Source of the DNA: Corallococcus sp. NCRR
GTDB taxonomy: Bacteria; Myxococcota; Myxococcia; Myxococcales; Myxococcaceae
DNA: 64,000 nucleotides
Reading direction: 5' to 3'
Assembly: GCF_026965535.1 (NCBI RefSeq)
Contig: NZ_CP114039.1
Span: 5,394,001-5,458,000 of the forward strand
Each line of letters opens with the position of its first letter. Position 1 is the first letter of the stretch. A program made the position numbers and the translations under genes. Below, in pieces: positions 1 to 64,000 of the stretch. The notes below the pieces were generated by a model that was not told where the DNA came from, searched no databases, and worked only from the letters and a program-made list of their open reading frames with translations.

Positions 1-408
1 GGGTGGGGGAAAGAGCGCCTCGGGGCCGTTGAACACGAGCACCCCACCGAAGCGCTCCTCCACCGGCCACGCCCGGGGCCCCGGCAGGGCGGACACGTCG
101 CTCCGGCCAGGCGCGGCCCGGCAGCGGCCCCCTCCGTCGAAGCTCCAATGGTGCAGCGGACAGCGCAGCAGCTCGCCCTGGACGGTGCCGTGCTTCAGGT
201 GCGCCCCCAGGTGCGGGCAGTGCGCGGACAGGGCGTGGACCCGGCCCTGCTGGCTCCGGAACACCACCACCTCCTGGCCACCCACCTGAACGCCCATCGC
301 GTGGCCGGGCCGCAGGGCCGCGGACGGAGCCACCAGGTACCAGGAGCGCGGACGCGAGGGCCCGGGGAGACGGTCCGGAGCCACCCCGGCCAGGACGGGA
401 ACAACCAT
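1..408 (-). CDS. Rieske [2Fe-2S] domain protein, 3' part beyond left edge
   Basis: The reverse strand reads openly from an ATG at 408 to the window edge (136 codons). An in-frame TAG lies four codons upstream, so this ATG is the likely start. Residues 22-110 form a Rieske fold: C64-x-H66 and C83-x-x-H86 are spaced as in ring-hydroxylating oxygenases and Rieske ferredoxins, and would bind a 2Fe-2S cluster with two Cys and two His. The domain starts near the N-terminus, as in oxygenase alpha subunits of the VanA/PobA/Pao type, so a catalytic mononuclear-iron domain may follow outside the window. A short Rieske ferredoxin is also possible. The substrate cannot be inferred. Confidence 0.85.
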   Translation of the reverse strand, partial: MVVPVLAGVAPDRLPGPSRPRSWYLVAPSAALRPGHAMGVQVGGQEVVVFRSQQGRVHALSAHCPHLGAHLKHGTVQGELLRCPLHHWSFDGGGRCRAAPGRSDVSALPGPRAWPVEERFGGVLVFNGPEALFPPP

Positions 409-553
409 GCCCGGACCCTACCGGACCCGGTGTCTCCAGGGCCACGGGGGGGCCGGTCGAGACTGGCTTTACGCCCGGGTTCCTGGTTTGTCAGGCGCTG
501 GTGGAACCGGGCGCGCCGCCCCGACGGGGCGGGTCTGGGAAGGGACGTGTGAC

Positions 554-1741
554 ATGGCAGGCGATACGGCGGGCAGCAGTCGGGGCGGTTCGTTGCGGGG
601 CGGCACGCTCCAGGTGGTGCAGACCCTGGCGGCGCAAGGCGAGCCGGAGCGCGCGGCGCAGCTCTACGAGGAGCTGGGCGCGGCGCAGCGCGAGCGGCTT
701 CGCAAGGAGGCCGCGCAGGGGACGGTGAAGGAGCGCCATTGGCTGGTGGACGTGCTGCGCCGGGCGCGGGACTTCACGGGCGCGGCCCGGCTCCTGGACG
801 GCAGCGGCGACGACGTCTCCGTGGCGGACCTGTACGCCCAGGGCGGTCAGCACGTGGCGGCCGCGGAGGCGTACCTGCGCGCGGGCGAGGTGGAGCGCGC
901 CGCGGCGGCCTTCGAGCGGGGCGGGGCGCTGGAGCGCGCGTTGGAGGTCTACCGGGGACTGGGCGCCAAGGAGTCCATGGCGCACTGCCTGGTCCGCCTG
1001 GGCCGCCCCTTCGAGGCCGCGGACCTCTACAGCGAACTGGGACAGGCCCACGCGGAGGCCGAGGCCCTGGGCGGCGTGCTCGCGGAGGATCCCCGCTACG
1101 TCGAGGCCGTGCTGCGCACGTGCAAGGTGCTGGACGCAGGCGGCTTCACGCACCGGGCGCTCGCGGTCCTGGCGGACGCGCTGAGCAGCGCCGACCACCT
1201 GCGCGCGGATCCGGTCCTGGTGACGGAGAAGGCGAGGCTGCTGCGGCGCATGGGCCTGGACGTGGAGGCGGAGGCGCTCCTCGCGCGGCTGGCCGCGGGC
1301 GCGACCGTGCCGGAGGCCAGTGGCTACCGCTTCCTCAAGGCCATCCCCATCTTCGGCGAGCTGCCGCTGGAGGACATGAAGGACCTGTACCGCCTGGCGC
1401 GGCCCGTGACGGCGGCGCCGGGCACGGTGCTGCTGGAGAAGGGCGCTCCCGGCACGGGGCTGCTCGTGCTGCTGGAGGGCACCGTGGACGTCCACTCCGG
1501 CAACGAGCACAACGCGCGGCACCTCAACACGCTGGGGCCGGGCTCGCACCTGGGAGAGATTTCGCTCGTGCAGGACGGACCCGTGTCCGCGAACGTGCGC
1601 GCGAAGACGGCGGTGCGCGCGCTGCGCATCACCCGCGAGAGCTTCCAGCACTTCCTGGCCACGCACGACGCGGCCTCGCTGCACATCTACCGGCTCTTCA
1701 CGCAGAACCTCGCGGCGCGCGTGAGGGCGCTGAGCGGCTGA
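554..1741 (+). CDS. TPR-like repeat protein with C-terminal cyclic-nucleotide-binding fold
   Basis: 395 aa. I chose the ATG at 554 because a purine-rich AAGGGA lies just upstream and the frame before it looks non-coding. Residues 20-240 are Ala/Glu-rich helical repeats of TPR type (repeated AAxAYxxAG/ERAAAxFERGG-like units), suggesting a protein-interaction scaffold. Residues 257-390 match the Crp/PKA regulatory-domain beta barrel (FLKAIPIFGELPLEDM at its start, LGEISL in the phosphate-binding cassette). The arginine that normally contacts the cyclic phosphate is absent: the sequence reads GPVSANVRA where PRSAxVxA would be expected. It may therefore bind no cyclic nucleotide or a different ligand. 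There is no DNA-binding domain. Function unknown. Confidence 0.8.
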   Translation: MAGDTAGSSRGGSLRGGTLQVVQTLAAQGEPERAAQLYEELGAAQRERLRKEAAQGTVKERHWLVDVLRRARDFTGAARLLDGSGDDVSVADLYAQGGQHVAAAEAYLRAGEVERAAAAFERGGALERALEVYRGLGAKESMAHCLVRLGRPFEAADLYSELGQAHAEAEALGGVLAEDPRYVEAVLRTCKVLDAGGFTHRALAVLADALSSADHLRADPVLVTEKARLLRRMGLDVEAEALLARLAAGATVPEASGYRFLKAIPIFGELPLEDMKDLYRLARPVTAAPGTVLLEKGAPGTGLLVLLEGTVDVHSGNEHNARHLNTLGPGSHLGEISLVQDGPVSANVRAKTAVRALRITRESFQHFLATHDAASLHIYRLFTQNLAARVRALSG

Positions 1742-1788
1742 ACGAAGCGGTGTCCCCAGCGGGCCCGGACTTGCTACCGTCCCGCACC

Positions 1789-2418
1789 ATGGGTGATTCG
1801 ACCAGGCTTGAGAGCGCACGCAACGTGCGCGTGTCCGCGGAGTTCTGGAAACAGTGCGCGGCGCTCCAGGGCAGGAATGCCTTCCTCGACGCGGTCCTCC
1901 TGAAGGGCCCCACGAAGGCGGGCGAGCTTCAACTGGAGCTGCCGGAGTCGACGCGGGTCCTCGGCTATGCGCGGCAGGAGAAGGAGTACCTCGCGTTCCT
2001 GCGCACGGTGGAGCCCTTCCTGCCGCGCACGCCTGAGTCCGGGCACCGCTCGTGGGGGGAGGCCCTCTTGGAGTCGGAGGCCCAGGCTCGCTGGCACGTC
2101 ACGTTCCACTTCGGCACGAAGCCCCAGGTGCGCGTGCGCCGCGCGGCCTGGGTGGACGTGAGCTTCAAGGATGCGAAGCCCCTGGTGGCGCCGAAGAAGC
2201 CCGCGGGAGGCAAGGGCGAGGTGCTCTACGCGCACGACGATGGCGAATTCCGTGGGGTGCGGGTCGCTCGCAACGTGCTCAACGTCCGCAAGGGCCACCT
2301 GGGGTCGCCGGGGCGCACGTCCTCCAAGCGCTTCGCGCATGAGTGGCAGGCGAAGGCCGCCGCGGACCGGCTGATGAAGAAGCTGCGCGCGGAGGGCTTC
2401 ACCCGGCGCAAGGGCTGA
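1789..2418 (+). CDS. Conserved-looking hypothetical protein
   Basis: 209 aa, starting at the ATG 48 bases after the cyclic-nucleotide-fold gene, so possibly co-transcribed with it. There is no signal peptide or membrane segment. The N-terminal half is acidic and amphipathic. The C-terminal third is strongly basic, with KRFAHEWQAKAAADRLMKKL and a terminal RRKG, which would suit nucleic-acid or membrane-surface binding. I do not recognise the family. The frame is supported by consistent GC3 codon use and a good translation; the other frames give Arg/Pro-rich nonsense. Confidence 0.7.
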   Translation: MGDSTRLESARNVRVSAEFWKQCAALQGRNAFLDAVLLKGPTKAGELQLELPESTRVLGYARQEKEYLAFLRTVEPFLPRTPESGHRSWGEALLESEAQARWHVTFHFGTKPQVRVRRAAWVDVSFKDAKPLVAPKKPAGGKGEVLYAHDDGEFRGVRVARNVLNVRKGHLGSPGRTSSKRFAHEWQAKAAADRLMKKLRAEGFTRRKG

Positions 2419-2549
2419 AGCGGAGGCGGCATGCGGGCACTCCAGCCCCGCCCGTGAGGGGGCAGGCGAGCGCGACGAGGGGGCCTTTCACCGGGCCCCG
2501 GTCCATCCCCATCCTCCTGGACAACCTCCCTGTCCGGAAGGATGCCCCG

Positions 2550-2867
2550 ATGGCTTCAATCGACGCACTGAGGCAACAGGCCCGCGCGAACTGGCGCACG
2601 TGGTTGGCGTGGGTGGCCACGCCCATCGCCGCGCTGCCGCTCCTGGGGGTGGGCGGCCTTCGCCGGGTGGGCCTCGTGGACGAACTGGCGGCGGGCGCCG
2701 TGGGGCTCGGCCTGGTGTCGCTGACGCTCATCAGCCTGGGGCGGCTCCCTCGGGGGCCTGTCCGCCCGGCGGGTGGGAAGGCGTGGAAGCGGGCGTCGAA
2801 GGACTTCCCCATCTCCGGGGAGATGGTGCCGGAGGAGTTCGCCGCGTCGATGGCTTCCGGCCACTGA
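2550..2867 (+). CDS. Small two-helix membrane protein
   Basis: 105 aa, from an ATG preceded by GGAAGGATG. Two hydrophobic segments (about residues 19-38 and 45-66) are separated by a short charged loop, followed by a basic cytosolic-looking tail. This layout suggests an inner-membrane hairpin protein. I do not recognise the family. The stop lies three bases before the convergent stop of the next gene. Confidence 0.6.
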   Translation: MASIDALRQQARANWRTWLAWVATPIAALPLLGVGGLRRVGLVDELAAGAVGLGLVSLTLISLGRLPRGPVRPAGGKAWKRASKDFPISGEMVPEEFAASMASGH

Positions 2868-2870
2868 CGC

Positions 2871-4241
2871 TCAGGGACGGCGCTCGATGCCGATGGCGAT
2901 GGAAGGGCCGGTGAGAGCCTCGCCGGTGCCGTCCGACAGCGACACGACGCCCAGGCTGGCGGAGAGCACGGTGGTGCCGGAGCCGCCGGTGCCCTTGAGG
3001 AAGCTGCGCACGCCCAGCTCGCCGAAGCCCCATCCGCTGGCCGAGCCTCCGCCCGCGCCGAAGAGGGAGAGGCTGGGCGTGAGGGGCACCTGGACCTCGC
3101 CGCGTCCGGAGCCGAAGCGGAACTGGTTGTCGCGCGAGAGGATGGCGGAGTTCCACGCGATGTGGAATCCGTCGAGCGCGCCCAGCCGCAGCACCTGCTG
3201 GAAGGACACGCCCGCGTTGGAGTCGCACACGGTCCTGGGGTTGATGGGCTCGTAGGTGTTCGGGTCGTAGTCGAACTGGGTGCTGCACTCCTTCTGTCCG
3301 AACAGCGCGCCCGCGCCGATGCCGACCTCCAGGAAGTCGGTGGAGTAGGCGGCGGCGACATACGCGGAGCCCGGCGAGTGGCGCAGGCCGGTGCCCAGGC
3401 CGAAGCCCACGGGGTCCAACTGCGCGCTCAGCACCAGGGGCAGGTCCCCGGGCCGCCACGCGATGAACGCATCCAGGAGCAGGCCGCCCGCGCGAGCGGA
3501 GTTGCCCTCCCGCGTCTTCGCGTCCAGCGCGAGGAAGGGCCGGGCATGGAAGCCGTAGCGCAGGTGCGGCACTCCGGGCTCGGGGAAGAAGAGGCGCGCG
3601 GTGGCGGGGGCGTCAGTGATGACGGCGGTGTCACCCACGCGCACGTTCTCACCGCGGCCCAGACGGGCGATGGCGGTGTCCTCGCGGGATTCGATGACCT
3701 TCAGAACCACCTCGCGGGAGTCTTGCGTGCGCACACGGACGCGGACGCCTTCGCCCAGGCCGGCCAGGGCACCTCCGGAGAGCGTCACGTCGCCATCATG
3801 CACGTCGGTGACGGTGAGCCGGGCGGAGGAGGGGGCCGCAGTGGGTGGCGGGGCCTGGGGCGAAGGCGGCGCCTGGGTGACGACGGTGAGGTCGCGCGCC
3901 GCGCCCAGCGCGGAGGCCAGCGAATCCGGCTGCGGCTGCTCCGGCGTGGCGAGGGAGAACGCATGGGCCTCCTCGCGCTGCTCGATGGCGAGGAGCGACT
4001 GGCCCACGACGACGAGCCGCACGAAGCGCCGGCCCTCCTCGATGCGTCGCACGAGTTGGGGCGAGGCGCCTTCGAGCTTGAGCACGGCGATGCCGCCACG
4101 GCCGAGCGCGACGTAGGTCACGCCCTGGTGAACGACGGAGTCGAGGACAGGGCCCAGGCCCAGTGCCTCCGCGGCACGTGAAGCCGGGGACACAGGCGCC
4201 TGTGCGACGATGACGGAGGCGAGGAGCGCGGAGCCGAGCAT
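2871..4241 (-). CDS. Exported hypothetical protein, probably envelope-associated
   Basis: 456 aa with an N-terminal signal peptide (hydrophobic residues 2-13, then AQA). Residues 20-110 resemble a LVIVD/beta-propeller-type repeat (VTYVALGRGGIAVLKL). A Pro-rich linker follows at about 120-140, then a beta-rich domain with TVTDVHDGDVTLSGG. The last 230 residues alternate Gly and aromatics (GFGLGTGLRHSPGSAYVAAA, SLFGAGGGSASGWGFGELG) and look like an outer-membrane beta barrel. This is inference from composition. The gene stands alone, with convergent neighbours on its left. Confidence 0.7.
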   Translation of the reverse strand: MLGSALLASVIVAQAPVSPASRAAEALGLGPVLDSVVHQGVTYVALGRGGIAVLKLEGASPQLVRRIEEGRRFVRLVVVGQSLLAIEQREEAHAFSLATPEQPQPDSLASALGAARDLTVVTQAPPSPQAPPPTAAPSSARLTVTDVHDGDVTLSGGALAGLGEGVRVRVRTQDSREVVLKVIESREDTAIARLGRGENVRVGDTAVITDAPATARLFFPEPGVPHLRYGFHARPFLALDAKTREGNSARAGGLLLDAFIAWRPGDLPLVLSAQLDPVGFGLGTGLRHSPGSAYVAAAYSTDFLEVGIGAGALFGQKECSTQFDYDPNTYEPINPRTVCDSNAGVSFQQVLRLGALDGFHIAWNSAILSRDNQFRFGSGRGEVQVPLTPSLSLFGAGGGSASGWGFGELGVRSFLKGTGGSGTTVLSASLGVVSLSDGTGEALTGPSIAIGIERRP

Positions 4242-4296
4242 GAGGCTCGCTCTATATCGCTCCTGGCCTCCGGGGTTCCTGGACTTTGGGTCAATC

Positions 4297-6393
4297 CTAG
4301 TCGACGAGCAGCCGCTTCACGGGGGCAGGGTCCACGGCCACCATCAGGGGCCGGGTGAAGTGGCTGAACGACATCAGCGCCTGGCCTGGAGCGAGCCGCG
4401 ACACACGGTTCCACAAGCTCTCGTCGATGCTGCCCACGGACTTCTGCATCCGGCTGATGACCGCGCCGTCGGTGATCTTGTGGATGACGAAGTTGTTGAG
4501 CAGGGCCAGCACCTCGTCAGGCAGGTGCTGGGGCAACTGCGTGACGAAGACGAGCCCCAGCCACCGCTTGCGGCCCCGCTTGGCGATGCGCGCCACCTGT
4601 TCGAACAGCACGGGCATCTGCTTGATGCGGCTGGTGGACAGGAACTCGTGGGCCTCCTCGATGATGATGAGCACGGGCGTGACGCGTTTGTTCCGCTCGG
4701 CGGCTTCCTGGTAGCGCCGCTCCTGGTGCTCCTGGAGCCCCCGGAGGATGTCCGCGATGACCAGGTTGTTCAGCTGCGGCGAGTCCGTGTTCGACAGGTC
4801 GATGACCGACACCCGCCCGGCCTGGAGCATGGAGTCGTAGTTCACGCCAGGAGTGTTCTCGACGTCGAAGACCTTCAGCCGCTTCAGCAACTGGAGCTTG
4901 TTGCCCAGGGTCTTCCAGCTCAGCTCGGAGGTGCTCCTCTGCGCCATGACCCGGCCCTTGACCAGGTTGACCCTGGTCCGGAACTCGCTGAGGAGCGAGA
5001 GGCCTCGCGACACGGTGGGCACATCCTCGGAGCCGTCCTCCTCTCCATCCGACTCGTTCTCCTCTGCCCGCCTGCGCCGTCCGCCGCCGGCCCGAGCCTC
5101 CGTGCGGCCCTCGCTGCCCAGGGTGTATGTATAGGTGTTTACGACATCCAGGATGTGATCGATGGTCATCCGAGGGTAGCCGGTGTCCTGTTCATCCAGC
5201 TCCAGGATCTGCTGCTTCTCGGCCTCGTTCCGAGGGAAGATCTTGAAGTCCTCCAGGAGCTGCTTCGTGACGTCGAAGGCGCGCAGGAAGCGTTCATGCT
5301 GCGCATCCGACATGTTCAGGATCTCCGAGATGGCATAGGGCGACAGGCTGGAGAACTTCAGCGAGAAGCCGTGCCGATGCTTATGGCTGGGATTGCGACT
5401 GTCCCGGCCCGTGAGGTGGTGGATGTGCAGGTCCTTCACCCCTTCCGGCCTTTGCTTCCGCTGCTTGAGCAGCTCCTGCATCGGTTTGTCGTCGGTGGGC
5501 TGGTCCACGTGGGTGTATTCACCCTCGACGTCAAAGACGATGGTCGCGATGCCGGAGAGCTGCGCCCGGTGGATGAGCGTCGCGACCGTCGTGGACTTGC
5601 CGCCACCCGTGGTGCCGATGATTCCGGTGTGACGGGGGAGGATGGCCTTGTCCTGGGGATCCAGCCGCGCCTCCATGTTGTCATACCCCACGACCCGGCC
5701 CAGGCTCATCGCCCCGCCCACGCCCAGCACCTTCGCGCTCTCTTCCTCGCTCAGCACGAAGACCGGGCTCTGGGGCCGGGGCCGGAAGCGGGGCGGTTGC
5801 AGCACGCCGCCGACCTCCTGTCCCAGCAACTCCACCTCGGCGCGGCCGTGGTACTCGAACGTGTACGTCAGCTTCTTTCCGTGCGTGATGACGCCCACGG
5901 CCATGGTGGAGTTCGCGGGGACGGCGTTGGGCTCCGCGAACGGCCCCCGGACCACGACCCCCAGGTAGTCACGCTTGTCCTCGCGCGACTTCACCCGCAC
6001 GAGCGTCTGGGAGGCCAGCCGGGGCAGGTCATCACGGGTCATCAACACCGTGAGCACGTTGTCGTCGCTGCTCGACGTGTCGAAGTGCGTGAAGCCCACC
6101 GCGTTCGCCAGCTCGGGGTCGGGTTGGTACAGCCCGGCCCGGTTGCTGATGTCGGCCAGTTCGTTGAGCGTCCTGGGGGGCGTCTGACTGATGAGCGGCC
6201 TCTTCGGCCCCTGCTGCGGCGCGGGCCTGCCGTCCGCGGAGACAGGCGCGGCGGCGGGCTTCGCGGGGCCTTGCGCGGAGGGGGCCGCGGGACTGCCGGC
6301 CTGCCGGGGCGGAAGAGGCTGCTGGGCGGGGTTCGAAGCGCCGTTGAGCGATGCGGGAACTGCGGGATGCGGTGTCTTGCCGTTGTTCGCCAT
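4297..6393 (-). CDS. herA: HerA-type hexameric DNA translocase (DUF87 ATPase)
   Basis: 698 aa from the ATG at 6393, 19 bases after the NurA-like gene. Residues 1-65 are a Pro/Ala-rich tail. Residues 70-230 match the HAS-barrel found in HerA. Walker A is GTTGGGKST (about residue 260), directly followed by IVFDVEGEYTHV. Walker B is VLIIIEEAHEF (about 575), then VTQLPQHLP and a C-terminal Arg-containing segment typical of the FtsK/HerA family. HerA hexamers encircle DNA and drive NurA in end resection, and related HerA proteins serve several anti-phage systems. A charged low-complexity insert (RRRRAEENESDGEEDG) sits at about 430-460. Last gene of a five-gene operon. Confidence 0.92.
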   Translation of the reverse strand: MANNGKTPHPAVPASLNGASNPAQQPLPPRQAGSPAAPSAQGPAKPAAAPVSADGRPAPQQGPKRPLISQTPPRTLNELADISNRAGLYQPDPELANAVGFTHFDTSSSDDNVLTVLMTRDDLPRLASQTLVRVKSREDKRDYLGVVVRGPFAEPNAVPANSTMAVGVITHGKKLTYTFEYHGRAEVELLGQEVGGVLQPPRFRPRPQSPVFVLSEEESAKVLGVGGAMSLGRVVGYDNMEARLDPQDKAILPRHTGIIGTTGGGKSTTVATLIHRAQLSGIATIVFDVEGEYTHVDQPTDDKPMQELLKQRKQRPEGVKDLHIHHLTGRDSRNPSHKHRHGFSLKFSSLSPYAISEILNMSDAQHERFLRAFDVTKQLLEDFKIFPRNEAEKQQILELDEQDTGYPRMTIDHILDVVNTYTYTLGSEGRTEARAGGGRRRRAEENESDGEEDGSEDVPTVSRGLSLLSEFRTRVNLVKGRVMAQRSTSELSWKTLGNKLQLLKRLKVFDVENTPGVNYDSMLQAGRVSVIDLSNTDSPQLNNLVIADILRGLQEHQERRYQEAAERNKRVTPVLIIIEEAHEFLSTSRIKQMPVLFEQVARIAKRGRKRWLGLVFVTQLPQHLPDEVLALLNNFVIHKITDGAVISRMQKSVGSIDESLWNRVSRLAPGQALMSFSHFTRPLMVAVDPAPVKRLLVD

Positions 6394-6412
6394 GGTGTGT
6401 GTCTTTCCCCCG

Positions 6413-7600
6413 TTACCGACGTGATTCGCGCTCGAGCAGATACTGGAGGTGGGCTCCCGCCTGCGCGTAGGCGTCCTGCACCAGGCCTTCGAAACCGTCC
6501 TCGCCGAAGACGCTGCGGCACGTGAGCTCCGCGACGTCCAGGAGGAGGGGATAGCTCTTCTCCAGACGCAGGACGCTGTCCGCCATGGCCACTCGGACGG
6601 CCATGTGGACGTGCTCACGGTGCGCGTAGAACAGACGCGGGGCCGTGCGGCCCGAGACCCGGAAGACGCCCAGGAGCACGTCCTTGCCGTGTTTCTGCAC
6701 GAAGGCCTGCGCCAGCGGCAGGCGGGGGTCGGTGGCCTTCCACGCGTGGAGCAGTTGTTCGCTCTGCCGCTCCAGGGTCTCGAAGACGATGTATTCGCCC
6801 GCATCGAGCGCCAGGCCCAGCGTCAGCAGCCCCCGCTCCATCTGCGCGTTGGAGACGAACACGAACTTCTGCTGGTCCCGGACGAGGCGCTCCAGCACGT
6901 CCAGCGAGGCCTTCAACAGGCTGAGGTGGCCCGAGCCGGTGAGCAGCTCATGCGCGAAGGGATTGCCCTGCCCGAGGCGCCACTCCGCCGTCACCTTGTC
7001 CACCAGGATGGCCCGCTCGGCGTAGGTGCGGATGCCCCGCTGGGCCAGACGGGAGAGGATCTCCCGGTGGCTGACGGTCTTCGAGTTGTGGCGGTTCGCG
7101 ATGTAGTCGATGGCCTCCTTGAGTGGATTGGTGTCCTTCGCCGCCAGGTCCTTGCGGAACAGGCGCTGGGAGAAGGTCCCCGCGCTCCCCTGGTAGCCCA
7201 CGGCCGCGACACCAATCTGGGTGATGCCCAAAGGCAGACTTTCATGGGACACCGACGTGCCGAGCACGGCGACGACATTGCCGGGGAACAGCAGGCCTTC
7301 GTGGATGGTGGCCAGCTCCTTGCCGTAGGCCCGGAACACGCCCGACTCCGGAGGGGCGCGCTTGCGTCCCGCGAGCCGTGGCAGCAGCTCCGCGCGGATG
7401 ACCTGCCGCATGCGGTCTTCCTTCTGGACCGAGGTGGAGACCTCCCGCTGGAACCGGGTCATGATCTCCTTCGGATCCACGCCCGGGCTCCACGTGTCCA
7501 GGTCCAGCGTCTGCGCCAGGTCCTCCCCAAAGGTGGACCGGAACTCCTGGTCACCCAGGAGGTTGGACTCGTCGTCGTCAGGGGGAGTCTCGTCAGCCAT
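6413..7600 (-). CDS. Divergent NurA-like nuclease-fold protein, partner of HerA
   Basis: 395 aa from the ATG at 7600, which has AAAGG five bases upstream. A GTG at 7606 overlapping the previous stop (GTGA) is an alternative. Assignment to NurA rests on position directly before herA, on length, on a central beta strand VVAVLGTSVS where NurA has its xxAVDGS motif, and on the C-terminal YPLLLDVAELTCRSV that resembles the late NurA motif. The metal-binding Asp of DGS is Leu here, so catalysis may be lost or rearranged. Residues 105-260 are RNase-H-like in pattern, judged by eye. The family call is tentative; the link to HerA is firm from synteny. Confidence 0.65.
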   Translation of the reverse strand: MADETPPDDDESNLLGDQEFRSTFGEDLAQTLDLDTWSPGVDPKEIMTRFQREVSTSVQKEDRMRQVIRAELLPRLAGRKRAPPESGVFRAYGKELATIHEGLLFPGNVVAVLGTSVSHESLPLGITQIGVAAVGYQGSAGTFSQRLFRKDLAAKDTNPLKEAIDYIANRHNSKTVSHREILSRLAQRGIRTYAERAILVDKVTAEWRLGQGNPFAHELLTGSGHLSLLKASLDVLERLVRDQQKFVFVSNAQMERGLLTLGLALDAGEYIVFETLERQSEQLLHAWKATDPRLPLAQAFVQKHGKDVLLGVFRVSGRTAPRLFYAHREHVHMAVRVAMADSVLRLEKSYPLLLDVAELTCRSVFGEDGFEGLVQDAYAQAGAHLQYLLERESRR

Positions 7601-7602
7601 TG

Positions 7603-8331
7603 TCACCTTTCGTCATCACCGAAGAAGTCGACCACGGAGAACTCCGGATGCCGACGGCGCTTGCGCAGCATCCGGGCGTAGGTCCGCGCGGCGGCCGTCG
7701 GCAGACCGAACACGGCCTCCAGGCACCGGGGGCCCTCCATCGCGGACACCTCGTTCAGCTGCGCGCGCGCTGCGGTCATGGGCGCGAGGAGCTCCAGGGC
7801 CAGGTGGTCCGCCCGCTGTTCCGCCAGCAGCACGGCCCCCGAGTCCACGTCGCCGCCTTCTCCGCGGTCCATCAGGTGCACCTGGAGGCCCAGGGGCACG
7901 TCGCTGAAGCGCGAACCCATGTACTCATCCACCCGGGGCGCCCGTTCGCCGTCGAGCACGGGGAGGATGTCCTCGCCGAAGAAGTCCAGGGCCCGGGTCC
8001 GGGGCAGGAGGTGGTCGAGCACGTAGTGCGCCACCTCGTGAGCCAGGGTGAAGCGTTGCTCCGCCTCGGAGTCGTCGCTGTCGAAGAACAGCGTGGCGGC
8101 TCCGGCCCTGGCCACCATGCAGCCGTAGAGCCGCCGGTCGGCGCCGCTCAGCTCGTCCGGCAGGCCGTGTTGGGCGAGCCATTGGCGCACGCCCTCCACC
8201 GTCAGCCCCGGCAGTCCCACCAGGTCAAGCGGATGCCGCCGCGGGGCCTCCGTCGCGATATCGCGGGGAAATCCCGGAGGGAAGGAGAGCCGGCTCTGGG
8301 TGACGGCCTCCACCAGCCATTGCTCGGTCAT
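7603..8331 (-). CDS. ImmA/IrrE family (M78) metallopeptidase
   Basis: 242 aa from the ATG at 8331, which overlaps the previous stop as ATGA. The zinc motif is HEVAH at residues 98-102, within FTLAHEVAHYVLDH. The downstream AEQRADHLALELLAP has the Glu-x-x-Ala pattern that supplies the third ligand. M78 peptidases such as ImmA and IrrE cleave XRE-type repressors to switch on mobile-element or DNA-damage genes. The protein encoded just upstream is the obvious candidate substrate. There is no transmembrane segment, so it is cytosolic. The next stop and start are also nearly overlapping, indicating translational coupling with the nuclease gene. Confidence 0.9.
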   Translation of the reverse strand: MTEQWLVEAVTQSRLSFPPGFPRDIATEAPRRHPLDLVGLPGLTVEGVRQWLAQHGLPDELSGADRRLYGCMVARAGAATLFFDSDDSEAEQRFTLAHEVAHYVLDHLLPRTRALDFFGEDILPVLDGERAPRVDEYMGSRFSDVPLGLQVHLMDRGEGGDVDSGAVLLAEQRADHLALELLAPMTAARAQLNEVSAMEGPRCLEAVFGLPTAAARTYARMLRKRRRHPEFSVVDFFGDDER

Positions 8332-8708
8332 GGATCGAACTCGTCCTCGAGCGGGACTTCTTCGTCGCGGTCGCGGGCCGCCAGTTGAATGGTCCCTCGG
8401 ACCGTGCCCTGGGCGGGCTTGCGCAGGGTCCGCAAGACCTGGACGCGCCGGAGCACCAGCACGAGCTTCTGGACGTCGACCCCGAAGCGGTCGGCGATGG
8501 CGCGGGTCTGTTCCTCGAAGGCTGGCCCATCCGGCGTCGTGCAGAGCGACAACCACTGGAACACTTCCGGCGTGCACCCCAGCCGCTGAACCAGCGATGC
8601 CTCCGAAAGCTTTTCCATCTCACGGTAGGCAGTGAAGACGTGGCCGAGCATTCCCGCCTCGCCCGTGCTGCGCTCCGCTGCTCGCTTCAACCAATCAGGA
8701 TTCGTCAT
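8328..8708 (-). CDS. Small HTH-like protein, putative target of the M78 peptidase
   Basis: 126 aa. It begins inside the sigma-factor gene (14-base overlap) and ends in an ATGA overlap with the peptidase gene. Residues 25-85 look helical, with an XRE-like pattern: SEASLVQRLGCTPEVFQWLSLC, then IADRFGVDVQKLVLVLRRV. The C-terminal tail is acidic (DEEVPLEDEFDP). In ImmA/ImmR and IrrE/DdrO pairs the peptidase and its DNA-binding substrate are encoded side by side, so a repressor or anti-sigma role is plausible. The HTH call is weak and made by eye. Confidence 0.7.
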   Translation of the reverse strand: MTNPDWLKRAAERSTGEAGMLGHVFTAYREMEKLSEASLVQRLGCTPEVFQWLSLCTTPDGPAFEEQTRAIADRFGVDVQKLVLVLRRVQVLRTLRKPAQGTVRGTIQLAARDRDEEVPLEDEFDP

Positions 8709-9276
8709 CGTGTCCCTCCTCGAAGAGGCGCTTCAGCGCCTTCATGAGGCGGTCCTGGTTTCGCTTCACCTCTCGCCGGCGTTCGAGCTGGGGCAGGTGC
8801 ATCAGTCCCAGCACCTCCGCCAGGCGGTCCGTGGACCGCTCTCCGGTGAGCATCAGTCGCAGACAGGCCTGGTCCCTCTCGGAAAACCCTGCCTGGTCGA
8901 ACTTCTTCAAAATCAGGTCCACCTCCGCGCGGGTCTCCATGTCCTTGTTCGGTTCCCTGGACCAAACTGCGACAGCACCCCCGAAATCCCTGTTTCGGAG
9001 TGTCCTGGCGCTGGAGGAGCGGAAGCGATCCTGGGCTCTACGCAGCGCAATGCGTCCCAGGTAGGTGCTCAGGCTGCTCTTGTGGGGGTCGTACTTCAGG
9101 GGCTTCTGGAGGTACGCGTACACCGCGTCGATGGCCGAGTCGTTGGCGTCGTCATCGTTACAGCCCGGGTTCCTTTTCAATGCCCGGATCAGTGGATCCA
9201 TGAACGTCAGGAAGACGTCCACGGACGCCGTCCGGTCCCCGCTCAAGATCCGTTCGTGAAGATCTCGTCCATTCAT
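8695..9276 (-). CDS. ECF-like sigma factor, first gene of HerA operon
   Basis: 193 aa from the ATG at 9276; a GTG at 9285 is possible but less likely. Region 2 is visible at about residues 45-85 (AIDAVYAYLQKPLKYDP, then SLSTYLGRIALRRAQDRFR). The region 4 helix-turn-helix is at about 130-185 (FSERDQACLRLMLTGERST, then RREVKRNQDRLMKALKRL). It lacks sigma regions 1 and 3, as ECF sigma factors do. Sitting first in the operon, it could make the whole set self-amplifying. No anti-sigma with membrane helices is present; the small HTH-like protein next to it may play that part. Phage- or element-derived sigma-like regulators are the alternative. Confidence 0.82.
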   Translation of the reverse strand: MNGRDLHERILSGDRTASVDVFLTFMDPLIRALKRNPGCNDDDANDSAIDAVYAYLQKPLKYDPHKSSLSTYLGRIALRRAQDRFRSSSARTLRNRDFGGAVAVWSREPNKDMETRAEVDLILKKFDQAGFSERDQACLRLMLTGERSTDRLAEVLGLMHLPQLERRREVKRNQDRLMKALKRLFEEGHDDES

Positions 9277-9324
9277 CCCCCACACCTCACTGACATGCGC
9301 ACGCCCGCTTTCAGGTTGGCTCCG

Positions 9325-9355
9325 GTCCGTACGGACTTTCGCTACAGGCCTGTAG
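9325..9355. promoter_or_regulatory. Two adjacent perfect palindromes upstream of sigma-M78-NurA-HerA operon
   Basis: GTCCGTACGGAC (9325-9336) and CTACAGGCCTGTAG (9342-9355) are each perfectly self-complementary and five bases apart. They lie 49-79 bases upstream of the sigma-factor start, where an operator or activator site would sit. No other gene starts here. The second resembles many HTH operators (CTACAG-N2-CTGTAG type). Likely autoregulatory sites for the HTH-like protein; this is inference. Confidence 0.55.
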
Positions 9356-9476
9356 AGTTCGACGACAGAGCGTCTCCATCCGAGCCGGCAGGTTGGCGAG
9401 GTCGAGGATCCGTGTCTGTACCTCGGAGGTGGTACTGCCTTTGGGGACAGGGTCTCTCGTGATCCCCCGAGGATCG

Positions 9477-9513
9477 AAAAAGACCCTGGTCTCCTTTCAG
9501 AGAGACCAGGGTC
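9477..9513 (-). terminator. Rho-independent terminator of the aspartate decarboxylase gene
   Basis: A perfect 12-bp inverted repeat (arms 9482-9493 and 9502-9513, loop of eight) is followed on the minus strand by TTTTT. It sits 24 bases after the decarboxylase stop and separates that gene from the HerA operon downstream. Confidence 0.9.
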
Positions 9514-9537
9514 CGTTTCATCTCGTTGCGCCGTGTT

Positions 9538-11205
9538 TCAATGCGTCGCGCCAGGAGGCGGTTCGCCTCGGGCCTTCTTCCACGCATCCAGGGCGCGAAG
9601 CACTTCATCCCGGAGTTCCCGGCCAATCCGTGGATACGCGTCATCCTCCAGATTCGCCAATGACACACGGGCCGACCAGGGAGGTCCGTCGAAGCCGCTT
9701 CCATTGAGCAGCACCACGCCGTAGCGCCGGGCCAGCGTGAAGACGAGCTCCAGCGGGTCGTGGTGGTCCTCGATGAAGCGGACGAAGTCCTCGCCAATGT
9801 GCTCGCGGCACCAGGCTTCCAGGTCGAGCGTCTGGTAGTAGGCCGTGCGCAGCGGGTCCTCGAGCAGCGGGATGTCCAAGCCTTCGAACAGGTCCCGGAG
9901 CCGGTCCTGGCAGATGCGCTGGCAGTACTTCTTGTAGGCCCCGTCCTTGTCCAACAACGCGAACAGCGAGAACAACGTCATCTGGAGCTGCTGCGGCAGT
10001 GACAGGCCCGCGGTGTGGTTCAACGCCACGGCCCGGCTGTCCGCCACCATCCGGTCGATGAACTTCAGCCGCCCCGGGTGCATCGAGATGGCGCCATACC
10101 GCGCCTCCAACCGTGCGCGCTCCGACGCGGGCTGCTTCGCCAGCGCCTCATCCAGGATGTTGTCCTCGTGGAGCGCCACCACGCCCAACCGCCAGCCCGT
10201 GCAGCCGAAGTGCTTGGAGTACGAGTACACCAGCAGCGTGTTGCGCGGCAGGTCCGCGGCCAGTGAGCGGAAGCCGTTGACGAACGTGCCGTAGACATCA
10301 TCGGTGATGATCAACAGGTCCGGCCGGCGCTTGCGCACCAACTCCACCAGCTTGTGGACGGACTCCTTGCGCATCGCCACCGCGCCCGGGTTGGACGGGT
10401 TGACGACGAAGAACGCCTTGACGCGCGGGTCCTCCAGCTTGCGCAGCTCCGCGTCCGGGTACTGCCAGGTGTGAAGGCCGTCCTTCGTGGTGGCGCTCTG
10501 AAAGATGTCCACCGTGCGCAGGCTGAACTCCTCCAGGCGCGGAATCTCCAGGTAGGGCGTGAAGATGGGCGCGCCCAGCGCGATGGTGTCTCCCTTTCGC
10601 AAGAGGCCGTTCGCCATCAGCGAGTGGAAGAGGTAGGTCATCGCGGCGGTGCCACCCTCCACCGCGAACAGGTCGAAGCGGCCGGAGGGCGGCCGCCCCG
10701 TGAACAGCTCCTGCGCCAGGTACTCCTGCACGATGCGCTCACCGTGGGCGAGCATCCGGTCCGGCACCGGATAGTTGTCTCCAATGACGGCGTCCGTGAG
10801 CTCCCAGACGAACCGGTCCGGGTTGAAGCCCAGCGTGTGCACCCCGTACGTCAGCGCGCCGCGCAACAACTCCACGGCGGGCTCGTCATCGCTCGCCTCC
10901 AGGAAGTCTTGCAGGCGCCGGGCGATGCCCGGGGAGCGGGGCATGCCCGCGAGCCCCACCTCGGGGACGTCCCACGCCCGCCGGCTCTCCGCGAGCGCGA
11001 ACTGGCCCAGGAGGAAGAAGGCCTCGCGCGGCGTGGTGGCGATCCAGTTGGGGTTGCCCCGGCCCGCGTTGAGCATCACGGCCTCGCGGGTCTTCACGGC
11101 CTCGTCCGCGACCTGAAGGAGCTCGTCCTTCAGCTCGAAGGGGCTGAGCTTGTGGAGCTTGCGTTCGGAAGGGGCTCCCGGGGCCTCGGGCGTCTGCTCG
11201 GTCAT
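9538..11205 (-). CDS. aspD: Aspartate 4-decarboxylase (bifunctional aspartate aminotransferase), PLP-dependent
   Basis: 555 aa from the ATG at 11205, with GGAGGA six bases upstream. The protein matches the large class I aminotransferase-fold aspartate beta-decarboxylases that convert L-aspartate to L-alanine and CO2 with side transaminase activity. Visible features are an N-terminal extension, VEGGTAAMTYLFHSL, NPSNPGA for cofactor and substrate binding, DDVYGTF, and the Schiff-base lysine in YSYSKHFGCTGWRLG (about residue 330). Length is right for the family (about 530-550). It is cytosolic, transcribed alone, and closed by an intrinsic terminator. It lies divergent to the acyltransferase gene. 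Confidence 0.93.
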   Translation of the reverse strand: MTEQTPEAPGAPSERKLHKLSPFELKDELLQVADEAVKTREAVMLNAGRGNPNWIATTPREAFFLLGQFALAESRRAWDVPEVGLAGMPRSPGIARRLQDFLEASDDEPAVELLRGALTYGVHTLGFNPDRFVWELTDAVIGDNYPVPDRMLAHGERIVQEYLAQELFTGRPPSGRFDLFAVEGGTAAMTYLFHSLMANGLLRKGDTIALGAPIFTPYLEIPRLEEFSLRTVDIFQSATTKDGLHTWQYPDAELRKLEDPRVKAFFVVNPSNPGAVAMRKESVHKLVELVRKRRPDLLIITDDVYGTFVNGFRSLAADLPRNTLLVYSYSKHFGCTGWRLGVVALHEDNILDEALAKQPASERARLEARYGAISMHPGRLKFIDRMVADSRAVALNHTAGLSLPQQLQMTLFSLFALLDKDGAYKKYCQRICQDRLRDLFEGLDIPLLEDPLRTAYYQTLDLEAWCREHIGEDFVRFIEDHHDPLELVFTLARRYGVVLLNGSGFDGPPWSARVSLANLEDDAYPRIGRELRDEVLRALDAWKKARGEPPPGATH

Positions 11206-11412
11206 GGTGTCCTCCTCCAGCGTCTGTCCAAGGTGAGCCATTTCCGGGGACATGGGCCATGCGCCACGGGGTGGGGCGGGCGGAGGTGGCGGGCGGTTGG
11301 CCGGGCTCAGCGAAAAAAGACAACCCGCGAGCGCACTCGGCCGAGCAGCGGCGAATGAAAGGTCGGGGCCGGACACACAAGTCCGGCAAGCACCGTGGAA
11401 ATGAGACCCGCC

Positions 11413-12207
11413 ATGTCTTCATTGAGTTGCCGTGTCGCCACAGCGCAGCGCGAACTGGATGACGCGCTCCGCGTCCGTTACCGGGTTTTTGGCGAGGAGA
11501 TGCGGATGCTGGGGCCCAAGCGGCCCCGGGCCCCGCGCGAAGCGGACTGCTTCGACACGCTCCGCACCACCTCCCACGTCGTCGTCTACGCGGGCGAAGA
11601 GCCGGTGGCCACCGCGCGGCTCTTGACGCCCAACGCGGAGGTGGCGGCCTTCGCGGACACGGTCGTGGGCCTGGACATCGAGAAGAAGCTCGACCTGTCG
11701 GAGCTCGTCGCGCCGGGCCGCGTGTTCGCGGAGACCACGCGCTACTGCGTCACCCGGAGCTACCGGAACTCCGCCGTGCTGCGCCTCCAGGCCGGCCTGT
11801 ACCGCGAGAGCCGCCGGCGCGGCGTCACCCACTGGATCGCCGCGGCCAACATGGAGACGGACAGCCAGGAGGAGGCGGACCTCTACTTCCTGGCCGCCGC
11901 GCGCCGGGGCTGGCTGAGCAACGGCTTCCGCGTGCGGACCCGGGAGTTTCCCCCGCCGCCCGTGGAGCCGCTGGCCGCCCGGCTCACCCCGGAGGAGCGC
12001 GCCCAGGCCCGTGAGGGGGGGCTCGACGAGCTGCGCATGCCGCCCGTGCTGTCGCTGTTCGCGGACAAGATGGGCGCGCGCTTCATCGCGCCGCCGCACT
12101 TCGATCCCGCCTTCAACCGCTTCACCGTGCCGCTCGTCGCCGCGCTGGATGCCATCCCGCGGCGGACGCTGAACCTCTTCGACTCGCTGGACGCCGACGC
12201 CGCCTGA
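11413..12207 (+). CDS. LuxI/OlsB-like N-acyltransferase (GNAT fold)
   Basis: 264 aa if started at the ATG at 11413; ATG 11401 and GTG 11395 are in frame. RYRVFGEEM near residue 27 and the following VVVYAGEEPVATARLL, then FAETTRYCV, are the signatures shared by autoinducer synthases and ornithine-lipid N-acyltransferases (Acetyltransf_5 type). Such enzymes move a fatty acyl group from ACP or CoA to the amine of S-adenosylmethionine or an amino acid. Length exceeds canonical LuxI (about 200 aa), with an extra C-terminal 60 residues. It is followed after 86 bases by a diiron-type enzyme gene and then by a convergent LuxR-type regulator. An N-acyl amino acid product is a reasonable guess; AHL synthesis is less likely. 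Confidence 0.75.
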   Translation: MSSLSCRVATAQRELDDALRVRYRVFGEEMRMLGPKRPRAPREADCFDTLRTTSHVVVYAGEEPVATARLLTPNAEVAAFADTVVGLDIEKKLDLSELVAPGRVFAETTRYCVTRSYRNSAVLRLQAGLYRESRRRGVTHWIAAANMETDSQEEADLYFLAAARRGWLSNGFRVRTREFPPPPVEPLAARLTPEERAQAREGGLDELRMPPVLSLFADKMGARFIAPPHFDPAFNRFTVPLVAALDAIPRRTLNLFDSLDADAA

Positions 12208-12293
12208 CCCAGGCCGGCGCGCTCCTTTCTTCCCCCTTCACCCTCAACGCAACACCCACCGGGCCTTCCAAGGGCCCCTGTCAGGAGACGTGT

Positions 12294-12983
12294 ATGTGCA
12301 AGCAGCCCAGGCATGAGCAGACGGCGAAGACGGACTGGCTGGACTCCCTGCGGCACGAGGCGCGGATGCTCGTGCATGAGCTGGACACGACGCCGGGCGT
12401 CCGGCGCCTCTTCGAGGGGCGCATCCGCCAGGACGACTACGTCCACTACCTCATCCAGACGTATCAGTACGTGCGCTGGAGCGAGGGCTTCTTCACCGAG
12501 TCCGGCGAGCGCACCCAGCGCGAGGGCGGGAACCCCGCGCTCGCGGAGCTGCTGTTCCAGAAGGCGCGCGAGGAGAAGGGCCATGAGCAGTGGCTGCTCA
12601 AGGACCTGAAGGCCCTGGGCTGGACGGAGGAGCGCGTGGAGCGCGCGTCCATCTGCCCCGCCGTGCGCGCCTACGTGGAGTGGAACCGCTTCACCACGCA
12701 GTCGGGCGTGCCCACCGCGTTCCTGGGCACGGCGTACGTGCTGGAGTACCTGTCCGTGAACCGGGCTCCGGGCTCCGTGGATCGGCTCATCGCGGAGAGC
12801 GGCATCCCCAACATCCACAAGGCCGTCCTCTTCCTGCGCGGCCACGGCGCCGCGGACGGGGACCACGTGGCGGACCTGGAGGCGGAGCTGCGCAAGCTCA
12901 CGTCCCCGGAGGAGCAGGCCGCGCTGCTCCTCTCCGCCCGCACGACGCGCACCCTGTTCCCGAAGTTCTTCCGGGAGCCGTGA
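12294..12983 (+). CDS. Haem-oxygenase-like diiron oxidase (HDO / iron-containing redox family)
   Basis: 229 aa, ATG with AGGAG seven bases upstream. The all-helical TenA/haem-oxygenase-like fold is recognised from REEKGHEQWLLKDL (residues about 91-105) and HGAADGDHVADLE (about 183-195), which carry the Glu/His/Asp ligands of haem-oxygenase-like diiron oxidases and oxygenases. Members of this superfamily (UndA, BesC, SznF) fragment or oxidise amino acids and fatty acids using O2 and two irons. It probably works with the neighbouring acyltransferase on an acylated amino acid, which is inference. It is not a canonical haem-degrading HmuO. Confidence 0.75.
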   Translation: MCKQPRHEQTAKTDWLDSLRHEARMLVHELDTTPGVRRLFEGRIRQDDYVHYLIQTYQYVRWSEGFFTESGERTQREGGNPALAELLFQKAREEKGHEQWLLKDLKALGWTEERVERASICPAVRAYVEWNRFTTQSGVPTAFLGTAYVLEYLSVNRAPGSVDRLIAESGIPNIHKAVLFLRGHGAADGDHVADLEAELRKLTSPEEQAALLLSARTTRTLFPKFFREP

Positions 12984-13001
12984 GCGCGCGCCCGGACCTC
13001 C

Positions 13002-14030
13002 TCAGCCCGGCTTCTGCCTCCGGGCGGCCTGGTAGAGGAGGTCCGTGCGGCTCTCGATGCCCAGCTTGGGGAAGATGTTGCGCAGGTGGGTCTTCACCGT
13101 GTTGAGCGTCAGGCCCAGGTCCTCGGCGATGAGCTCGTTGGTCCAGTTGCTGAGGACCCCCTGGACCACCTCCACCTCCCGCGGGGAGAGCTTCTGGCGC
13201 CAGGGCTCCGGTATCGGGAGGGCCCGTGTGCACTCCTGCAACACCAGTCCCCAGGGCTGGTGGCCGCGCTGCTCGGGCAGCTCCACGAACGTCACCTTCA
13301 GGTCGTGCTTCGCTCCGGAGCATGTCCACGTGTCCATGCCCGGGGGACGCTTCGTTCCCACGGCCTGGAGTCGCGCCAGGTGGTCGCGCAGCTCCTGGGG
13401 CAGGCGCGAATCATCCGCCTTCAGCTCCTCCGGATACCATCGCCGCAAGAGCTCCGTCGCTCCCGGGGTCCTCAGCTTCTCGTGCTCCGGTGGATCCATC
13501 ACGACGCACTCGGCGCCCTGCTGACGGAAGAGGGCGTCCAGCAGGTCTCCCCGCGTCGACTCGTGTCCGAACAGCCGGCAGTTGCGCACCGTGTTCGCCA
13601 GGTAGGGCGTCAGGTCCTCCAGCAGGGCCTGCTCCCGTTCGGAGAAGGGCAGGGCGTGCTCGCGGTACAGCGTGAAGCCGCCGTGCCAGCCCTCGCTCAA
13701 GTCCAGGAGCACCGCCAGCACGTGCTCCAGGGGCAGTCCCATCTCCCGGCAGCGCAGGTAGAGCAGATGGCGCTTCAATTCCTTGCGCGACACCAGGTCC
13801 GAGGCCAGCTCCGGGTAGTGCGCGAAGAGGATGCCCGGGGCCCCCAACCCCATCCACTCGTAGTCCCCGGGCCGCTCCGGCCTGGACACACAGAGCGCCG
13901 CGTAGTCACAGGGCAGGAGTCGCGTGAGGACTCCCTGCGCGCGCGCCAGGACCTCCGTCAAATCCAGTGAGCTGGCGAGTGCCTGGGTCAGCTCGAGCAC
14001 GAGCCCCTGTTCGTGCGCGGTAAGGTTCAT
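13002..14030 (-). CDS. GAF-like sensor with LuxR-type HTH regulator
   Basis: 342 aa, ATG at 14030 with AAGGAGG nine bases upstream. Residues 10-170 are GAF-like (LTEVLARAQGVLTRLLPCDYAALCV; ALPFSEREQALLEDLTPYLANTVRN). Residues 275-335 are a LuxR/GerE helix-turn-helix: LSPREVEVVQGVLSNWTNELI, then NTVKTHLRNIFPKLGIESR. It ends 18 bases from the convergent diiron-enzyme gene. There is no autoinducer-binding domain of TraR type. A GGGGG-N5-CCCCC repeat at 14085-14099 upstream could be an operator. Targets may include the acyltransferase pair or the NRPS operon; neither is shown. Confidence 0.88.
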   Translation of the reverse strand: MNLTAHEQGLVLELTQALASSLDLTEVLARAQGVLTRLLPCDYAALCVSRPERPGDYEWMGLGAPGILFAHYPELASDLVSRKELKRHLLYLRCREMGLPLEHVLAVLLDLSEGWHGGFTLYREHALPFSEREQALLEDLTPYLANTVRNCRLFGHESTRGDLLDALFRQQGAECVVMDPPEHEKLRTPGATELLRRWYPEELKADDSRLPQELRDHLARLQAVGTKRPPGMDTWTCSGAKHDLKVTFVELPEQRGHQPWGLVLQECTRALPIPEPWRQKLSPREVEVVQGVLSNWTNELIAEDLGLTLNTVKTHLRNIFPKLGIESRTDLLYQAARRQKPG

Positions 14031-14110
14031 CCCACGGGCCTCCTTCCAACCGGTCCGTGCAGGGACTTAGCGGTCGGAAGGCCCGGGGGTCTGTCCCCCA
14101 CAATGGGTAT

Positions 14111-14140
14111 GGACGGGTTTCGCTTGCACGAAGCCCGTCC
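14111..14140 (-). terminator. Hairpin downstream of the small secreted protein gene
   Basis: Arms GGACGGGTTTCG (14111-14122) and CGAAGCCCGTCC (14129-14140) pair over 12 bp with one G-T wobble and a six-base loop. It lies 40 bases after the minus-strand stop at 14180. There is no U-tract, so it is terminator-like rather than a canonical intrinsic terminator. Confidence 0.5.
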
Positions 14141-14179
14141 ACGTCTGCCATTGCGATGTCTGTCGAAGCGGGGCGTGCG

Positions 14180-14629
14180 CTAGTTGCCCGCGCTGCCTTC
14201 CACCGGCGGGGTGCCCGTGGTGGGGCTGGCGGAGCTGCCCATCTTCTTGTTCTGGTCCCAGGCCGGCGGCGTCACTTCCATCTTCGCCCCCTTGTTGCCC
14301 GGAGTGCCCGAGTTCGGGGCGCCCGGCTCGGCGGCGGCCGAGTGGTCGCTGGTGCTGTTGCTCCCCTGCTCGGTGGAGCCGGAGCCGCCCACGCCTTCAT
14401 CGACGCGGTCCGCGTCCACGGCGTTGTCATCGACCTCGTCCGCGGACTGGAGGTCCTCCGAGGCGGCGCCCGAGCCGCCCGTGGCCTTGTCCCAGCGCTG
14501 GGCGCTGTCCTGGGGCGCGTCCGTGGACGGCTCCTGCATGGGCGGAGTCTCATGGTCGGTGTGGCTCTGCGCGAACGCCTGACCGGAGAGGGCGAGAGTT
14601 GCCAGTGCTGCCATCAGGGGGAGCTTCAT
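14180..14629 (-). CDS. Small secreted acidic protein
   Basis: 149 aa. The ATG at 14629 has AAGGAG nine bases upstream. A clean signal peptide (residues 1-20, ending SGQAFA) is followed by a disordered, Ser/Gly/Asp/Glu-rich chain with no predicted domain (GGSGAASEDLQSADEVDDNAVDADRV is part of it in shortened form: GGSGAASEDLQ). Periplasmic or extracellular. I do not recognise a family. It is separated from the biosynthetic operon, which ends at 14752, by about 120 bases. Confidence 0.65.
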   Translation of the reverse strand: MKLPLMAALATLALSGQAFAQSHTDHETPPMQEPSTDAPQDSAQRWDKATGGSGAASEDLQSADEVDDNAVDADRVDEGVGGSGSTEQGSNSTSDHSAAAEPGAPNSGTPGNKGAKMEVTPPAWDQNKKMGSSASPTTGTPPVEGSAGN

Positions 14630-14725
14630 GGGTGGCTCTCCTTCGAAGAACGTGTGTGCTTCGAAGGTGGCGACCGTCGGGTGGGAAACAAGCGCTTGAC
14701 GCACACCCGGCCTGGAGCCGTGTCC

Positions 14726-14748
14726 CCGCCTGCCGTGCGGGCAGGCGG
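14726..14748 (-). terminator. GC-rich hairpin immediately after the NRPS/PKS operon
   Basis: CCGCCTGCC (14726-14734) and GGCAGGCGG (14740-14748) form a perfect 9-bp stem with a five-base loop, three bases beyond the last stop of the operon on the minus strand. There is no U-tract. A likely transcript-end or RNA-stability structure. Confidence 0.45.
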
Positions 14749-14751
14749 CCG

Positions 14752-15591
14752 TCAGCCCGCCAGCGCGCGCGGAGGCACCGTACCCACGGCCCAGGCGGTG
14801 AGCTTGCGCATGAGCTCCGCGCGGTCCTCCGGCACGGAGAAGAGGTGGTCCGCGCGCGGGTAGAAGGCGTAGGTGACGCGGCCCTCCAGCTTCAGCGGCG
14901 AGAGCATCTCGTAGAACTGGCCCTCGTGGTTGAAGGACAGCCCCATGCCTCCGGAGAACACGAAGCACAGGCTGACGCCGCGCTCCAGCAGGCACTTGTA
15001 GTCCCGCACCAGCCGCGCGCGCTCCGGGTACTCGCGGGTGTAGACCTCGTCGGCCTCGCCGGCCTCGCGCAACTGGGCGGGCAGCTTGCGCTTGCGCAGG
15101 AAGCGCGTCCACCGGCGGGGGCTCAGGTAGCGCAGCTGGAAGCGCAGGTGGTAGCCCATCGTGCGGTACGTGTACCCGTCGATGAAGGCCGCGCCCACCA
15201 CGCGCGGATCCTCCACCGTCACCGCGTGCGCGCTGTCCACGCCGGAGCACAGGCCCATCAGCACGAAGCGCTTCTGGCCCTTCTTCTGCTCCAGGTAGTC
15301 GAGCGCCGCGCGCGTCTCCTCGCGGGCGCGCTGGAACTCGTCGGCGCCGCCCTCCCGGCGCGGGCGGCTGTCGCCCAGGCCGGACAAGTCGAAGCGCAGC
15401 GTGCTGAACCCGCGCCCCGCCAGCTGGCGCGCCAGCTCCACCCACAGCCGGTACGGCCCCACGTGGTGGTTGAGGCCCACGTTGGACAGCACCACCGTGG
15501 GCGCCTCCGGCAGGACCTTCGCCGGATCCGGTTCCGTGAGGATGCCCACGAGGCTCTGCTCGGGGCCGAAGGTACAGATGCGCTCGCGCAT
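14752..15591 (-). CDS. Alpha/beta hydrolase, last gene of the NRPS/PKS operon
   Basis: 279 aa; its ATG overlaps the preceding stop (TGATG). The fold is an alpha/beta hydrolase of the type seen next to exosortase and NRPS clusters: LSNVGLNHHVGPYRLWVELA near the oxyanion hole, RFDLSGLGDS, nucleophile elbow GLCSG (Ser about residue 127), and a late PRADHLFS with the catalytic His. The serine, a downstream acid and the histidine are all present, so it is probably active. In an operon whose synthetases lack a thioesterase, it is the best candidate for product release or editing. This is inference; a type II thioesterase has a different motif (GHSMG). Confidence 0.8.
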   Translation of the reverse strand: MRERICTFGPEQSLVGILTEPDPAKVLPEAPTVVLSNVGLNHHVGPYRLWVELARQLAGRGFSTLRFDLSGLGDSRPRREGGADEFQRAREETRAALDYLEQKKGQKRFVLMGLCSGVDSAHAVTVEDPRVVGAAFIDGYTYRTMGYHLRFQLRYLSPRRWTRFLRKRKLPAQLREAGEADEVYTREYPERARLVRDYKCLLERGVSLCFVFSGGMGLSFNHEGQFYEMLSPLKLEGRVTYAFYPRADHLFSVPEDRAELMRKLTAWAVGTVPPRALAG

Positions 15592-16367
15592 CACGCGGCC
15601 TCCTTCAGGAGCGTGGTGATGGTCTGCAGGATGCGGTTGGACAGGAGCGCGGACTCCTGGCCGCCCGCGCCCTCCTCGGGCACCAGGTGGTGCTGGAAGG
15701 GCAGGCCCGTCTTCTCCAGGCGCTCCTGGAGCCGCTGGTATTGGGGCTTCTGGGCGCTGGCCACCAGGTGCGTGCGCGTGGAGGGCCACGCGGGCAGCGC
15801 GGCCAGGTCCAGCGCGAGGATGTCGTCGCGAAGGGCGCGCGGGAACGGGAAGCCGAGCAGCTCCTCGCGCACCTCCAGCGGGCTCTCGGGACGAGGATAG
15901 AGGGTGCGGGTGTCCCGCCGCGCCTGGAGCAGCTCCAGCTCCTGGAGCCAGGCCTCGCCCTCCACCAGGGGCTCCCAGAGCACGAGCGCGGCGGTGGACA
16001 GCCCCTCCACGGCGGCGCGCACCGCGAGCGCCGCGCCCAGCCGCAGGCCCACGAGCGCCACGCGCTGCACGCCCGTCAGGTCCTGCAATTCATTGACGGC
16101 GCCGCGGATGTCCTGGACCCACGTGGCCACGCGGCCCTCGTGGACCTCACCGGCCGAGTCGCCGGTGCCGTAGTAGTCGAAGCGGAAGACGTGGAAGCCC
16201 TCGCGCGCGAGCATCCCGGCCAGCTGCCGGAAGGCCCAGTGCGTCAACATGTACTCCTGCGCGGCGGGATAGCAGAGCACCACCCCGGTGGAGCGCTCGG
16301 CGCCCTGCGCGGGGTGGTGCATGCCAAAGAGCTGTCTTTCGGAGGTGCCGAAGAAGCAGGGCGTCAC
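15591..16367 (-). CDS. Alpha/beta hydrolase-like protein with GxRxG in place of GxSxG
   Basis: 258 aa, GTG start at 16367, 27 bases after the NRPS stop. VVLCYPAAQEYMLTHWAFRQLA, then FRFDYYGTGDSAG, is the N-terminal half of an alpha/beta hydrolase. The elbow reads VGLRLGAALA: arginine replaces the nucleophilic serine. The same GLRLGA motif is known in exosortase-A-associated hydrolase 2 proteins, so it is probably conserved rather than a mutation. With the next gene it forms a pair like exosortase hydrolases 2 and 1. It may act as a non-hydrolytic partner, for example in acyl transfer or binding. Confidence 0.78.
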   Translation of the reverse strand: MTPCFFGTSERQLFGMHHPAQGAERSTGVVLCYPAAQEYMLTHWAFRQLAGMLAREGFHVFRFDYYGTGDSAGEVHEGRVATWVQDIRGAVNELQDLTGVQRVALVGLRLGAALAVRAAVEGLSTAALVLWEPLVEGEAWLQELELLQARRDTRTLYPRPESPLEVREELLGFPFPRALRDDILALDLAALPAWPSTRTHLVASAQKPQYQRLQERLEKTGLPFQHHLVPEEGAGGQESALLSNRILQTITTLLKEAA

Positions 16368-16394
16368 GGTCTGACCATTCTCCTCAAGGGCCGC

Positions 16395-19300
16395 TCAGTC
16401 CGAGCGCCCCGGCAGTTTCCCCTTCAGCTTATTGAACAAGCGTTGCGCCAGGGGAACAGAAGTCTCCGGGGCGGCAGTCTTTGTCTGCGTGACGGGCTGC
16501 GTCCTGACGGTGGGCGTGGGCGCCGCCGCCACGGGCGTCAGCTGCGAGGCCACCTGCTCCAGCGTGTTGAGCAGGAGCGTGCGCGGGTGCAGCTCCTGGT
16601 TCAGCTCCTTCTTGACGCGCATCACGACCTGGAACGACAGGAGCGAGTGCCCGCCGATGTTGAAGAAGTTGTCGTGCACGCCCACCTGCGCGATGCCGAG
16701 CACCTCCCGCCAGATGCGCGCCAGGTGCTGCTCCGTCGGCGTGCGCGGCGCGACGAAGGCGTCCTCGGCGGGGCGCGTGGTGCCCGCCGGAGGCGGCAGG
16801 GCCTTGCGGTCCACCTTGCCGTTCGGCGTGAGCGGCAGCGACTCCAGCTCCACGAAGTGCTGCGGCACCATGTACTGCGGCAGCTGAGAACGCAGGTGCT
16901 TGCGCAGCTCCGTGTCCGTGTAGGCCTGTCCCGGCTTCGTCACCAGGTACGCCACAAGACGGCGGTCACCGGGCCGGTCCTCGCGAACGAGGGCCACGGC
17001 CTGGGCGAGGGACGGATGCGAGGCCAGCGCCGCCTCGACTTCGCCCAGCTCGATGCGGAAGCCACGCAGCTTCACCTGCGAGTCATTGCGGCCCAGGTAC
17101 TCCACGGTGCCGTCGGCCAGCCAGCGGGCCAAATCGCCCGTGCGGTACATGCGCTCGCCGGCACGGAAGGGGTTGGGCAGGAAGCGCTCCTGCGTCAGCT
17201 CCGGACGGTGGAGGTAGCCCAGCGTCACGCCGTCGCCGCCGATGTACAGCTCGCCCGCGACGCCCACCGGCACGGGGGCCAGGTGCGCATCCAGGAGGTA
17301 GAGCTGGGTGTTGGCGATGGGCCGGCCGATGCGGATGGAGGAGAGGGGAGGCTGCACGCGCCAGGTGGTGGACCAGACGGTGGTCTCCGTGGGGCCGTAC
17401 ATGTTCCACAGGCTGCCGACGCGGGCGAGCAGCGCCTCGGCCAGCTCACGCGGAAGCGCCTCGCCACCGACGAGGGCCTTGAAGCCGGGGAGCGGCTGCC
17501 AGCCGGCCTCCAGCAGGAGGCGCCAGGTGGAAGGCGTGGCCTGCATGACGGTGACGGCGTTGGACTCCAGCGCGGCCTTGAGCAGCGCCCCGTCGGAAGC
17601 CGTGTCACGCGAGGCGAGCACCACCTGGGCACCGGTGGTGAGCGGCAGCAGCAGCTCCAGCACGGCGATGTCGAAGGAGAGCGTGGTGACGGCCAGCAGC
17701 ACGTCTTGAGCAGAGAGGCTGGGCGCCTCCTGCATGGTGCCCAGGAAGTTCACCACCGCGCGGTGCGGCACGCGCACGCCCTTGGGCTTGCCCGTCGAAC
17801 CCGACGTGTAGATGACGTACGCCACGGCTTCGGGTGTGACGCTGGGCGCCTCGGGGGCCGTGTCCGCCTGCGACGTGGTGTCCTCGACGAAGAGCGACTT
17901 CGCCGTGGTGGAGGGCAGGGTGCTCTGGAGCGCGCGCTGGGTGAGCACGAGCGAGAGCTGCGCGTCCTCGACCATGAAGGCCAGCCGCTCGGGCGGGAAG
18001 CCGGGGTCGAGCGGGACGTAACCGGCGCCCGCTTCGAGGATGCCCAGGAGGCCCACCACCATGTCCGGACCTCGCTCGGTGAAGAGACCGACGAGGCTCC
18101 CGGCGGTGACGCCCTCCTGCTTCAGCGCGTTCGCCACCTGGTGGGCGCGCTGGATCAACTGCTGGTACGTGAGCGTCACGGCGCCGGAGCGCAGGGCCAC
18201 CGCGTCGGGCGTGGCCTGGGCCTGCGCGGCGACGAGCGTGTGGACGAAGGCGCTCCGGTCGAACGGCTTCTCCGTGGCGTTCCAGTCCACCAGCACGCGC
18301 TGCTTCTCCGTTTCGGGAAGCAGCGGCATGCGCGACACCGGCACCTCCGCGTCGGACACCGCGGCGCGCAGCAGCGTGCGGATCTGCTCGAGCATGCGGA
18401 CGACGGTGTCCCGCTCGAACAGGTCGGTGTTGTAGTCCATGCCGCCGACGATGCCGTTCGCCGTCTCCTTCACCCAGAAGCTCAGGTCCAGCGGCGTCGC
18501 GTGCGCGTGCACGTGCACCTGACCGTAGGTGAGGTCACCCAGGCTGGAGCCACGGTTGCGCACGTCCTGGAAGGTGAAGAACGTCTGGAACAGCGGCGTG
18601 CGGCTCAGGTCGCGCTGCACCCCCAGTTGCTGCATCAGCAACTCGATGGGCATGTCCTGGTGGCCGAAGGCCTCCATGCACGTGGTGCGCACGCGCTCCA
18701 GCATCTGCCGGAACGTCTGCTCCGGCGCCAGCTGCGTGCGCAGGACGAGCGTGTTGACGAAGAAGCCCAGCAGGTCCTCGACCTCCGGATGCGAGCGGCC
18801 CCGGATGGGCGTGCCCACGACCAGGTCCTCCTGGCCGCTGTAGCGGTGCAGCAGCGTCTTGAACGCCGTGAGCAGCACCATGTACAGCGTCGCGTTGGAC
18901 TCGCGGCCCAGCTTCGTGAGGGCGTCCACCTCCGCGCCAGTGAGCACGAAGGGCTCCGTGCCGCCCTTGAGGCTCATCTGCGCGGGGCGCGGCTTGTCCG
19001 TGGGCAGCTCCAGCGCGGGCAGGTTCCCGGAGAGCTTGCCCTTCCAGTAGCGCGCCTGACGCTCTAGTTCCTCTCCCTGGAGCCAGGCGCGGTGCCACTC
19101 GGTGAAGTCCGCGTACTGGATGGGCAGGGTGGGGAGCTTGGGCTCCTGACCCTTGGTGAGCGCGGAGTAGATGATGTCCAGCTCGCGCAGGAACACGTCG
19201 AACGACCACCCATCCCAGATGAGGTGATGGGGCATGAAGAAGAGGACGTGCTCGTTGGCGCCCAGCCGGAACAGCGTCAGCCGGAACAGCGGCGCGGCGG

Positions 19301-22300
19301 TGATGGGGATGGACTCGTCCGCCAGCGCCTGGAGGCGGCGCAGCAGGTCCTCCTCGCGCGTGTTCGCGGGGACGGACTCCAGGTCCACCGGCTCCAGCTC
19401 CACCGTCAGGGACGGGGCCACGTGCTGCACCGGCGTGCCCTCGTCCCACCGCACGAAGGTGCGCAGGGACGACTGGCGCTCCAGCAGCTTGTTGAAGCTG
19501 AAGCGCAGCGCGCCCACGTCCAGCGCGCCGTGGAGGCGGAACGCGGAGGGCAGGTTGTAGACGGCCGTGCCCGGGTTGAGCTGCTCCAGGAACCACAGCC
19601 GCTGCTGCATGAGGGACAGCGGCGCGGGCGCGGTGCCGGCGCGGGCGGAGATGCGCTGCGCGGGGCTCGCGGCCCCGTCGTCGCCGCGCACCAGCCGGGC
19701 CAGCTTCTCCACGGTGGGCGCTTCGAACATGCGGCGCAGCGTGAGGCTGACGTCCAGGTCCCGGCTCGCGCGCGTGAGGGCCTGCGACGCCAGCAACGAG
19801 TGGCCGCCCAGACGGAAGAAGTCCGCCGTGACGCTCACCCGACGCAGCCCCAGCACGTCCGCGAAGATGGCCGCGAGCTTCTGCTCCGTCTCGTCGCGAG
19901 GCGCGACGAAGGCGTCCTCCTGCGACTCCACCTGCGGCGAGGGCAGGGCCTTGCGGTCCACCTTGCCGTTCGGCGTGAGCGGCAGCGCGGGCAGGGCCAC
20001 GAAGTGCTGCGGCACCATGTACTCCGGCAGCCCCTGCTTGAGGTGCGCGCGCAGGGCTTCGTCCGCCGGAATCGTCTGGCCGGGCCGCGCGATGAGGTAC
20101 GCCACAAGACGGCGGTCACCGGGCCGGTCCTCGCGCACGAGGGCCACGGCCTGGGCGAGGGACGGATGCGAGGCCAGCGCCGCCTCGACTTCGCCCAGCT
20201 CGATGCGGAAGCCACGCAGCTTCACCTGCGAGTCATTGCGGCCCAGGTACTCCACGGTGCCGTCGGCCAGCCAGCGGGCCAAATCGCCCGTGCGGTACAT
20301 GCGCTCGCCGGCACGGAAGGGGTTGGGCAGGAAGCGCTCCTGCGTCAGCTCCGGACGGTGGAGGTAGCCCAGCGTCACGCCGTCGCCGCCGATGTACAGC
20401 TCGCCCGCGACGCCCACCGGCACGGGGGCCAGGTGCGCATCCAGGAGGTAGAGCTGGGTGTTGGCGATGGGGCGGCCGATGCGGATGGAGGAGAGGGGCG
20501 GCTGCACGCGCCAGGTGGTGGACCAGACGGTGGTCTCCGTGGGGCCGTACATGTTCCACAGGCTGCCGACGCGGGCGAGCAGCGCCTCGGCCAGCTCACG
20601 CGGAAGCGCCTCGCCACCAACAAGGGCCTTGAAGCCAGGGCGCGGCTGCCAGCCGGCCTCCAGCAACAGGCGCCAGGTGGAAGGCGTGGCCTGCATGACG
20701 GTGACGGCGTTGGACTCCAGCGCGGCCTTGAGCAGCGCCCCGTCGGAAGCCGTGTCACGCGAGGCGAGCACCACCTGGGCACCGGTGGTGAGGGGCAGCA
20801 GCAGCTCCAGCACGGCGATGTCGAAGGAGAGCGTGGTGACGGCCAGCAGGACGTCTTGAGCAGAGAGGCTGGGCGCTTCCTGCATGGTGCCCAGGAAGTT
20901 CACCACCGCGCGATGCGGGACACGCACACCCTTGGGCTTGCCCGTCGAACCCGACGTGTAGATGACGTACGCCACGGCTTCGGGCGAGATGTCCTGCGCA
21001 GGCAGCGCGGACTCAGGCTGCGAGGCCGTGTCCTCGATGAGCAGGGGCTTCACGCTCGTGGAGGGCAGGGACGCCACCAGGGACTGCTGCGTGAGGATGG
21101 TGGAGAGCTTCGCGTCCTCGACCATGAAGGCCAGACGCTCCGGCGGGAAGCCGGGGTCGAGCGGGACGTATCCCGCGCCGGCCTCCAGGATGCCCAGCAG
21201 GCCCACCACCATGTCCGCGCCGCGATTCGTGAAGAGGCCGACGAGGCTCCCCGCCGCGACGCCCTCCTGCTTCAGCGCGTTCGCCACCTGGTGGGCGCGC
21301 TGGATCAGCTGCTGGTACGTGAGCGTCACGTCCCCCGCGCGCAGGGCCACCGCGTCAGGCGTGGCCTGGGCTTGCGCGGCCACGAGCGTGTGGACGAAGG
21401 CGCTCCGGTCGAACGGCTTCTCCGTGGCGTTCCAGTCCACGAGGACGCGCTGCTTCTCCGCGGCGGGCAAGAGCGGCAGGCGCGACACGGGCGCTTCCAC
21501 ATCGGCGACCACGCCCCGCAGCAATTCTTCGTAACACGCCATCCAGCGGCGAACCGTGGAGCCGTCGAAGAGGTCGGTGTTGTACTGGCACTCCAGCACC
21601 ACGCGGCCATGGGCCTCGGCCGCGTTGATGAAGAGGTCGAAGTTCTCGTAGTGGCGCGGGTTGCTCGCCAGGGTGCAGGTGAGGCCCTGGAACTCCAACT
21701 GCTCGCCCGTGACGGCCTGGTCCACGTTGAACAGCACGTTGACCAGCGGCAGCCGGCTGGGGTCGCGCGGCAGCGCCAACTGCTTGAGCAGCGTGCCGAA
21801 CGTGTACTCCTGGTGCTCGTAGGCATCGAGCATCGTGGTGCGCAGCTGCTTGAGCACCTGCGTGAAGGGCGCCTCCGCGGAGACGTTGCTGCGCAGGGGC
21901 AGCGAGTTCACGCAGTGGCCCACCAGGTCCTTCAGCCCGGCCACGGACTGACCCGCGGCGGGGATGGCCACCACCACGTCCTCCAACCCCGTCAGCCGGT
22001 GCAGCAGCGCCTTGAAGCCCGCCAGCAGCGTGGTGAAGAAGCTGCCGCCGTGCTTCGCGCCCACGCGCTTGAGCTGCTCCACGAGCGCGGGCTCCAGGGC
22101 GTAGTCCTCACGCCGGGAGCTGTACGTCTTGGACGGCGGGCGGCGCCGGTCCAACGGCAGCTCCAGCACTGGCAGCGAGCCGGAGAACTGCTTCAGCCAG
22201 TAGCGCTCGTGCTCGGCGTACTCCGGCGTCGTGGCCAACTGGGCCTGCGCGCGGGCGTAGTCGCTGAACGTGGGCGCGGGCGGCAGCGTGTGCGGGGCGC

Positions 22301-22846
22301 GCCGCACGTGCGCCGAATAGAACGTCGCCAGGTCGCGCAGCATCACCGCCATGGACCAGCCGTCGCACACGATGTGGTGCGCGGTCAGCGTCAGCAGGTG
22401 CTCTTGCGCGGACAGCCGCGCCAGGCGCGGACGCAGGAGCGGCCCGGCCTCCAGGGGCAGCGGCGTCTCCACCTCCTGGGCCACGAGCTCCCGGACGCGG
22501 GCGTCGCGCTCGGAGGGCGGCAGCGCGTCCAGCGCGAGGACCTCCAGCGGGAAGGGCGTGGAGGCGGCCACGCACAGCGTGAGGCCATCCGCGCTGAACG
22601 TGGTGCGCAGCGCTTCGTGCCGCTCGCTCAGGTCCTGGAGCGCGGCGCGCAGGCACTCGACGTCGAGCGGGCCGTGCAGCCGCACGGACATGGACTCGTT
22701 GAAGGCGCACGACGCGTCCGGGCCCATCTGCACGCCGGTCCACACCTCGCGCTGGGGCTCGGTGGACGGCGCGGTGAGCAGCAGCGCGGGCCCGGCGAAC
22801 GGGTCGAAGTCGTCGGGCAGGTCCTGAATCGGGGTCGCGGGGGTCT

Positions 22847-22850
<4 letters not shown>
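16395..22850 (-). CDS. Two-module nonribosomal peptide synthetase (C-A-PCP-C-A-PCP)
   Basis: 2151 aa; the ATG overlaps the PKS stop (ATGA). Order: C1 (about 35-460, HHIVCDG near 158), A1 (480-985, TSGSTGKPKG near 633), PCP1 (GGHSLL near 1018), C2 (1085-1510, HHLIWDG near 1212), A2 (1535-2035), PCP2 (GGHSLLS near 2067), then a Pro/Thr linker and a basic tail. Both adenylation pockets read D-I-L-Q-L-G-M-V-W plus the invariant Lys, close to the known glycine code DILQLGLIWK, so Gly-Gly is predicted. There is no epimerase, methyltransferase, reductase or thioesterase domain. All condensation His and carrier Ser are intact. It follows the aminotransferase-ending protein, whose product C1 should accept. 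Confidence 0.95.
16951..17834. repeat. A-domain duplication, copy 2 (near-identical to 20101-20984)
   Basis: About 884 bases encoding the core of A2 match the A1 segment at an offset of exactly 3150 bases, with fewer than about 20 differences visible by eye (roughly 98% identity). Flanking C, PCP and outer A regions are much less alike. This points to recent duplication or gene conversion of the specificity core. Confidence 0.9.
20101..20984. repeat. A-domain duplication, copy 1 (near-identical to 16951-17834)
   Basis: The partner segment in A1. The two copies give identical pocket residues. Identity falls off at the end of the A8-A10 region on one side and just after the A3 phosphate-binding loop on the other, so the unit spans the substrate-binding subdomain rather than a whole module. 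Confidence 0.9.
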
Positions 22851-29632
<6,782 letters not shown>

Positions 29633-29785
29633 CCGACCGTCAGGTTCCGAGCGTTTGATATTGATGAGGATGAGAAAGACGGGCCAACCCGGCTGCGCAG
29701 CATGCCATGCCTGGAATGGAATGATCGCGCCTGGGCAGATTCCTTACATCCAGCCGGCCCCTCGGCTGCTTCCCAACCTCCACAT

Positions 29786-30664
29786 TCAGAGAAAGCGCGA
29801 GAAGAACGCCAGCACCCTGCGTGGATATTCTTCGGGGGAGGCCTGGACGTAGCTTTCGTGCCCCACGCCCGGGACGCGCCACTTCTCCCAGGGGCCTTGA
29901 CCCTGGCGAAGCAGGTTTTCCAGGGCCGCGTCCGGCACCCATGGATCCGACTCGCCCGCCACCAGCAGCACGGGGCGGCCCGCGAGCGCGGCCATGTGCC
30001 GCGCGGGCTGCACGGCGTTCACGTCCACGCCCGCGCGCTTCATCACCCCCAGCGCCGGCCACAGGCCCAGGGGCCCCCAATGCCCCAGCTCATCCTGGAG
30101 CGCCTGCGCGGGGGCGACCGCCGCGGCTTCGACCACGACGGCCTTGAGGCGCGGATCCTCCGCCGCGGCCTTCAGCACGGAGTAGCCCCCCAGGGAGAAC
30201 CCGAGCGCGCCGATGCGCTTCGCATCCACCTCTGGCTGGAGCGCGGCGAAGTCCACCGCCGCCCGCACCTGGGCCGCCTCGCGGTCGCCGTAGGTGGACA
30301 CCGTGCCGCCGCTCTCGCCGTGCGCGCCCAGGTCGAAGAGCACCAGCCCGTACCCGGCCTTCGCCAGGAACCGCGCCTCGGGCAGAAGCTGCGTGCGGTT
30401 GCCCGACAGCCCATGGACCAGGACGACGAGCGCCCCGTCGCGTGGCGGCAGGTACCAGCCCTTGAGCTTCAGGCCGTCACGGTCCTGGAACGCCACGTCG
30501 CGCAGGCCCGCGAGCTCCGCGTCCTTGGGAGGACTGCCCACGGGTTGCCGGGGCGGGTGCACCTCCTGGGAGATGTAGCGTGCGCTGCGCACCGCGACCC
30601 AGGCCGCCATCGCCAACAGGGCCACGCCTCCCAGCAGGAGCCCGGCGACGAGCGGACGCTTCAC
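29786..30664 (-). CDS. Membrane-anchored alpha/beta hydrolase
   Basis: 292 aa. The GTG start at 30664 overlaps the DUF885 stop (GTGA). One N-terminal hydrophobic segment (about 5-25) is an anchor or signal. Then come VVLVHGLSGNR (oxyanion region), LFDLGAHGESGG, the nucleophile elbow GFSLGG, AGESDPWV with the acid, and GVGHESY with the His: a complete catalytic triad. It resembles the BEM46/FrsA-like esterases whose active domain faces the periplasm. Co-transcribed with the peptidase gene before it. It lies 153 bases before the NRPS/PKS start on the same strand; it may be outside the cluster. Confidence 0.83.
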   Translation of the reverse strand: MKRPLVAGLLLGGVALLAMAAWVAVRSARYISQEVHPPRQPVGSPPKDAELAGLRDVAFQDRDGLKLKGWYLPPRDGALVVLVHGLSGNRTQLLPEARFLAKAGYGLVLFDLGAHGESGGTVSTYGDREAAQVRAAVDFAALQPEVDAKRIGALGFSLGGYSVLKAAAEDPRLKAVVVEAAAVAPAQALQDELGHWGPLGLWPALGVMKRAGVDVNAVQPARHMAALAGRPVLLVAGESDPWVPDAALENLLRQGQGPWEKWRVPGVGHESYVQASPEEYPRRVLAFFSRFL

Positions 30665-32409
30665 GCGGACTCCCGGGCCACCCACGCGTCGACCTTCGCC
30701 TCCAGCACGTCCAGCGGCAGGGAGCCGGTCAGGAGCACCACGTCGTGGAAGGCCTTCACGTCGAAGCGCGTCCCCAGCGTGGCCTCCGCCTTGTCCCGCA
30801 GCGCGCGGATCCGCAGCTGGCCGACCTTGTACGCCAGCGCCTGGCCGGGCCACGCGATGTAGCGGTCCACCTCGTTGGTGACGTCCAGCTCCTGGCGCGG
30901 CGCGTTCTCCATGAAGAAGTCCAGCGCTTGCTTCCGCGTCCACCGCTTCGCGTGCAGGCCGGTGTCCACCACCAGCCGCACCGCGCGCCACATCTCGTAG
31001 GCGAGCTGGCCGAACTTGTCGTACGGGTCGTCGTACAGGCCCAGCTCGTCGCCCAGCGACTCGCTGTAGAGCGCCCAGCCTTCATCGAAGGCCACGTAGG
31101 ACGTGAAGCGGCGGAAGTCCGGCACGTCGGGCTGCTCGGAGGCCAGGGCCAGCGCGAGGTGGTGGCCGGGCATGGCCTCGTGCATCGTCAGGGGCACCAT
31201 CTCCCAGATGGGCCGCGTCTCCGGCCGGTAGAGGTTCACCTGGAAGGTGCCCGGGCGAGAGCCGTCCGCGGCGGCCGGGAAGTAGATGGCCGTCGTCACG
31301 TCCGGGGCCATGGCCTCCGGGATGGGTTCGACGACGTAGGCCTTCTTCGGCATCGTCCGGAACAGCCGCGGGAGCAGCGGGTCGATGCGCCGGGCCAGCG
31401 CCCGGTAGCGCGCGAGCAGCGACTCGCCCGTGGGCTCGTAGAAGCGCGGCTCCGTGCGCAGCATCTCGAAGAATCCCTGGAGCGTGCCGGTGTAGCCCGT
31501 GCGCGCCATCACCGCGTCCATCTCCGCGCGCAGCCGCTGGACCTCCGCGAGCCCCGTCGCGTGGATCTCCTCGGGCGTCAGGCGCGTCGTCGTGTGCCGG
31601 CGCGTGAGCACCGTGTACAACGCCTCGCCGTCCGGGAACTGCCACACGCCCACGTCTTCCGGCGCGGCGGGCAGGTACTCCGTGGTGACGAAGTCCAGGG
31701 CGCGCTTGAGCGCGGGCACCACGGTGTTCGCGATGGCGTCTCGGCCCGCCTGCGAGAGCCTCCGCGCGTCTTCGGGAGAGAAGTCCTTCGGCATGCGGGT
31801 GAAGGGACCATGGAAGCCGCTCTCGGTCGGATCCTTCACCACCTGCCGCTCCAGCTGCGGCGGGATGCGCTGGAGCACGATGCGCGGGTGGATGCGGTGC
31901 TGGCGCATGCCCTCGCGCATCAGCGCCACCACCTGATCCGCGTAGGCGCCGAAGCCCTCCAGCCGCTTCACCCAGTCCTCGTAGTCCCGCACCGTCTCGA
32001 AGCGCAGGGTGTCCGCGAGCTGGTACGCCGTCTGGAGCCCCGGCGGTTGCTTGAGCCCCTCCGGCAGGCCTCCCAGCTGGTTCAAGGGCAGCAGGTGGCT
32101 CTTCACCCCGTACTCTTCAATCCAGGTCTCGTGCATCCGGCGGAAGAGGTCCAGGTGCAGCCGGTCCGCGTCGCTGTCCAGCGCGGCGCGGTCCACGTCC
32201 TTCAGCAGCCGCAGCACGGCGTGGCTGTGCTGGTGGTCCGCCGCCAGCGCCGTGAGGCTCAGGTCATCCCAGCGGTCGTTCCAGCGCCGGTCCCCCAGGA
32301 GTGACGCGTACGTGGGGTACTGCTGGAGCGAGTACTGCCACTCCGCATCCAGCAGGGTGTGCAGCGAAGCGGACGCGGCGCCGCGCTGGGGGACGGACTC
32401 GGATGACAT
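30661..32409 (-). CDS. DUF885 family metallopeptidase
   Basis: 582 aa from the ATG at 32409. The family is recognised from the HEAMPGHHL motif (residue about 410; HExxxGHH zinc site) with the downstream Glu in FDEGWALYSE, and from the C-terminal YIAWPGQALAYKVGQLRIR, typical of DUF885. These proteins look like gluzincin-like peptidases related to M32/M3. No signal peptide is evident, although many relatives are exported. Substrate unknown; some DUF885 proteins are reported as peptidases acting on small peptides. The gene overlaps the hydrolase gene after it. Confidence 0.88.
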   Translation of the reverse strand: MSSESVPQRGAASASLHTLLDAEWQYSLQQYPTYASLLGDRRWNDRWDDLSLTALAADHQHSHAVLRLLKDVDRAALDSDADRLHLDLFRRMHETWIEEYGVKSHLLPLNQLGGLPEGLKQPPGLQTAYQLADTLRFETVRDYEDWVKRLEGFGAYADQVVALMREGMRQHRIHPRIVLQRIPPQLERQVVKDPTESGFHGPFTRMPKDFSPEDARRLSQAGRDAIANTVVPALKRALDFVTTEYLPAAPEDVGVWQFPDGEALYTVLTRRHTTTRLTPEEIHATGLAEVQRLRAEMDAVMARTGYTGTLQGFFEMLRTEPRFYEPTGESLLARYRALARRIDPLLPRLFRTMPKKAYVVEPIPEAMAPDVTTAIYFPAAADGSRPGTFQVNLYRPETRPIWEMVPLTMHEAMPGHHLALALASEQPDVPDFRRFTSYVAFDEGWALYSESLGDELGLYDDPYDKFGQLAYEMWRAVRLVVDTGLHAKRWTRKQALDFFMENAPRQELDVTNEVDRYIAWPGQALAYKVGQLRIRALRDKAEATLGTRFDVKAFHDVVLLTGSLPLDVLEAKVDAWVARESA

Positions 32410-32436
32410 GGACGGACTCCGGAAGGGACACCGCGG

Positions 32437-33024
32437 CTAGACGAACAGCGAAGGATCGAACTCGTCCACGTTGACCGGCAGCAGCCGGGGAAGGGGACGC
32501 TGGAACACGCGGGCGTTGAGCTCCAGGTCCACGACCTTCAGGCCCATGGGGGTGAGCTCGCGGAACTTCTGGCTCACGTATTCGCGCAGGCCGAGCACGG
32601 CGACCTGGCGCTTCTCCTCCAGCAGGGGCTTGAGCGCCTCCGCGAAGTCCGCGCCGTCATGGCTGGCCAGGCCCACCGCCGCTCCCGGGCGCTGGGTGCG
32701 GATGTTCTCCAGCAGCTTGAGGATGCCCAGGTCCACGACCTTTTGATCCGGCCGGCCGTGCAGCAGCGCCACCTCACAGCCCGCGGACTTCAGCGCGCGC
32801 ACGAAGCCAATCATCGCGTCCGGCAGCTGCTCGCCGCGCGAGTTGAGCACCACCACGCAGCGCACGGGCTTGGGGAAGTACGTGTCGCAGAAGGCGACCA
32901 GCCGGTCGAACTGCACCCGGTCCTGGGGCTCGGGCTTGCGCCCCACGATGTTGGAGACGGCCCAGTCGACGTTCTCGGCGTCGATGAGGACGTAGGATGC
33001 TGCGGCGGGACGGGCGGATTGCAT
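32437..33024 (-). CDS. NYN-domain (PIN-like) RNase family protein
   Basis: 195 aa. YVLIDAENVDW at the N-terminus supplies the first acidic metal ligand. KVVDLGILKLLENI and GLASHDGADFAEAL supply the others, as in NYN/LabA-like nucleases. RCVVVLNSRGEQLPDAMIGF lies between. It is probably a cytosolic single-strand RNA nuclease. The gene lies 27 bases upstream of the DUF885 gene on the same strand; the functional link is unclear. Confidence 0.8.
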   Translation of the reverse strand: MQSARPAAASYVLIDAENVDWAVSNIVGRKPEPQDRVQFDRLVAFCDTYFPKPVRCVVVLNSRGEQLPDAMIGFVRALKSAGCEVALLHGRPDQKVVDLGILKLLENIRTQRPGAAVGLASHDGADFAEALKPLLEEKRQVAVLGLREYVSQKFRELTPMGLKVVDLELNARVFQRPLPRLLPVNVDEFDPSLFV

Positions 33025-33063
33025 GGTGGGGACAATACGCGGGGTTCTGGCCGTTGGGGGTTT

Positions 33064-33951
33064 TCATCGACCCAGGCGAATTCGTTGGAACTCCTCCTGC
33101 AACAGCTCTGACACGCGCCGCACCCGGGGAATATCCAGCGCGGACTTCGCGCAAACCAGGTGGGTCACGCTCCGGGAGAAGGGCCCCAGGTCCAGCTCCA
33201 GCGGCACCAGCTGCGTGGAGCGGGTGAAGCGGTGCGCCATGCGCGCCATCACCATCGCGCCCAGGCCCGCCTCCGCCGCCGAGAGCATCACCAGGTAGTT
33301 GTCCGCCGTGAAGGACGGACTGAAGCCGGGGATCATCGACTCCAGCTGGGGATTGGGCGGGACGGCTTCGAAGGGGGGCGCCCAGGCCACCCAGGGCAAC
33401 TGCTGGAGCGACACCTTCTTCGGCAGCCTGGCCTTGAGGGCCTTGGACACGAAGACGCCGTTGGTGAGCTCCAGCGTGTCCACGAGCTTCAGGTCCGCGC
33501 TGGTGGGCGGCCGTCCGCGCAGCGCGAGGTCCGCCTCTCCGCGCGCCAGGTCCAGGTATTGAATCTGGGACTGCACCTCCAGGCGCAGGCCCGGGTGCTT
33601 CTGGGCGACGAAGGCGGCGAAGGGGGCCACGAAGTCGAAGCTCATGAAGGGCGTGGCCGTCACGCGCACGATGCCCCGGGGGGCGCTGTCCGCGGACTCC
33701 GCCGCGCGGTGCAGCTCCCCGGCCCACTCCGCCATCTTCTTCGCGGGCACGAGCAGCCGCTCTCCCGCTGAAGTGAGCGCTGCGCCATCCACGCTCCGGC
33801 GGAACAGCGCGGAGCCCACCGCGTACTCCAGCGCGGCCAGCCGCCGGCTCACCGTGGGCTGTCCGATGCGCAGCCGCCGCGCGGCCCCGCTGAAGCTGCC
33901 CGTCTCCGCGATGGCGAGGAACAGCCGGGCGTCGTCCCAGGAGATATCCAT
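33064..33951 (-). CDS. LysR-family transcriptional regulator
   Basis: 295 aa. The N-terminal winged HTH (ARLFLAIAETGSFSGAARRL, then QPTVSRRLAALE) is followed by a periplasmic-binding-like effector domain (GIVRVTATPFMSFDF onward). It is transcribed away from the MBL-fold lipoprotein gene with 113 bases between starts, the usual arrangement for a LysR regulator and its target. Effector unknown. Confidence 0.9.
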   Translation of the reverse strand: MDISWDDARLFLAIAETGSFSGAARRLRIGQPTVSRRLAALEYAVGSALFRRSVDGAALTSAGERLLVPAKKMAEWAGELHRAAESADSAPRGIVRVTATPFMSFDFVAPFAAFVAQKHPGLRLEVQSQIQYLDLARGEADLALRGRPPTSADLKLVDTLELTNGVFVSKALKARLPKKVSLQQLPWVAWAPPFEAVPPNPQLESMIPGFSPSFTADNYLVMLSAAEAGLGAMVMARMAHRFTRSTQLVPLELDLGPFSRSVTHLVCAKSALDIPRVRRVSELLQEEFQRIRLGR

Positions 33952-34064
33952 GAATGGATGGCATCATGCCGTTTTCGCGGATTTCCATCCACGGGCGCAT
34001 CGCGCATCGTGCCGCCTGTCCCGAACGCCCGGTGCCTCGCGCCGGAAGGAAGAAGGAGTCCGCC

Positions 34065-34997
34065 ATGAAGTCGTCCCTGCTCGCGCTCTGTCTCGGTATC
34101 GCTGGGCTCACCACCGGCTGCGCCACGTCCTCGCACGGGGTCCAGAAGTCCGCGCTCGGCGTGACGCGGCCGGCGGACGCGGTGCTCGCGGAGTTGGACG
34201 TGCCCGGCCCGGTGGAGCTGGAGACGGTCACCTCGTGCGACTGGGCCGTGGACCGGAGCGGCCTCATCAACCTGGACCACCCGACGGCGAAGGCGGCGCA
34301 CCTGGAGGAAGGGGACGAGCCCGCGCAGGTCTTCTTCCACGCGCTGCGCCACCCCACGAAGGGGATGTACATCGTGGACACGGGCGTGGAGACGGCGCTG
34401 CGGGACGCGCCGGAGCGCTCGGCGCTGGGCAGCATCATCACGAGCGCGATGCACATGGAGAAGATGAAGGTGCTGGCGCCGCTGGGCGAGTGGCTGGCGA
34501 AGCAGCCCCAGCCGCTCTCCGGCGTCTTCCTCACGCACCTGCACCCGGACCACATCAGCGGCATGGCGGACGCGCCGGCGGGGACCCCTGTGTACACCGG
34601 CCCGGGCGAGGCGGGCCTGCGCGCCTTCCGGAACCTGGTGGTGCAGGGCGCCACGGACCGAGCGCTGAAGGGCAAGCCGGCGCTGTCGGAGTGGAACTAC
34701 ACGGCGGACCCGAAGGGCCTCTTCGACGGCGCGGTGGACATCTTCGGAGACGGCTCCGTGTGGGCGCTCTGGGTGCCGGGGCACACGCCGGGCAGCACCG
34801 CGTACCTCGTGCGCTCCACGAAGGGGCCGGTGCTGCTGCTGGGCGACGCCAGCCACACGCGCTGGGGCTGGGAGCACGACGTGGAGCCGGGCACCTTCAC
34901 GGAGGACGGGCCGCGCGGCGTGGAGAGCTTCAAGAAGCTGCGCGCCTTCGTCGCGGCGCACCCGAAGGTGGAGGTGCGCTTCGGCCACCAGCACTGA
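34065..34997 (+). CDS. Metallo-beta-lactamase-fold lipoprotein
   Basis: 310 aa; ATG with AAGGAG upstream. A lipoprotein signal (LTTGC) puts it in the envelope. HLHPDHISGM (about residue 157), then a late GHTPGSTAYLV and LLGDASHTRW, give the HxHxDH-His-Asp-His set for two metals, as in quorum-quenching lactonases and related hydrolases. An AHL-lactonase-like role is possible but the fold is broad. Its end overlaps the convergent GlxA-like regulator gene by 68 bases. Confidence 0.85.
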   Translation: MKSSLLALCLGIAGLTTGCATSSHGVQKSALGVTRPADAVLAELDVPGPVELETVTSCDWAVDRSGLINLDHPTAKAAHLEEGDEPAQVFFHALRHPTKGMYIVDTGVETALRDAPERSALGSIITSAMHMEKMKVLAPLGEWLAKQPQPLSGVFLTHLHPDHISGMADAPAGTPVYTGPGEAGLRAFRNLVVQGATDRALKGKPALSEWNYTADPKGLFDGAVDIFGDGSVWALWVPGHTPGSTAYLVRSTKGPVLLLGDASHTRWGWEHDVEPGTFTEDGPRGVESFKKLRAFVAAHPKVEVRFGHQH

Positions 34998-35943
34998 GGC
35001 GGGCTGCTCCCCGGAACGCGCGGCGGTAGGCGAGGGGGCTGGTGGTGACGAAGCGCTGGAAGTGTTCGCGGAACGTGGTGGGCGAGTGGAAGCCCACCGC
35101 TTCCGCGACGGCCTCCACGGACCGGCCGGTGGTCTCCAGCAGGTGCTGGGCGCGGCGCACGCGGGCGCGCAGGAGCCACTGGAGCGGTGTGGTGCCGGTC
35201 TGTTCCCGGAAGCGGCGGCTCAGGGTGCGCTCGCTCATCGCCGCCTTCCGGGCGAGGGCTGGGAGCGTGAGCGGGCGGTGCAGGTGGTCCTCCATCCAGC
35301 GCAGGAGCGGCTCCAGCGACGCGCCTTCCGGTGACGGCGGAGCGTGGGTGATGAACTGGGACTGGCCGCCATCGCGCTCCAGCGGCATCACGGCCAGCCG
35401 CGCCGCGTCCGCCGCCACGGCGGAGCCATGGTCGCGCCGCACCAGGTGCAGGCACAGGTCCAGGCCCGCCGCCGCGCCCGCGGAGGTAAGGAACTGGCCG
35501 TTGTCGACGTAGAGGACGTTCGGATCCACCTGGATTCGAGGGTAGCGCCGGGCGAGCTCCGCCGTGCCCATCCAGTGGGTGGTGGCGCGCAGTCCGTCGA
35601 GCAGCCCGGTCGCGGCCAGGATGAACGCCCCGGAGCAGATGGACGCGATGCGCGCGCCCCGACGCGCCGCCGAGCGGAGCGCCTTCAGGAGCTGGGGTGG
35701 AACGGGTGCGGAGACATCCGAGATGCCCGGCAGGACGATGGTGTCCGCGCGAGCCAGCGCGCCCAGGCCATGGCGGGTCTTCAGCTGGAACGCGCCCGCA
35801 TGGACCTCTGGCGTCACGCCGCAGACGCGGACCTGGTAGCCCGCGCGGCCGTCCGGCAGTCGCACCCGGCCGAAGACCTCGGTGGGAATCGAGAGGTCGA
35901 AGGGCACCACTCCCTCCAGCGCGACGATGGCCACGGTGTGCAT
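34930..35943 (-). CDS. GlxA-like regulator: DJ-1/PfpI domain fused to AraC HTH
   Basis: 337 aa from the ATG at 35943, where homology to the family begins (VAIVALEGVVPFDLSIP). A GTG at 36006 would add 21 residues of poor quality. Residues 1-175 are a DJ-1/PfpI-type domain (IASICSGAFILAATGLLDG, then RATTHW). Residues 230-320 are a double AraC HTH (LTLPALARKAAMSERTLSRR; VAEAVGFHSPTTFREHFQR). The DJ-1 domain is likely a ligand sensor rather than an enzyme. The last 23 codons run antisense into the MBL lipoprotein gene. Confidence 0.9.
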   Translation of the reverse strand: MHTVAIVALEGVVPFDLSIPTEVFGRVRLPDGRAGYQVRVCGVTPEVHAGAFQLKTRHGLGALARADTIVLPGISDVSAPVPPQLLKALRSAARRGARIASICSGAFILAATGLLDGLRATTHWMGTAELARRYPRIQVDPNVLYVDNGQFLTSAGAAAGLDLCLHLVRRDHGSAVAADAARLAVMPLERDGGQSQFITHAPPSPEGASLEPLLRWMEDHLHRPLTLPALARKAAMSERTLSRRFREQTGTTPLQWLLRARVRRAQHLLETTGRSVEAVAEAVGFHSPTTFREHFQRFVTTSPLAYRRAFRGAARLSAGGRSAPPPSGAPRRRRAAS

Positions 35944-36071
35944 GTCGGGAGGATGCCAGGGTGGATGGCCTGGCGGGAAGTCGTCGAAAGATGGCGTTTC
36001 CGCCACTCACGGTGGGGGAAGCGCCCGTGTCATACGGACGGGGACTGACGGATTCACGGTGAGGGTTCCGG

Positions 36072-36440
36072 GTGTTGCTCTATCGCTTGCTGCTCCTGCT
36101 GAAGTTCGTGGGCGTGGTGCTCTACGGCGGCGGGCTCGTGGGGGCGCTGGCCGCGACGGAGTCCCGGGACCGCGAGCGCGCGGTGCACGCCATCGCGTCA
36201 CCGGGGTTGGTGGTGACGTGGACGGCGGGCTACCTGCTCACGCTCCAGTTCAACATCGCGTTGACGGAGGCGTGGATATTGGGCGGGTTGACGCTGTCCC
36301 TGGTGTCGCAGCTGGCGCTGGTGGCCATGGCGTCCACCGGGCGGCGCACGCTGGCGGTGTCGCTGCTGGCGGCCGTGCCGTTCTTCTGCGTGCTGGTGTT
36401 GATGGTCTTCCGGCCGCGCTGGCCCTGGGTGGACACATGA
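36072..36440 (+). CDS. Small four-helix inner-membrane protein
   Basis: 122 aa; GTG start with GAGGG upstream. Four hydrophobic segments occupy about 3-27, 45-62, 66-88 and 93-114, with the motif FRPRWPW near the C-terminus. Family not recognised. It overlaps the DUF3817 gene by ATGA, so the two are translated together and probably form a complex. Confidence 0.7.
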   Translation: MLLYRLLLLLKFVGVVLYGGGLVGALAATESRDRERAVHAIASPGLVVTWTAGYLLTLQFNIALTEAWILGGLTLSLVSQLALVAMASTGRRTLAVSLLAAVPFFCVLVLMVFRPRWPWVDT

Positions 36441-36775
36441 ATGCGCTGAGGCAACTGCGATGGGTGGCCTTCCTGGAGGGGATGTCCTTCCTGGGGCTGC
36501 TCTTCATCGCGATGCCGGTGAAGTACCTGTGGAACCAGCCCCTGGCGGTGCGGATTACCGGCAGCGTCCACGGGCTGTTGTTCCTGCTCTTCGTGTCGTC
36601 CCTGTTCCGCGCGGCCTCCGAACACGGCTGGACAGCGCGCCGTTCGCTCGCGGCGTTCGGCGCGTCGCTGGTGCCATTCGGGACCTTCGTGTTGGACCGC
36701 TCGCTGCGGCGGGAGGAGCAGCGAGCGGAGGAAGGCGCCACACCTACCGCAGGCGGAACGAGCCCTCGGAGATGA
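36437..36775 (+). CDS. DUF3817 family integral membrane protein
   Basis: 112 aa. RWVAFLEGMSFLGLLFIAMPVKY, shortened here to its key RWVAFLEG and MPVKYLW elements, then GSVHGLLFLLFV, is diagnostic of DUF3817. Three transmembrane segments. Function unknown. Its final ten codons overlap the convergent lipoprotein gene by 32 bases. Confidence 0.85.
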   Translation: MNALRQLRWVAFLEGMSFLGLLFIAMPVKYLWNQPLAVRITGSVHGLLFLLFVSSLFRAASEHGWTARRSLAAFGASLVPFGTFVLDRSLRREEQRAEEGATPTAGGTSPRR

Positions 36776-38126
36776 TCAGCAGCTCCACGCCGGTGGTGGC
36801 CTTGGGGCCGAAGGCCGTCAGGGTGGCGGTGGCGCCGCCGCGCACCGCGGCATCATAAGTGGCGAAGGCGTTGACCACCGAGTCCGCGAGCGCCGTGGCG
36901 GACGCCTTGCCGGACTGTTCCAGCGCCGTGCCCAGCGCGGCTTCGAGCGTCGCGCCCGCCTGCGCTCCCACGTGCACCGCCGAGTCGAAGGCGAGCTGGT
37001 TGCTGCTCGTCACCCCCAACTGGGCCCCCATCACGGACGTGCTGCCGCCGGTGGCGAGCTGGGTGTTGTAGCTCGTCCAGGCCGTCGCGGCGGCGCTGGC
37101 GGACGTGGCGGAGGAGAGGTTCGCGCGCAGCGACGTGGCGGCGGTGTTCGCCTGCTGCACCGTCAGGTCGGTGGCGCTCGCGCCCTGGAGCAGGGCCTTC
37201 ACGGCGGCCTCGGTGGCCCGGGCCTCCAGCGCGGCGGCGGCCCGCACCGACGCGTCCGCGACCGCGATCCCCGCTCCCGAGGACAGCCGCGCATCCACCG
37301 CGATGCGGTAGGCCACGCTGGCCTCTCGCTCCGCCTGCTGGTCCTGCGCGTCGTTCGCCTGGGGCGTGGCCGCGCGCACCGCCGCGAAGAACGTGTCGTA
37401 GGCGCCCGCCGCGGACTGGCCTCCCGCATCCAGCGACGCGTCCAACTGCGCGGACGCGTCCAATGACGCGCTGAAGAGCTGCTCCTGCGTGACGACCACT
37501 CCAGCCCGGGCATACGCCTTGATCCGCGTCGCCTGCGCCGCCCTCACCGCCGCGCCGAGCGCCTCCACCGACTCCGCCGCCGTCGCCTTGAGCTGGCCGC
37601 GCACCGCCGCCGCCTGCTCCGCGTTCAGCCTCGCGCGCAGGTCCACCGTGTCCACGCCCTCCGGCGAGTCCCCGTCCCGCACCATCTGGACGAAGACCTC
37701 CGCCTCCAGCGAGGACTCACTCGTGATGGGCGGCGCCGTGCGCACCTCCTGGCCGGACTGCGGCGTCGTGGAGTCCAGCACCGCGGAGCCCACCGTGACA
37801 TGGGACGCGTTCACCGCCTCGATGATCAGCCGCTGCCCCGGGTCCTCCAGCTCCACCGTGTAGCTGCCATCCGCCGCGACGTCGGCCTCCGCCAACGTCG
37901 TCAGGTCGCCGGACGCCACCACGCGGCTGATCCGCACCGTGGCCGCCGCCGAGACCGTTCCGTCCCCGGCCAGCGCGGGCGCGCCGTCGGTGAGCCCCTG
38001 CGACTGCTGACCCCCTCCATTGGTGACGTGGCCCCGGACCTTCACCTTGTCGCCGCCGCCACAGGCAGCAAGCATCCAGCACACCAGTGCACCCAGAACC
38101 ACTTCACCCGCGCGACGCGTCTGCAT
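36744..38126 (-). CDS. Large Ala-rich lipoprotein
   Basis: 460 aa. Signal peptide with lipobox LAAC (Cys about 22), then GGGDKVKVRGHV. Residues 60-130 form an Ig/CNA-B-like beta segment (ADGSYTVEL-DPGQRLIIEAVN). The rest is long Ala/Ser/Thr/Gln-rich helix (AAAVRGQLKATAAESVEALG). There is no enzyme motif. Similar Ala-rich lipoproteins with a carboxypeptidase-regulatory-like domain are common in myxobacteria. Family not recognised. Confidence 0.7.
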   Translation of the reverse strand: MQTRRAGEVVLGALVCWMLAACGGGDKVKVRGHVTNGGGQQSQGLTDGAPALAGDGTVSAAATVRISRVVASGDLTTLAEADVAADGSYTVELEDPGQRLIIEAVNASHVTVGSAVLDSTTPQSGQEVRTAPPITSESSLEAEVFVQMVRDGDSPEGVDTVDLRARLNAEQAAAVRGQLKATAAESVEALGAAVRAAQATRIKAYARAGVVVTQEQLFSASLDASAQLDASLDAGGQSAAGAYDTFFAAVRAATPQANDAQDQQAEREASVAYRIAVDARLSSGAGIAVADASVRAAAALEARATEAAVKALLQGASATDLTVQQANTAATSLRANLSSATSASAAATAWTSYNTQLATGGSTSVMGAQLGVTSSNQLAFDSAVHVGAQAGATLEAALGTALEQSGKASATALADSVVNAFATYDAAVRGGATATLTAFGPKATTGVELLIISEGSFRLR

Positions 38127-38214
38127 GTGTGGGGAACTCCCGGCCGGACGGAAACCGCCTCGGCGTCATGGCCGGAATTACGCACCAGGGGATCGGCCGG
38201 ATTCAAGCCGCCGG

Positions 38215-38622
38215 TCAGCTCATCTTCTCGAGCAGGCTCCGCAGCTCGGCCTGCTCCGCCACACTCAAGCGGCCGAGCCGCGCGCCGAACGCCTCCGACA
38301 GCAGCGCGAGCCCCTTCGCCGTCACCTTCCGCCCGGCCGGAGTCACCTGCAGCCGGTGCCGCCGCAGGTCCTCGGCGTCCAGCTCCCGGCGCAGGAAGCC
38401 CGCCGCCTCCAGCCGCTTCACGTACACCGTGATGGTCGGCTTCGGCATGCTCAGGGTCGCCGCCAGCTCGGCCGGGTAGGGGTGCTCCTCCACCTGCGAC
38501 AGCACGAACAGCTCCTTCGTGTCCAACCCCAACCCGGAGATGTCGGGCGAGACCCCCGCGATGACCGACATCAACAGGTTGTAGTTCAGCGACCAGATCT
38601 TCGCCGGGTCGATTTTCGACAT
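38215..38622 (-). CDS. MarR-family regulator
   Basis: 135 aa. The winged HTH is at about 40-105 (PYPAELAATLSMPKPTITVYV, then KRLEAAGFLRRELDAEDLRRH). Divergent to the aldo/keto reductase gene, with 94 bases between starts carrying an inverted repeat, so it probably represses that gene and itself. Confidence 0.9.
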   Translation of the reverse strand: MSKIDPAKIWSLNYNLLMSVIAGVSPDISGLGLDTKELFVLSQVEEHPYPAELAATLSMPKPTITVYVKRLEAAGFLRRELDAEDLRRHRLQVTPAGRKVTAKGLALLSEAFGARLGRLSVAEQAELRSLLEKMS

Positions 38623-38658
38623 GAGCCCTTGCGCGGAAATTGGTACAAAATTAAATCA

Positions 38659-38672
38659 GTTCAAGGCTGAAC
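38659..38672. promoter_or_regulatory. Inverted repeat GTTCA-N4-TGAAC, likely MarR operator
   Basis: It lies centrally between the divergent MarR and reductase starts, in a locally AT-rich stretch (AAAATTAAAT) that probably holds the promoters. The arms are perfect over five bases. Confidence 0.5.
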
Positions 38673-38716
38673 CAGTTCGGCCTCCCTGAAACGGTAACAC
38701 ATCCCCTGGAGACCCC

Positions 38717-39802
38717 ATGCCTCTCGACCACTACGTGACGCTCGGCCGCTCCGGCCTGCGCGTGAGCCCGCTGTGCCTTGGTGCGATGACGTTCGGTGAA
38801 GATCTGGGCTGGGGCACCAGCGTGGAGGAGTCCCAGCACATCATCGACCGCTTCATCGAACTGGGCGGCAACTTCATCGACACCGCGAACTTCTACACGA
38901 AGAGCCATTCCGAGAAGATCATCGGTGACCACGTCGGCAGGCACGCCGCCCGGCGCGACCGCTTGGTCATCGCCACGAAGTTCAGCGGCAACCTCTACCC
39001 CGGCGACCCGAACGGGGGCGGCTCCGGCCGCAAGTCCATCATCTCGGCGTGCGAGAACTCGCTCCGCCGCCTGCAGACTGACTACATCGACCTCTACTGG
39101 TTGCACAACTGGGACAAGCACACGCCCATCGACGAGACGATGGCCGCGCTCGAGGACCTGGTGCGGGCCGGCAAGGTCCGCTACCTCGGCGTCTCCGACA
39201 CGCCCGCGTGGAAGGTCGTCGAGGCCAACGTCACCGCGCGCTTCCGGGGCTGGTCGGCCTTCATCGGGTTGCAGATCGAATACTCGCTGCTCGAGCGCAG
39301 CGTGGAGCAGGAGCTGGTCCCCATGGCCCTGGAGCACGGGCTGGGCATCACCCCCTGGTCTCCGCTCAAGAGCGGCGCGCTCAGCGGCAAGTACACCCGC
39401 AAGAACGCGGGCCAGATGAAGGGAGACCGCGGCGCCTTCCTCGAGCCCTTCCTGAACGAGAAGACCTACGCCGTCGTCGACGCGTTGGAGGCCATCGCGC
39501 GGGCGCATGAGAGCACCCCGGCGCGCGTGGCGCTGGCGTGGGTCATGGCGAAGCCGGGCGTGGGCTCGACCATCATCGGCGCGCGGCGCATCGCGCAGCT
39601 CGAGGACAACCTGAAGGCCGCCGACGTGAAGCTCACGGCCGAGGAGATGGGCCGGCTGGATGCGCTCACGAAGCCCACGTTCGGGTTCCCGCAGAGCATG
39701 GAGCCCGTGTTCCCCTCCATCCACAACGGCGGGACGTCGGTGAACGGCGTCCAGCTGCCGGCTTCCTCGTTCGGCGTGCAGAAGGGCGACAAGGTCTACT
39801 GA
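38717..39802 (+). CDS. Aldo/keto reductase
   Basis: 361 aa; ATG with GGAG upstream. A TIM-barrel NAD(P)H-dependent reductase: GLRVSPLCLGAMTFGEDLGW at the start, the catalytic tetrad Asp in NFIDTANFYT, Tyr in the same motif, Lys in IATKFSGN and His in YWLHNWD, and the cofactor segment GSTIIGARRIAQLEDNL. It resembles the YajO/Tas-like subfamily of Gram-negative bacteria. Carbonyl substrate unknown; MarR control suggests response to an electrophile or phenolic compound. Confidence 0.93.
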   Translation: MPLDHYVTLGRSGLRVSPLCLGAMTFGEDLGWGTSVEESQHIIDRFIELGGNFIDTANFYTKSHSEKIIGDHVGRHAARRDRLVIATKFSGNLYPGDPNGGGSGRKSIISACENSLRRLQTDYIDLYWLHNWDKHTPIDETMAALEDLVRAGKVRYLGVSDTPAWKVVEANVTARFRGWSAFIGLQIEYSLLERSVEQELVPMALEHGLGITPWSPLKSGALSGKYTRKNAGQMKGDRGAFLEPFLNEKTYAVVDALEAIARAHESTPARVALAWVMAKPGVGSTIIGARRIAQLEDNLKAADVKLTAEEMGRLDALTKPTFGFPQSMEPVFPSIHNGGTSVNGVQLPASSFGVQKGDKVY

Positions 39803-40728
39803 CCGCGGTCACCGCGGGGCCGGGGCTTCGTGCCCGGCCTCGCCTCGTCGCGCGCGAACGCGTCCGCCACGAAGTCCACGAACACGCGGACGCGGGGCGA
39901 CAGGTGCCGGCGCTCCGGATAGACGACGAACACGTCGGGCCCCGGCGAGTGCACCTCGCCGAGCACGACCTTGAGCCGTCCGGAGGCCAGCGCCTGCGTG
40001 GCGACGAACTCCGGGATGCGCGCGATGCCCACGCCCTCCTGCGCCAACGTCAGCAGTGCTTCGTTGTTGTCGGACGCGAAGGGGCCGGGCACCTCCACCT
40101 CCTTGCCATCCAGCCGCCAAGGGATGCGCTGGCCGCCGCGCAGGTAGGCCAGACACGCATGGCGCTGGAGGTCCGCCACCTTCCGGGGCGTGCCATGCCG
40201 GCGCAGGTACGCGGGCGAGGCGCAGATGACGGCGCGAGACTCTCCCAGCCGCCGCCGCACGAGCCGCGTGTCCGCGCTCTCTCCCATGCGCAGCCCCACG
40301 TCCACGCGCTCCTCCACCAGGTCGATGAAGCGGTCCGTGAGCCCCAGCGCGCATTGGACCCGCGGATACGCGGCGAGGAACGCCGGCAGCCGAGGCACCA
40401 GCCAGTGACGGCCCAGGTCCATGGGCGCGGTGACGTGCAGCGGGCCCCGGGGACCCTTCGATTCACGAAGCTCGTCCTGGGCTGCCTCCAATTCCGCCAC
40501 GATGCGCTGGCCCCGCTCGAAGAGGGACAGCCCCTCCGGTGTCGGCTGGAGCCGCCGGGTGCCGCGCTGGAGGAGCAGCACCCCCAGCCGGCCCTCCAGG
40601 CGGGCCACCGTCTTGCTGACCGCGGAAGGGGACACACCGAGCGCCCGCGCCGCCGCGCTGAAGCTGCCCGTTTCGAGCGTGCGCACGAAGGCACCCAGCC
40701 CGGCGAGCGGCTCCTGGATGAGGGTCAT
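39796..40728 (-). CDS. LysR-family transcriptional regulator
   Basis: 310 aa. HTH in LGAFVRTLETGSFSAAARAL, then SPSAVSKTVARLEGRLG. The effector domain follows, and the C-terminus is basic. It overlaps the reductase gene by seven bases at its 3' end and is divergent to the epimerase-like gene, its likely target (93 bases between starts). The subfamily is the CrgA/DmlR-like one, judged by overall look. Confidence 0.9.
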   Translation of the reverse strand: MTLIQEPLAGLGAFVRTLETGSFSAAARALGVSPSAVSKTVARLEGRLGVLLLQRGTRRLQPTPEGLSLFERGQRIVAELEAAQDELRESKGPRGPLHVTAPMDLGRHWLVPRLPAFLAAYPRVQCALGLTDRFIDLVEERVDVGLRMGESADTRLVRRRLGESRAVICASPAYLRRHGTPRKVADLQRHACLAYLRGGQRIPWRLDGKEVEVPGPFASDNNEALLTLAQEGVGIARIPEFVATQALASGRLKVVLGEVHSPGPDVFVVYPERRHLSPRVRVFVDFVADAFARDEARPGTKPRPRGDRGQ

Positions 40729-40821
40729 TCAAGAACTCTAGGAACAGGACATGTGCCCGGCAAGCCACTACCCGTCCATGGGGGAACAGTGCAGCTTTCC
40801 TCCCATTCACGGGAGCGGATC

Positions 40822-41706
40822 ATGAAAGTCTTCGTGTTGGGCGCGACGGGGTACATCGGCGGGTCGGTGGCGGCGCGGTTGATGGCGGCGGGGCACCAGG
40901 TGGTGGGCACCGCGCGGACGCAGGACAAGGCGCGGGAGCTGGAGGCGCGCGGCATCCAGGCGACGGTCGCCTCGTTCGATGACCTGGACGCGCTCGCGCG
41001 GCTGGCGAAGGAAGCCGACGCGGTCATCAACGCGGCGTCCGCGGACGAGCGCAGGGTGGTGGAGGCGCTGATCGCCGCGCTCAAGGGCTCCGGCAAGCAC
41101 TTCATCCACACCAGCGGCTCCAGCATCGTCGCCACTGACGCAGGCGGCGAGCTGACCCCGGGCGTGCACGACGAGGACACGCCCATCGAGCCCGTGCCGG
41201 AGAAGGTGGCGCGCATCTCGTTGGACAAGACGGTGCTGGACGCCGCGAAGGACGGCATCCACACGAACGTCATCTGCCCGTGCCTCATCTACGGCAAGGG
41301 GCTGGGGCTGAACCCGGACAGCGTGCAGCTGCCGCCGCTCATCCGGTACGCGCGCGAGACGGGCACGGCGCGCTACATCGGCAAAGGGGAGAACGTCTGG
41401 TCCAACGTGCACATCGAGGACCTGGCGGACCTGTACCTCCTGGTGCTGGAGCGCGCGCCGGCCGGGACGTTCTATTTCGCGGAGAACGGCGAGGCGAACT
41501 TCCGCGACGTGGTGACGGCCATCGGCAAGAGCCTCCACCTGCCCGTGGGCAGCATGCCCCTCCAGGACGGAGAGCGGCGCTGGGGCGTGGAGCTGGGGCG
41601 GCTGGCGCTCGCGTCCAACAGCCGCATCCGCGCGAAGCGGGCCCGCGCGCTGGGCTGGAAGCCGCACCGGCCCTCCGTGTTCGACGTGCTCGCGGAGCTG
41701 AAGTAG
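40822..41706 (+). CDS. NAD(P)-dependent epimerase/dehydratase (atypical SDR)
   Basis: 294 aa. The N-terminal nucleotide-binding loop is GATGYIGGSVA. Then VINAAS, a TSGSSIV strand and ICPCLIYGKGLG; the canonical YxxxK is replaced by a looser SLDKTVLD arrangement, as in NmrA/atypical SDR proteins. Likely reduces or senses NAD(P). Controlled by the divergent LysR protein in the usual layout. Substrate unknown. Confidence 0.88.
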   Translation: MKVFVLGATGYIGGSVAARLMAAGHQVVGTARTQDKARELEARGIQATVASFDDLDALARLAKEADAVINAASADERRVVEALIAALKGSGKHFIHTSGSSIVATDAGGELTPGVHDEDTPIEPVPEKVARISLDKTVLDAAKDGIHTNVICPCLIYGKGLGLNPDSVQLPPLIRYARETGTARYIGKGENVWSNVHIEDLADLYLLVLERAPAGTFYFAENGEANFRDVVTAIGKSLHLPVGSMPLQDGERRWGVELGRLALASNSRIRAKRARALGWKPHRPSVFDVLAELK

Positions 41707-41716
41707 GCGCACGCGA

Positions 41717-41746
41717 AGGCCGCGAGCCTGGCAATGCTCGCGGCCT
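41717..41746. terminator. Bidirectional terminator hairpin between convergent genes
   Basis: AGGCCGCGAGC (41717-41727) and GCTCGCGGCCT (41736-41746) form a perfect 11-bp stem with an eight-base loop, ten bases after the epimerase stop and 18 before the DUF1501 stop. Neither side has a run of T. Confidence 0.65.
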
Positions 41747-41764
41747 GCTCCATTCACGCCTGCG

Positions 41765-43300
41765 TCAGTCCAGCATGAAGCCCACCTTGGCCCTGCGCGC
41801 CTGCGCCGGGAAGTTGCGCGCCACCGCGTCCGCCAGGTAGCCGGTGAGGTTGGGGAACACGTAGTCGCGCTCGGTGCTGGTCAGCCCCAACCAGGACGCC
41901 AGCGTCCAGCCGTACTGCTCCACCGAGAGCGTGGGGATCCACCGGCCCCGCTCGTCCGTGGAGCCATCCAGCGAGCCCGTCAGGTCCAGGTTGGGGAAGG
42001 TGCCGTAGAACGCCCCGCCCGCCACGCGGCTGCCCAGGACGATGGCGTGGCCGCCCCAGGCGTGGTCCGTGCCGCTGTCGCCGTTCTCCTGCAGCGTCCG
42101 GTTGAAGTCGCTCATGGTGAAGAGCGTGGCCTGCGGCGCGTTGGCGCCGAACGCGGGCTGCGTCTCCAACAGCGCCATCGCCTTCTGGAAGGCGTCGAGC
42201 GCGAAGTCCAGCTGCTCGAAGAGCTTCGGCTGGTCCACGTTCTCGTTCTGGTGCGTGTCGAAGGAGCCGAAGCCCACGGAGAGCACCTGGCGCTTGAGGC
42301 CCAGGCCCCCCGCGCTCACCGGCATTGCGCCCGCCACCAGGTCTCGCACCACCTGGTAGAGCTGCGTGTGCAGCGTCCACCTCGGGGTGTCCTCCGTGGG
42401 CGTGGGCTCGAAGTAGTGATCGATGGTCAGGCGGGTGACCTCGGGCAGCTGCGCCCAGGCCGCCTCGCGCGCGGCGGCGCGGGCGGAGGAGAAGCCCTGC
42501 GCCGTGGTGAACACGCCCGCATAGGCCGTCTCCAGCGCGTTGCCATCCTGCGCCGCCATCACGTCCGCCAGCGCCGACTGCTGGAGCAGGTCGAAGTCCG
42601 ACGGCGGCGTGTTGACGGTGCGGAACGCGAGCGTGCCGTCCGGGGCCACCACCATGGGCTTGCGCTCGGCGCCCACGCAGAAGCGCGGCTTTCCACCGAA
42701 CGACGTCACCTCCGGGTAGTCCGGGGGCGTGCTGGTGTTGAGCATGTGCAGCTTGTCCGCCGCGCGGCCGCCCCAGCCCGTGACCTTGATGTCGGAGGTG
42801 ACGGGGCTGGAGCCGGGGTTGGCCAGGGCGCTCGCCCACGCGTCCTGCTGGTCGCTGTGGGAGAAGAGGTTCTCCGGCACGGACGTGCCGCCGGCCAGGT
42901 AGTCCGCCTTGGTCAGCGGGAGCACCATCGGGCCCACGTTGCACACGAACGCGGCGCGGCCCGACTGGAAGTGCGCGCGCAGCCTCGAGAGCGTCCGGGG
43001 CATGCCGAAGGTGGCGGGCAGGTTCGAGGGGCTGATGAGGTCCAGCTCGGTGCTCTTCAGGCCGACGGTGGGGCGTGCATCCAGGTACGCCGCGTAGGCG
43101 TTGGCCTCCACCGGGACGATGAGGTTGTTGCTGTCATTGCCTCCCAACAGGAAGACGCAGACGGCCACGCGGCTGCCGGCGTAGCCGTTGAGGGTGGACG
43201 CCTGGGCGTTGCCCACCCAGCGGGGAAGGGCGGCCGCGGCGGCCAGGAAGCCCAGGCCCTGCGTGGCGCGCCGGAGGAACTGGCGACGGGTCGTGGTCAT
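41765..43300 (-). CDS. DUF1501 family protein with Tat signal
   Basis: 511 aa from the ATG at 43300, which has GGTGA just upstream; the GTG at 43309 overlapping the previous stop is an alternative. A twin-arginine signal (TRRQFLRRATQGLGFLAA) is followed by the DUF1501 sulfatase-like fold: VCVFLLGGNDSNNLIVP, TMSDFNRTLQENGD, and HAWGGHAIVLG. Exported folded, to the periplasm or surface. DUF1501 and DUF1800 genes are regularly paired, as here; their shared function is unknown. Confidence 0.92.
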   Translation of the reverse strand: MTTTRRQFLRRATQGLGFLAAAAALPRWVGNAQASTLNGYAGSRVAVCVFLLGGNDSNNLIVPVEANAYAAYLDARPTVGLKSTELDLISPSNLPATFGMPRTLSRLRAHFQSGRAAFVCNVGPMVLPLTKADYLAGGTSVPENLFSHSDQQDAWASALANPGSSPVTSDIKVTGWGGRAADKLHMLNTSTPPDYPEVTSFGGKPRFCVGAERKPMVVAPDGTLAFRTVNTPPSDFDLLQQSALADVMAAQDGNALETAYAGVFTTAQGFSSARAAAREAAWAQLPEVTRLTIDHYFEPTPTEDTPRWTLHTQLYQVVRDLVAGAMPVSAGGLGLKRQVLSVGFGSFDTHQNENVDQPKLFEQLDFALDAFQKAMALLETQPAFGANAPQATLFTMSDFNRTLQENGDSGTDHAWGGHAIVLGSRVAGGAFYGTFPNLDLTGSLDGSTDERGRWIPTLSVEQYGWTLASWLGLTSTERDYVFPNLTGYLADAVARNFPAQARRAKVGFMLD

Positions 43301-43305
43301 GGGGT

Positions 43306-44988
43306 TCACCGCTGGATCTGGAAGGAGGGGGAGAGGAACGTCAGGTAGAGCGCCAGCTTCTTCTTGCGGATGAGCGAGTTCGCCCGGCTGTCACCCATGG
43401 CCGTCAGCAGCTTCTGCTCCAGCTCCGGCGCCATCGTGCCGTGCAGCCAGTAGCGGCCCAGGTACGCGACCAGGTCCGTGTTGGTGGACGGCAGGAGGTC
43501 GTAGTCCACGGTGATGCCCGCGTTGGTGGCGGCGCCGGAGTAGAGGAACTCGTGGAGGAAGTTGGCGCGGGCCGTGATGGTGGCCGTGTCCAGGATGGCG
43601 AACTCCGGCCCCACGAGGCCGTCCGCGCCCGGCAGCGGCGCGTTGGGCGGGTAGTAGCTGAACACGGAGGGCGCGCGTGGCACCCACTGGTTCATCGACC
43701 TGCTCCAGGTGCTGAGCTTCAGCCCCGGGTCCTTGGTGGCCGTGTCCAGCGTGGGGTCCAACCAGCGGACCACCTGGGTGACGAACAGCGCGGGCGAGCG
43801 CAGATGTCCGTAGCCGGGCCGCAGCGCCAGGGGCGGCTGGGCGCCGCGCGCCTCCGTGTCCTCCAGGATGGCGCGCACCACCGCCTCCAGGTTGCCGCGC
43901 GTCCCGGTGCCGTCGTTCTTGAAGACGTTGGCCACGCGCCGGACGTAGCCGGGAGTCGGGTTGCTCGTGACCAGGTGCTGGATGAGCTGCTTGCTGATGA
44001 AGGGCGGGACGTTGGCGTCGTTGAAGACGTTGTTCAGCGCCTGCGTCAGGTGCGTGGTGATGGTCCCACCCGCGGTGGTGGTGACACCCCGCAGGAGCAC
44101 CTGCTGGCTCTTGTCGTGGTTGTTGTCGCAGGGCATCAGCGGGTTCTTGTAGTCGGGCGTGCTGTTGGCCGCGCCCCTGGCCGGACACGCCGTGGCGTTC
44201 CAGGTCCAGCCAGACAGCGCGTGCGCGAAGGCCTTCACCTGCTCCTCGCTGTACGCGCGCTGCCGGTTGCCGTTGGCGTCCAGCAGCGGGGTGCCGTCGA
44301 TGTTCAGCTTGTCCGTGCCCAGCGTGAAGAGCTGGAGCATCTCCCGCGCGTAGTTCTCGTTCGGATCAATGGGGTTGCCGTCCCTGTCGAACGCGCGGTT
44401 GTTCGCCATGTCCAGGTAGCGGCCCATGGCGGGGTTCTTCGTCACCTCCTCCAGCAGCGTGCGGAAGTTGCCGAAGGCGTGCTGCGACAGCAGGTTCATG
44501 TACCCCGCGAGCGCCACCTTGGAGTCCGGGTACGGCGTCCTCGTGGACTCCGGGATGCCGTTCTGGGAGACGACGAGGATCTGGCTGAGCGCGAACGCCA
44601 CGCGCTGGCGCAGCTGATCCTCTCCCGTCACCGCGCGCTGGAAGAACTGCGAGCCCAGGTCCTGGGCGCTCTCTCCGTCGTACGGCGCGGCGGGCTGGAG
44701 CGCGAACTGCTCCGTGAGCGACTGGGTGATGCCCACGGCCATCACGTGCTCCACGGTGCCCACCGGCGCGGGGAGCACGGCGCGAGCCAGCTTGGGGCCG
44801 AAGGAGGACTGCTCCAGGAAGCGGATGCTGTTCGCCTCGCCAGGCGTCTCCAGGGACTCCGCGGCCTGTTCGGCCCGGCCCAGGACTTCCTGCTGTTCGG
44901 GGGGAGGGGACTCTGTTGCGGAAGGCCCATCGGCCTGTGTGCAGGACGTGGCACACAAGGCGAGGGCCAGGGCGGTGCGACGGAGCAT
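43306..44988 (-). CDS. DUF1800 family lipoprotein
   Basis: 560 aa from the ATG at 44988, with AGGAGG eight bases upstream. The lipobox is CATSC (Cys about 16). DUF1800 hallmarks: SIRFLEQSSFGP, LRQRVAFALSQILVVS, NYAREMLQLFTLG, and AFAHALSGWTW. Translationally coupled with the DUF1501 gene that follows. The pair is exported by different routes (Sec-lipoprotein and Tat). Confidence 0.92.
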   Translation of the reverse strand: MLRRTALALALCATSCTQADGPSATESPPPEQQEVLGRAEQAAESLETPGEANSIRFLEQSSFGPKLARAVLPAPVGTVEHVMAVGITQSLTEQFALQPAAPYDGESAQDLGSQFFQRAVTGEDQLRQRVAFALSQILVVSQNGIPESTRTPYPDSKVALAGYMNLLSQHAFGNFRTLLEEVTKNPAMGRYLDMANNRAFDRDGNPIDPNENYAREMLQLFTLGTDKLNIDGTPLLDANGNRQRAYSEEQVKAFAHALSGWTWNATACPARGAANSTPDYKNPLMPCDNNHDKSQQVLLRGVTTTAGGTITTHLTQALNNVFNDANVPPFISKQLIQHLVTSNPTPGYVRRVANVFKNDGTGTRGNLEAVVRAILEDTEARGAQPPLALRPGYGHLRSPALFVTQVVRWLDPTLDTATKDPGLKLSTWSRSMNQWVPRAPSVFSYYPPNAPLPGADGLVGPEFAILDTATITARANFLHEFLYSGAATNAGITVDYDLLPSTNTDLVAYLGRYWLHGTMAPELEQKLLTAMGDSRANSLIRKKKLALYLTFLSPSFQIQR

Positions 44989-45191
44989 CCGGTACCTCCT
45001 GGTGACTGCGGGGGTGATCGGCCCCGGAACGCCGGGACCGCGACGTCGGAAAGATTCTAGGTGATAGGTAAATTCATCTAAAGCGGTTTTTTCTGGTTGT
45101 GCCGGAACCATGGGATGCCAGAGGTTTCTTCGCGCCCGGACGCGGGGCTCGGTCCGTATGTCTGGCGACACCGTCTTCCAGCGAGCCCGTG

Positions 45192-46583
45192 ATGCCACCC
45201 GTCCTGCCCTGGTTCTCCGCGCTGCTCCTGGGGGCGCTCTGCGCCTGCGGCGCGCCTGTCCCTTCCGAGGGCACGCCGCCCCTGGGTGAGCAGCTGGATC
45301 CCGCCCTGGCCGCGAGGCTCCGGACCGCGCGCGAGGCCGTGCTGGCGGACACGTGCTTCCGGGAGCACCCGGAGGGGGATGGGTGTGAGTGGGGCGACTT
45401 CGCCTTCGACCCTGGCGCGTTCGCGATGCGCCACGACAGCGGCGAGGCCCTCCTCGTCATCGACGACTTCCCCTCGTTGCCGCTCCGGGCGGTGCGCTAC
45501 CAGAACCGCCTCCGGGGGTATTTCCGGGCGGACGGGCAGGGGCGCCTGGCGCCGGTCTCCTTCTCCTGGCGGCTCCCCGTCACGCTCTACCGGGTGCTCC
45601 AGTCATTCGCGTCGCCGGACTTCCTCCCCGCGGAGCAACTCCGCTCGCTGGAGCCGCTGCTCTCGGAGACGTACCCCGCCCAGGCCAACGCCAGCGCGGG
45701 CCATGGCAGCTTCGTGTTCTCGTTGTTGGTGGAGAACAACCCGCACCAGTCCCTGGTCCTGCTGGACACGTTGCGCTTCCAGACCTTCGCGGCCGAGGAG
45801 TTCTGCGACGCCTCCGGGACGCCCGCGTCCTTCGAGCGCCTCCGGGCGAAGGCCTCGCTCGTCGCGGACGGGCTGCGTGCCCTGATGGCGGAGCACGGCG
45901 TGCGTTACGTCAACCTGAGCTCGGGCGTGACGCTGGCCTCCGTGCGCGAGGACTGGTTGGCGTCCTGCCAGGGGCCTCTTCCCGACGACGGCGTGCTGCG
46001 CGGGAAGCTGGAGGCCTATACGCCCATCTATTCCGCGCTCTTCCACACGCCGGGCGTCTTCACGGCCCAGGCCGCCATCGACGCCGTCAGCCCCGAGGAC
46101 AATCCCTTCGACTTCGCGTCGGAGGCGTTTCCCAACCGGCTGCGGGTGGGGTTCTTCACGGTGCTCGAGTCCGGACTGGACGCGGAGGGCCAGGGCTCGC
46201 ATGCGTCCCTCGGCGGTTGGCCGGGACGGGCCAACGTGGACCTGTATGTGAATACGGGCGTGCTGCCCCAGCGGCCCTTCGAGCACAACCGGACGCCGCT
46301 GCTCCAGGTGGATGCCTTTGGCGTGGACATCCTGCCCATCACCCGGGCCACCACGTCCTGGGTCGCGCCCCTGGCCCTCTCCCGGTTCATCCACGCGCGG
46401 TCCTCGCACTTCGCGGGGCAGGCGCTGTCGGACGCGCTGATCCATCAGGTGATGGAGCGGATGCTGCCGCCGCGCTGCGCGGGCCTGCCCGGGGGCTCCT
46501 GCATCTACCAGGACCCGCTGCTGCACGGGCAGACGGAGGCGGTCCGGCTCAACTATCGCTCGCGGGAGTACACCGCGCCCTGA
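45192..46583 (+). CDS. Hypothetical lipoprotein
   Basis: 463 aa. Signal peptide with a lipobox-like LCAC (Cys 19). A mature chain of mixed alpha/beta composition contains no motif I recognise. It is rich in aromatic residues and has several Cys (CFREHPEGDGCEW; PPRCAGLPGGSC), suggesting disulfides outside the cytoplasm. The AT-rich stretch at 45055-45095 may hold the promoter. Confidence 0.7.
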   Translation: MPPVLPWFSALLLGALCACGAPVPSEGTPPLGEQLDPALAARLRTAREAVLADTCFREHPEGDGCEWGDFAFDPGAFAMRHDSGEALLVIDDFPSLPLRAVRYQNRLRGYFRADGQGRLAPVSFSWRLPVTLYRVLQSFASPDFLPAEQLRSLEPLLSETYPAQANASAGHGSFVFSLLVENNPHQSLVLLDTLRFQTFAAEEFCDASGTPASFERLRAKASLVADGLRALMAEHGVRYVNLSSGVTLASVREDWLASCQGPLPDDGVLRGKLEAYTPIYSALFHTPGVFTAQAAIDAVSPEDNPFDFASEAFPNRLRVGFFTVLESGLDAEGQGSHASLGGWPGRANVDLYVNTGVLPQRPFEHNRTPLLQVDAFGVDILPITRATTSWVAPLALSRFIHARSSHFAGQALSDALIHQVMERMLPPRCAGLPGGSCIYQDPLLHGQTEAVRLNYRSREYTAP

Positions 46584-46620
46584 GTGCTCCCGGCGGGGCG
46601 CGATGGTGTAGGAAGGTCTC

Positions 46621-47241
46621 GTGACGTCTCGAAGCCTTCCCACGCGCCCCATCGCCACGGCCGCCTTCCAGGGCGTGACGCTGCTCTTCTTCGCGGGCTG
46701 CGCCGCGTGGCTCGTGCGCGAGTCGCGGGAGCTGGGAGGCCGTCCCGGGATGATGGCGCTGGGCGTGGCGGTGGCCTCGGCGGGCCTGGCGCTCGTGGCG
46801 CTGGGGGCGCTCGTGGGGCTCTTGCGCGGCGGGAGGCTCCTGGCGCTGCGCTCGCGCGCGGAGATGGGCTCCTATGCGCTGGTGCTCGCGACCATGGCCG
46901 TGCTGGCGCTGGTGGGCCTGCGGCTCTTCTCCTCGGAGGGGCGGCCCGCGCTGGCCACGTTCTGCCTGGGCGTCGCCGGGTGGCTCGCGGGCGTGGGCCT
47001 GCATGGCGTGCCCGCGCTGTTCCTGGGGCCCACGGGCTTCATTGATTCGCTGGGGCGGCGCACGCCGTTCTCCCGGCTGGAGTGGTTCACGCTCCAGCGG
47101 GAGAAGGGAGACCTGCCCCGCGTGCGCCTCCAGGCGGGGCACGGGACGCGGCTGCTGCTGTCCTCGCGGCTCGCGAGCTCGGACGAGGACGCGGTGCGGA
47201 CCGCGCTCGTCGGCGCGGGCCTTATTTCCCGGCGGAAGTAG
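46621..47241 (+). CDS. Integral membrane protein, PH-like tail
   Basis: 206 aa; GTG start with GGAAGG upstream. Four hydrophobic segments (about 13-30, 43-67, 82-100, 110-130) precede a cytosolic tail, SRLEWFTLQREKGDLPRVRLQAG, that resembles the bacterial PH-like domains of DUF304 proteins. Family otherwise not recognised. Its last 20 bases overlap the convergent gene. Confidence 0.65.
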   Translation: MTSRSLPTRPIATAAFQGVTLLFFAGCAAWLVRESRELGGRPGMMALGVAVASAGLALVALGALVGLLRGGRLLALRSRAEMGSYALVLATMAVLALVGLRLFSSEGRPALATFCLGVAGWLAGVGLHGVPALFLGPTGFIDSLGRRTPFSRLEWFTLQREKGDLPRVRLQAGHGTRLLLSSRLASSDEDAVRTALVGAGLISRRK

Positions 47242-47818
47242 CGTCGTTCCACGGGTCTCCGCCCACGCCGAAGGCCTCCAGCCGGAAGGACTGCGTGCCG
47301 GAGACGCTCACCAGGCCCAGCACCGGGACGCTGGGGGACCACTGGGCGATGGTGCCTCCGGCGTACGAGTACTCGGACACCGCCAGCTTCTTGCCGGCGA
47401 TGGTCTCCGTCGTCTCGCGCAGCGGGTGGGGCCGCCGGTCGGCGCCGGGTTTGTTGAACGGCGCGGGCGTGTCGTTCGGCGGACGGCCGGGCACGCGCAA
47501 GCGCATGAGCAGCACGCTCTTCGCGCTGAAGCGCTCGCCCTCCACCAGGAAGTCGAAGCCCACGCGTCCGGCGGCGGGCACGTCGAGCTCGAGGAGGACC
47601 CACCGGCCGCGCTTGCCTTCATGCCGTCCCGCCCCGCCCAGCTTGATGACGAACTGCGGAGGCCCGTCCGGCGACGTGTTCACGTAGCGCGCCCAGCCGC
47701 CTTCACGCACGACCAGCGGCAGGCCGAACAACGCATCCGGCGCGCTGTCCTGCGCCCGCGCGGGCAGGGCCCCCAGGCCCACGAGCAGCAACGCGAACAG
47801 CGTCAGGAGCCGTCCCAT
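47222..47818 (-). CDS. Exported hypothetical protein, divergent to a related gene
   Basis: 198 aa from the ATG at 47818. Signal peptide (residues 1-22, ending ARAQ). The mature domain is beta-rich, with GGWARYVNTSPDGPPQFVI and a late VPVLGLVSVSGTQSFRL. The neighbour at 47871 shows the same layout (GTWVEYTV, then VPVFGVESLRDADV), so the two look like diverged paralogues. Periplasmic; function unknown. Confidence 0.65.
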   Translation of the reverse strand: MGRLLTLFALLLVGLGALPARAQDSAPDALFGLPLVVREGGWARYVNTSPDGPPQFVIKLGGAGRHEGKRGRWVLLELDVPAAGRVGFDFLVEGERFSAKSVLLMRLRVPGRPPNDTPAPFNKPGADRRPHPLRETTETIAGKKLAVSEYSYAGGTIAQWSPSVPVLGLVSVSGTQSFRLEAFGVGGDPWNDATSAGK

Positions 47819-47870
47819 GTGTCCCCCGGACTTGTCCGGCGTGGAGCCCCGGACCGATAGTGCTGTTCCC

Positions 47871-48614
47871 ATGCGCCGCCTCCTGTGTCCCGTGTGCACC
47901 GCCGTGCTGCTCTCCGCCACGCCGGCCACCTCCGCCGCGCCCGACGCGGGCCTCGCCCCCGCCCCGCCCACCGCGGCGGCGGCTCCTTCCGACGCGGGAA
48001 CGCCCACCCCCGCGGATCCGCCCATCGCCCCCGAGCGCCTCTCGGAGGCGCGCGCCCTGGTGCCACCCCTGCTGCTCTACGGCCAGCTCCAGCCCGTCGT
48101 GGGCACGTGGGTGGAATACACCGTCCGTTCGAAGCAGGTCACCTTCCCCGTGCGCGCCGCCATCGTGGGCGAGACGCCGCGCGAACGCGACACGCTCTAC
48201 CAGGTGGAGCTGGACTACCAGACATCCCCCCGCGCCCTCATCATCGCCTGGGTGGCTCGCGCCGGGACGGGCCGCGCCATGGTGGAGCGGCTGGCCATCA
48301 CCGTGCCGCCCAACACCCCCGTCGCCATTCCGGTGGACCTCGTCGCGGACCACGCCGGGCTCCGGGGAGCGCTCGTCCGCCAGCGCGACACCGACGTGCG
48401 CGAAGGCCCCTTCGCCGGCAAGGGCCACGAGCAGACCTTCCGCCTGGAGTCCGGTCAGCGGATGACCGTGGTGACGGCGGCCCGGGTGCCGGTGTTCGGC
48501 GTGGAGTCCCTGCGCGACGCGGACGTCACCTGGACGGCGCGGAAGAGCGGCACCGGGGCGAAGCCCACGCTGGACTCGGTGCCGCTGATGCTGCCCCGGA
48601 TGCCCGTGCCCTGA
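47871..48614 (+). CDS. Exported hypothetical protein, paralogue-like partner of 47222-47818
   Basis: 247 aa from the ATG at 47871. Signal peptide (residues 1-19), a Pro/Ala-rich linker to about residue 50, then a beta-rich domain like that of the divergent gene. Only 52 bases separate the two starts, so they share a compact bidirectional promoter. Family not recognised. Confidence 0.65.
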   Translation: MRRLLCPVCTAVLLSATPATSAAPDAGLAPAPPTAAAAPSDAGTPTPADPPIAPERLSEARALVPPLLLYGQLQPVVGTWVEYTVRSKQVTFPVRAAIVGETPRERDTLYQVELDYQTSPRALIIAWVARAGTGRAMVERLAITVPPNTPVAIPVDLVADHAGLRGALVRQRDTDVREGPFAGKGHEQTFRLESGQRMTVVTAARVPVFGVESLRDADVTWTARKSGTGAKPTLDSVPLMLPRMPVP

Positions 48615-48630
48615 CCCCTGCGCACCCGCC

Positions 48631-48831
48631 TCAGCCGAACGGGTAGCCCAGCACGCAGTAGAAGCCGCGGATGTAGATGGTGAGCGCCGCGAACATCTCT
48701 GGCGCGAACGTGGTGATGGCGCCCACGCCGAACATGAACGCCATCAGCATCACCGTGAACTCCGCCATGGCCTGCCCCCGCGAGCGGGGACGCCGCATCC
48801 ACCGGTAGCCACGCGACAACCAGCCATTCAT
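48631..48831 (-). CDS. Small Flp/TadE-like pilin-type protein
   Basis: 66 aa. RSRGQAMAEFTVMLMAFMFG has the G-x4-E arrangement of class III (prepilin-like) signals: a basic leader, Gly-Gln, Glu at +5-like position, then a hydrophobic helix. It is the last gene of the Tad-type operon and its ATG overlaps the preceding stop. Likely a minor pilin or pseudopilin. Confidence 0.65.
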   Translation of the reverse strand: MNGWLSRGYRWMRRPRSRGQAMAEFTVMLMAFMFGVGAITTFAPEMFAALTIYIRGFYCVLGYPFG

Positions 48832-49685
48832 CGATTCGACTCCTGGGGAAGGGGAGCACGCTCGAGCACGAACGTGATGAGGGATTCGGGGGGGCCGTCC
48901 TTGTCGAGCGGCGCCAGCGTCAGCGACAGCCGCTCACCCGCGCGCTCGAAGTCGAGCACCTCCACGCCGCGCGAGAACCGCCGGCCCGAGGGCGCGTAGC
49001 CACGGGAGGGCAGCTGCGCCCGGTAGAACTCCGCGAGCATCTGGGGCGTGCCATGCGCCACCTGCGTGAGCGTGGTGCTGCCCGCGCTCAGGCCTTCGTT
49101 GCCTTCGTCCACGCGCAGCACCGTCACCGCGCCTGGAGGCTGCGGCAGCGACGCGGGCGCCGTGCCCTGCAGGTGGATGCCCTCGCGCGCCTCCACCAGC
49201 GAGGGGAACACGAGCGTGCGCGTCGTGGCGCCGCCCACGCGGATGGTGGTGACGGCCACCAGCGCGCCCAGCCGCTCGTCGTAGTAGTTCACGGAGCCGC
49301 CGCCCGCGCCGTCGTCCTGCGTGACGATGTGGCGGCCCCGCAGCCGGAACTCCCGCGCGTAGAACTCCAGCACCTCGCCCGGCGGGTGGTCCGTCTCGAA
49401 GTAGAGCATCTCCATGGGGCTGCCGTTGGTCACCAGCCGGCCCATGGGCACCATCACCGCGCCGGGGAAGGGCGGGATGACCCGCGTCACCCGGCCCACG
49501 CCCGCATCCGGAAACGGCGGCGCCGGGGGCAGGGCGATCTCCGGCGAGGCGGGCGGCCTCGCAGGGGCCTCCGTCGCCGGGGCCGGAGGGTCCTTCAAGA
49601 GCGCGGCGGTGGCCACGAGCGCGAGCAACCCGCCCAGTCCCAGCCAGCGCGTGAGCGCGCCCGTGCGGTCCGTCAGCCCGCTCAT
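48828..49685 (-). CDS. Single-pass membrane protein of the Tad-type operon
   Basis: 285 aa from the ATG at 49685 (ATGA overlap with the gene before). One N-terminal transmembrane helix (about 14-32), a Pro-rich linker, then two similar alpha/beta repeats (MEMLYFETDHPPGEVLEFYAREF, shortened: PPGEVLEFYAREF; and GTPQMLAEFYRAQLPSRGY). The domain faces the periplasm. It is probably an accessory subunit of the pilus-like apparatus; family not recognised. Confidence 0.75.
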   Translation of the reverse strand: MSGLTDRTGALTRWLGLGGLLALVATAALLKDPPAPATEAPARPPASPEIALPPAPPFPDAGVGRVTRVIPPFPGAVMVPMGRLVTNGSPMEMLYFETDHPPGEVLEFYAREFRLRGRHIVTQDDGAGGGSVNYYDERLGALVAVTTIRVGGATTRTLVFPSLVEAREGIHLQGTAPASLPQPPGAVTVLRVDEGNEGLSAGSTTLTQVAHGTPQMLAEFYRAQLPSRGYAPSGRRFSRGVEVLDFERAGERLSLTLAPLDKDGPPESLITFVLERAPLPQESNR

Positions 49686-50767
49686 GGGGTGCAGGCGTCG
49701 CTGTTGTAGCGGAAGTACGCCGCCGCCGCCGTCGTGGACTGCGTGTAGACGGACTCCGGCTGGTTGGAGATGATCGCGCCCTGGAAGAAGTTCCCCCGGC
49801 ACCGGTAGGAGCGCATGGGCCAGTTGTCGCCCCGGCCTCCGGAGTTGGAGAGGCCGCGCTTCGTGCGGATGTCGTTGGGCTCGCAGTTGCCGTAGCAGTA
49901 GCTGGTGTCGTTGCGCCAGTAGGCGGCCTGGAGCACGTCACCGGGCACCGTGCGCGTCGGCCGGACCGCGTTGAAACGGCCCGCGTCTGGCACCGCGCGG
50001 ATGAGCACGGACTGGCGGATGTATTCGTCGGAGAAGGGGAAGTCGAGCCCCAGCACGGACAGCACCGCCGAGATGGAGTTCATGGCCCCGCCGCTGACGC
50101 CCGCGTAGACAATCTTGCTGGAGCGGTCATGCGTGAGCTGCTCCACGCGCGGATACGTCTGCGACGGAGCGTCCCCTGGCCCCCACGCCTTCCACGTGTC
50201 GTGGAAGAGGTAGAAGTGCTCCTGGAAGTTCAGGTCCAGCTGGTTGCCGTCGAAGCCGGTCGTGTAGAGGGCCACTTCCCGGGGGATGATGTGGTTGACC
50301 ATCCGGACCCGCACGTCCGCCTGGACCGCTCCCACGCTGGGGTCGAACCCCATGTCCTGGACCAGCTGCTCCGGCGAGCCGCCCAGCGCGCCAATGGCCG
50401 CGCCCGCGATGCCGCCCACGCCGGCCTGCCCGCCCATCTTGGACATCTCCACGCCTTCGAGCGGCGCGTCCGCGTTCTGGGCCTGCACCTGGATCGTGAG
50501 GCCGTTGCGGTAGGCCGTGCCCAGGGTTCCCGTCTTGGTGGAGCCATCCAGGTCCTGGTAGCGCTGGCGCGCCTCCGCCGCGATGGTGGAGACGTCCTGG
50601 CGCATGGTGCGCTCGAAGGCCACGAAGCGCGCCAGCTCCGCCATCTTGATGCGCGCGCGCTGCACCTCCCAGAAGTAGTTCGCCCAGAGGACGAGCACGA
50701 CGAGCAGCGGCGCCAGCAGCGCCAGCTCCACCGTCGCCGCTCCCCGCGATGCGCGGCTCCGGCGCAT
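49682..50767 (-). CDS. TadE-like pilus assembly protein
   Basis: 361 aa from the ATG at 50767, overlapping the preceding stop (TGATG). SRGAATVELALLAPLLVVLVLWA is the TadE-type N-terminal class III signal and helix; here its core is GAATVELALLAPLL. A large periplasmic domain with several Cys follows (SYCYGNCEPND; RCRGNF; DACTP). Much longer than typical TadE (about 200 aa), so it may be a specialised minor pilin. Confidence 0.8.
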   Translation of the reverse strand: MRRSRASRGAATVELALLAPLLVVLVLWANYFWEVQRARIKMAELARFVAFERTMRQDVSTIAAEARQRYQDLDGSTKTGTLGTAYRNGLTIQVQAQNADAPLEGVEMSKMGGQAGVGGIAGAAIGALGGSPEQLVQDMGFDPSVGAVQADVRVRMVNHIIPREVALYTTGFDGNQLDLNFQEHFYLFHDTWKAWGPGDAPSQTYPRVEQLTHDRSSKIVYAGVSGGAMNSISAVLSVLGLDFPFSDEYIRQSVLIRAVPDAGRFNAVRPTRTVPGDVLQAAYWRNDTSYCYGNCEPNDIRTKRGLSNSGGRGDNWPMRSYRCRGNFFQGAIISNQPESVYTQSTTAAAAYFRYNSDACTP

Positions 50768-52392
50768 CAGTAGTTGATGCCTTGAATGAGCCATTCGCTG
50801 TCCTCCCATGCGGGCACCAGCCACTTGAGGTGATCCGCGTCCCAGTGCGTCTGCACGGGCGCCAGGCGCGCGGTCCAGAGCGGGTTGAAGAAGTTGGGCT
50901 CCTCCTTCCACGCGTTGGGGCGGTGATAGATGGCGCGGCCCACCGCCATGGCCATCATGCCGCCCGTGCGCTGGCGGAAGTCCGCCGCGTAGCCGTCCTG
51001 CTTGCCGCCCACGTACTCCCAGGTCATGTCCAGGTACGACTCGCGGATGCCCTCGTCGTTGTTCTCCGCGGTGTTGTACTTGCCGTCGCCGCTGCCCTCC
51101 ATGAACGCGTTGTTCTTCAGGTTCTCCAGCTCGTAGACGGGCTTCTTGCCGGACTTCTCCGCGCCCATGTCCTTGCCCAGGACGATGAGGTTGCACGGGT
51201 AGCCGAAGTGGTTCTGCCGGGGGCTGACGAAGCTGGTGTCGGACGTGATGAACGGCGTGATGCCCAGCCACGGGTGGTGGTCATCCGTCTTGTTGCTGCC
51301 GTATTCCTGGTGGAAGCCGCCCCGGTTGTCCGCCGCCGCCCGGAAGCGCAGCCGGAAGACGTCGCTCCAGCCGAACAGGAAGCAGGTGGGGCGCACCTCG
51401 ATGCGGATGTCGTCCGATGCGAAGAGCTGATCCTTGCGGTTGTTCTCGAAGTTCTCGTCGAAGCTCTTGATCTGGCTGTCCGCCGTCTTGCGGATGCGCA
51501 GCTGGCCAATGACGACGCACAGGTTGAACTCCCACCTGCGGCCAATGAGGATGGGCCCCTGGCCCTCGGCCGTCCACGGCCGGCGCACGCCGTTGGCCAG
51601 GTTGCCCATCAGCAGGCGGTACTTGGCCATGTTCGGATCCGACAGCTTGTTGCCCGTCACCAGCTTGCCCCGCGTGAGCATGCCGGTGGGGTCCACGCCC
51701 ATGGTGGGGCTGCTGCTGAAGGGGCCGTCGTCCAGCACGTGCAGGAAGTTCTTGGCGTTGGAGTAGTTGATGTCGCTCGGGTTGCCGAACAGCGAGGACA
51801 CGGACGCGTTGTTGAAGGACTGCCCGGAGTCCATGTCCTCGGTGACCTCCGCCCGAGGGTCGGTCTTCGCGATGACGTCCCCGTGCCCCTTCGTGGTGTA
51901 GAGGTCGAAGAGGGTGCCCGTGAGCATGGCCTCCTGGGCCAGCCAGAGCGCGATGTTGAGCGCTGTGATGACGGGGATGAGCAGTCGTGAGACGGTCTCC
52001 ACCGTCACCTTCCAGGCATCTATCGCCGTCTTCACGGCCGTGAAGATGGCGCCAATGCCGGGGATGTATTGCAGGTACTTGGCCGCGACGCCGATGGTGC
52101 GGTCCAGGTACACCGCGTGGCTCACGTAGGACATCAGCGTGAGCATCGCGGAGTAGTGCACGATCATCGCGCGGTTGGTGTACGCGAGGAAGTTGTAGGC
52201 CCGCGCCTCCTTCACCGCCAGCGAGTACGCCTGCGCGTCCGCGGCGTCCTGCAGCTTGATCTTCTCGTAGACGCCCTGGCCAATGCCCACCGACGTCATG
52301 ATGGTGACGGCCAGCACCAGCATGACCACCACCCCAAGCACCATGGCCTGCCCGCGCTCGTCGCGCCGCAGTCTTCGCAAGATCCGAAACAT
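50767..52392 (-). CDS. TadG-like Flp pilus-associated protein
   Basis: 541 aa. ERGQAMVLGVVVMLVLAVTI, then KIKLQDAADAQAYSLAV, is the N-terminal signature of the TadG/TadE-like DUF2134 group, where LQ-AADAAAxA is conserved. A further amphipathic region sits at about 95-160. The long C-terminal domain is periplasmic and not recognised. Preceded by TadE at 36 bases and coupled to the next gene. Confidence 0.82.
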   Translation of the reverse strand: MFRILRRLRRDERGQAMVLGVVVMLVLAVTIMTSVGIGQGVYEKIKLQDAADAQAYSLAVKEARAYNFLAYTNRAMIVHYSAMLTLMSYVSHAVYLDRTIGVAAKYLQYIPGIGAIFTAVKTAIDAWKVTVETVSRLLIPVITALNIALWLAQEAMLTGTLFDLYTTKGHGDVIAKTDPRAEVTEDMDSGQSFNNASVSSLFGNPSDINYSNAKNFLHVLDDGPFSSSPTMGVDPTGMLTRGKLVTGNKLSDPNMAKYRLLMGNLANGVRRPWTAEGQGPILIGRRWEFNLCVVIGQLRIRKTADSQIKSFDENFENNRKDQLFASDDIRIEVRPTCFLFGWSDVFRLRFRAAADNRGGFHQEYGSNKTDDHHPWLGITPFITSDTSFVSPRQNHFGYPCNLIVLGKDMGAEKSGKKPVYELENLKNNAFMEGSGDGKYNTAENNDEGIRESYLDMTWEYVGGKQDGYAADFRQRTGGMMAMAVGRAIYHRPNAWKEEPNFFNPLWTARLAPVQTHWDADHLKWLVPAWEDSEWLIQGINY

Positions 52393-52428
52393 CCGAGGGG
52401 GTCCTTCTGGCTGTCGCCGGGGGAGGCG

Positions 52429-53250
52429 CTAGCCGTCCACGGCGCACGAGGTGGGGCCATGCGCGCCGTTGAGGAAGTTGGACTGCATGCGCATCGAATA
52501 GGTGGACACGACGGGGATGGCGAAGACGTTGCTTTCAGCGAGCGTGCGGATCTTCTTGTGGTCCTTGCTCTTCCCCGTGCCCTGGTCCTCCAGGTGGTCC
52601 GTGAGGCTGCCGCCGTTCACCTTCTGGGTGGTGAAGTTGACGCCCCGCATGGCCAGGCCGTTGAGCGCCTCGCGGCCCATGTAGAAGGCGTGCAGCTGCC
52701 AGTTCGCGAACGGGATGCGCATCTCGTAGAAGTACGTGATGCGCACCGTGAGGAGGTTGGCCTCGATGACCTGCGCGTTGCGGATGTCGTCGAAGTCCAC
52801 CTCCAGGCCCGACAGGTGCGAGCCATAGGAGGAGAAGAGGGTGGGCAGCTGGCTGCGGCGGGGGTTGAGCACCTCCACCCGCACGCGCTCCAGGTTCACC
52901 TCCTGGTAGCGCTGGTTCTGGTCCTCGAGCTTCTCGTCCGTGTACGCGTCATGGACCAGCGCCACGTTGATGAGCGTGTCCACGCGGCCCTTGCCGCCGG
53001 ACTTCGGTGGCCCCAGGGTGGGCAGCAGCGCCACGTAGGCCGCCTTCTTCATGATCTCGCAGTCGCCGCTGTTGACGATGCCCGCGCGCGCCGCCCGGTA
53101 CGCGGCGTATTCCGTCATCAGCCGCGCATGGTGGAGCGTCCCCAACTGGAGGATGCCCAGGATGAGGAACACCATCACCGGGATGACCAGCGCCGACTCC
53201 ACGAGCGCCTGACCCGACTCACCGGGATGGGTTGAAGGGGACCTTTTCAT
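52429..53250 (-). CDS. TadE family minor pilin, first gene of operon
   Basis: 273 aa from the ATG at 53250; a GTG at 53280 has no better ribosome site. GESGQALVESALVIPVMVFL, then ILQLGTLHHARLMTEYAAYRAARAG, is a textbook TadE N-terminus. A periplasmic beta-rich domain follows. The operon has no CpaF ATPase, secretin or TadB/C in this window, so motor and channel must be encoded elsewhere. Confidence 0.88.
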   Translation of the reverse strand: MKRSPSTHPGESGQALVESALVIPVMVFLILGILQLGTLHHARLMTEYAAYRAARAGIVNSGDCEIMKKAAYVALLPTLGPPKSGGKGRVDTLINVALVHDAYTDEKLEDQNQRYQEVNLERVRVEVLNPRRSQLPTLFSSYGSHLSGLEVDFDDIRNAQVIEANLLTVRITYFYEMRIPFANWQLHAFYMGREALNGLAMRGVNFTTQKVNGGSLTDHLEDQGTGKSKDHKKIRTLAESNVFAIPVVSTYSMRMQSNFLNGAHGPTSCAVDG

Positions 53251-53400
53251 GGGACGTCCAATATTCACACAGCGTGTCACGGGGATGCCAGTTGGCGGCC
53301 GCCCGGTGGCCCGCCAGCCCCTCCCATGAAACAGGCCGCATCCAACCCGGAATGCAAAAAGAAGGTATCGGGCACGTGGACGCGCCCTGATCCAAAGAGC

Positions 53401-54024
53401 CTACCGGGTGCGTTTTCCGGGTTTCGAGCCCTGCACCAGCGTGGCGACGAGCGTTTGCGCCAGCACCTCCGCCGGTGATCCCTGGAATCCGGTGCAGGTG
53501 AGCTTGAGGCTGATGATGCCGTGCAGCCCCGCCCAGAAGACCTCCGCCAACTGCTCCGCGGGTGTGGCCTCCGGGGCCCGGCCGGCCGCCTTGAGGTCCT
53601 CGCAAGCCCTCACCAGCAATGCGAAGGACCGGGGGCCTTCTCCGTGCTGCTTGTCCTGGAAGAGCTCCGCGGACAGCTTGGGGTCCTCCATGAAGATGAG
53701 GCGGTAGGTCTCCGGGTGCTCCAGGCCGAAGCTCAAGTAGGCCTGGGCCAGGCGTGACAGCCGCTCCACCGGCTCCTTCACGGCGGCCGCCGGCTCCAGC
53801 AGCGCGAGCAGCTCCTGGAACCCGCGCACGCACAGCTCGCGCGCGATGGCGTCGCGGTTCTCGAAGTGCAGGTAGAGCGTCGCGGGCGCGTACTCCACCG
53901 CGTCCGCCAGCTTGCGCATGGAGAGGGCCCCGAACCCCTCCTTCATCACCATGTCCCGAGCCACCCGGAGGATGTGCTCCCGCAGCTCCGCCCGCTGTCG
54001 CTCCTTGCGCTCCGTGATGCCCAT
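53401..54024 (-). CDS. TetR-family regulator
   Basis: 207 aa from the ATG at 54024. HTH: ILRVARDMVMKEGFGALSMR, then YAPATLYLHFENRDAI. The C-terminal ligand domain resembles the TetR_C_33/WHG type. Divergent to an epimerase-like gene, with two operator-like repeats between. Confidence 0.9.
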   Translation of the reverse strand: MGITERKERQRAELREHILRVARDMVMKEGFGALSMRKLADAVEYAPATLYLHFENRDAIARELCVRGFQELLALLEPAAAVKEPVERLSRLAQAYLSFGLEHPETYRLIFMEDPKLSAELFQDKQHGEGPRSFALLVRACEDLKAAGRAPEATPAEQLAEVFWAGLHGIISLKLTCTGFQGSPAEVLAQTLVATLVQGSKPGKRTR

Positions 54025-54067
54025 GTCACGAGGGTAGGGCTTGACGGAATGAACATCCAGCAATAGA

Positions 54068-54094
54068 TGAACGGTGTTCACAGAACGCTGTTCA
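54068..54094. promoter_or_regulatory. Tandem operators for the TetR-type regulator
   Basis: TGAAC-GGT-GTTCA (54068-54080) and GAAC-GCT-GTTC (54083-54093) share the same GAAC-N3-GTTC core and are spaced for binding on one DNA face region. They lie between the divergent TetR and epimerase starts, 39-65 bases before the latter. Confidence 0.7.
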
Positions 54095-54132
54095 TAAAAA
54101 GCTCGGGCGTTCAATTCCTTCAGGAGAGCGAC

Positions 54133-55119
54133 ATGGAAACGATGGCGTTGTTCGGGGCCTCGGGCGTCATCGGTCAGTCCGTGGCGCGGGCGCTCCAGGC
54201 ACAGGGGCGGGGTTATCGGGTGGTGGGGCGCTCGGAGGGCAGCCTGCGCAGGGAGTTTGGCGCGGACCCCCGGGCGGAGGTGGTGACGTGGAATCCGGAG
54301 GACCCGGCCTCCATCCGTGCCGCGGCGCGGGGCGTGCGGACCCTCATCTACATGGTGGGGGTGAACTACTGGCAGTTCCACCTGCACCCGGAGCTGATGC
54401 GCCGCACGTTGGACGCGGCCATCGCGGAGGGCGTGGAGCGGGTGGTGCTCATCGGCACGGTGTATCCGTACGGCCTGCCGCGCGCCGCGACGGTGACGGA
54501 ATCCCATCCGCGCGAGCCGAACTCCTACAAGGGCCGCATGCGCAAGGCCCAGGAGGACCTGCTGCTGGAGGCGGACGCCGCGGGCAGGATCAAGGGCACC
54601 ATCCTCCGGCTGCCGGACTTCTACGGGTCGGGCGTGGAGCGCAGCTTCCTGTACCGGGCCTTCGTCGCGGCGAACCAGGGGAAGCGCGCGCCGCTCATCG
54701 GGCCGCTGGACGCGCCGCATGAGTTCGTCTTCGTGGACGACGTGGGCCCCATCGTCACCGCGCTGATGGACGAGCCGCGCGCGTACGGCCGCTTCTGGAA
54801 CCTGGCGGGCGCGGGCGTCACCACCCAGCGCGAGATGGTGAAGGAGATGTACGCGCAGGCAGGCCACGCGCCGAAGACGATGACGATGGGGAAGGGGATG
54901 GTGCGGCTCGCGGGCCTCTTCGATCCCTTCATGCGCGAGCTGGTGGAGATGTACTACCTGCTCACGAACCCCGTGCTGCTGGACGACTCCGCGCTGCGCG
55001 GGCTTCTGGGCACGGTGCACAAGACACCGTACGCGGAAGGCATCCGCCAGACGCTCGCGGCGCTGCGCCGCGAGCAGGAGGCGAAGGCCGCTCCGGCCCG
55101 GGCCGCCGCGACGACCTGA
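54133..55119 (+). CDS. NAD-dependent epimerase/dehydratase
   Basis: 328 aa; ATG with AGGAG upstream. Nucleotide loop GASGVIGQSVA, NmrA/extended SDR strands (VVLIGTVYPYG), and a YKGRMRKAQEDL segment where Tyr and Lys take the YxxxK-like position. DFYGSGVERSF and FVFVDDVGPIV fit the family. Likely the TetR-controlled target. Substrate unknown. Confidence 0.88.
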   Translation: METMALFGASGVIGQSVARALQAQGRGYRVVGRSEGSLRREFGADPRAEVVTWNPEDPASIRAAARGVRTLIYMVGVNYWQFHLHPELMRRTLDAAIAEGVERVVLIGTVYPYGLPRAATVTESHPREPNSYKGRMRKAQEDLLLEADAAGRIKGTILRLPDFYGSGVERSFLYRAFVAANQGKRAPLIGPLDAPHEFVFVDDVGPIVTALMDEPRAYGRFWNLAGAGVTTQREMVKEMYAQAGHAPKTMTMGKGMVRLAGLFDPFMRELVEMYYLLTNPVLLDDSALRGLLGTVHKTPYAEGIRQTLAALRREQEAKAAPARAAATT

Positions 55120-55129
55120 GCCGGGACCC

Positions 55130-57019
55130 TCACGCGGTCCGGGGCGCCGGGGGACGCGCGGGGCCCAGGCCGCGCTCCCGCGTGCGGGCGTTCGCCAGCC
55201 GCTGCCGGTGGCCCGCGAGGAGATCGCTGCGGGTGAGGATGCCCACGACGTGCTGGGGCCGCGCGCGGGTGACGACGGGCAGACGGCCCACGCCCTCGTC
55301 CATCATCAGGTCCGCCGCCTCGCGCAGCGAGCTGTCCTCGAAGACGACCGCGGGCGGGCGCTTCACCACGTCGCGCAGCCGCCGGCCTTCGCTCGCGTGG
55401 CCATCCAGCAGGTCCCTGCGCGTGACGACGCCCATGAGCTCGCCCTCCCGGGACACGACGGGGAAGCCCTGGTGGTGGGCGCCCGAGGCGTCGGACGCAA
55501 GCCACGCGCGCACCTCCTCCAGGAGCATGTCCGCCCGCAGCGTCACCACGACCTTGAGGCCATGGTCGCGCACGAGCGCCGTCCCCAGCGCGTCCGCGCC
55601 CAGCTCCGTGGGGATGCGGGCGCCGCGGCGGGCCAGCTTCTCCGTCATGATGGAGTGCCGCATGAGCAGCGCGGACACCAGGTAGGACGCCGCGCAGCCG
55701 GCGAGCAGCGGCAAGAGGCCCATCGGCTGCCGCGTGGTCTCGAAGGCGAACACCACCGACGCGAGCAGCGCGCGGGACGCCCCCGCGAAGAGTGCGGCCA
55801 TGCCCACCAGCGCCGCGACGCGCACGTCCACGCCCAGGTGGGGGAACAGCTGCGTGGCCAGCAGCCCCAGGCCGGAGCCCAGGCCGCCGCCCAGCGTGAA
55901 GAGGGGCGCCAGCGTGCCGCCGGACGTCCCGCTCCCCAGCGCGACGGACCAGGAGATGAACTTGAGCGCGCAGAAGAGGATCATCGCCGTCCCCACGAAG
56001 CGGCCGGACAGGATGTCCTCGATGTTGGTGTAGCCCACGCCCAACGTGCGCGGGGAGAAGTAGCCCACCACGCCCACGACGATGGCGCCCAGCGCGGGCC
56101 ACCACATCCAGTGCAGGGGCAGCTTCTCGAACAGGTCCTCCAGCCAGTACACCGCGCGCGTGCACGCCACGGAGGCGGCGCCGATGATGAGCCCCAGCAC
56201 GCCGTAGAACGCGAGCGCGCTGCCCGACGGCGTCGTCAGGTCCGGGATGGCGAACGCGGGCGCGCCGCCCATGAAGGCGATTCTCACGCCGGTGGCGGTG
56301 GCGGTGGCCAGGGCCACGGGGATGACGGAGCGGGGCTTGAGCTCGAAGAGCAGCAGCTCCACGGCCAGGAGCACGGCGGACACCGGCGCGCCGAACGTGG
56401 CGGCCATGCCCGCGGCGGCGCCCGCGGCGAGCAGCGCCTTGCGCTCATCCGCCGTGACGTGGAGCCCCTGTCCCAAGAGAGACCCCAGCGCGCCGCCCGT
56501 GGCGATGATGGGCCCCTCCGCGCCGAACGGGCCGCCCGTGCCGATGGCGATCGCCGCCGACAGCGGCTTGAGCAGCGTCATGCGGGGCGGGATGCGGCTC
56601 TGGTTGAACAGCACCTGCTCCATGGCCTCCGGGATGCCGTGGCCCCGGATGGCCCGCGAGCCGTAGCGCGCCATCAACCCCACGATGAGGGCGCCCGCCA
56701 CGGGCACCAGCACCACCCAGCCGCCCAGCGTGTTGTTTTCGGGCGACACCGGCTGCACGGACAGCCGTCCGAAGAAGGCCAGGTTCGTGACGAAGTGGAT
56801 GAGGGCGCCCAGCCCCTGGGCCACCAGCCCCGCGACGAGCGCGAGCGCCACCGCCATGCCGCTGATGAGCACGGTGCGCGAGTCCACCGACGCGGAGACA
56901 GGAGGGGTGCGCAGGCTGGCGAGCGCGGGGCCCATCGACGGGGCCACGGGGAGGCCGGACCGCGCCTCGGAGCCCTCGCCCAGGCCCTCTTCGATGCGTT
57001 CCACATCAGGTTTCTTCAT
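55130..57019 (-). CDS. ClC-family chloride transporter with tandem CBS domains
   Basis: 629 aa from the ATG at 57019, with AGGAG upstream; it overlaps the MarR gene by 14 bases. Selectivity motifs: GHGIPEAM (GSGIP type), GPFGAEGP carrying the gating glutamate, and GTSGGTLAPLF. About ten membrane helices span residues 50-440. Two CBS domains follow at 490-610 (GVVTRRDLLDG; MMDEGVGRLPVVTRARPQHV). Presence of the gating Glu permits Cl-/H+ exchange; channel or exchanger cannot be told here. Inner membrane. Confidence 0.94.
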   Translation of the reverse strand: MKKPDVERIEEGLGEGSEARSGLPVAPSMGPALASLRTPPVSASVDSRTVLISGMAVALALVAGLVAQGLGALIHFVTNLAFFGRLSVQPVSPENNTLGGWVVLVPVAGALIVGLMARYGSRAIRGHGIPEAMEQVLFNQSRIPPRMTLLKPLSAAIAIGTGGPFGAEGPIIATGGALGSLLGQGLHVTADERKALLAAGAAAGMAATFGAPVSAVLLAVELLLFELKPRSVIPVALATATATGVRIAFMGGAPAFAIPDLTTPSGSALAFYGVLGLIIGAASVACTRAVYWLEDLFEKLPLHWMWWPALGAIVVGVVGYFSPRTLGVGYTNIEDILSGRFVGTAMILFCALKFISWSVALGSGTSGGTLAPLFTLGGGLGSGLGLLATQLFPHLGVDVRVAALVGMAALFAGASRALLASVVFAFETTRQPMGLLPLLAGCAASYLVSALLMRHSIMTEKLARRGARIPTELGADALGTALVRDHGLKVVVTLRADMLLEEVRAWLASDASGAHHQGFPVVSREGELMGVVTRRDLLDGHASEGRRLRDVVKRPPAVVFEDSSLREAADLMMDEGVGRLPVVTRARPQHVVGILTRSDLLAGHRQRLANARTRERGLGPARPPAPRTA

Positions 57020-57557
57020 CGCTGTGCTCCTGTGTCTTGCGGCGCCGCGAAGGGCGCGAGCTTTCGTCTTCGAAGAAGAGCGGGGCCACATCCCCGTCGA
57101 GCCCCAGGGCGCGCACCCAGGCGTCCAGCCCCTGGACCAGTCCCGCGCGCACGTCGGGTTTCAACCCGCGCAGCCCGGAGATGAGCCGCGCCTGGGCCAT
57201 GGGCGGCGCCTTGCGCACCAGCGCGCGGCCCTTGGGCTCCAGCGCCACCTCCACGCGGCGGCCGTCCTCGTCGGAGCGGCGGCGGCTCACCAGCCCCTGC
57301 TCGATCAGCTTCGTGACGACGACGGACACGCTGCTCTGGTGCGTGAGCGTGCGCTCCGCGAGCGCGTTGATGGAGCACGGCCCGCTCTCCGCCAGCTCCT
57401 GGAGGATGAAGAGCTGGGCGCCGCTGATGCCCACCAGCCGTTCGGAGGCGCGAGCGGAGACCCGCAGCAGGCGCACCAGCCGGCGCACACCGTCCATGGC
57501 CGCGCGCACCTCGATGGAGACGTCCTGGGGCGGCGGCTGATTTGTATGGGAGCCCAT
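57006..57557 (-). CDS. MarR-family regulator of the ClC gene
   Basis: 183 aa. Winged HTH at about 55-125: CSINALAERTLTHQSSVSVV, then GLVSRRRSDEDGRRVEVAL. Overlaps the transporter gene that follows, so both are made together. A palindrome covers its own start codon. Anion stress or acid control of the transporter is plausible but not shown. Confidence 0.9.
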   Translation of the reverse strand: MGSHTNQPPPQDVSIEVRAAMDGVRRLVRLLRVSARASERLVGISGAQLFILQELAESGPCSINALAERTLTHQSSVSVVVTKLIEQGLVSRRRSDEDGRRVEVALEPKGRALVRKAPPMAQARLISGLRGLKPDVRAGLVQGLDAWVRALGLDGDVAPLFFEDESSRPSRRRKTQEHSDEET

Positions 57558-57558
57558 A
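57545..57558. promoter_or_regulatory. TATGGG-N2-CCCATA palindrome over the MarR start codon
   Basis: The 6-bp arms are perfect; on the minus strand the ATG of the MarR gene sits inside. A bound dimer there could block transcription or ribosome access, giving tight autoregulation of the MarR-ClC operon. Confidence 0.45.
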
Positions 57559-57726
57559 TAACTGCCCGCAACCTACGGAGCAGGGGAGGCGGACACAAGC
57601 GAAAGTGCAGGGGATGCCTGGCTGCCTGGAGGCGAGCGGAGGACTCACCGCCGGAGCGCACGGCCGGTCCGTGTGACGGAGGGACCGGCCGCGAGGCCCG
57701 GGCCTCGCGACGAAGCGGACCGAGGC

Positions 57727-57864
57727 TCAGGTGCCGGCGGTGAGGGACTGCTCGTTGGCGGGGTGCTCCTCGCTGCACACCTGCGAGGTGTCCTCCATCT
57801 GACGGGCCTGGGCTTCGGTCACGGAGGCCGTGGGCTCGGAGACCGCCGCGCCGGATCGCTGCAT
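57727..57864 (-). CDS. Possible 45-aa protein
   Basis: An ATG at 57864, two bases after the LysR stop, opens 45 codons ending TGA (MQRSGAAVSEP ... ANEQSLTAGT). It has one Cys, is acidic and has no helix-forming hydrophobic run. Codon use is like that of neighbouring genes. No ribosome site is evident, so this is a weak call. Confidence 0.3.
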   Translation of the reverse strand: MQRSGAAVSEPTASVTEAQARQMEDTSQVCSEEHPANEQSLTAGT

Positions 57865-57865
57865 G

Positions 57866-58798
57866 TCATTGGGACCGTGCAACACCTTGCGTCGCGGGCG
57901 GTGGCGGTACGGACGCGCTGTCGCGTTGCGCCAGCAGCCAGTCCACGAAGAGGCGCGCGGCGGGGCGCAGCCTCCGGTGCGTGGGGTACACCACGAAGTA
58001 GCTGGCGCGGGTGGGCACGATGGGGCCGGGCAGCCGGAGGAGGCGGCCGTCCGCGAAGTAGGGCGTGGCGATCTTCTCGCGCGCCAGCGCCGCGCCCAGG
58101 CCCTGCACCGCGGCCATCAGCGCGCCGGTGGTGTCGCTGAAGCTGTAGCGCTCCTCGAACCGGGCCCCGCGCACGCCCGCCGAGCGGAACCAGTCCTGCC
58201 AGCCCTGGCGGCTCAGGTCCGCGATGAGCGGGAGCTTCGCCACGTCCGCCGCGTCGCGCACGTGCTCGATGCCCGCGAGCCGCCCGGAGGCCACGGGGAA
58301 CAGGGCGTCGTCCATGAGCGGCTGCGCGCTCAGGCCCGGCCAGGGCCCCTGCCCGTAGCGGATGCCCAGGTCCGGCCCTCCTTCGTCGAAGCGGGTGAGC
58401 GCCATCTCCGTGTCCACGTGGATCCGGATGCGTGGATGCCGCGTGGCGAACTCCGGCAGGCGCGGCAACAGCCACGCGTACGTCAGCGAGTGCACCGTGG
58501 TGACGCGCACCACGGCGTCCTCGTCCCGCGAATGCTTGAGGCCCCCGAGCACGTGGTCCATGTCCGACAGCGCGTTGCTGGCGGCGTCCGCGAGCTGCCT
58601 GCCCTCCGTCGTCAGCGCCACGCCCCGGGCATGCCGTTGGAAGAGGGTGACGCCCAGGCGGTCCTCCAGCTTGCGGACGTGGTGGCTGACGGCGCTGGCG
58701 GTCAGGTGCAGCTCCTCCGCCGCGCGAGCGAAGTTCTGGTGCCGGGCGGCGGACTCGAAGGCCGCCAGGGCGGGGAGCAGGTCGGTGTGAAGGGGCAT
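57866..58798 (-). CDS. LysR-family regulator (GcvA-like)
   Basis: 310 aa. HTH in ALAAFESAARHQNFARAAEEL, then TASAVSHHVRKLEDRLGVTLF, typical of GcvA/AmpR-like LysR proteins, with an effector domain ending in VYPTHRRLRPAARLFVDWLL. Divergent to the EamA transporter, 123 bases apart, so it likely controls that gene. Confidence 0.92.
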   Translation of the reverse strand: MPLHTDLLPALAAFESAARHQNFARAAEELHLTASAVSHHVRKLEDRLGVTLFQRHARGVALTTEGRQLADAASNALSDMDHVLGGLKHSRDEDAVVRVTTVHSLTYAWLLPRLPEFATRHPRIRIHVDTEMALTRFDEGGPDLGIRYGQGPWPGLSAQPLMDDALFPVASGRLAGIEHVRDAADVAKLPLIADLSRQGWQDWFRSAGVRGARFEERYSFSDTTGALMAAVQGLGAALAREKIATPYFADGRLLRLPGPIVPTRASYFVVYPTHRRLRPAARLFVDWLLAQRDSASVPPPPATQGVARSQ

Positions 58799-58921
58799 GG
58801 GGACGAGCCTCAAATCTGGCTCATGTCTGCCACGGAAAGGATGCGCTTGTGAAGAAAGGGCGCAGGCGTGAAGAGAGGGCCAGACAGAAATCAGATTCCT
58901 TCCTCGCACGAGGGGGCCGCC

Positions 58922-59836
58922 ATGAGCGCTTCCGGTCTCACCCATCCCCAGGCCGTGACTCCTACCTTCAACCGGGCGTGGCTCACGCCTCTGGAATTGG
59001 GCGGGCTCGCCGCCATCTGGGGCGCGTCCTTCCTGTTCCTGCGCATCGCGGCGCCGGCCTTCGGCCCCGTTCCGCTGGTGGCGCTGCGCCTGGTGCTGGG
59101 CGCGGCGGTGCTGATGCCCTTCCTGTGGCGCGCGCGCTCGACCCTCCGTCCTGAGCTGTGGCCCCGGCTGGCGCTGGTGGGCGTCATCAACGCGGCGGTG
59201 CCCTTCTCGCTGTTCGCCTGGGCCGCGCGGCAGGCCCCCGCGGGCGTGGGGGCCATCACCAACAGCATGGCGGTGCTCTTCACCGCCCTGGTGGCGTTCC
59301 TCTTCTACGGCGAGCGCATCGGGCCCCGTCGCGCGATGGCGCTGTTCGCGGGCTTCGCCGGCGTGGTCGTGCTGGCCAGCGGCAAGGCGGCGGGCGCGAG
59401 CGTCGCCGGGGCCGTGGCGGCGGGGACCACGGGCGCGTTCCTCTACGGCATCGGTTCGAACCTGGTGCGCCGCCACTTCACCGGGCTGCCGGCCGCCGCG
59501 GTCGCCGCCGCCACGCTCGCCTGCGGCGCGGTGCTGATGCTGCCCTTCGCGGTATTCATGTGGCCCACGGAGCCCATCGGCCTGCGGCCCTGGCTGGCGG
59601 CGTCGGCCCTGGGCGTCCTCTGCACCGGGCTCGGGTACGCGGTGTTCTACCGCCTCATCCAGCGCATCGGCGCGCCGCGCGCCTCCGTCGTCACCTACCT
59701 GGTGCCGCTGTTCGCGCTGACCTGGGCCTGGCTGCTCCTGGGCGAGCCGCTGACGCCCACCATGCTGGTGGCGGGCACCCTCATCCTGGGGAGCGTGGCG
59801 CTGGGGCAGTCCTCCCCGGCGCCCAAGGCGAAGTGA
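58922..59836 (+). CDS. EamA/DMT-family transporter
   Basis: 304 aa with about ten transmembrane helices in two EamA repeats (WGASFLFLRIAAPAFGPVPL in the first; GYAVFYRLIQRIGAPRASVV in the second). Exporter or permease for small metabolites across the inner membrane. Ends four bases before the convergent methyltransferase stop. Confidence 0.92.
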   Translation: MSASGLTHPQAVTPTFNRAWLTPLELGGLAAIWGASFLFLRIAAPAFGPVPLVALRLVLGAAVLMPFLWRARSTLRPELWPRLALVGVINAAVPFSLFAWAARQAPAGVGAITNSMAVLFTALVAFLFYGERIGPRRAMALFAGFAGVVVLASGKAAGASVAGAVAAGTTGAFLYGIGSNLVRRHFTGLPAAAVAAATLACGAVLMLPFAVFMWPTEPIGLRPWLAASALGVLCTGLGYAVFYRLIQRIGAPRASVVTYLVPLFALTWAWLLLGEPLTPTMLVAGTLILGSVALGQSSPAPKAK

Positions 59837-59840
59837 GGCG

Positions 59841-60650
59841 TCAGCTCCGCTCGAACTTCCAGATGCGGTAGCCGTCGCGGACCGGCCGCATGAACCGCCG
59901 GACGATGAACGCCGGGACGCGCTTCCCGGCCAGCTCCAGGGCACGCAGGGGGACGGAGGTGGAGGACGCGGCCTGGTAGCCCGCCTCCAGGAAGAGCGAC
60001 TCCGGCGTGTCCGTCATGTCCTGGAAGGACGCGCCCATGCTGGCGAGCACCGCGTGCAGGTCGCGGCTGTACTCGCGCTGGAAGCTTTCGCGCATCAGGT
60101 CGCAGTACACGGCGTGGTGGGGGAACACCTGCTGGAGCACCGTGAGCATGTCCCGGCGCTGCGCGGTGGACAGGTACATGAGCACGCCCTCGATGATGAC
60201 GTGCGTGCGCCGCGAGTCTTTGAATGGCTCCAGCTTCCGGGCGAGTGACTCCGTCGCGAAGTCGATGGGCAGCCGCTCGAGCGGATTCTTCGCCTCCGTC
60301 ACCGGCAGCTTCGCGTCCTTGAGCGTGAGGATGGCGGGCTCGTCCACCTCCAGCCACCGGCCTCCACGCAGACGGTAGGCCCGCGTGTCGAAGCCCGCGC
60401 CCAGCACCACCACCCGTGCGTCGGGCGCGCGGTCCAGCTCCTCCTGCACCAGCGCGTCGATGATCTGATGCCGCGCGGCGTTGCTCGCGTTGGGCCGGTC
60501 GAAGTACTGGAACCGGGACCAGATCTGCCGCGCCTCGTCATCCATGAAGCGGGCGGCGAAGGTGTCATTGCACAGCGGCCGAGGTTTGCGCGCGTCCTCC
60601 GCCCGGCAGCCCAGGGTGTAGTACGCGGTCTTCGAGATGGCATTGGCCAT
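59841..60650 (-). CDS. Class I SAM-dependent methyltransferase, TIGR00027/leucine carboxyl methyltransferase-like
   Basis: 269 aa; ATG at 60650 with AAGGAG eight bases upstream. ISKTAYYTLGCRAEDARKP at the start, then the SAM-binding VVVLGAGFDTRAYRL and a THVIIEGVLMYLS strand, are the marks of the family known for polyketide and small-molecule O-methylation. Substrate unknown; distance from the NRPS/PKS operon (30 kb) argues against a tailoring role. Confidence 0.9.
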   Translation of the reverse strand: MANAISKTAYYTLGCRAEDARKPRPLCNDTFAARFMDDEARQIWSRFQYFDRPNASNAARHQIIDALVQEELDRAPDARVVVLGAGFDTRAYRLRGGRWLEVDEPAILTLKDAKLPVTEAKNPLERLPIDFATESLARKLEPFKDSRRTHVIIEGVLMYLSTAQRRDMLTVLQQVFPHHAVYCDLMRESFQREYSRDLHAVLASMGASFQDMTDTPESLFLEAGYQAASSTSVPLRALELAGKRVPAFIVRRFMRPVRDGYRIWKFERS

Positions 60651-60718
60651 GGTTGGCGCTCCTTGCAACCTGCTCGCAGCTTGCATGAGATACGCGCTTT
60701 CTCGAAAGGTTGGTCCAG

Positions 60719-62101
60719 ATGCGATTCGTGATGGCGTTGGGTCTGGTCGCGTTGGGTGCGGGCTGTGCGCATGGTCCGAAGCCGGCGGACGACCCGGCCG
60801 CGCGGGCCCGGCAGCTCTCCGCGGAAGCGGACCAGGCCTACAAGGCACTGGAGTTCGAGCGGTGCGCCGAGCGGTTCCAGGCCGCCGGTGAGGCGGACGC
60901 GGAGGGGCCGGACCGCGCGGAGTCCCTCTACCGGGCGGCGGGGTGTGCGTCGCTCGCGGGGCACGTGGACGCGGCCGTGGACGTGCTGAAGCGCGCGGTC
61001 CAGGGCGGCTACTTCGACGCGGATCACCTCGAATACAACCCGGAGCTGGCGGCGCTGCACGCGCTGCCCGCCTGGAGCGGCATCGTGGCGGAGGCGCGCG
61101 CAAACCTGTCGAAGGCCCCCGAACCGCCGTTCCCGGTGCCGACGCTCCAGGGGGTGGATGCCTTTGGCTCGCGGCGGGTGGACCGGGAGACGGTCCGCCA
61201 GGTGCTGGGGCTGGAGGTGGGCAAGCCCATCGTCTACAGCGGTGCGATCTTCCGGCAGAAGGATCAGCTGCTGCGCGAGCAGTACAACCTCGTCTTCGCC
61301 CGGACGGCCATGACCCTGTTCTTCGCCGAAGAGCTCAAGGGCAGCGCCTTCTTGGTGGTGGACATGGTGGACGCGGAGGATGCCGCGGTCCGGGCCCGGT
61401 TCCTCGCCCCACCCAAGGGCCATCCTGTGGATCCGGAGGGATTGATTGCCCGGTGGCTTGCTTATGACGAGCGCCTGGAGCAGCTCCAGATGCAGGGCAA
61501 GCTCGCGGAGGACTCCTCCTGCAAGATCGCGCATTGCATTGGCGGGTTTGGCCATCCGGACCTGGCGGCCTTCGAACCCGAGTTCATCGCGAAGGTGCCA
61601 GGGCACGTGGCCGCGCTGACCACGGTCCTGCGCGAGGACGCGGACGCGGAGAAGCGGGCCGCCGCCGCCTTCCTGCTGGCCTATGCATCCACGGCCCAGG
61701 AGATCGTCGAATCCCTGCGGCCCTTCATCCGCGATCCGGCTGATGGGGCGCGCAACAGCGTGCTGCGCGTGCTGACGGCCATGCAGCAGGCCGCGAAGCA
61801 GCCCTTGCTTCCCGTGGCCGAGGTGGCGGACGCGGTGCTCCTGCCCACGTCGATGGACCGCAACAAGGCGACCTACCTCCTCACCTACCTGCTGGACGAC
61901 CTGTCGCCGGAGGAGCTGAAGGCGCAGCGGGCCGGGCTCATCCAGAAGCTGGGACAGGCGCTGGTGGAGATGTCCGCGCTCCAACTGCCCATCAACAGGG
62001 ATCCCGCGGTCCTGGTGCTGAAGCAGCTCTCCGGTGAGAAGTACGAAACGGCGGAGGAGTGGCGCGCGTGGCTCGCGCGTCAGCCGAAGACCGAAGGGTA
62101 G
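60719..62101 (+). CDS. Lipoprotein with TPR-like and HEAT-like segments
   Basis: 460 aa from the ATG at 60719. Lipobox LGAGC (Cys about 16). Residues 30-110 are TPR-like with a Cys pair. A segment LQGVDAFGSRRVDRETVRQV, then LGLEVGKP, resembles the start of a POTRA domain. The C-terminal 180 residues are helical repeats of HEAT type with a conserved CKIAHCIGGFGHPDL. Envelope protein of unknown role. Confidence 0.75.
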   Translation: MRFVMALGLVALGAGCAHGPKPADDPAARARQLSAEADQAYKALEFERCAERFQAAGEADAEGPDRAESLYRAAGCASLAGHVDAAVDVLKRAVQGGYFDADHLEYNPELAALHALPAWSGIVAEARANLSKAPEPPFPVPTLQGVDAFGSRRVDRETVRQVLGLEVGKPIVYSGAIFRQKDQLLREQYNLVFARTAMTLFFAEELKGSAFLVVDMVDAEDAAVRARFLAPPKGHPVDPEGLIARWLAYDERLEQLQMQGKLAEDSSCKIAHCIGGFGHPDLAAFEPEFIAKVPGHVAALTTVLREDADAEKRAAAAFLLAYASTAQEIVESLRPFIRDPADGARNSVLRVLTAMQQAAKQPLLPVAEVADAVLLPTSMDRNKATYLLTYLLDDLSPEELKAQRAGLIQKLGQALVEMSALQLPINRDPAVLVLKQLSGEKYETAEEWRAWLARQPKTEG

Positions 62102-62109
62102 GGGACCGC

Positions 62110-62634
62110 TCAGCCCACGACGACGGAGACAGGCGTGGAGAACTGCCGCACGACGCAGTCCTCCGCGCCCCCGTCCTCCCACGCCAGCATCGCGAACTCG
62201 GCCGGTTCATCGAGCGCGATGATGGGGTGGTGCCACACGCCCTGGTGGTAGTTCACGCCCTGGCCAGGGCCGCAGACGAACGCCACGAGCCCATCCAGGT
62301 CGGGCCCTCCCGAAGGCGCGGCCGGCGCGACGCAGACGAGGAAGCGCGAGCAGCGCATGGGCAGGAACGCCTGGCTGGATTGCGGATGGTGTTCGAGCAG
62401 CTTCACCGTGAAGGGAAGCGGCTGCGGCACGGAGCGGAACACCGCGAGGTTCGGCTTCGCACCCGGCCGGCCATTCTCCAGCCGCGCGGACCAGTCAAAG
62501 CGCACCGCGGTGCCCTGGTTCGCCGAAGCGCCGCTCTTGAGCCCGGCGGACACGACGTCGCCAAAGGGAGCGAAGCCCTCCGGAGTCAGGGGCAGGGCGA
62601 CGATGGAGCGGAGCGGGGCGGAGGCGTCCTTCAT
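62110..62634 (-). CDS. allA: Ureidoglycolate lyase
   Basis: 174 aa from the ATG at 62634. The family is recognised from PLTPEGFAPFGDVV near the N-terminus, FLVCVAPA and GVNYHQGVWHHP, the metal or substrate-binding cupin strand of AllA. It converts ureidoglycolate to glyoxylate and urea in purine/allantoin breakdown (EC 4.3.2.3). No other purine-catabolism gene is nearby. Convergent to the lipoprotein gene, eight bases apart. Confidence 0.88.
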   Translation of the reverse strand: MKDASAPLRSIVALPLTPEGFAPFGDVVSAGLKSGASANQGTAVRFDWSARLENGRPGAKPNLAVFRSVPQPLPFTVKLLEHHPQSSQAFLPMRCSRFLVCVAPAAPSGGPDLDGLVAFVCGPGQGVNYHQGVWHHPIIALDEPAEFAMLAWEDGGAEDCVVRQFSTPVSVVVG

Positions 62635-62711
62635 GAGGGGACTATAGGGGCGAGTGCCCGGGTCCCGCCCCACCCGAGGTAGTCAGGGTTCGAGGAGAAC
62701 GCTCCTCTTTC

Positions 62712-62770
62712 TTGACATCACGCGTCCAGACCTCTACAGAAACTGAAATTGAGAATGCCTATCGTTTTCA
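62712..62770 (+). promoter_or_regulatory. Sigma-70-like promoter overlapped by a Fur-box-like site
   Basis: TTGACA (62712-62717) and TACAGA (62735-62740) are 17 bases apart. Immediately downstream, AATTGAGAATG-CCTATCGTTTTCA (62747-62770) resembles a Fur box: TGAGAAT and TATCgTTTT half-sites, with about three differences from a canonical element. It is the most AT-rich stretch nearby and covers the expected transcription start, fitting iron repression. Confidence 0.7.
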
Positions 62771-62837
62771 TGTTCGGGTCCCCGTCCCGGCTGAGAAGGG
62801 CAGGCGCTCATCCCCCCATTCGAAGAGGCCACTGCCG

Positions 62838-64000
62838 ATGAAGCATCTGTTTGCCTTGCGTTCCCTGCGACTCTCCACCGCGGCGATTGCCCTGTCCCTG
62901 TTCGCGGGCTGCGGCGACGAGGAGGAAGCGGGAACGGACGGTCCGCTGTACGCCATCACCACCCAGATGCTCGCGGAGGACCCCTCCGACAGCTACGTCC
63001 TGGTGACGCCGGACGCGGAGAAGGCCGCGTCCCTGTCGCTGGATGGCGCCATCAAGATCAAGGGCCGCGCGCTGGGCGTGGGCATCCCCAAGACGGGCTC
63101 CGTCTACGTGGTGAGCGACGAGAGCGCCACGGTGACCCGCTACACGCTGAACAGCGCCGGGAAGCTGGAGGCCTCGGGCACCGTCAGCTTCAGCTCCCAG
63201 GGCGTGACGTCGCTGGGCGAGTACCAGGCGAACTTCCAGTTCGTCTCGGAGACGAAGGCGTACTTCTTCGACGGTAACGCCGCGAAGGTCGTCATCTGGA
63301 ACCCCCAGGAGATGAGCGTGACGGGCAGCCTCGGGCTGGAGGCCCTGGTCATCCCGGACACGATCATGGCGTTCTCCGGCGCGGTCGTGCGGACCGGTGG
63401 GCGGATCCTCATGCCCGTGGGCTGGCGGCCGGTGGAGGGCAACAGCGTCACGAAGAAGGCGGGCGTGGTCGCCATCGACACGGCGACGGACGCCGTCTCG
63501 CTCGCGACGGACGACCGCTGCGGCTACACGCACGACGCCGCGCTCGGCACCGACGGCAAGGTCTACATCGCGACGGAGGCGTACGGCGCGGCGTCGCGCC
63601 GGGTGGTGGGCGAGGAGTCGCCGGAGCCCTGCCTGCTCCGGTTCGACCCTGCGACGGGCGCCTTCGACAAGACCTTCTATCGCTCACTGGCGGAGCTGGT
63701 GGGCGGTGGGACCGCGGGCGCGCTCATCCCCAGCCACACGCCGGGGACGGCGTACGTGCGCGTGCTGGATGAGAGCCTCACGCCGGTGTCGGAGGGTTCG
63801 CATCCGCGCACGCTCGCGAGCGGCACGGGCTGGCAGTGGTGGGAGCTGAACCTGTCCACGCTGACCGCCACGCGGAAGGCCGACTTCCCGTCCACCTCCG
63901 GCAGCGTCTTCCTCTTCGAGTCCGAGAACCAGACGCTCTACACCGAGTTCGGCGCCGGCGCCTCGTCCACCACCTTCCGGGTGCTGGGCGACAACGGCAA
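62838..64000 (+). CDS. Iron-regulated-looking lipoprotein, 3' end beyond window
   Basis: 387 codons seen, open to the right edge. Lipobox FAGC (Cys 25), then acidic GDEEEAGTDG and a repeated beta-propeller-like pattern (SYVLVTPD, SVYVVSDESATVTRYTL, KAYFFDGNAAKVVIW, KVYIATEAYG). It resembles myxobacterial MxcI-type lipoproteins tied to siderophore uptake; this is from memory and moderate in certainty. The Fur-box-like promoter supports an iron role. A transport gene may follow outside the window. Confidence 0.75.
   Translation, partial: MKHLFALRSLRLSTAAIALSLFAGCGDEEEAGTDGPLYAITTQMLAEDPSDSYVLVTPDAEKAASLSLDGAIKIKGRALGVGIPKTGSVYVVSDESATVTRYTLNSAGKLEASGTVSFSSQGVTSLGEYQANFQFVSETKAYFFDGNAAKVVIWNPQEMSVTGSLGLEALVIPDTIMAFSGAVVRTGGRILMPVGWRPVEGNSVTKKAGVVAIDTATDAVSLATDDRCGYTHDAALGTDGKVYIATEAYGAASRRVVGEESPEPCLLRFDPATGAFDKTFYRSLAELVGGGTAGALIPSHTPGTAYVRVLDESLTPVSEGSHPRTLASGTGWQWWELNLSTLTATRKADFPSTSGSVFLFESENQTLYTEFGAGASSTTFRVLGDNG

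Follow-up and report, generated by a model that had tools for sequence, protein, structure and literature searches.

TdpAB, a pair of a HerA-like and a NurA-like protein (PDB 8wfd/8wet), acts in phosphorothioation-dependent defence. A HerA pump is joined with a nuclease for defence in the HerA/FtsK anti-invader capture systems and in HerA–DUF4297, according to the accounts in PMC12839542 and PMC11291478, and a nurA–csm6–herA arrangement beside CRISPR is described for Pyrobaculum (PMC3396285). The CapP and PprI/IrrE peptidases are reported to be activated by single-stranded DNA (PMC13373217, PMC10904395), and the CASP-sigma factor has motif sites at cas1 and other genes of its locus, with a proposed activation of defence genes and spacer acquisition (PMC10028731).

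Here we consider five genes in a stretch of 64,000 nucleotides from Corallococcus sp. NCRR (hereafter, the window), which probably form an antiviral module without an earlier name: no paper naming the five-gene set was found in one open-licence library, and one may still exist in print.

Organization of the operon

The five coupled genes lie on the minus strand of the window. They encode an ECF-like sigma factor (sig, positions 8695–9276, ATG start, with an alternative in-frame GTG at 9285), a small helical protein that is probably XRE-like HTH and a candidate inhibitor or repressor (hth, 8328–8708), an M78 (ImmA/IrrE-type) zinc peptidase (7603–8331), a NurA-like protein (nurA, 6413–7606, GTG start, with an ATG at 7600), and a HerA-type hexameric DNA translocase (herA, 4297–6393). 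Genes sig and hth overlap by 14 nt, hth and the M78 gene by ATGA, the M78 gene and nurA nearly overlap, and 19 nt separate nurA from herA. The 14-nt overlap is kept in 47 Myxococcaceae loci, and the 4-nt hth/M78 overlap in 52.

This layout agrees with an earlier note on the same DNA, and the gene families named there are upheld by Pfam matches of the sigma factor, M78 peptidase, and HerA, and by the NurA fold of the fourth protein. The span given there, 4297–9360, covers all genes, which stop at 9276 (or 9285), and falls short of the associated promoter-like element, which extends to 9363.

Proteins of the putative switch

The sigma factor, conserved across the 34 rows of alignment A5, matches Pfam Sigma70_r2 above the cut-off (7.7e-6) and, below the cut-off of that model, TIGR02937 over residues 44–185 (1.1e-6); the Pfam search yielded no r4 (sigma4) match. 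ECF sigma factors are defined by the presence of sigma2 and sigma4 and the lack of sigma1 and sigma3. The hth product has no family match above cut-off in profile searches, and its AF2 model (pLDDT 86.6) is weakly similar to folds of the lambda-repressor type (best Z 3.7). The low-confidence tail of this model carries a conserved LAARDR motif (8367–8384, minus strand), with Ala110 and Ala111 almost invariant in alignment A3. Among the free-standing hth proteins of Myxococcaceae, 56 in total, a regular-expression search finds LAARDR in 55 and the remaining one has LAAKDR; the AARDR tail is absent from the HTH part of two HTH–NurA fusion loci, both without M78. The tail is a candidate recognition or cleavage site of the peptidase.

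The peptidase itself matches Pfam Peptidase_M78 (4.8e-7) and the padloc capP model (7e-9), and its family profile matches the solved structures of CapP (7t5t, 0.0013), which is the best match, and IrrE (3dte, 0.0065). Its zinc-binding motif, HEVAH in the window (8026–8040, minus strand), has the HExxH form characteristic of M78 peptidases in all 56 Myxococcaceae M78 proteins. Its gene adjoins hth, as in the CapH–CapP-type pairing.

The effector pair

HerA is readily recognized by DUF87 (4e-19) and HerA_C (9e-12), by structure-profile matches to HerA (4d2i, 2.2e-22) and TdpAB (8wet_A, 3.3e-7), and by Walker A GTTGGGKS (5593–5616, minus strand) and Walker B LIIIEEAH (4648–4671, minus strand); the Walker A pattern G.TG.GK[ST] is present in 52 out of 52 Myxococcaceae HerA proteins.

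Profile searches of the window proteins gave no family match above cut-off for the NurA-like protein, and Pfam NurA (PF09376) matches neither this protein nor any other in the window's whole genome. According to the AF2 model (pLDDT 85.0), this divergent protein is predicted to have the NurA RNase H-like fold: the top matches to NurA structures have Z 18.6, 18.4, and 18.0 (259–289 aligned residues, rmsd 4.0–5.0; Z 13–19 over NurA structures as a whole), and TdpAB is matched at Z 15.0 (chain G) and also at Z 14.0. Thus, modelling backs the NurA-like identity proposed in the earlier note, and of the two proteins for which that note suggested profile and model checks, the NurA-like one was placed in a fold, and hth matched XRE repressors weakly (Z < 4). 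The NurA-like profile retrieved from the Protein Data Bank one designed protein only (E 2.8, taken as chance), and no significant similarity emerged when it was compared with canonical NurA proteins from bacteria, three in number. In that comparison the two motif-I regions are nevertheless paired in the highest-scoring local alignment of the full profile.

Motif I of NurA is degenerate in the window (VVAVLGTS, 7253–7276, minus strand), with Leu in place of Asp at position 115. The metal-binding Asp of the DGS motif is found in none of the 58 fetched Myxococcaceae loci (one was read by eye as Asn) and is kept in 30 out of 30 NurA-like rows from outside the family (alignment A8). The second canonical Asp appears to be replaced by Trp throughout, as mapped by spacing alone with residue numbers of archaeal enzymes, so even proteins with an intact motif I may or may not be active nucleases.

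Promoter-like elements

ECF sigma factors are characteristically autoregulated from two-box promoters that have AAC at -35 and a constant spacing, and the sig locus has this arrangement at the sequence level. Element P1, GTCGAACTC-N13-CGAA (9338–9363, minus strand), is a putative cognate sigma promoter preceding sig in 59 out of 59 Myxococcaceae loci (57 of them in the GTCGAACTC form, the other two reading ATCGAACTC), and the boxes are 13 nt apart in 55 out of 57 elements. It is the sole exact N13 copy in the window's 9.79-Mb genome; other genomes of the family do have exact P1-like matches away from the locus, and some of these genomes do not contain the operon at all.

Element P2, GTCGCAGTT-N13-CGAA (8948–8973, minus strand, one box mismatch), lies inside the sig coding sequence and is a putative promoter for hth–M78–nurA–herA. 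With a slightly relaxed pattern it is found in 55 out of 58 fetched Myxococcaceae loci and in the window, and its codons are constrained: Glu is always encoded by GAA (53/53, compared to 33% for all Glu codons of these genes, with this column counted in), all Val, Phe, and Ile codons are NTC, and Pro is CCG in 56 out of 57 cases. The constraint holds in 33 sequences less than 80% identical to each other. A by-product of the conserved peptide VEL....PN was considered and rejected, since both third bases and amino-acid-changing positions track the DNA motif. As a counter-example, some other sig codons are uniform as well, e.g., Glu224 (GAG in 57/57). Such codons are mostly the common ones or lie in the stretch overlapping hth.

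In loci of other phyla, the intragenic element is present in 23 out of 28, with an overall length of 27 nt in all 23 (it was not found in L126, L139, L159, L164, and L174), and the strict pattern occurs in the M78–nurA gap of 14 out of 28. Together these loci have 45 plus-strand matches, compared to the mean of 3.4 in mononucleotide shuffles. Whole-genome search in 17 genomes from other phyla yielded 15 exact copies in ten genomes and none in the remaining seven (the reversed control gave two): 12 in the operon, one 46 nt before the start codon of cas4–cas1, one 21 nt before that of cas6–cas2, and one elsewhere. An element conserved both before and inside sig and nearly private to the locus is what the sigma-driven self-amplification suggested earlier would leave in the DNA, and the elements and gene neighbours taken together support a DNA-defence role for a sigma switch that is private and amplifies itself.

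Distribution and genomic context

The search listed 62 places in 56 genomes, and the Myxococcaceae set comprised 58 loci fetched besides the window, with G124, G137, and a fragment in G092 left out. The five-gene order, whose recurrence was proposed as a check in the earlier note, is intact in 50 out of these 58 loci and in 28 out of 33 loci of other phyla. Among the eight remaining Myxococcaceae loci, two (L039, L043) have the order with an extra hth, four lack herA and have nurA near a contig end, and two are HTH–NurA fusions without M78 or HerA. The loci from other phyla span eight phyla according to record titles and lineages and are mostly metagenome bins; the 28 intact ones include near-identical loci (L168–L170; L134/L135). 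In the viral collection, one contig has all five genes and a second one has all except the start of sig; the plasmid and phage collections had no match to one Chloroflexota NurA-like query.

Occurrence is patchy, with 56 out of 195 genomes of the phylum and 19 out of 400 of the Chloroflexota sample. According to the earlier note, a housekeeping repair locus present in every relative would speak against its reading. Such presence is what is seen within Corallococcus, where all 16 genomes searched contain the operon; the patchiness across the phylum, the hypervariability, and an interruption of herA in one Myxococcaceae genome (G118) point the other way. In Corallococcus, the operon interior is hypervariable at a fixed site with flanks 89–97% identical, and deep allele classes (from a quick tree) share this site, NurA of the window being approximately 50–55% identical to that of the other class. 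A mobile island was considered for the Corallococcus locus and rejected, since all 15 fetched Corallococcus operons (HTH–NurA fusion L067 aside) share at least one flank with the window.

Among the 28 loci of other phyla, a DNA methyltransferase gene adjoins in 20 and cas genes in ten, one or the other being present in 25, and eight have no methyltransferase within the fetched DNA. Of 124 flank ORFs, up to eight are matched by a single Cas1 model and up to 15 by a single MTase_II model, whereas any such model matches at most one out of 124 control ORFs taken from these genomes; the control was one arbitrary stretch per genome, several of them truncated, and contained other defence genes. No CRISPR array was detected when the fetched stretches were examined with a crude test for repeats. 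The window and the fetched Myxococcaceae loci have no adjacent DNA methyltransferase and so lack this feature of a restriction-modification-like system. At E 1e-30, such a methyltransferase was found in one out of 76 family genomes (G062), 8.2 Mb from the operon along the contig, and genome search detected neither Cas1 nor such a methyltransferase in the window's genome. The surroundings in the window are not a defence island: among eight neighbouring proteins, two have weak matches. The expected enrichment of defence genes relative to control stretches is seen outside Myxococcaceae.

Myxococcaceae, the window included, form a modified branch, with no adjacent methyltransferase, motif-I Asp lost, and, in Corallococcus, a hypervariable fixed site. 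Given the first two features, its module probably acts by capture or blocking of DNA, or by cleavage with re-arranged chemistry.

Discussion

On balance, we favour an unnamed, self-contained, inducible DNA-defence module in which a sigma switch controls HerA–NurA. What we infer is that M78 cleaves the HTH protein, what triggers it, that sigma recognizes the elements, and that the role is defence. The sigma factor, private to the locus, would read mainly GTCGAAC...(C/G)GAA two-box promoters, located before or inside sig, ahead of nurA–herA in many of the other phyla, and in some cases ahead of cas genes. The HTH protein, whose translation is coupled to that of sig, would keep the switch off by binding sigma or occupying the promoters. 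Single-stranded DNA of invading or damaged DNA would probably trigger M78, by likeness to CapP and PprI/IrrE, and the triggered peptidase would eliminate the HTH protein via its exposed AARDR tail. The freed sigma would then amplify its own operon, and the HerA–NurA produced would thread and process invader DNA. In most non-myxobacterial loci the adjacent DNA methyltransferase probably marks self DNA; alternatively, the output there may feed CRISPR adaptation (cas4–cas1, cas6–cas2). The Myxococcaceae branch would retain the switch and the motor.

A fuller version, to which we give slightly less than an even chance, is a pan-phylum, proteolysis-triggered private sigma switch with its own promoter within the sigma gene, licensing HerA–NurA and, in several of the lineages, also genes for CRISPR adaptation and crRNA processing. 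In this version, the Myxococcaceae form is an immune locus that stands alone, with an altered nuclease, and in Corallococcus it varies strongly while its chromosomal site is fixed.

The operon might instead serve repair, with HerA–NurA acting at chromosomal double-strand breaks as in archaea, the switch being SOS-like, and the defence neighbours incidental. Archaeal and Deinococcus HerA–NurA is described as resecting DNA ends (PMC9960219, PMC5715905, PMC4351679), locus L125 has Mre11-like and SbcC-like genes downstream with an element approximately 200 nt before the first of them, and all 16 Corallococcus genomes searched contain the operon, with flanks in common. We nevertheless consider this unlikely, since a repair role fits poorly with the patchy occurrence (56/195 and 19/400), the interrupted herA of G118, an operon hypervariable between nearly identical flanks, linkage to methyltransferase and cas genes, and the absence of the motif-I Asp in Myxococcaceae. 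Equally improbable, in our estimate, is that the two-box elements are operators of the HTH or another DNA-binding protein, with sigma acting elsewhere. Their boxes are asymmetric and the spacing fixed (13 nt in 55/57; 27 nt overall in 23/23), as in promoters; P1 of the window does have a perfect 14-bp palindrome, CTACAGGCCTGTAG, between its boxes, fitting a dimeric repressor, and a further one, GTCCGTACGGAC, directly after it, but palindromes are not general among the loci. Extra hth copies in L039, L040, and L043, each with an element a little upstream, also suit operators.

Less probable still is a self/non-self compatibility locus in Myxococcaceae, a nuclease-dead NurA–HerA pump with allelic specificity. 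The loss of the motif-I Asp in 58 out of 58 fetched loci, the deeply separated allele classes that occupy a single site between conserved flanks, and the divergence of the window's NurA from that of the other class in Corallococcus agree with it, but the switch genes are as divergent as the effectors, and no partner of the polymorphic-toxin or immunity kind came to notice.

If the sigma-switched defence module is real, it adds a widespread system whose control logic is legible in the sequence: sigma, a near-private promoter, and a protease-sensitive brake. In the genomes searched, the element hardly occurs beyond the locus and its cas neighbours, which makes the regulon open to direct testing. 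The copy inside sig would be an unusual regulatory-looking site retained against codon bias across phyla, and the myxobacterial branch, with its lost nuclease motif and hypervariable alleles, asks what HerA pumps do without a nuclease.

Compared with the HerA–NurA end-resection complexes of archaea and Deinococcus, the pairing of a NurA fold with HerA is shared, whereas here the Pfam NurA model is blind, motif I is lost in Myxococcaceae, and the sigma switch is private. The HerA-like and NurA-like pair TdpAB is also a structural match (Z 15.0/14.0), and here an N6/N4 DNA methyltransferase usually adjoins outside Myxococcaceae. The HerA/FtsK capture systems and HerA–DUF4297 use other nucleases and regulators, and no word starting with “NurA” or “ImmA” occurs in the main text of PMC12839542. 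CASP-sigma with Csx30 and Csx29 (type III-E CRISPR) likewise combines an ECF-type sigma, an inhibitor, and a protease; it is a parallel only, as here the inhibitor and protease families differ, there is no RNA-guided protease, the sigma gene contains an element, and the module is found either by itself or next to CRISPR loci of several types. In CapH–CapP (CBASS) and PprI/IrrE–DdrO, as here, an HTH protein is found beside an M78 zinc peptidase, with control of the adjacent operon, which for the present locus is a putative role. What sets this locus apart from them is the short AARDR tail of the HTH protein, HerA–NurA as the effector, and a dedicated sigma factor as a third part with its own conserved promoter-like elements.

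Gene Set and Its Distribution

This analysis shows a conserved set of five genes together with a two-box element that is nearly private to the locus and occupies promoter positions. In the window, which belongs to a genome assembled as a single contig of 9.79 Mb, these genes lie on the minus strand and encode an ECF-like sigma factor (sig, 8695–9276), a small HTH protein (hth, 8328–8708), an M78 peptidase (7603–8331), a NurA-like protein (nurA, 6413–7606), and a HerA translocase (herA, 4297–6393). Sig and hth overlap by 14 nt, hth and M78 share an ATGA, M78 and nurA nearly overlap, and 19 nt separate nurA from herA; the gene coordinates and overlaps bear out the five coupled genes described in the earlier note. 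Sig, M78, and HerA are named by Pfam/NCBIfam, and the HTH and NurA-like proteins have no match there over the cut-off.

The same note had proposed to look for this gene order across genomes, and the order is indeed found widely. The Myxococcaceae sample comprised the window and 58 fetched loci out of 61 other listed places; sig-hth-M78-nurA-herA is intact in 50 out of 58. Two fetched loci (L039, L043) retain the order and have an extra hth, four lack herA, with nurA near a contig end, and two contain HTH–NurA fusion ORFs (L067:9520–10977 and L074:9509–11122) with sig upstream and without M78 or HerA. All five genes in order are also seen in 28 out of 33 non-myxobacterial loci, a set in which some loci come from the same contig or from near-identical genomes. 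Here, L133 and L167 represent one contig with a cut locus, L173 has only nurA-herA within the fetched DNA, and at the single Pseudolabrys locus L137/L175 (L175:6255–12586) the NurA-like gene adjoins an HTH+M78 fusion protein and two phage-type integrase genes, with neither sig nor HerA found.

Out of 195 genomes of the phylum that were searched, 56 have the NurA-like protein, and these 56 belong to one family; a profile search gave the same tally. A scan of named genomes yielded 45 loci, 16 of them in groups other than the Myxococcaceae; by title or lineage, the other groups are Chloroflexota (19 positive genomes in a sample of 400), Nitrospirota, Thermodesulfobacteriota, Bacillota, Bacteroidota, Planctomycetota, Armatimonadota, Lindowbacteria, and Pseudomonadota, mostly metagenome bins. 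The nearest named record by NurA identity is Corallococcus exercitus (81%). A quick tree groups the Myxococcaceae rows together and sets the lineage of the window (with genomes G087 and G078) apart from the other 14 Corallococcus rows. The operon also occurs in L110, a database entry under the name Comamonas sp. KCTC 72670 that is probably a mislabelled Myxococcaceae genome. A fragment of a second NurA-like gene (G092:C1:7359477–7360765), which has two promoter-like elements a short way upstream, resembles a decayed copy.

Promoter-Like Elements

The element TCG[AC]ACT[CT]-N13/14-CGAA is present upstream of sig in all 59 Myxococcaceae loci, the window included (P1, 9338–9363, minus strand). 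In 57 of them it begins with GTCG, 51–70 nt before the chosen sig start codon, and in the other two with ATCG. The genome of the window contains a single exact GTCGAACTC-N13-CGAA, namely P1, vs. no matches for the reversed control; when the spacing is relaxed to 12–14, there are six matches vs. four in the control, and therefore the exact spacing alone carries information. Other family members have exact matches elsewhere as well, some of them in genomes lacking the operon. Two perfect palindromes lie at 9325–9355 of the window, CTACAGGCCTGTAG inside P1 between the boxes, perfect in only the window and L035 out of 59 loci, and GTCCGTACGGAC, which closely follows P1 and is perfect in the window alone; both are possible operators.

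A second copy (P2, 8948–8973, minus strand in the window) lies inside the sig coding sequence in the window and, by a slightly relaxed pattern, in 55 out of 58 fetched loci. Codon choice at the element positions indicates that P2 is conserved as DNA. The codons for Val, Phe, and Ile at the beginning of P2 all have the form NTC. All 53 Glu codons are GAA, although only 33% of the Glu codons in these genes are GAA; CTG is never used for Leu; CCG encodes Pro in 56 out of 57 cases; and N and K alternate while the AA in front stays fixed. This constraint repeats in 33 sequences of less than 80% identity. Certain other sig codons are also uniform, e.g., Glu 224 (GAG in 57 out of 57), mostly being the common codon or lying in the sig/hth overlap.

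Outside the Myxococcaceae, the intragenic element reads GTCG(A/C)A...GGAA. It occurs in 23 out of 28 loci, always with a total length of 27 nt, and was not found by its pattern in L126, L139, L159, L164, and L174. An extra element in the M78–nurA gap is seen in 14 out of 28 loci by a strict pattern and in 17 by a looser one, and two loci have an element before herA. Across 17 whole genomes there are 15 exact copies of GTCGMACTT-N12-SGGAAY, spread over 10 genomes (two in the reversed control), and 12 of the 15 are in the operon. Exact copies also precede cas4-cas1 in Zavarzinella formosa, cas6-cas2 some 8 kb downstream of the operon in genome G361, and a DUF433/DUF5615 gene pair (G195:C116, L218), the sole non-operon, non-cas copy in these genomes. 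In L125:10693–15166, an element lies approximately 200 nt before a pair of Mre11-like and SbcC-like genes downstream of the operon.

Protein Models

The AlphaFold2 model of the NurA-like protein, built with 37 family members, is confident (pLDDT 85.0), and NurA proteins are the structures that it matches best (Z 18.6, 18.4, 18.0), in keeping with the divergent NurA-like protein of the earlier note; TdpAB chain G (Z 15.0) and Deinococcus NurA (Z 13.2) come next, and EndoV and Argonaute proteins match at Z of about 9–10. The metal-binding motif I is VEACDGT or similar outside the Myxococcaceae, its Asp being invariant in all 30 rows of the alignment. In none of the 58 fetched Myxococcaceae loci (one of them read by eye) is Asp found at this position, which is occupied by N, A, T, Y, S, H, L, or C, with L in the window.

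The small HTH-like protein is modelled with confidence as a bundle of helices (pLDDT 86.6), but structural matches to lambda-repressor-type HTH proteins are weak. Its low-confidence tail contains a conserved L-x-A-A-R-D-R motif; since the AARDR motif was found in the HTH part of neither fusion lacking M78 (L067, L074), these two cases suggest that the tail serves the peptidase. The best matches of M78 among solved structures are CapP and IrrE. In L039, L040, and L043, an extra hth lies approximately 0.7 kb upstream of sig, each shortly preceded by its own promoter-like element.

Genomic Neighborhood

In Corallococcus, all 15 fetched operons (the fusion copy aside) share at least one flank with the window. 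Compared with L052/L053, the flanks are 89–97% identical where aligned, vs. 54–82% from inside herA to the sig start; compared with L035, identity is 80–95% throughout, though the flanks are on the whole less alike. In this genus the site is fixed and its interior hypervariable, the identity pattern that allele replacement at a single site would produce. The flanks vary by gain and loss, several strains having no alignment over parts of 1750–2440 and 9500–11300. In genome G118, herA is interrupted by an insertion with a transposase-like ORF (at L044:6934–8096; type judged by eye), and hence intact herA is dispensable there.

Defense genes beside the operon, for which the earlier note proposed an enrichment test, are found outside the Myxococcaceae. 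An N6/N4 DNA methyltransferase adjoins 20 out of 28 complete non-myxobacterial loci (upstream, divergent, or downstream), and cas genes (Cas6, Cas1, Cas4, Cas3, Cas10-type) follow herA on the same strand in 10 out of 28. One or the other is present in 25 out of 28, the exceptions being L138, L139, and L165 (a short contig). Among 124 flank ORFs, a single Cas1 model matches up to eight and a single MTase_II model up to 15. The 124 control ORFs, taken from arbitrarily chosen stretches of these genomes that do contain other defense genes, include no more than one match to any model of this kind. No CRISPR array was found when the fetched DNA was put through a crude repeat test. The module is also carried by two viral-collection contigs, L206 and L207 (sig of the latter being cut by the contig end), both with a convergent methyltransferase directly after herA.

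No methyltransferase is present in any fetched Myxococcaceae locus; one out of 76 family genomes has a match, the operon-carrying G062, but 8.2 Mb apart along the contig. Cas1 is absent from the genome of the window and present in four out of 10 Myxococcaceae genomes searched. When eight neighboring proteins of the window were scanned for defense families, a TPR/cNMP-type protein (407–1738) matched cyclic-nucleotide TIR effectors (1.5e-8) and the protein at 13005–14030 a CARF model (7.4e-5), both over part of their length, and six had no match.

Proposed Mechanism and Comparison With Known Systems

By analogy with CapH–CapP and PprI–DdrO, a DNA signal would activate M78, and the activated peptidase would remove the HTH brake, as these two systems and CASP-sigma suggest. 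The freed sigma factor would then fire P1 and P2, and elsewhere also the element before nurA, so that HerA–NurA would be made. In other phyla, this output may be linked with self DNA that carries methylation marks or with CRISPR adaptation. The Myxococcaceae keep the switch and lack both the nuclease motif and the marker gene; therefore, no part of the mechanism is less certain than its output in this family.

No description of the five-gene set was found in the open-licence literature searched, including PMC12839542, PMC11291478, PMC9960219, PMC3396285, PMC10910872, PMC13373217, PMC10904395, and PMC10028731, and each half of the set has precedents. In these papers, a figure legend includes NurA and HerA with the putative CRISPR auxiliary genes (PMC10910872), and in Pyrobaculum the two genes lie on either side of csm6 close to CRISPR arrays (PMC3396285); the peptidases of CapH–CapP and PprI–DdrO are activated by ssDNA and cut an HTH repressor (PMC13373217, PMC10904395); and in CASP-sigma an ECF-like sigma factor with sites at cas1 is freed by proteolysis of its inhibitor (PMC10028731). 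The operon shares with CapH–CapP and PprI–DdrO the combination of an HTH protein and an M78-type peptidase; cleavage of the HTH protein and a release of the sigma factor like that in CASP-sigma are proposed here.
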